Position numbers and translations under genes: made by a program. A model generated the notes under the pieces. That model did no database searches. It worked only from the letters and a program-made list of their open reading frames with translations, and had not been told where the DNA came from. Shown piece after piece: positions 1 through 14,999 of a stretch of DNA of 14,999 nt. The stretch is from a bacterium. Its GTDB lineage: Bacteria; Actinomycetota; Acidimicrobiia; Acidimicrobiales; CATQHL01. The DNA lies in assembly GCA_028819945.1 (NCBI GenBank), contig JAPPKQ010000311.1, positions 1 to 14,999 on the forward strand, read 5' to 3'. Position 1 is the stretch's first letter; every line of letters begins with the position of its first letter.

Positions 1-28
1 TGATGATCTCGTCGCCGTTCTGGGTCAT
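1..28 (-). CDS. Possible 5' end of a divergent gene, cut by the window edge
   Basis: On the minus strand an ATG at 28-26 opens a frame reading MTQNGDEII and runs off the left edge. A GGAGAG ribosome-site-like sequence lies at 43-38, nine bases before the ATG. If real, this gene is divergent from ftsE and shares the 205-base intergenic region with it. Nine codons are too few to name a family. The call rests only on the start codon and the upstream purine run, and could be chance. Confidence 0.3.
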
Positions 29-233
29 TGGTAGGTGCTCTCCGGACCGCTCCGGTGACTCCGGAACTGAGACCGCGGCATGCTAACCCAGGCTGGCGTG
101 TCGTGTCCGCTCAGCCCGGTTCCGCTGAGCCTCCGGGGCGCGGTGGTAGCGTGAGCGGGCCGGCACACCCCCGGCGAAACAGCGGACGGAAAGAGCGGAG
201 ATCGGTGGGCGGAGTGCGGCAGGCCGGCGTCTC
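29..233. other. Intergenic region upstream of ftsE
   Basis: These 205 bases lie between the possible leftward start at 28 and ftsE. Reading frames here are short and lack a convincing ribosome site. A GCTAAC element at 82-87 could be a -10-like sequence for ftsE, but the best -35-like match (GTGACT, 55-60) is 21 bases away, which is too far for a normal sigma-70-type promoter. I see no strong hairpin or repeat. The ftsE promoter presumably lies here but cannot be fixed. Confidence 0.4.
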
Positions 234-929
234 ATGATCGAGTTGGATCAGGTCACCAAGATCTACAAGGGTGAGGTCCTGGCGCTGTACAGCGTCTCCT
301 GCAAGATCAGCAAGGGCGAGTTCGCCTTCCTGGTGGGCCCGTCGGGTTCGGGCAAGTCCACGTTCCTCAAGCTCTTGAACCGCCAGGAGACCGCCGACCA
401 GGGCTCGGTGTGGATCGCCGGCAAGGAGGTCGGCGCCCTGCCCCGGTCCAGCGTCCCGAAGCTGCGCCGGCTCGTGGGCTGCATCTTCCAGGACTTCAAG
501 CTGCTGCCCAACAGGACCGTCTACGAGAACGTGGCGTTCGCGCTCGAGGTCACGGGGCGTTCCCGCCAGCAGGTCCGCACCCAGGTGCCGTCCCTGCTGG
601 AACTGGTGGGGCTCTCCAAGAAGACCCACAGCCATCCCCACGAACTCTCAGGCGGCGAGCAGCAGCGCGTCTCCATCGCCCGGGCCTTCGTCAACCGCCC
701 GCCGATCCTCTTGGCCGACGAGCCGACGGGCAACCTCGACGGCGACACCTCCAACGGGATCATGCGCCTGCTCGCGGAGATCAACAAGCGCGGCACCACG
801 GTCGTGATGGCCACCCACGACCAGCACATCGTGAACGCGGCCCGCCGCCGGGTGCTGCGGCTGGACAGGGGTCGCCTCGTCGGCGACGAGGCCCGTGGTC
901 GCTACACCGCCCAGGGCCGCTACACCTAG
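234..929 (+). CDS. ftsE: Cell division ATP-binding protein FtsE
   Basis: FtsE is the cytoplasmic ATPase of the FtsEX complex. It couples ATP hydrolysis to activation of peptidoglycan hydrolases at the septum through its membrane partner FtsX. The 231-residue product has the full ABC layout: Walker [10 protein letters not shown] at residues 35-43, Q-loop Gln86 in FQDFKLLP, signature LSGGEQQR at 138-145, Walker [13 protein letters not shown] from 158, and the H-loop in MATHD. The FQDFKLL stretch and the length near 230 residues are typical of FtsE rather than of LolD or other exporters. The ATG at 234 is preceded only by a weak AGG. The last residues contain an imperfect repeat, [10 protein letters not shown]. 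The gene directly precedes ftsX, whose ribosome site overlaps its stop codon, so the pair should be co-translated. Confidence 0.96.
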
Positions 930-931
930 GA
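928..931 (+). promoter_or_regulatory. ftsX ribosome-binding site overlapping the ftsE stop
   Basis: AGGA at 928-931 shares two bases with the TAG stop of ftsE (927-929) and lies seven bases before the TTG at 939. This spacing supports the TTG start of ftsX and suggests translational coupling between the two genes. Confidence 0.6.
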
Positions 932-938
932 ACGCACT

Positions 939-1832
939 TTGGCCATCTCCCTCGGCTACGTCTTCCGCGAGACGCGTGGCAACCTGCGCTGGAACGTCAC
1001 CCTTTTCGCCGCCACGATCGTGGCCGTGTGGGTGTCGCTGACGCTTTTCGGCTCGTCCCTGTTGATCCGCGAGGGTGTCGAGCAGGCCACCGGGCGCTGG
1101 CAGGGCGGCATCGAGTTCATCGTGTTCATGAACGCCGATGCCAGCGAGGCCCAGCACGCGGCCGTCAGGGGAGCCCTCGACGAGAACCCCGAGATCGGCG
1201 GCTACGACTACGTCGACCAGCAGGGCGCCTTCAACGAGTTCATCACCGAGTTCTCCGACCGTCCCGAGCTGATCGAGAACGTCACGCCGGAGATCCTGCC
1301 GCCCTCCTACCGGGTGAAACCCAACGTCGGGGACGCGGACGTGATCGAGGCCCTCGCGGCGCAGTTCGACGTCCGGCCCGGCGTGCGGCAGGTGACGCTG
1401 CCCGTGGAGGTGATCCGCACCCTCCAGCAGAACAGCCAGAAGGTCAGCGTGTTCGTGCTGATCATCGCCATCGTCGTGCTACTGGCCGCGTTGATGCTGA
1501 TCGCCAACACCATCCGCACCGCCATCTTCGCCCGCCGCCAGGACATCGAGGTGATGAAACTCGTGGGCGCCTCCAACTGGTACGTGCGGCTGCCCTTCAT
1601 GGTGGAGGGCACCATCCAGGGGCTTATCGGCGGGGCGCTGGCGATCCCGATGCTGTTCCTCATGAACAACCTCATGGCCGGGTTTGTGCAGGACGACTAC
1701 CTGGAGTTGTTGCGCTCGCTGGTGGTGGACAGCGCCGTGGTGTGGAACACCTCGCTGCTGGTCACCGGGATCGGTGCGGCGGTCGGGGTGGCGGGCTCGC
1801 TGTTCGCGGTGGGTCGCTTCCTCGACGTTTAG
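939..1832 (+). CDS. ftsX: Cell division permease-like protein FtsX
   Basis: FtsX is the membrane subunit of FtsEX. Its large extracytoplasmic loop transmits the ATPase cycle of FtsE to cell wall hydrolases or their adaptors. The 297-residue product has the expected four-helix topology: hydrophobic segments near residues 20-43, 169-190, 218-241 and 270-293, with an extracellular domain between the first two. The conserved cytoplasmic-side stretch [14 protein letters not shown] after helix 2 is characteristic of FtsX. Translation starts at TTG 939, supported by the AGGA site in the ftsE stop. In many actinobacteria this locus also carries prfB upstream and smpB or a wall hydrolase downstream. 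Neither is seen here, and the next gene is a dehydrogenase after 83 bases. Confidence 0.95.
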
Positions 1833-1915
1833 GCGCGGCCGCCCGGTCGGGCCCGGTGGTGGCCTTGGGGCTAACCTGCGCGGACACCGAGAGTCGTCGC
1901 AGAGGGAGGCCCACA

Positions 1916-3004
1916 ATGGTGCATAGCGTGCGAGGCGTGATCGCCCGGTCGAACGGCGCGCCGGTCGAGATGGAGACGGTCCTGGTGCCCGACCCCGGGC
2001 CCGGCGAGGCTCTCGTGGCGATCCAGGCCTGCGGGGTGTGCCACACCGACCTGCACTACCGCGAGGGTGCCATCAACGACGACTTCCCGTTCCTTCTGGG
2101 CCACGAGGCCGCAGGTGTCGTGGAGGCCGTCGGGTCGGGCGTCGAGGAGGTCGCACCCGGCGACTTCGTGATAATCAACTGGCGGGCCGTGTGCGGGCAG
2201 TGCCGGTCCTGCGCCCGTGGCCGCTCGCAGTACTGCTTCGCCACCCACAATGCGCAGCAGCCGATGACGCTCGTCGACGGCACCGAGCTGTCGCCCGCAT
2301 TGGGGATCGGGGCGTTCGTGGAGAAGACGCTGGTCGCCGCAGGGCAGGCCACGAAGGTGTCGCCGGAGGCCAGCGCGGCGGCGGCCGGGCTGCTGGGTTG
2401 TGGGGTCATGGCCGGACTGGGTGCCGCCATGAACACCGGCGGCGTGGGCCGCGGCGACTCCGTGGCCGTGTTCGGCTGCGGGGGCGTGGGTGACGCCGCC
2501 ATCGAAGGTGCCCGCTTGGCCGGGGCCTCGACGATCATCGCCGTGGACATCGATGACCGCAAGCTGGAGTGGGCGCGGCAGTTCGGCGCCACCCACACCG
2601 TCAACAGTCGCGAGACCGACCCTGTGGAGGCCATCAAGGAACTCACCGGCGGGCACGGCGTGGACGTGGCCATTGAGGCCATCGGCCTGCCCGAGACCTA
2701 CCGGCAGTGTTTCGAGGCGCGCGACCTGGCAGGCACCGTCGTGCTGGTGGGCGTGCCGAACCCCACGGCCACTATCGAGCTGCCCTTCATCGAGGTGTTC
2801 GGCCGGGGCGGCGCCCTCAAGTCCTCCTGGTACGGGGACTGCCTGCCGAGCCGCGACTTCCCGATGCTCATCGACCTGTACCTGCAGGGGCGGCTGAACC
2901 TGGACGGCTTCGTCAGCGAGACCATCGCCCTCGACGAGGTCGAGGAGGCCTTCCACAAGATGGAGCGCGGCGAGGTGCTGCGGTCCGTCGTCGTCATGGA
3001 CTGA
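1916..3004 (+). CDS. mscR: NAD- and Zn-dependent S-(hydroxymethyl)mycothiol dehydrogenase
   Basis: This 362-residue medium-chain alcohol dehydrogenase closely resembles, from memory, the Mycobacterium tuberculosis AdhE2/MscR protein. That enzyme oxidises the formaldehyde-mycothiol adduct and reduces S-nitrosomycothiol. Candidate catalytic zinc ligands are Cys42 (in CGVCHTD), His63-Glu64 (GHEAAG) and Cys162 (LLGCGVMAG). The structural zinc site is Cys93, Cys96, Cys99 and Cys107. The Rossmann motif GCGGVG is at 187-192, with Asp211 ending strand 2, which favours NAD over NADP. The stretch SSWYGDCLP near the C-terminus is also typical of this subfamily. ATG 1916 has an ideal GGGAGG at 1904-1909; the frame is open far upstream, but only by GC bias. 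In mycobacteria a metallo-beta-lactamase-fold protein often follows, but here SDR genes follow after 46 bases. Substrate assignment is by family resemblance. Confidence 0.9.
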
Positions 3005-3050
3005 GTCGCGCGCACGCCGGGAACACCGCCCGGCTGAGGGCACAGCCGAC

Positions 3051-3491
3051 GTGAGCGTGCTGCTTCTGGACGACTCGACCGGCTGGCTCGGGGACATGCT
3101 CCCGGAAAGCGTTGGCGGGGGAGCCGTTCTCGCCGCCTGCGACCCGCCTGCCGGCTGGCGCGCCGTGGAGGAGCGACTCGTCGACGCCTTCCACGTCGCT
3201 CGCGAGTGCGCGGCCGACAGGGCGCCGCTCGTCTACGTCGTGCACTCGGAGGACCTGCGCGGCTCGCGGTCGGCGCTCGCGAGCGCACTCGCCACCGCAC
3301 TGGTCGGCTGCGCCAGGGCGGTGGCGTACGAGTTCCAGCGTGAGGGGGCTTCTGCGAACGTCGTGGCGCTCCCGGACGGTGTGAATCGTTCGGGCGCGGC
3401 ACGGGTCATCGGCGGCCTGCTGGCGGACCCGGTGCTCACCGGCGAGTTGCTGGACCTCGGGAGCGCAAAGCTCGGAAGGGTCCAGCCGTGA
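3051..3491 (+). CDS. Short SDR-like protein lacking catalytic residues (pseudo-SDR)
   Basis: This 146-residue protein looks like a shortened short-chain dehydrogenase fold. The N-terminus (SVLLLDDSTGWLG) sits where an SDR has its first strand and TGxxxGIG loop, but the glycine pattern is broken. Residues 40-110 follow the helix-strand-helix-strand order around the SDR active site: a strand VYVVHSEDL, a helix RSALASALATALVGCARAVAYEF, then ASANVVALPDG in place of VNAVAPG. The YxxxK catalytic pair is absent, replaced by Ala/Ser/Thr, and about 90-100 residues of the usual fold are missing. GTG 3051 has GAGGG at 3036-3040. The stop overlaps the next gene, a complete SDR, by four bases (GTGA). A likely role is a non-catalytic partner of that SDR, by analogy with the inactive subunit BbsC of the BbsCD dehydrogenase. 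A decayed duplicate is the alternative. Confidence 0.7.
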   Translation: MSVLLLDDSTGWLGDMLPESVGGGAVLAACDPPAGWRAVEERLVDAFHVARECAADRAPLVYVVHSEDLRGSRSALASALATALVGCARAVAYEFQREGASANVVALPDGVNRSGAARVIGGLLADPVLTGELLDLGSAKLGRVQP

Positions 3492-4189
3492 GCCTGTCCG
3501 TCGTCACCGGCGCCGCACGGGGGATCGGGCTCGAGATCGCCCGCCGCCTGGCGGCAGACGGCCATGCGCTGCTCCTCGTCGACATCGCGCCGGCGGTGGA
3601 GGCTGCGGCGACCGAGCTCGGCGCCGCCTCGGTCTGCGCCGACGTGACGGCGCCGGCGGGCATCGAGGCCGTCGCCGCGGCGGTGGAGGCCAGGGGCGAG
3701 GGGGTTCGGGCGATCGTGAACAACGCCGGGATCACGCGCGACGCCCGCCTCACGAAGATGGCCGAGTCGGACTTCCGCGCCGTCCTGCAGGTAAACCTCG
3801 GTGCCGCCTACGCGCTGGTCGATCGGTTGCGCGGCGAATTGATCGACGGCAGTTCGATCGTCTCGATGAGCTCCCGCGCCTACCTCGGCACCTTCGGGCA
3901 GATCAACTACGTCGCATCCAAGGCCGGACTGGTGGGCCTGACCCGCGCCCTCGCCCGGGAGCTCGCCCCCCGGACGCGGGTCAACGCCGTCGCCCCGGGC
4001 TTCACGGATACCGCCATGACGAGGGCGGCGCCCGAAGCCGTCTGGGACAGCGTCGTGCCGTCGATCCCCATGAAGCGAGCCGGTGAGCCGACCGAGATCG
4101 CCGAGGTCGTCGCCTTCCTCACGTCGCCCGCTGCCTCGTACGTCACCGGCCAGGTGATATTCCCCTGCGGCGGGCGCAGCATCGTGTGA
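3488..4189 (+). CDS. Classical short-chain dehydrogenase/reductase (FabG-like)
   Basis: This is a complete 233-residue classical SDR, predicted to be a soluble NAD(P)H-dependent oxidoreductase acting on a hydroxy or keto group. It has the cofactor motif TGAARGIG at residues 7-14, Asp32 after strand 2 (which favours NAD), NNAG at 78-81, and the catalytic tetrad Asn103, Ser128, Tyr141 and Lys145 (YVASK). VNAVAPGFTDTAMT and the C-terminal YVTGQVIFPCGG complete the fold. It resembles 3-oxoacyl-ACP reductase and 3-hydroxyacyl-CoA dehydrogenase members, and the sequence does not settle the substrate. The GTG start at 3488 overlaps the TGA of the pseudo-SDR gene and has GGAAGGG at 3474-3480. The pair is therefore translationally coupled, which suggests a heteromeric enzyme. 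Confidence 0.92.
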   Translation: MSLSVVTGAARGIGLEIARRLAADGHALLLVDIAPAVEAAATELGAASVCADVTAPAGIEAVAAAVEARGEGVRAIVNNAGITRDARLTKMAESDFRAVLQVNLGAAYALVDRLRGELIDGSSIVSMSSRAYLGTFGQINYVASKAGLVGLTRALARELAPRTRVNAVAPGFTDTAMTRAAPEAVWDSVVPSIPMKRAGEPTEIAEVVAFLTSPAASYVTGQVIFPCGGRSIV

Positions 4190-4286
4190 CTCCCGGACCG
4201 CTTCATGAGCCACCGGGTCGACGAGGTGCCCGACGAGGGGGGAAAGTAGGGTGGCCGGCGGGAACTCAGGCACAGGGGGTGCAGGT

Positions 4287-5198
4287 ATGACGTCGATCGT
4301 GCGGTTCGTCGACTCGGCTGCCGGGGTGGCCAGGCCGGGGGTTCTGGATGATGACGGGATTCACCCCGTCGAGAGCGTCGACACCCTGGCCGAGCTGTTG
4401 CACCTCCCCCTCGGGGAGATCCGCGGGCATCTCGAGAGGGCGCGGGGCAACCCGCCGGTGGAGGACGTGCCGCGGCTGCTGAGCCCCATCGACGGCGACA
4501 CGCCGGTCTGGGGCGCCGGGGTGACCTACCGGGTGTCGCAGGAAGCGCGCATCGAGGAGAGCGGCGACGAGGACGTCTACATCCGGGTGTACAACGCCGA
4601 GCGCCCCGAGCTGTTCCTGAAGTGCGTCGCCCACGAGGTCGTCACCGACGGCGAGCCGGTCGGGCGGCGCCCCGACTCCGAGAACGACACGCCCGAGCCC
4701 GAGCTGGCCCTCATGATCAACACCGACGGCGAGATCGTCGCCTACGGCGTCTGCAACGACATGTGCGCCCGCGCCATCGAGGGCGAGAACCCCCTCTACA
4801 TCCCCCAGGCCAAGATCTTCGCCGCCTCCTGCGTGCTGGCGCCCACCATGCGCCCCGCCTGGGAGGTGCCCGACGCCTACGACCTCACGATCCGGCTGCG
4901 GCTCAGCCGCGGTGCCGACGTGCTGTTCCGAGGGTCCACCTCCACCTCAGAGCTGGCGCGCACGCTCGAGGAGCTGGTGGAGTGCCTGTTCTGCGCCACG
5001 GCGTTCCCCGACGGCGTGGTGCTCTCCACCGGCACGTGCCTGGTGCCGCCGCTGGAGTGCCCCAGCGAGGTCGGCGACATCATCGAGATCGCCATCGACG
5101 ACATCGGCAGCATGCGCAACGTCGTCACCTCCACCGACGACATCAAGCCGTGGCTGCACCGTCGCCACGCCGACCCCCTGGCGGCATACGAGACCTGA
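4287..5198 (+). CDS. FAH-fold hydrolase/dehydratase, similar to 2-keto-3-deoxy-arabinonate dehydratase
   Basis: This 303-residue protein is of the fumarylacetoacetate hydrolase superfamily. Metal ligands are Glu137 and Glu139 in PEPEL and Asp158 in CNDMCAR. The run of motifs GAGVTY, RPELFLK, RPDSEN, ENPLYIPQAKIF (with Lys176), STSTSEL and LSTGTCLVPP, in this order and spacing, matches what I recall of the Sulfolobus KdaD protein. KdaD dehydrates 2-keto-3-deoxy-D-arabinonate to 2-oxoglutarate semialdehyde. A related sugar-acid or hydroxy-dioate reaction is likely; the exact substrate is not proven. I chose ATG 4287 because AGGGGG lies seven bases upstream and the family similarity begins there. 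A GTG at 4251 would add a glycine-rich 12-residue tail and also has a purine run before it. The gene follows the SDR by 97 bases on the same strand, so co-transcription is possible. Confidence 0.85.
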   Translation: MTSIVRFVDSAAGVARPGVLDDDGIHPVESVDTLAELLHLPLGEIRGHLERARGNPPVEDVPRLLSPIDGDTPVWGAGVTYRVSQEARIEESGDEDVYIRVYNAERPELFLKCVAHEVVTDGEPVGRRPDSENDTPEPELALMINTDGEIVAYGVCNDMCARAIEGENPLYIPQAKIFAASCVLAPTMRPAWEVPDAYDLTIRLRLSRGADVLFRGSTSTSELARTLEELVECLFCATAFPDGVVLSTGTCLVPPLECPSEVGDIIEIAIDDIGSMRNVVTSTDDIKPWLHRRHADPLAAYET

Positions 5199-5236
5199 CC
5201 CGGTACCCCGCGGCGGCCAGGCATCCTGACGACGGG

Positions 5237-5242
5237 TATGAT
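5237..5242 (+). promoter_or_regulatory. -10 element of vapBC, giving a probable leaderless mRNA
   Basis: TATGAT at 5237-5242 matches the consensus -10 in five of six positions in otherwise GC-rich DNA. Seven bases later comes ATG 5250, exactly where transcription would start, so the mRNA would be leaderless. No ribosome site precedes ATG 5238 or 5250. No good -35 hexamer is visible at 5214-5219. The same six bases also contain the upstream ATG 5238, the competing start. Confidence 0.45.
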
Positions 5243-5249
5243 GATCGGT

Positions 5250-5513
5250 ATGACCGTTCCTCGAGCGAAGATCACCATCACCATCGACGCGGCGCTGTTG
5301 GCTCGCGTCCGGCTGGCGGTGGAGGCCGGGCACGCCCGCAGCGTCTCCGCCTACATCGAGCATGCCGTCGCCGGTCAGCTCACCGCGGAGGATGACTTCG
5401 AAGCCATGCTGGCAGAGAGTCTTGCTGCGACCGGCGGACCGCCGACCGACGCAGAACTGGAGGCCGCCGGGCGTCTCCTCGCGGGCGAACCCGTTGCGGA
5501 TGAGGCCGCGTGA
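5250..5513 (+). CDS. vapB: VapB-type antitoxin (ribbon-helix-helix)
   Basis: This small protein, 87 residues from ATG 5250, lies directly before a PIN-domain toxin gene. The N-terminus AKITITIDAALLARVRLAVEAG followed by SVSAYIEHAV has the strand-helix-helix pattern of ribbon-helix-helix DNA-binding antitoxins. The acidic C-terminal half (EDDFEAMLAESLAA, ELEAAGRLLAGEP) would wrap and block the toxin. The start could be ATG 5238, which adds MMIG. I prefer 5250 because the TATGAT promoter element covers 5237-5242 and because family members usually begin a few residues before the ITI strand. The stop overlaps the toxin start by four bases. Such pairs typically repress their own promoter, and the short upstream region fits that. 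Confidence 0.8.
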   Translation: MTVPRAKITITIDAALLARVRLAVEAGHARSVSAYIEHAVAGQLTAEDDFEAMLAESLAATGGPPTDAELEAAGRLLAGEPVADEAA

Positions 5514-5887
5514 GCGGCGCGATTCTCGACACGGGGGCGTTGCTTGCCATCGAGCGCGGTGACCGTGTCATCGACGTCCTGCTGGTGCAGGCCAAGAGGG
5601 TACGAGCAAGGCTGACGGTCCCCGCGGGATGTGTTGCCCAGGCATGGCGGAATCCTCGGCGACAGGCCCGGCTGGCGACCTTCCTCCGGCGGTCGTATGT
5701 GGACATCGTGGCCCTCGACGCCGACGACGCCCGACGCATCGGCCTGCTGATGGCGTCCTCCGGCACGACCGACGTCGTGGATGCCCACGTCGCCGTGTGT
5801 GCTCTCCGCCGCGGCGTGCCGGTCCTCACCAGCGATCCGGACGACATCGAGCGGCTGGCGCCGGCTCTGCGGGTTCACGCCGTCTGA
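5510..5887 (+). CDS. vapC: VapC-type PIN-domain ribonuclease toxin
   Basis: This 125-residue PIN-domain protein is expected to cleave RNA with Mg2+ when released from its antitoxin. The first conserved acid is Asp7 in ILDTGALLAIE. Asp88 and Asp91 lie in TTDVVDAHVA, and Asp109 and Asp112 in LTSDPDDI. The usual glutamate in the middle of the domain is replaced by Gln44 in VAQAWR, a variant I recall from a VapC subgroup with the same RQARLA stretch. The GTG start at 5510 overlaps the vapB stop (GTGA), which is typical operon coupling. The length is normal for the family, and all other catalytic acids are present, so the toxin looks intact. Its RNA target cannot be read from the sequence. Confidence 0.87.
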   Translation: MSGAILDTGALLAIERGDRVIDVLLVQAKRVRARLTVPAGCVAQAWRNPRRQARLATFLRRSYVDIVALDADDARRIGLLMASSGTTDVVDAHVAVCALRRGVPVLTSDPDDIERLAPALRVHAV

Positions 5888-5905
5888 GTGATCCCGGACA
5901 CGGGG

Positions 5906-5941
5906 GGCGGCTCGACGTCTCCCGCAGAGTCAGGAGCCGCC
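5906..5941. terminator. Hairpin between converging transcription units
   Basis: GGCGGCTC (5906-5913) pairs perfectly with GAGCCGCC (5934-5941). Inside it, GAC (5914-5916) pairs with GTC (5929-5931), and TCT (5918-5920) with AGA (5926-5928), leaving the loop CCCGC. The stem is about 14 base pairs with small bulges. It starts 18 bases after the vapC stop, between converging genes, where a two-way terminator is expected. No T-run follows, as is common in GC-rich actinobacteria. Confidence 0.5.
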
Positions 5942-6126
5942 GGGGGAGTTGCCTTTGGTCAGGCGGCTCGCTCCGGAGGTCCGTCGCCCGCCCGCTGCTC
6001 CTGAGGCTCGGGGAAGCCGATCCCCAGGTTCCCCTCGATGCGGGCCACGCTCACCTTCACGTCGGTGCCGGTGCCGGGCCGCGCTCGTCGACTCGCAGGC
6101 TCCTGTCGCGGTTGTCCGGCAGGCGC
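5942..6126. other. Convergent intergenic region with an open frame continuing past the transporter stop
   Basis: The minus-strand frame of the TauE/SafE gene continues for 55 codons after its TAG (6129-6127), ending at TGA 5961-5959. The last part (DVKVSVARIEGNLGIGFPEP) looks protein-like, and a GTG lies just before it (VKVSVAR). There is no clear ribosome site and I recognise no family. It may be a small gene, a decayed gene end, or chance in GC-rich DNA. Confidence 0.25.
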
Positions 6127-6828
6127 CTAGACCAGCTGGCCGATTATGAGGGCCACGCCGCCGGCGAGGGCGACGCTGAGTACCGCCGGGCGGAACCAGT
6201 TCCGATCCAGGTAGGGCCGCACCACCCGCGAGATCGCCAGCCCGATGAACATCCCCGGCACCAGGTAACCGATCAGCTTGAGTTCGTGGAGGCCGAAGTT
6301 GTCTCGGGCCACCAGCAGAGCGATGCCCACCCCGCCCACGATGCCGATGTACACCGAGGAGGTGGACCGCAGGACGGGCGGGCGCATCTCGCTGAAGCAG
6401 ATACCCAACGGAGCACCGGGCAGCGCCGCGGCCATGGCTCCGAAGCTGCAGGTCAGCCCCCCGGCGATCTCGGTGCGGCGGGTCTGCCGCAGGCGGAAGC
6501 CTGCCAGCAGGACCAGCGCCGAGCCGGCCACCAGAGCCCCTATCAGGATCGTCCGGATCGTCTCGGGCACGAGTTCCAGGACCGCGATGCCGGCCGCCAG
6601 GCCGGCCGGCAGTCCCCAGAGCGCGTGCCTCACCGCTCGCCAGTCGATGTGCCTGCCCTCCACGATGATGTGGCGTATGCCGATGATCTGACCGACGATC
6701 AGCAGCGGCCCGGGGATGAACGTGGGGTCGATGGCGACCAGGGCCGGAGCGGCGACCAGCGACAGGCCCACGCCGACCGAGCCCTGCACGATGGCGCCGC
6801 CCGCCACCGCGGCGATGGCGAGGACCAA
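6127..6828 (-). CDS. TauE/SafE family membrane transporter
   Basis: This is a hydrophobic protein of about 233 residues with roughly seven to eight membrane segments. The opening repeat GGAIVQGSVGVGLSLVAAPALVAIDP is the hallmark of the TauE/SafE (DUF81) family. A second, weaker copy of this motif (LTCSFGAMAAALPGAPLGI) begins the C-terminal half. Members are linked to export or uptake of sulfite, sulfoacetate and other organic anions; the substrate here is unknown. The conventional start is TTG 6828, but it lacks a ribosome site. In frame upstream, a CTG at 6843-6841 overlaps the stop of the Rieske gene (CTGA), has GGGGGG five bases before it, and would add LSAVE, which fits the usual family N-terminus. 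The gene is last in the molybdenum hydroxylase operon and may move its substrate or product. Confidence 0.87.
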   Translation of the reverse strand: MVLAIAAVAGGAIVQGSVGVGLSLVAAPALVAIDPTFIPGPLLIVGQIIGIRHIIVEGRHIDWRAVRHALWGLPAGLAAGIAVLELVPETIRTILIGALVAGSALVLLAGFRLRQTRRTEIAGGLTCSFGAMAAALPGAPLGICFSEMRPPVLRSTSSVYIGIVGGVGIALLVARDNFGLHELKLIGYLVPGMFIGLAISRVVRPYLDRNWFRPAVLSVALAGGVALIIGQLV

Positions 6829-6839
6829 CTCGACGGCGC

Positions 6840-7208
6840 TCAGGGGTTCCCCCCGAACGCGCCCCGCCTGACCCGGATCTCCCCGGCCACCTCCCGGCAG
6901 GGGTACACCTCGATGTCACCCTTGCGGTCGCGGCGGCCGTCGAGGTTCTCCTTCCAGCCGCTCCCGTCGGTGGCGAAGGTCCAGAAGTGCGTGAGGCAGA
7001 CGATCTCCTCGCCGGCCACGGCCCCGGAGCCCCCGAGGTGCGACCACTGGTGCGGGCAGCGTGCCTCCATCACGCACGGGACACCGCTCTCGGTGCGCCA
7101 CACCACCACGTCGGCACCCTCGAGGGTCGCCTCGACGACCTCGCCGGGCGCCACCGCCCCGGCCGCCGCGACCGTGACCCACGAGCCGCCGGCGGCACCG
7201 TCGGTCAT
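6840..7208 (-). CDS. Rieske-type [2Fe-2S] protein
   Basis: This 122-residue soluble protein is built around one Rieske domain. The cluster ligands are Cys51 and His53 (CPHQWSHLGG) and Cys71 and His74 (CLTHFWTF), so both halves of the motif are intact. It is too short to be a Rieske oxygenase alpha subunit and resembles the ferredoxin component of such systems. The ATG at 7208 overlaps the TGA of the upstream truncated molybdopterin subunit (ATGA), so translation is coupled. Its place in a molybdenum hydroxylase operon suggests that it passes electrons to or from the hydroxylase, beside the usual plant-type 2Fe-2S subunit. That role is inference. An unrelated function carried along in the operon is possible. 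Confidence 0.88.
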   Translation of the reverse strand: MTDGAAGGSWVTVAAAGAVAPGEVVEATLEGADVVVWRTESGVPCVMEARCPHQWSHLGGSGAVAGEEIVCLTHFWTFATDGSGWKENLDGRRDRKGDIEVYPCREVAGEIRVRRGAFGGNP

Positions 7209-8437
7209 GCGCAGGCCTCGACGATGGCGGCACGGATGCGCTGCGGTGACAGCGGGCCGTCGGTCAGGCGCACCCCGAGGGGTGCCAGGGCGTCGGCCAC
7301 GGCGTTGAAGACGCACGGAACCGACCCGATCGCCCCTCCCTCGCCGGTTCCCTTGTGGCCGCCCGGGCTGTCCGAGGGGGTGACGATGTGACCGAACTCG
7401 AATGAGGGAATCTCCGCGGCGCTCGGCACCAGATAGTCGGCGAACGTGGTGGCCAGGGGGTTGCCGTCTGCGTCGTAGGCGACCTCCTCCAGCAGCGCCC
7501 CGCCGATGCCCTGCGCCGCGCCACCGGCGATCTGACCCTTCACCACCATCGGGTTGATCATCACGCCGCAATCCTCGCTCACGGCGTAGCGCAGCAGCCG
7601 GACGGCACCGGTGGCGACGTCCACCTCGCAGGTGCAGGCATGGGCGGCATTGGAATAGGTGACGGGGGGCGCCTTGAATCTCGCCGTGTGCTCCAGCCCG
7701 CCGCTGATGTCTGCGGGCAGGGTGTCCGGCCGCATGTAGGCGGCCCGGGCCACCTCGGCGACGGTCGTCCGCCGCGCCGGCGTGCCGCGCACCACCACGG
7801 CGCCGCCGCCGAGGTCGAGATCGTCGACGGAGGCCTCCATCAGCTCGGACGCGACCCGCAGCAGCTTCGCCCGCACGCCCGCCGAGGCGGCACGTGCCGC
7901 GCCGCCGGCGATGACCGCCGAGCGGCTGCCGCCGGTGCCGAACCCGTAGGGGGTGCCGTGGCCCTGATGAAACCGCACGTCACCGGGATGCACACCGAGC
8001 GCGTCGGCCACGATTTGCGCCATCGTGGTCTCGAGGCTCTGGCCGTGGCTGCCGGTGCCGGCGTAGACGTTCACCGCCACAGGGTCGCCGACGAAGCGCA
8101 CGTCGCCGTCGGCCAGAAGGTGGTCCGGGGGCCCGCCCCCGCCCGGGAGCACGAGCGAGCCGCGCATCGAGCCCACGTCGCCGTTGAGGCCGTCGGCGGT
8201 CCACACCGCCCACACCCCGTCGAGGGCTGCGGCGGCCTTCACATCGAGACGCGTGATCCGGGCCCGTGCCCGGGTGCTGCGGGCGAAGGCAACGTGCCCG
8301 GTGCCGACCGGCGCGAGGTTGGCGACGTAGCGGCCGCGCCCGGTGAGCAGCCGGGGGTCCTCGAGGCGGGCGACCGACTGTCCGACGTAACGGGCCGCGG
8401 GCGGGGCGGTGCCGGCCGCCGCGGCCGGATCGTTCAC
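7205..8437 (-). CDS. Internally deleted molybdopterin-binding subunit of the xanthine oxidase family (L')
   Basis: This 410-residue product is about half the size of a normal large subunit of molybdenum hydroxylases (about 780). Residues 15-122 match the N-terminal domain (RYVGQSVARLEDPRLLTGRGRYV up to VRFVGDPVAV). Residue 123 onward then jumps to the late region (VYAGTGSHGQSLETTMAQIVADALG). Against the neighbouring full subunit, about 385 residues are missing, including the GGSFG and AYRGFG active-site loops. The C-terminal half is complete, with NPMVVKGQIAGG and the catalytic-type Glu366 in GTGEGG. The junction lies near 8066-8078, and the frame is intact on both sides. GTG 8437 has no clear ribosome site and follows a 77-base gap. 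The stop overlaps the Rieske start. It may be a decaying duplicate, a structural subunit, or an assembly error. Confidence 0.8.
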   Translation of the reverse strand: MNDPAAAAGTAPPAARYVGQSVARLEDPRLLTGRGRYVANLAPVGTGHVAFARSTRARARITRLDVKAAAALDGVWAVWTADGLNGDVGSMRGSLVLPGGGGPPDHLLADGDVRFVGDPVAVNVYAGTGSHGQSLETTMAQIVADALGVHPGDVRFHQGHGTPYGFGTGGSRSAVIAGGAARAASAGVRAKLLRVASELMEASVDDLDLGGGAVVVRGTPARRTTVAEVARAAYMRPDTLPADISGGLEHTARFKAPPVTYSNAAHACTCEVDVATGAVRLLRYAVSEDCGVMINPMVVKGQIAGGAAQGIGGALLEEVAYDADGNPLATTFADYLVPSAAEIPSFEFGHIVTPSDSPGGHKGTGEGGAIGSVPCVFNAVADALAPLGVRLTDGPLSPQRIRAAIVEACA

Positions 8438-8514
8438 GGGCGCGGGGCCGCGGCGCAGGAGTCGGGCGCGTCGGCGTTCAAGGGGTCGAGGAGATCGGTG
8501 GCGACGGTCGCTGC

Positions 8515-10932
8515 TCAGTCCTTGGCGTCGACCATCTCCACGATGCGCTCGGGGGTGGCGGGCAGGCGCCGGATGCGGATGCCCAGGGCGTCGTCGATGG
8601 CGGCGCAGATGGCCGAGGGTGCCATCATGCGTCCCGCCTCGCCGCCGCCCTTGATGCCGTAGGGGGTGTAGGGGCTGGGTGTCTCGTTGTGGCCCACCCG
8701 CAGCGTCGGCGAGTCCATCGCCGAGGGGATGAGGTACTCGGCGAACGACGGCGTCCGCAGCACGCCGTCCTCGTCGTAGAGGAACTCCTCGTACAGCGTG
8801 CTGCCGAGGCCCTGCACGGTGCCGCCGATGACCTGGCCACCCACCGAGCGGGGGTTCACGACGGTGCCGCAGTCGTGCACCGCCGCGTAGTCCAGGAACT
8901 CGACCCGCCCCGTCTCGGGGTCCACCTCCACGACCACGACGTGGCTGGCGTGGCCCACGAACGGGTAGAAGACGCCCAGATTGGTGCGCTCGGGGTTGGG
9001 CATGGTGGTGTAGGGGTGGTCCTGCACGTGGCTGGCCTCGAGGCCGGTCTCGATCTCCTCGGGCAGGGAGTGCTTGAACATGTGCGCCGCCAGGGCGATC
9101 TCGGCGAGTTCCTTGCGCTGGTCGGGGCTGCCGCGCACCGCGAAGCCGCCGTTCTCCCAGACGAGGTCGTCCTCGTTGGCCTCCAGCAGGTGGGCGGCGA
9201 TCTTGGCGGCCTTGGCCCGGATGCTCTGGGAGGCTCCCTCCACCGCGCCGCCCACCATGATCGTGAAGCGGCTGCCGCCCGGCCCGGTGGCGGGCATTCC
9301 CTGGTTGGAGCCGCCGTAGACCACCGAGACGTCCTCGGGCTCGACGCCCAGTTCCTCGGCCACGAACTGCGCCACCATCGTCTCGGGGCTGTTTCCCCAG
9401 GAGGCGTTGGAGTACAGCGTGGCGGTCACCGCGCCCATGGCGTCCACCTTCAGCGTCACGCTCTCGGGCGCGCTGGTGACCGGTGCGGCCACCGGCTCGT
9501 CGAACCAGAACCAGAACTCGGTGGCGCTGAAGACGCTGCGCTCCTGGCAGGTGCACACCCCGATGCCGATGTGGCGGCCCTCGGCGCGCATCTCGGCCTG
9601 GCGCTCGCGCCAACCCTTGTAGTCCGACAGCTCCATCGTCTTGTTCAGCACGGCCTCGTAGTCGCCGCTGTCGTAGACGTTGCCGGTGGGGATGAAGTAG
9701 GGGAACTGGTCGGGCTGGATGAAGTTCATGCGCCTGATGTCCACCGGATCCATGTCCAACTCGCGGGCCATGAGGTCCACCATGCGCTCCAGGATCCAGT
9801 TGCCCACCTCCGAGCCGAAGCCCCGGTAGGCGCCCTGCTGGCACTTGTTGGTCAGTACCGCCGTGAGGTCGTAGCCGATGCTGCTCATGCGGTAGGGGCC
9901 CACGGCCTGGGCGAGCGAGTTGCCGTGCTGGCCCACGCCGAACTGGATGTAGGCCCCGTAGTTGTCCACCACCTTGTAGCGGGTGCTCAACAGCGTGCCG
10001 TCGGCCTTGGCCGCCAACTCCACCTCGTAGTAGCGGTCCGAGCCGTGGTGGTCGCCGTTGGCGATGTTGTCGAGGCGGTCCTGCATGAACTTCACCGGCC
10101 GCCCGGTGATGCGCGCCATCATCGCCGCGATCGTGGCGGTCTTGACCTCGAAGAACTTGGCTCCGAAGCTGCCGCCGGAGGGATGGGGTTGCAGGTCCAG
10201 CTTGTTGCTGGGCACCCGCAGCGTGTTGGCCAGCAGGAACAGGAAGTGCGTGAACGACATGGAGTTCACGTGGATGGTCATCATGCCGGTGGCGGCGTCG
10301 TAGTCGGCCACCGCTCCGACGGTCTCCAGCGGCTGGCCGCCCGAGCGGCCCCACCACAGCGTGTCGCGCACGATCACGTCCGCGGCCGCGAAGTCGCCGT
10401 CCACGTCACCGAAGGTGAAGTTGCGCTGGAACGGGATGTTGGACTCCAGCGCCTCGTGGATCAGCGGCGCATCGTCCTCGAGGGCTTCGAGCAGGTCGGT
10501 GAGCGGTTCGAGGGGCTCGTACTCCACCTCGATCAGCTCGGCGGCGTCCTCGGCGATGGCCCGGGAGGTGGCGGCCACCACGGCCACGCCCTCGCCCATG
10601 TAGCGGACCTTGTCGACGGCCAGGCAGTACCAGGTGTGCTTGTCCGGCGACGGCCCGAAGTCGGGCATCGGGTTCACGTGGTCGGTGACGTTCTCGCTGG
10701 TGACGATGGCGACCACGCCGGGCACCGCCTCGGCGGCGGAGGTGTCAATGCTGAGGATCTTGGCGTGGGCCATGGTGCTGCGCGCCACGGCCACCTCCAG
10801 CATGTTCGGCACCTCGTAGTCGTCGATGTAGTTGCCCCTGCCGCGCAGGAACTTCGGGTCCTCCACGCGGGGGATCGACTTGCCGACCCACTCCAGGTGC
10901 TCGGGGTGCTGGCGTACTTCGGGGACGGTCAT
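8515..10932 (-). CDS. Molybdopterin-binding large subunit of a xanthine oxidase/CoxL-family hydroxylase
   Basis: This full-length 805-residue catalytic subunit belongs to an aerobic CO dehydrogenase/xanthine oxidase-type molybdenum hydroxylase. The N-terminal domain opens with VGKSIPRVEDPKFLRGRGNYIDD. The molybdopterin domains carry GGSFGAK at 253-259, AYRGFGSE at 368-375, NPRSVGGQVIGG near 693-704 and the catalytic-base-type Glu765 in KGGGEAG. Form I CO dehydrogenase has AYRCSFR at the second of these sites, so CO is unlikely as substrate. The later stretch usually reading HGQ...ET is WGNSPET here (512-518), an unusual change near the cofactor. The enzyme would hydroxylate an unidentified organic compound using water. 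The ATG at 10932 follows the small-subunit stop by one base, with AGGAGGG inside that gene. The product should form a trimeric unit with the next two subunits. Confidence 0.93.
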   Translation of the reverse strand: MTVPEVRQHPEHLEWVGKSIPRVEDPKFLRGRGNYIDDYEVPNMLEVAVARSTMAHAKILSIDTSAAEAVPGVVAIVTSENVTDHVNPMPDFGPSPDKHTWYCLAVDKVRYMGEGVAVVAATSRAIAEDAAELIEVEYEPLEPLTDLLEALEDDAPLIHEALESNIPFQRNFTFGDVDGDFAAADVIVRDTLWWGRSGGQPLETVGAVADYDAATGMMTIHVNSMSFTHFLFLLANTLRVPSNKLDLQPHPSGGSFGAKFFEVKTATIAAMMARITGRPVKFMQDRLDNIANGDHHGSDRYYEVELAAKADGTLLSTRYKVVDNYGAYIQFGVGQHGNSLAQAVGPYRMSSIGYDLTAVLTNKCQQGAYRGFGSEVGNWILERMVDLMARELDMDPVDIRRMNFIQPDQFPYFIPTGNVYDSGDYEAVLNKTMELSDYKGWRERQAEMRAEGRHIGIGVCTCQERSVFSATEFWFWFDEPVAAPVTSAPESVTLKVDAMGAVTATLYSNASWGNSPETMVAQFVAEELGVEPEDVSVVYGGSNQGMPATGPGGSRFTIMVGGAVEGASQSIRAKAAKIAAHLLEANEDDLVWENGGFAVRGSPDQRKELAEIALAAHMFKHSLPEEIETGLEASHVQDHPYTTMPNPERTNLGVFYPFVGHASHVVVVEVDPETGRVEFLDYAAVHDCGTVVNPRSVGGQVIGGTVQGLGSTLYEEFLYDEDGVLRTPSFAEYLIPSAMDSPTLRVGHNETPSPYTPYGIKGGGEAGRMMAPSAICAAIDDALGIRIRRLPATPERIVEMVDAKD

Positions 10933-10933
10933 G

Positions 10934-11416
10934 TCAGCCCTCCTCTGCGCGCATCTCGGCGGCGGCGTCGAGCACCGCGTCGACGATGTACTGGTAGCCG
11001 GTGCAGCGGCACATGTTGCTGGAGATCCCCTCCCTGGCCTCTTCGGCGGTGAGGTCGGGGTTGTCGTTGATCAGCTCCAGACTGCGCAGCAGCATCCCCG
11101 GTGTGCAGAACCCGCACTGCAGGCCCTGGTGGCGCCGGAACGCCTCCTGCAGCGGGTGCATCTCGGCGCCGGGGGCGAGGCTCTCGACGGTCTGGATGTC
11201 GGCCCCGTCGGCCTGCACGGCGAACATGATGCACGACCGCACGCTGCGGCCGCCGATCAGCACGGTGCAGGCGCCGCAGGCGCCCTGCTCGCACCCTATG
11301 TGCGTGCCCACCAGCCCGACGTCGTGGCGCAGGAAGTCCGCCAGGCTGCGGCGCGACTCCACATTGGCCGACGTCATCGCGCCGTTGATGGTCACGGTGA
11401 TGTCGTGAGTGCTCAT
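10934..11416 (-). CDS. [2Fe-2S] small subunit of molybdenum hydroxylase (CoxS type)
   Basis: This 160-residue iron-sulfur subunit carries electrons from the molybdenum site to the flavin subunit. The N-terminal plant-type cluster is bound by Cys42, Cys47, Cys50 and Cys62 (CEQGACGAC...C). The proximal cluster in the helical C-terminal domain is bound by Cys101, Cys104, Cys136 and Cys138 (CGFCTPG and CRCTGY). All eight cysteines are present and the length is normal. The ATG at 11416 overlaps the stop of the FAD-subunit gene (ATGA) and has a strong AGGAGGTGA site. The large subunit gene begins one base after the stop. The gene order M-S-L matches classic CO dehydrogenase-type operons. Confidence 0.95.
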   Translation of the reverse strand: MSTHDITVTINGAMTSANVESRRSLADFLRHDVGLVGTHIGCEQGACGACTVLIGGRSVRSCIMFAVQADGADIQTVESLAPGAEMHPLQEAFRRHQGLQCGFCTPGMLLRSLELINDNPDLTAEEAREGISSNMCRCTGYQYIVDAVLDAAAEMRAEEG

Positions 11417-12285
11417 GCGTCACCTCCTGCGCGCTCGGCGGCGGTTGTCAGTGCCCGCCGGGTGAGGACCCGTGCCAGCTTCTTGCGGTAGGCGCCCGAG
11501 CCGAACGAGTCCGACAACGGCTCGATGCCGGTTGCCGCCGCCTCGGCCGCGGCTTCGAACGCCTCGGCGCCCGGCTCTGCGCCCACCAGGACCGCCTCCG
11601 CCTCGGGGCGGCGCAGCGGCACCTCCGCCACCCCGCCCAGCACCACCGAGGCCCGATCGATGGCGCCGCCGCTGGTGTGGATCAGCACGGCCGCCAGCGC
11701 GATCGGCCAACTCTCCGCGGTCACGCTGAACTCCAGGAACCCGTGGCCGGTGCCCGCCGGCCAGGCGTCCACCGTCACGGCGGTCACCAGCTCGCCCTCC
11801 TCCAGGGCCGTCGTGAAGTAGCCCTCGAAGAAGTCCTCCGAGGCGATCTCCCGGGTGCCGCCGGCGCCCTGCGCGGTCACCGTGCCGCCCTGTGCCTTGA
11901 ACGCCGCGGGCATCTCCGCACTCGGATCGGCATGGGCGATGCTGCCCACCACCGTGCCCTGATGGCGCACCGGCACCTGTCCGGCGTTCGAGATGGCGTC
12001 GGCCAGTACCGGGGCGGTCGCCAGCGTGTCGGCATGCAACTCCACGGTCCGCTGGCGAGCGCCTGCGCCGATGTGCAGCCCGCCGCCGTTGGCGCCGCAA
12101 CCGGCCAGATCCGGTGCACCGGTGATGTCCACCAGATGCCCCGGCGCGGCCAGGCGCAGATTCATCAACGGGATCAGGCTCTGACCCCCCGCCAGAATCC
12201 GCGCATCGAACCCCAACTCACCCAGCAGCCCCGCCGCCTCCGCAGCAGACCCCGCCCGGTGATACTCGAAAGGTGGCGACTTCAT
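11413..12285 (-). CDS. FAD-binding medium subunit of molybdenum hydroxylase (CoxM type)
   Basis: This 290-residue flavin subunit takes electrons from the 2Fe-2S clusters and passes them to an acceptor such as quinone or oxygen. FAD-contact motifs are AGGQSLIPLMNLRL at residues 32-45 and TVVGSIAHADPSAEMP at 111-126. The usual reading of the second is TxGGSIAHADP, so Val113 replaces a glycine. The C-terminal CO dehydrogenase flavoprotein-type domain is present (SGAYRKKLARVLTRRAL). I chose ATG 12285 because GGGAGGG lies four bases upstream and family similarity starts at FEYHRAGS. An ATG at 12342 would add an unrelated 19-residue tail and overlap the likely promoter. It is the first gene of the operon M-S-L-L'-Rieske-TauE. 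Confidence 0.93.
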   Translation of the reverse strand: MKSPPFEYHRAGSAAEAAGLLGELGFDARILAGGQSLIPLMNLRLAAPGHLVDITGAPDLAGCGANGGGLHIGAGARQRTVELHADTLATAPVLADAISNAGQVPVRHQGTVVGSIAHADPSAEMPAAFKAQGGTVTAQGAGGTREIASEDFFEGYFTTALEEGELVTAVTVDAWPAGTGHGFLEFSVTAESWPIALAAVLIHTSGGAIDRASVVLGGVAEVPLRRPEAEAVLVGAEPGAEAFEAAAEAAATGIEPLSDSFGSGAYRKKLARVLTRRALTTAAERAGGDA

Positions 12286-12312
12286 AGGCCCTCCCTGGAG
12301 ACGCTGATCCGG

Positions 12313-12342
12313 AACGTAGTTGCTGGGGGATGGACGTGCCAT
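12313..12342 (-). promoter_or_regulatory. Candidate promoter of the molybdenum hydroxylase operon
   Basis: Reading the minus strand, ATGGCA at 12342-12337 matches the TTGACA consensus in four of six positions. TACGTT at 12318-12313 fits the TAnnnT -10 pattern. The spacer is 18 bases. Transcription would start near 12306, about 20 bases before the coxM-like ATG at 12285, leaving room for its GGGAGGG ribosome site. A palindrome lies just upstream. The match is modest and unproven. Confidence 0.4.
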
Positions 12343-12350
12343 CTGCGCCG

Positions 12351-12364
12351 GTGCCGATCGGCAC
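12351..12364. promoter_or_regulatory. Perfect 14-base palindrome, possible operator
   Basis: GTGCCGATCGGCAC is a perfect palindrome. Two flanking base pairs (CC/GG) also match after one mismatch on each side. It is centred about 52 bases upstream of the predicted transcription start of the molybdenum hydroxylase operon, next to the -35 element. This is a usual site for an activator. The NarL-type regulator encoded at 12573-13229 is a candidate binder, but that is only inference. Confidence 0.4.
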
Positions 12365-12416
12365 GGGGATCGCGCGTGTGACTCGGCGGCCTGAACCTCG
12401 GCGCCCCTGCCCTTCC

Positions 12417-12464
12417 GGCTTCCCGCATTCCCGGCCGCCCCCCTTGGCCGGGATGCGGGAAGCC
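12417..12464. terminator. Very strong 19-base-pair hairpin between regulator gene and hydroxylase operon
   Basis: The right arm GGCCGGGATGCGGGAAGCC (12446-12464) pairs in full with the left arm at 12417-12436, apart from one extra T in the left arm. The loop is the nine bases 12437-12445. No T-run follows on either side. It lies about 110 bases after the response-regulator stop and about 130 bases before the FAD-subunit start. It upstream-flanks the predicted hydroxylase promoter, so termination of the regulator mRNA is the simplest role. The rest of 12286-12572 holds only a 5-base-pair hairpin at 12559-12572 beside the regulator stop; I see no gene there. Confidence 0.6.
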
Positions 12465-12572
12465 TCCAGGGAAGACTCTCAGGGCGGACCGGGCAGAAGA
12501 CCTAGACGCCGAACACCTCGTTGAGGATTGGCGCGAACCCTAGCCGAGAACCGCTGGTCGCTCCCCTGAGCG

Positions 12573-13229
12573 CTAGAGGAGGCGTAGGTGCCGTGCCGTG
12601 GCGAGGGCCTCGATCCGGTTGCGGGCCTGCAGCTTCTGCAGCAGCGACTGCACGTAGCTGCGCACCGTGTTCTCGGCGAGGTGCAACTCCTCGGCGATCT
12701 CCTTGCTCGTGCGCCCGAGGGCCATGATGCAGAGCACCTCGTACTCGCGCGTCGTCAGTGAGACGCCGCAGCCGTTGGGCCCCGGCAGGTTCTGCGCCCG
12801 CTCGGCGGGCAGGTCGGTGAGCGAGGGGTCCACGAACACGTTGCCGGCCAGCACCGCTCGCAGCGCTTCGACGAGATCTCGGGTCCCTTTGAGCACAATG
12901 CCCGTCGCACCGGCGTTCAGGCAGGCTCGCAGAGGCTCGGGATCGTCGAAGGCGGTGTGGATCACAACCGTCGAACTTGGCGAGATCGAGAGCAGCGTCC
13001 GGCACAGAGGGGGCGCCAGGTGGTTGCCCAGCTTCAAGTCCAGGATCACGATGTCGGGTCTGAGCAGTCGTGCCTGGGACTCGGCGCTCGCCGGATCTGT
13101 CGCCTCGCCGACGAGTTGCAGATCGCTCGTCTCGGCGAGAATCCGGCGAACCCCGTCGATGACGATCGGGTGGTCGTCGACGACGAGGACTCGGGCGGGG
13201 GCGTGTGCTTCGGATCCGCTGTCAGTCAT
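12573..13229 (-). CDS. NarL/LuxR-family response regulator
   Basis: This 218-residue two-component response regulator acts as a DNA-binding transcription factor. The receiver domain (about 13-130) has the acidic pocket Asp18-Asp19, phosphoacceptor Asp64 in VILDLKL, switch Thr92 and Lys114 (VLKGT). A linker leads to a LuxR-type helix-turn-helix (about 155-216) with LTTREYEVLCIMALGRTSKEIAEEL and the recognition helix AENTVRSYVQSLLQKL. The ATG at 13229 follows the kinase stop by 57 bases, with GAGG a few bases upstream, so the pair should form one system. A small hairpin (13233-13249) overlaps that ribosome site. Likely targets include the molybdenum hydroxylase operon, the next genes on the strand, or the amidase operon. 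The sequence does not decide between them. Confidence 0.93.
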   Translation of the reverse strand: MTDSGSEAHAPARVLVVDDHPIVIDGVRRILAETSDLQLVGEATDPASAESQARLLRPDIVILDLKLGNHLAPPLCRTLLSISPSSTVVIHTAFDDPEPLRACLNAGATGIVLKGTRDLVEALRAVLAGNVFVDPSLTDLPAERAQNLPGPNGCGVSLTTREYEVLCIMALGRTSKEIAEELHLAENTVRSYVQSLLQKLQARNRIEALATARHLRLL

Positions 13230-13286
13230 CGCGTCGCCTCGGCGGCGACACAGCGGGTGAGCGGCGGGGCGCCGGCTCCTGGGCCC

Positions 13287-14441
13287 TCAACGGTCGGCCG
13301 GTTCGGTCGGCACCGTCATGCGCAGCGTTGTGCCGCCGTCGTCGTTCGTCGTGAGTTCGAGTTCTCCGCCGAGATGCTCCACCCGGCGCAGCAGCGACGT
13401 GAGGCCCCAGTTGTGCTCGCCCCGGGGGATCGCCTGGAGCTCGAAGCCCTCGGGGAGCCCCGAGCCGTCGTCCTGCACTACGAGGGTCACGTGCCCGTCC
13501 TCGAAGTGCAGCGTCACGACGACCATGTTGGCGGCGGCATGCTGCTCGATGTTGAACAGTGCCTGGCGCACGCCGGCCACGAGAGCGTTCTCGACCCGCG
13601 GCGACATCGCGCGGGCCTGGCCGCGGACGACGAGATGGGTGGCGAGCCCGGCCCGTGATTCCAGGTCGGCCAGTTCGCGACGCAGGGCCACGGGCACGGT
13701 CTCGGGACTGTCCGAAGGGGCGAGGGCGTCGAACGCCTCTCGCATGCGGCGCGCCGCCAGCCGGGCCTGTGCCTCGATGTTGAGGGCGCTCTCGGCCACC
13801 GGTCCGTCCGTGGCCGATCGGGCCATCTGGGCCGCCGCCACGCCGATGCTGAACAGCAGTTGGCCGACATCGTCGTGCAGGTTGGAGGCGATGCGGAGCC
13901 GCTCGGCGTGTACTTGCTCGGACAGGGCCTGGCTGGCTCGCATGGTGAGCGACATCACCGGGGCAAGGTCCACGGCGGTGGCCTGTAGCAGCGTCATGGC
14001 CCGGTCGCCCAGTGATCCCACGCTGCGGGTCGCCGCATAGAGCACGCCGAGAACGTCCCCATCTCCGAAGACGGGGACGGCGATCATCCCGCCGATCCCC
14101 TCGCCGCGGACGATGTCGGCGAATTCCTGGGAGATCCCCGGATCGTTGAGGTAGTCGGCCACGGCGACGGGGCGCCGCTCCAGAAGCGCCCGGCCGCCCA
14201 GCCCCTGTCCCGTGGAGACGCGCACGCCGCGGAACCGCGGGGTTCGTTCGCCGCTGCTGCCCAGCATCACCAGCAGGCCGGGATCGGTGCGGACGGCGAC
14301 CGACGCCAACGGTACGCCGAGCAGCCCATCGATCTCGCGGGCGGCCTGCTGGGCGAACGCCTCGTTGTCCAGGAAGCCGCCGAGGCGGCGCGCGCTCTCG
14401 GCGATGCGACGCCGGTCGGCGGAGTCAGCGAGGGTCGGCAC
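13287..14441 (-). CDS. Soluble GAF-domain sensor histidine kinase (HisKA_3 type)
   Basis: This 384-residue kinase is the partner of the downstream NarL-type regulator. Residues about 15-160 form a GAF domain (VSTGQGLGGRALLERRPVAVADYLND, IAVPVFGDGDVLGVLYAA), the likely ligand-sensing part. The HisKA_3 dimerisation segment carries the phosphoacceptor His189 in ERLRIASNLHDDVGQ. The ATPase domain has the N-box with Asn297 (QALFNIEQHA), the G1 box DDGSGLP at 324-330 and the G2-like GLTSLLRRVEHLGG from 346. No membrane helix is seen, so it senses an internal signal. GTG 14441 has no clear ribosome site, and it lies 33 bases after the amidase stop, so translation may depend on the upstream gene. The GAF ligand cannot be read from sequence. 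Confidence 0.92.
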   Translation of the reverse strand: MPTLADSADRRRIAESARRLGGFLDNEAFAQQAAREIDGLLGVPLASVAVRTDPGLLVMLGSSGERTPRFRGVRVSTGQGLGGRALLERRPVAVADYLNDPGISQEFADIVRGEGIGGMIAVPVFGDGDVLGVLYAATRSVGSLGDRAMTLLQATAVDLAPVMSLTMRASQALSEQVHAERLRIASNLHDDVGQLLFSIGVAAAQMARSATDGPVAESALNIEAQARLAARRMREAFDALAPSDSPETVPVALRRELADLESRAGLATHLVVRGQARAMSPRVENALVAGVRQALFNIEQHAAANMVVVTLHFEDGHVTLVVQDDGSGLPEGFELQAIPRGEHNWGLTSLLRRVEHLGGELELTTNDDGGTTLRMTVPTEPADR

Positions 14442-14474
14442 CGGTGACGCCCCGGGGTCTCTGGCGGGCCCGAC

Positions 14475-14999
14475 TCAGCGCGGCGGGGGGCTCGGGAAAC
14501 CGCCCACCAGCGTCTCGTAGGTCTTGGCCGCCGCCAGGGCAGTCGTCTCGTCCCAGTAGCGGGCCACGAAGCTCATCCCCACCGGCAGCCCGTCGCTGAG
14601 GCCCGCGGGCACGTTGATCGTCGGGTGGCCGGTGACCGAGGAGGGCAGGGTGTTGGGGACCATCTCCAGCGCCCTGGCCACGTAGTCGGCCACCGAGCAG
14701 TCCTGCCGGGGCAGGACGGTGGCCCGCATCGGCAGGGTGGGGTAGCAGAGCACGTCGCAATTCTCGAGAGCCCGGTCGTAGGCCGCTCCTACGCGCGGGC
14801 GCAGGTTCTGAGCCTTGGCGTAGCACGACCCACCCAGCAGGTTAAGCGTGTACTGCCCGCACAGGGCCACGAACTTCACGCTGTGGGAGACCTCGTTGCC
14901 GTGTCGACGCCAGCCCTCGGCGAAGGCCTGCATGATCTCGGGGTTGTAGCGCCCCTTGTGATTGAGGCCGTAGCCGTTGCCGCGCAGCATCTGCCAGGC
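14475..14999 (-). CDS. Amidase signature-family amidase, C-terminal part (cut by window end)
   Basis: The last 174 residues of an amidase are visible. The frame stays open to the right edge (AWQ precedes the Met at 14990), so the N-terminal part with the Ser-cisSer-Lys triad is outside the window. The visible part has CDVLCYPTLPMRA, then NTLPSSVTGHPTINVPAGLSDGLPVGMSFVARYWDE, the typical end of amidase signature enzymes. The stretch HKGRYNPEIMQAFAEGWRRHGNEVSHSVKFV followed by YAKAQNLRP recalls, from memory, the nitrile-pathway and enantioselective amidases of Rhodococcus rather than GatA. It would release ammonia from an amide. It is the first visible gene of a minus-strand unit with the kinase and regulator downstream, so its expression may be tied to that sensor. 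Confidence 0.88.
   Translation of the reverse strand, partial: AWQMLRGNGYGLNHKGRYNPEIMQAFAEGWRRHGNEVSHSVKFVALCGQYTLNLLGGSCYAKAQNLRPRVGAAYDRALENCDVLCYPTLPMRATVLPRQDCSVADYVARALEMVPNTLPSSVTGHPTINVPAGLSDGLPVGMSFVARYWDETTALAAAKTYETLVGGFPSPPPR

Follow-up and report, generated by a model that had tools for sequence, protein, structure and literature searches.

An in-frame internal deletion in an accessory molybdenum-hydroxylase large-subunit gene of an acidimicrobial genome

Introduction

The described large subunits to which the gene examined here can be compared are those of the QorL, KdhL and NdhL/NdhM type. In KdhL, the N-terminal domain embraces the iron-sulphur subunit KdhS and the cofactor lies where the two domains cross, with residues F269 and R383 stabilising the cofactor (PMC8305194). 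Large subunits can be numerous in a single genome; coxL-type genes in sponge-associated Actinobacteria are reported to average 12 per genome (SD 4; PMC8941161).

The window analysed here is a stretch of 14,999 nucleotides of an acidimicrobial bacterium (GenBank assembly GCA_028819945.1, contig JAPPKQ010000311.1). It is one contig of a draft genome of 2.6 Mb that is divided into 485 contigs and is 76.4% complete. Two large-subunit genes lie side by side in the window, an intact gene, L, and a second gene, L', the central part of which is missing. A preliminary description made from the window's sequence proposed that the short L' may be a selected structural or regulatory subunit, and named a recent deletion and an assembly join as alternatives. 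Here we compare L' and its locus with those of related genomes and with enzymes of known structure. The window genome has about a dozen paralogous large-subunit loci, and the 24 stretches that match L' (its own included), distributed over 11 contigs, are in line with the average of 12 coxL-type genes given above (PMC8941161).

Results

Organisation of the locus

Each gene in the run M, S, L, L', Rieske and TauE-like has a Pfam match (Table 1), and from the order and spacing the run is taken to be one operon. L is a paralogue, about 35% identical to the full-length form of L' described below. The frame of L' is intact, with 410 open codons and neither a stop nor a frameshift inside, and its stop overlaps the Rieske start in the sequence ATGA, as the preliminary description had stated; direct reading also places a GAGG seven bases upstream of the Rieske ATG.

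Table 1. Coordinates of the genes and parts of L' in the window
Feature	Position	Strand	Description
TauE/SafE-type transporter	6127..6828	minus	Pfam; next gene, same direction
Rieske [2Fe-2S] protein	6840..7208	minus	Pfam; ATG overlaps L' stop
L'	7205..8437	minus	Internally deleted molybdenum-hydroxylase large-subunit gene, GTG start, 410 residues
L' C-terminal part kept, residues 123-410 (= 505-792 of full length)	7208..8071	minus	MoCoBD_2, PF20256 profile 60-283 of 283, with Glu366
Deletion junction	8071..8076	minus	5 bp (G002) or 6 bp (G004) common to both ends of the missing 1146 bp
L' N-terminal part kept, residues 1-122	8072..8437	minus	Hammerhead, PF01315 profile 1-86 of 110
L	8515..10932	minus	Intact large subunit, 805 residues, three domains; Pfam
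S	10934..11416	minus	[2Fe-2S] small subunit; Pfam
M	11413..12342	minus	FAD-binding medium subunit; Pfam

Two other differences were noted between the window and the corresponding loci of the same-genus genomes G002 (JAPPDX010000129.1) and G004 (VXXM01000039.1). The N-terminal linker of the Rieske protein (window 7140-7208), which is variable among the genus members compared, falls short of that in G002 by about 28 residues, and that of G004 differs too. On the plus strand at 5238-5887, a small ORF that had no Pfam match is followed by a gene for a PIN-domain protein, an arrangement like that of VapBC toxin-antitoxin pairs; both sit in approximately 940 bases that G002 and G004 lack at this position.

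The deletion in L'

A search of 99 genomes (the window's own and 98 relatives) found close L' orthologues, 89-91% identical over the C-terminal part, in two of the seven other genomes of the genus, G002 and G004, which are presumably bins of sponge origin; the best match in each of the remaining five was 46-48% identical. Both orthologues have 792 residues and are encoded between L and Rieske at loci syntenic with the window. Against either of them, the window lacks exactly 1146 bp, or 382 codons, such that residue 122 is joined to residue 505 and residues 123-504 (382 of the 792) are gone, with residues 1-122 and 505-792 kept. The clean in-frame loss that had been reported is thus confirmed, and the estimate of about 385 central residues is corrected to 382; the earlier placing of the join, from about residue 119 to about 505, had been measured on the paralogue L, and becomes 122 to 505 on the proper reference.

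The lost segment holds the whole of MoCoBD_1, flanked by the last portion of the hammerhead domain and the opening portion of MoCoBD_2. Pfam detected no MoCoBD_1 (PF02738) in the 410-residue L', and detected it in the full-length L' of G002; the hammerhead domain scored 51.9 bits (cut-off 31.3), but over an incomplete profile, and MoCoBD_2 scored 223 bits (Table 1). Both active-site loops, GGGFG and AYRG, lie inside the deleted segment. The preliminary description had correctly called both loops lost, but as GGSFG and AYRGFG; the latter is the motif of L, whereas full-length L' has AYRGPW, and the first loop, GGGFG, reads GGAFG in G004 and its cluster P0123. Also as described, Glu366 (the glutamate of GEGG, equivalent to Glu748 of the full-length form) is kept.

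The position of the best split is free to shift by 5 bp in the comparison with G002 (k=361-366) and by 6 bp in that with G004 (k=361-367), indicating that the two ends of the deletion share a 5-6 bp repeat. When pairs of breaks were drawn at random on G002 and G004, a shared repeat of at least 5 bp was obtained in about 1% of draws. Some involvement of microhomology is likely, although a single event proves little. The syntenic full-length orthologues, the exact loss and the repeat at the break support the deletion that had been listed as an alternative. Within the window's own genome (76% complete), the missing segment was not recovered at another site: the best of 13 matches had 38% identity, and no ORF above this identity could serve there as an NdhL/NdhM-type partner covering the missing part.

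Occurrence of the junction in other proteins

A search for homologues with the same junction, as had been suggested, returned one such protein, P0002, among the 120 matches listed, all of which were re-compared. P0002 comes from a set of 5.8 billion proteins, where it represents a cluster of six members, the window's own protein possibly among them. It has 410 residues and the identical junction, differs from the window protein at residues 88, 197 and 215 and in the start letter, and is encoded on a contig that is listed separately and has 7,931 bases, compared with 14,999 for that of the window. The shared junction together with the three internal differences indicates that the junction is present in at least two genotypes. 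Among the 120 listed, only P0002 covered the whole L' query, the other 119 covering at most 78%, and only P0002 had PF20256 and PF01315 without PF02738 in the precomputed domains. The length limit of this search excludes full-length relatives, and many of the listed matches are pieces from short contigs. Besides P0002, the alignments of P0011 and P0063 continue beyond the junction position. P0011 was rejected as a junction carrier, as the ordinary upstream stretch is present and the protein aligns to residues 423-792 of full length, and so was P0063, which on reading has the usual middle part; P0005, P0046 and P0108 have 278-367 residues between separate N- and C-terminal matches, and P0009 has 6 residues there, which represents a different deletion. 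An N-terminal match was absent from the other 113 of the 120. Among the matches listed for the 98 other genomes (E up to 1e-60), none spanned both retained parts of L'; each either started at residue 105 or beyond or ended by 136.

Among 120 matches listed of 7,762 in a comparison made with the full-length protein, seven full-length clusters (P0122-P0128) had 83-100% identity and lengths of 782-792 residues. Beyond these seven and P0003, identity to G002 falls to 63% or less; a 'Candidatus Poriferisocius' protein is among the relatives listed, at 59%. The closest relatives are not uniformly complete: the seven clusters are full length, whereas the short form recurs in P0002, and P0003 and P0009 have been shortened differently.

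P0003, P0004 and P0009 form a sister lineage with 98-99% identity within it; over the last 166 columns, none of them exceeds 92% identity to a full-length cluster. P0009, of 245 residues and encoded on a 3.9-Mb contig, and P0003, of 582 residues, each have internal losses other than that of the window. In a protein comparison, the start of P0003 agrees with the equivalent G004 region as translated in the +1 frame, which points to an apparent upstream frameshift. P0004, which starts at an internal Met, may be a disrupted gene or a piece cut off by a contig edge. The 120 matches listed of 7,762 included no evident full-length member of this lineage.

Presence and absence of L' in related genomes

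L was found in eight of the 21 genomes searched (E up to 1e-150), namely the window genome, six of the seven other genomes of the genus, and G008 of a sister genus; G001 gave no L match at this threshold, and the L of G005 is partial and at a contig end. Three further loci of the genus (G003, G006 and G007) have the order M-S-L-Rieske-TauE with a short gap between L and Rieske and no L', which marks L' as accessory here. The window keeps a complete set of L, S, M and Rieske genes, as do these three genomes. In G008, no match to L' or Rieske followed L within the stretch taken, and in three more distant genomes (L030-L032) the stretch taken contained M, S and, as its sole large-subunit match, an L' homologue. 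A tree of the L and S loci, with supports of 38 and 49, did not separate a single gain of L' from repeated loss. By eye, the L-L' intergenic stretch (window 8437-8515) resembles the L-Rieske stretch of G006 (L089 6327-6500); judging from this likeness, an insertion of L' at the Rieske start and a later precise loss of it are both possible.

Sequence constraint on the retained parts

We estimated dN/dS by a three-taxon Nei-Gojobori procedure with 200 bootstraps for the retained parts of L' and for TauE, L, the histidine kinase, M and S. On the window branch, L' gave 0.19 (0.11-0.33), a range that overlaps that of L at 0.09 (0.04-0.16); the values were 0.12 for TauE, 0.07 for the histidine kinase, 0.06 for M and 0.05 for S. 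L' is thus the highest of the six genes on this branch, yet is not distinguishable from them. On the G002 and G004 branches L' gave 0.10 and 0.12, and the intact M reached 0.25 and 0.20. Given these M values and the overlapping bootstraps, the L' ratio indicates neither relaxed nor maintained selection.

Of the 303 sites that do not vary among the seven full-length clusters, 9 are changed in the window lineage, a count that includes the start letter and two changes present in a single genotype. On an equal footing, the two deleted genotypes, P0001 and P0002, had 8 and 7 such changes, within the range of 2-13 obtained when the full-length members were left out singly; the remnant therefore shows no visible erosion. 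Of the three internal differences between P0001 and P0002, two fall at sites invariant in the seven clusters, which hints at relaxed constraint, although the numbers are tiny. Together with the highest dN/dS on the window branch, these differences give weak support to decay.

Structural predictions

The AlphaFold2 model of the remnant had a mean pLDDT of 62.5 and a pTM of 0.47 (42 sequences), compared with 79.2 and 0.83 for the full-length L' of G002 (40 sequences). Over residues 41-120, pLDDT fell from about 88 in the full-length model to about 47 in the remnant (averages of printed blocks); the C-terminal part was at about 71 in the remnant versus about 75 in the full-length protein, and residues 1-40 were low in both. 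Foldseek matched the remnant to QorL and to CODH large chains over approximately 290-296 columns, and to NdhM (3hrd_B) with a TM-score of 0.57 by target length. The remnant lacks most of the N-terminal domain that holds the iron-sulphur subunit in KdhL. Based on the lost domain and motifs and on the comparison with KdhL, we infer that catalysis has been lost in L'; any protein made from it should neither bind the molybdenum cofactor productively nor dock S in the normal way.

Discussion

The reading that we favour, with a probability of about 0.82, is that L' was a dispensable accessory large subunit that was inactivated by a microhomology-type deletion, a case of ordinary gene decay. L' would have been an accessory second large subunit within the M-S-L-Rieske-TauE run, the window lineage would have lost the 1146 bp between the two repeat copies, by slippage or end-joining as the junction suggests, and the 410-residue protein, if made, would be a non-catalytic remnant, to judge from the lost motifs and domain. 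The open frame could have arisen by chance, as one in three deletions keeps the frame, and would need no special function; with the frame kept, translation would in addition still run as far as the overlapping Rieske start, and this could have favoured the allele. Several observations count against decay: the deletion allele is common to at least two genotypes and has therefore persisted for some time, L' has acquired no stop or frameshift, its window-branch dN/dS is still low, change at invariant sites is not raised, and the C-terminal half is modelled with fair confidence and resembles NdhM.

These same observations speak for the 410-residue form as a selected structural or regulatory subunit, which would join L-S-M without catalysis or supply the C-terminal half in trans. 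We regard this as unlikely, and the proposal of the preliminary description as not supported. The junction occurs in one of the 120 listed relatives, P0002, which belongs to the same lineage; the L-S-M-Rieske set is complete without L' in three genomes of the genus; the modelled structure is lost in the N-terminal part; and proteins of the sister lineage carry different deletions, one with an apparent frameshift, rather than the same one. The low dN/dS, moreover, may mostly reflect the time when L' was full length. A more elaborate version, which we consider improbable, holds that one precise in-frame deletion turned L' into a non-catalytic partner with a folded C-terminal half that joins and tunes L-S-M, and that similar short forms are arising in sister lineages by different deletions.

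An assembly or binning artefact that conceals a full-length gene, which had also been suggested, might be suspected in one contig of so fragmented and incomplete a draft genome; we judge it very unlikely, because P0002 has the same junction on a contig of different length with three internal residue differences, and a search of the 76%-complete genome did not recover the missing part. By established practice, an overlap of 5-6 bp is also far too short for a short-read assembler to join on, which disfavours a collapse of the two repeat copies. It is conceivable instead that L' is still a useful enzyme in the population and that the deletion is a minor strain variant, with most cells carrying the full-length gene, since close relatives have full-length forms and a metagenome contig can represent one strain of a mixture. 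This is very unlikely, as the deletion is present in both genotypes seen in the lineage, and the residues that distinguish the window lineage occur in none of the seven full-length clusters.

At this one locus, an accessory enzyme gene occurs complete in two relatives, with an internal deletion in the window lineage (and with different ones in the sister lineage), and not at all in three relatives. The case raises the question of whether an overlap of stop and start codons influences which operon deletions survive. It does not indicate a new type of enzyme.

The nearest counterparts of L' are the full-length proteins of G002 and G004, which occupy the same position and are about 90% identical to it over the retained parts, but which, unlike the window protein, have 792 residues and both active-site loops; the three Pfam domains were confirmed for G002. 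Among 41 solved relatives of full-length L' ranked by sequence, QorL (1t3q_B) was the best, and it headed the fold matches of the remnant as well; KdhL (7dqx_A) was sixth. Both are complete, unlike L', and KdhL is reported to be active (PMC8305194). In NdhL/NdhM (3hrd_A/B) the large subunit is naturally in two pieces, 3hrd_A corresponding to residues 18-436 and 3hrd_B to residues 492-787 of full-length L'. The C-terminal half of L' resembles NdhM, a natural stand-alone C-terminal half; however, NdhL and NdhM together are nearly whole, whereas L' is without its middle and without a partner piece found in its own genome, at 76% completeness.
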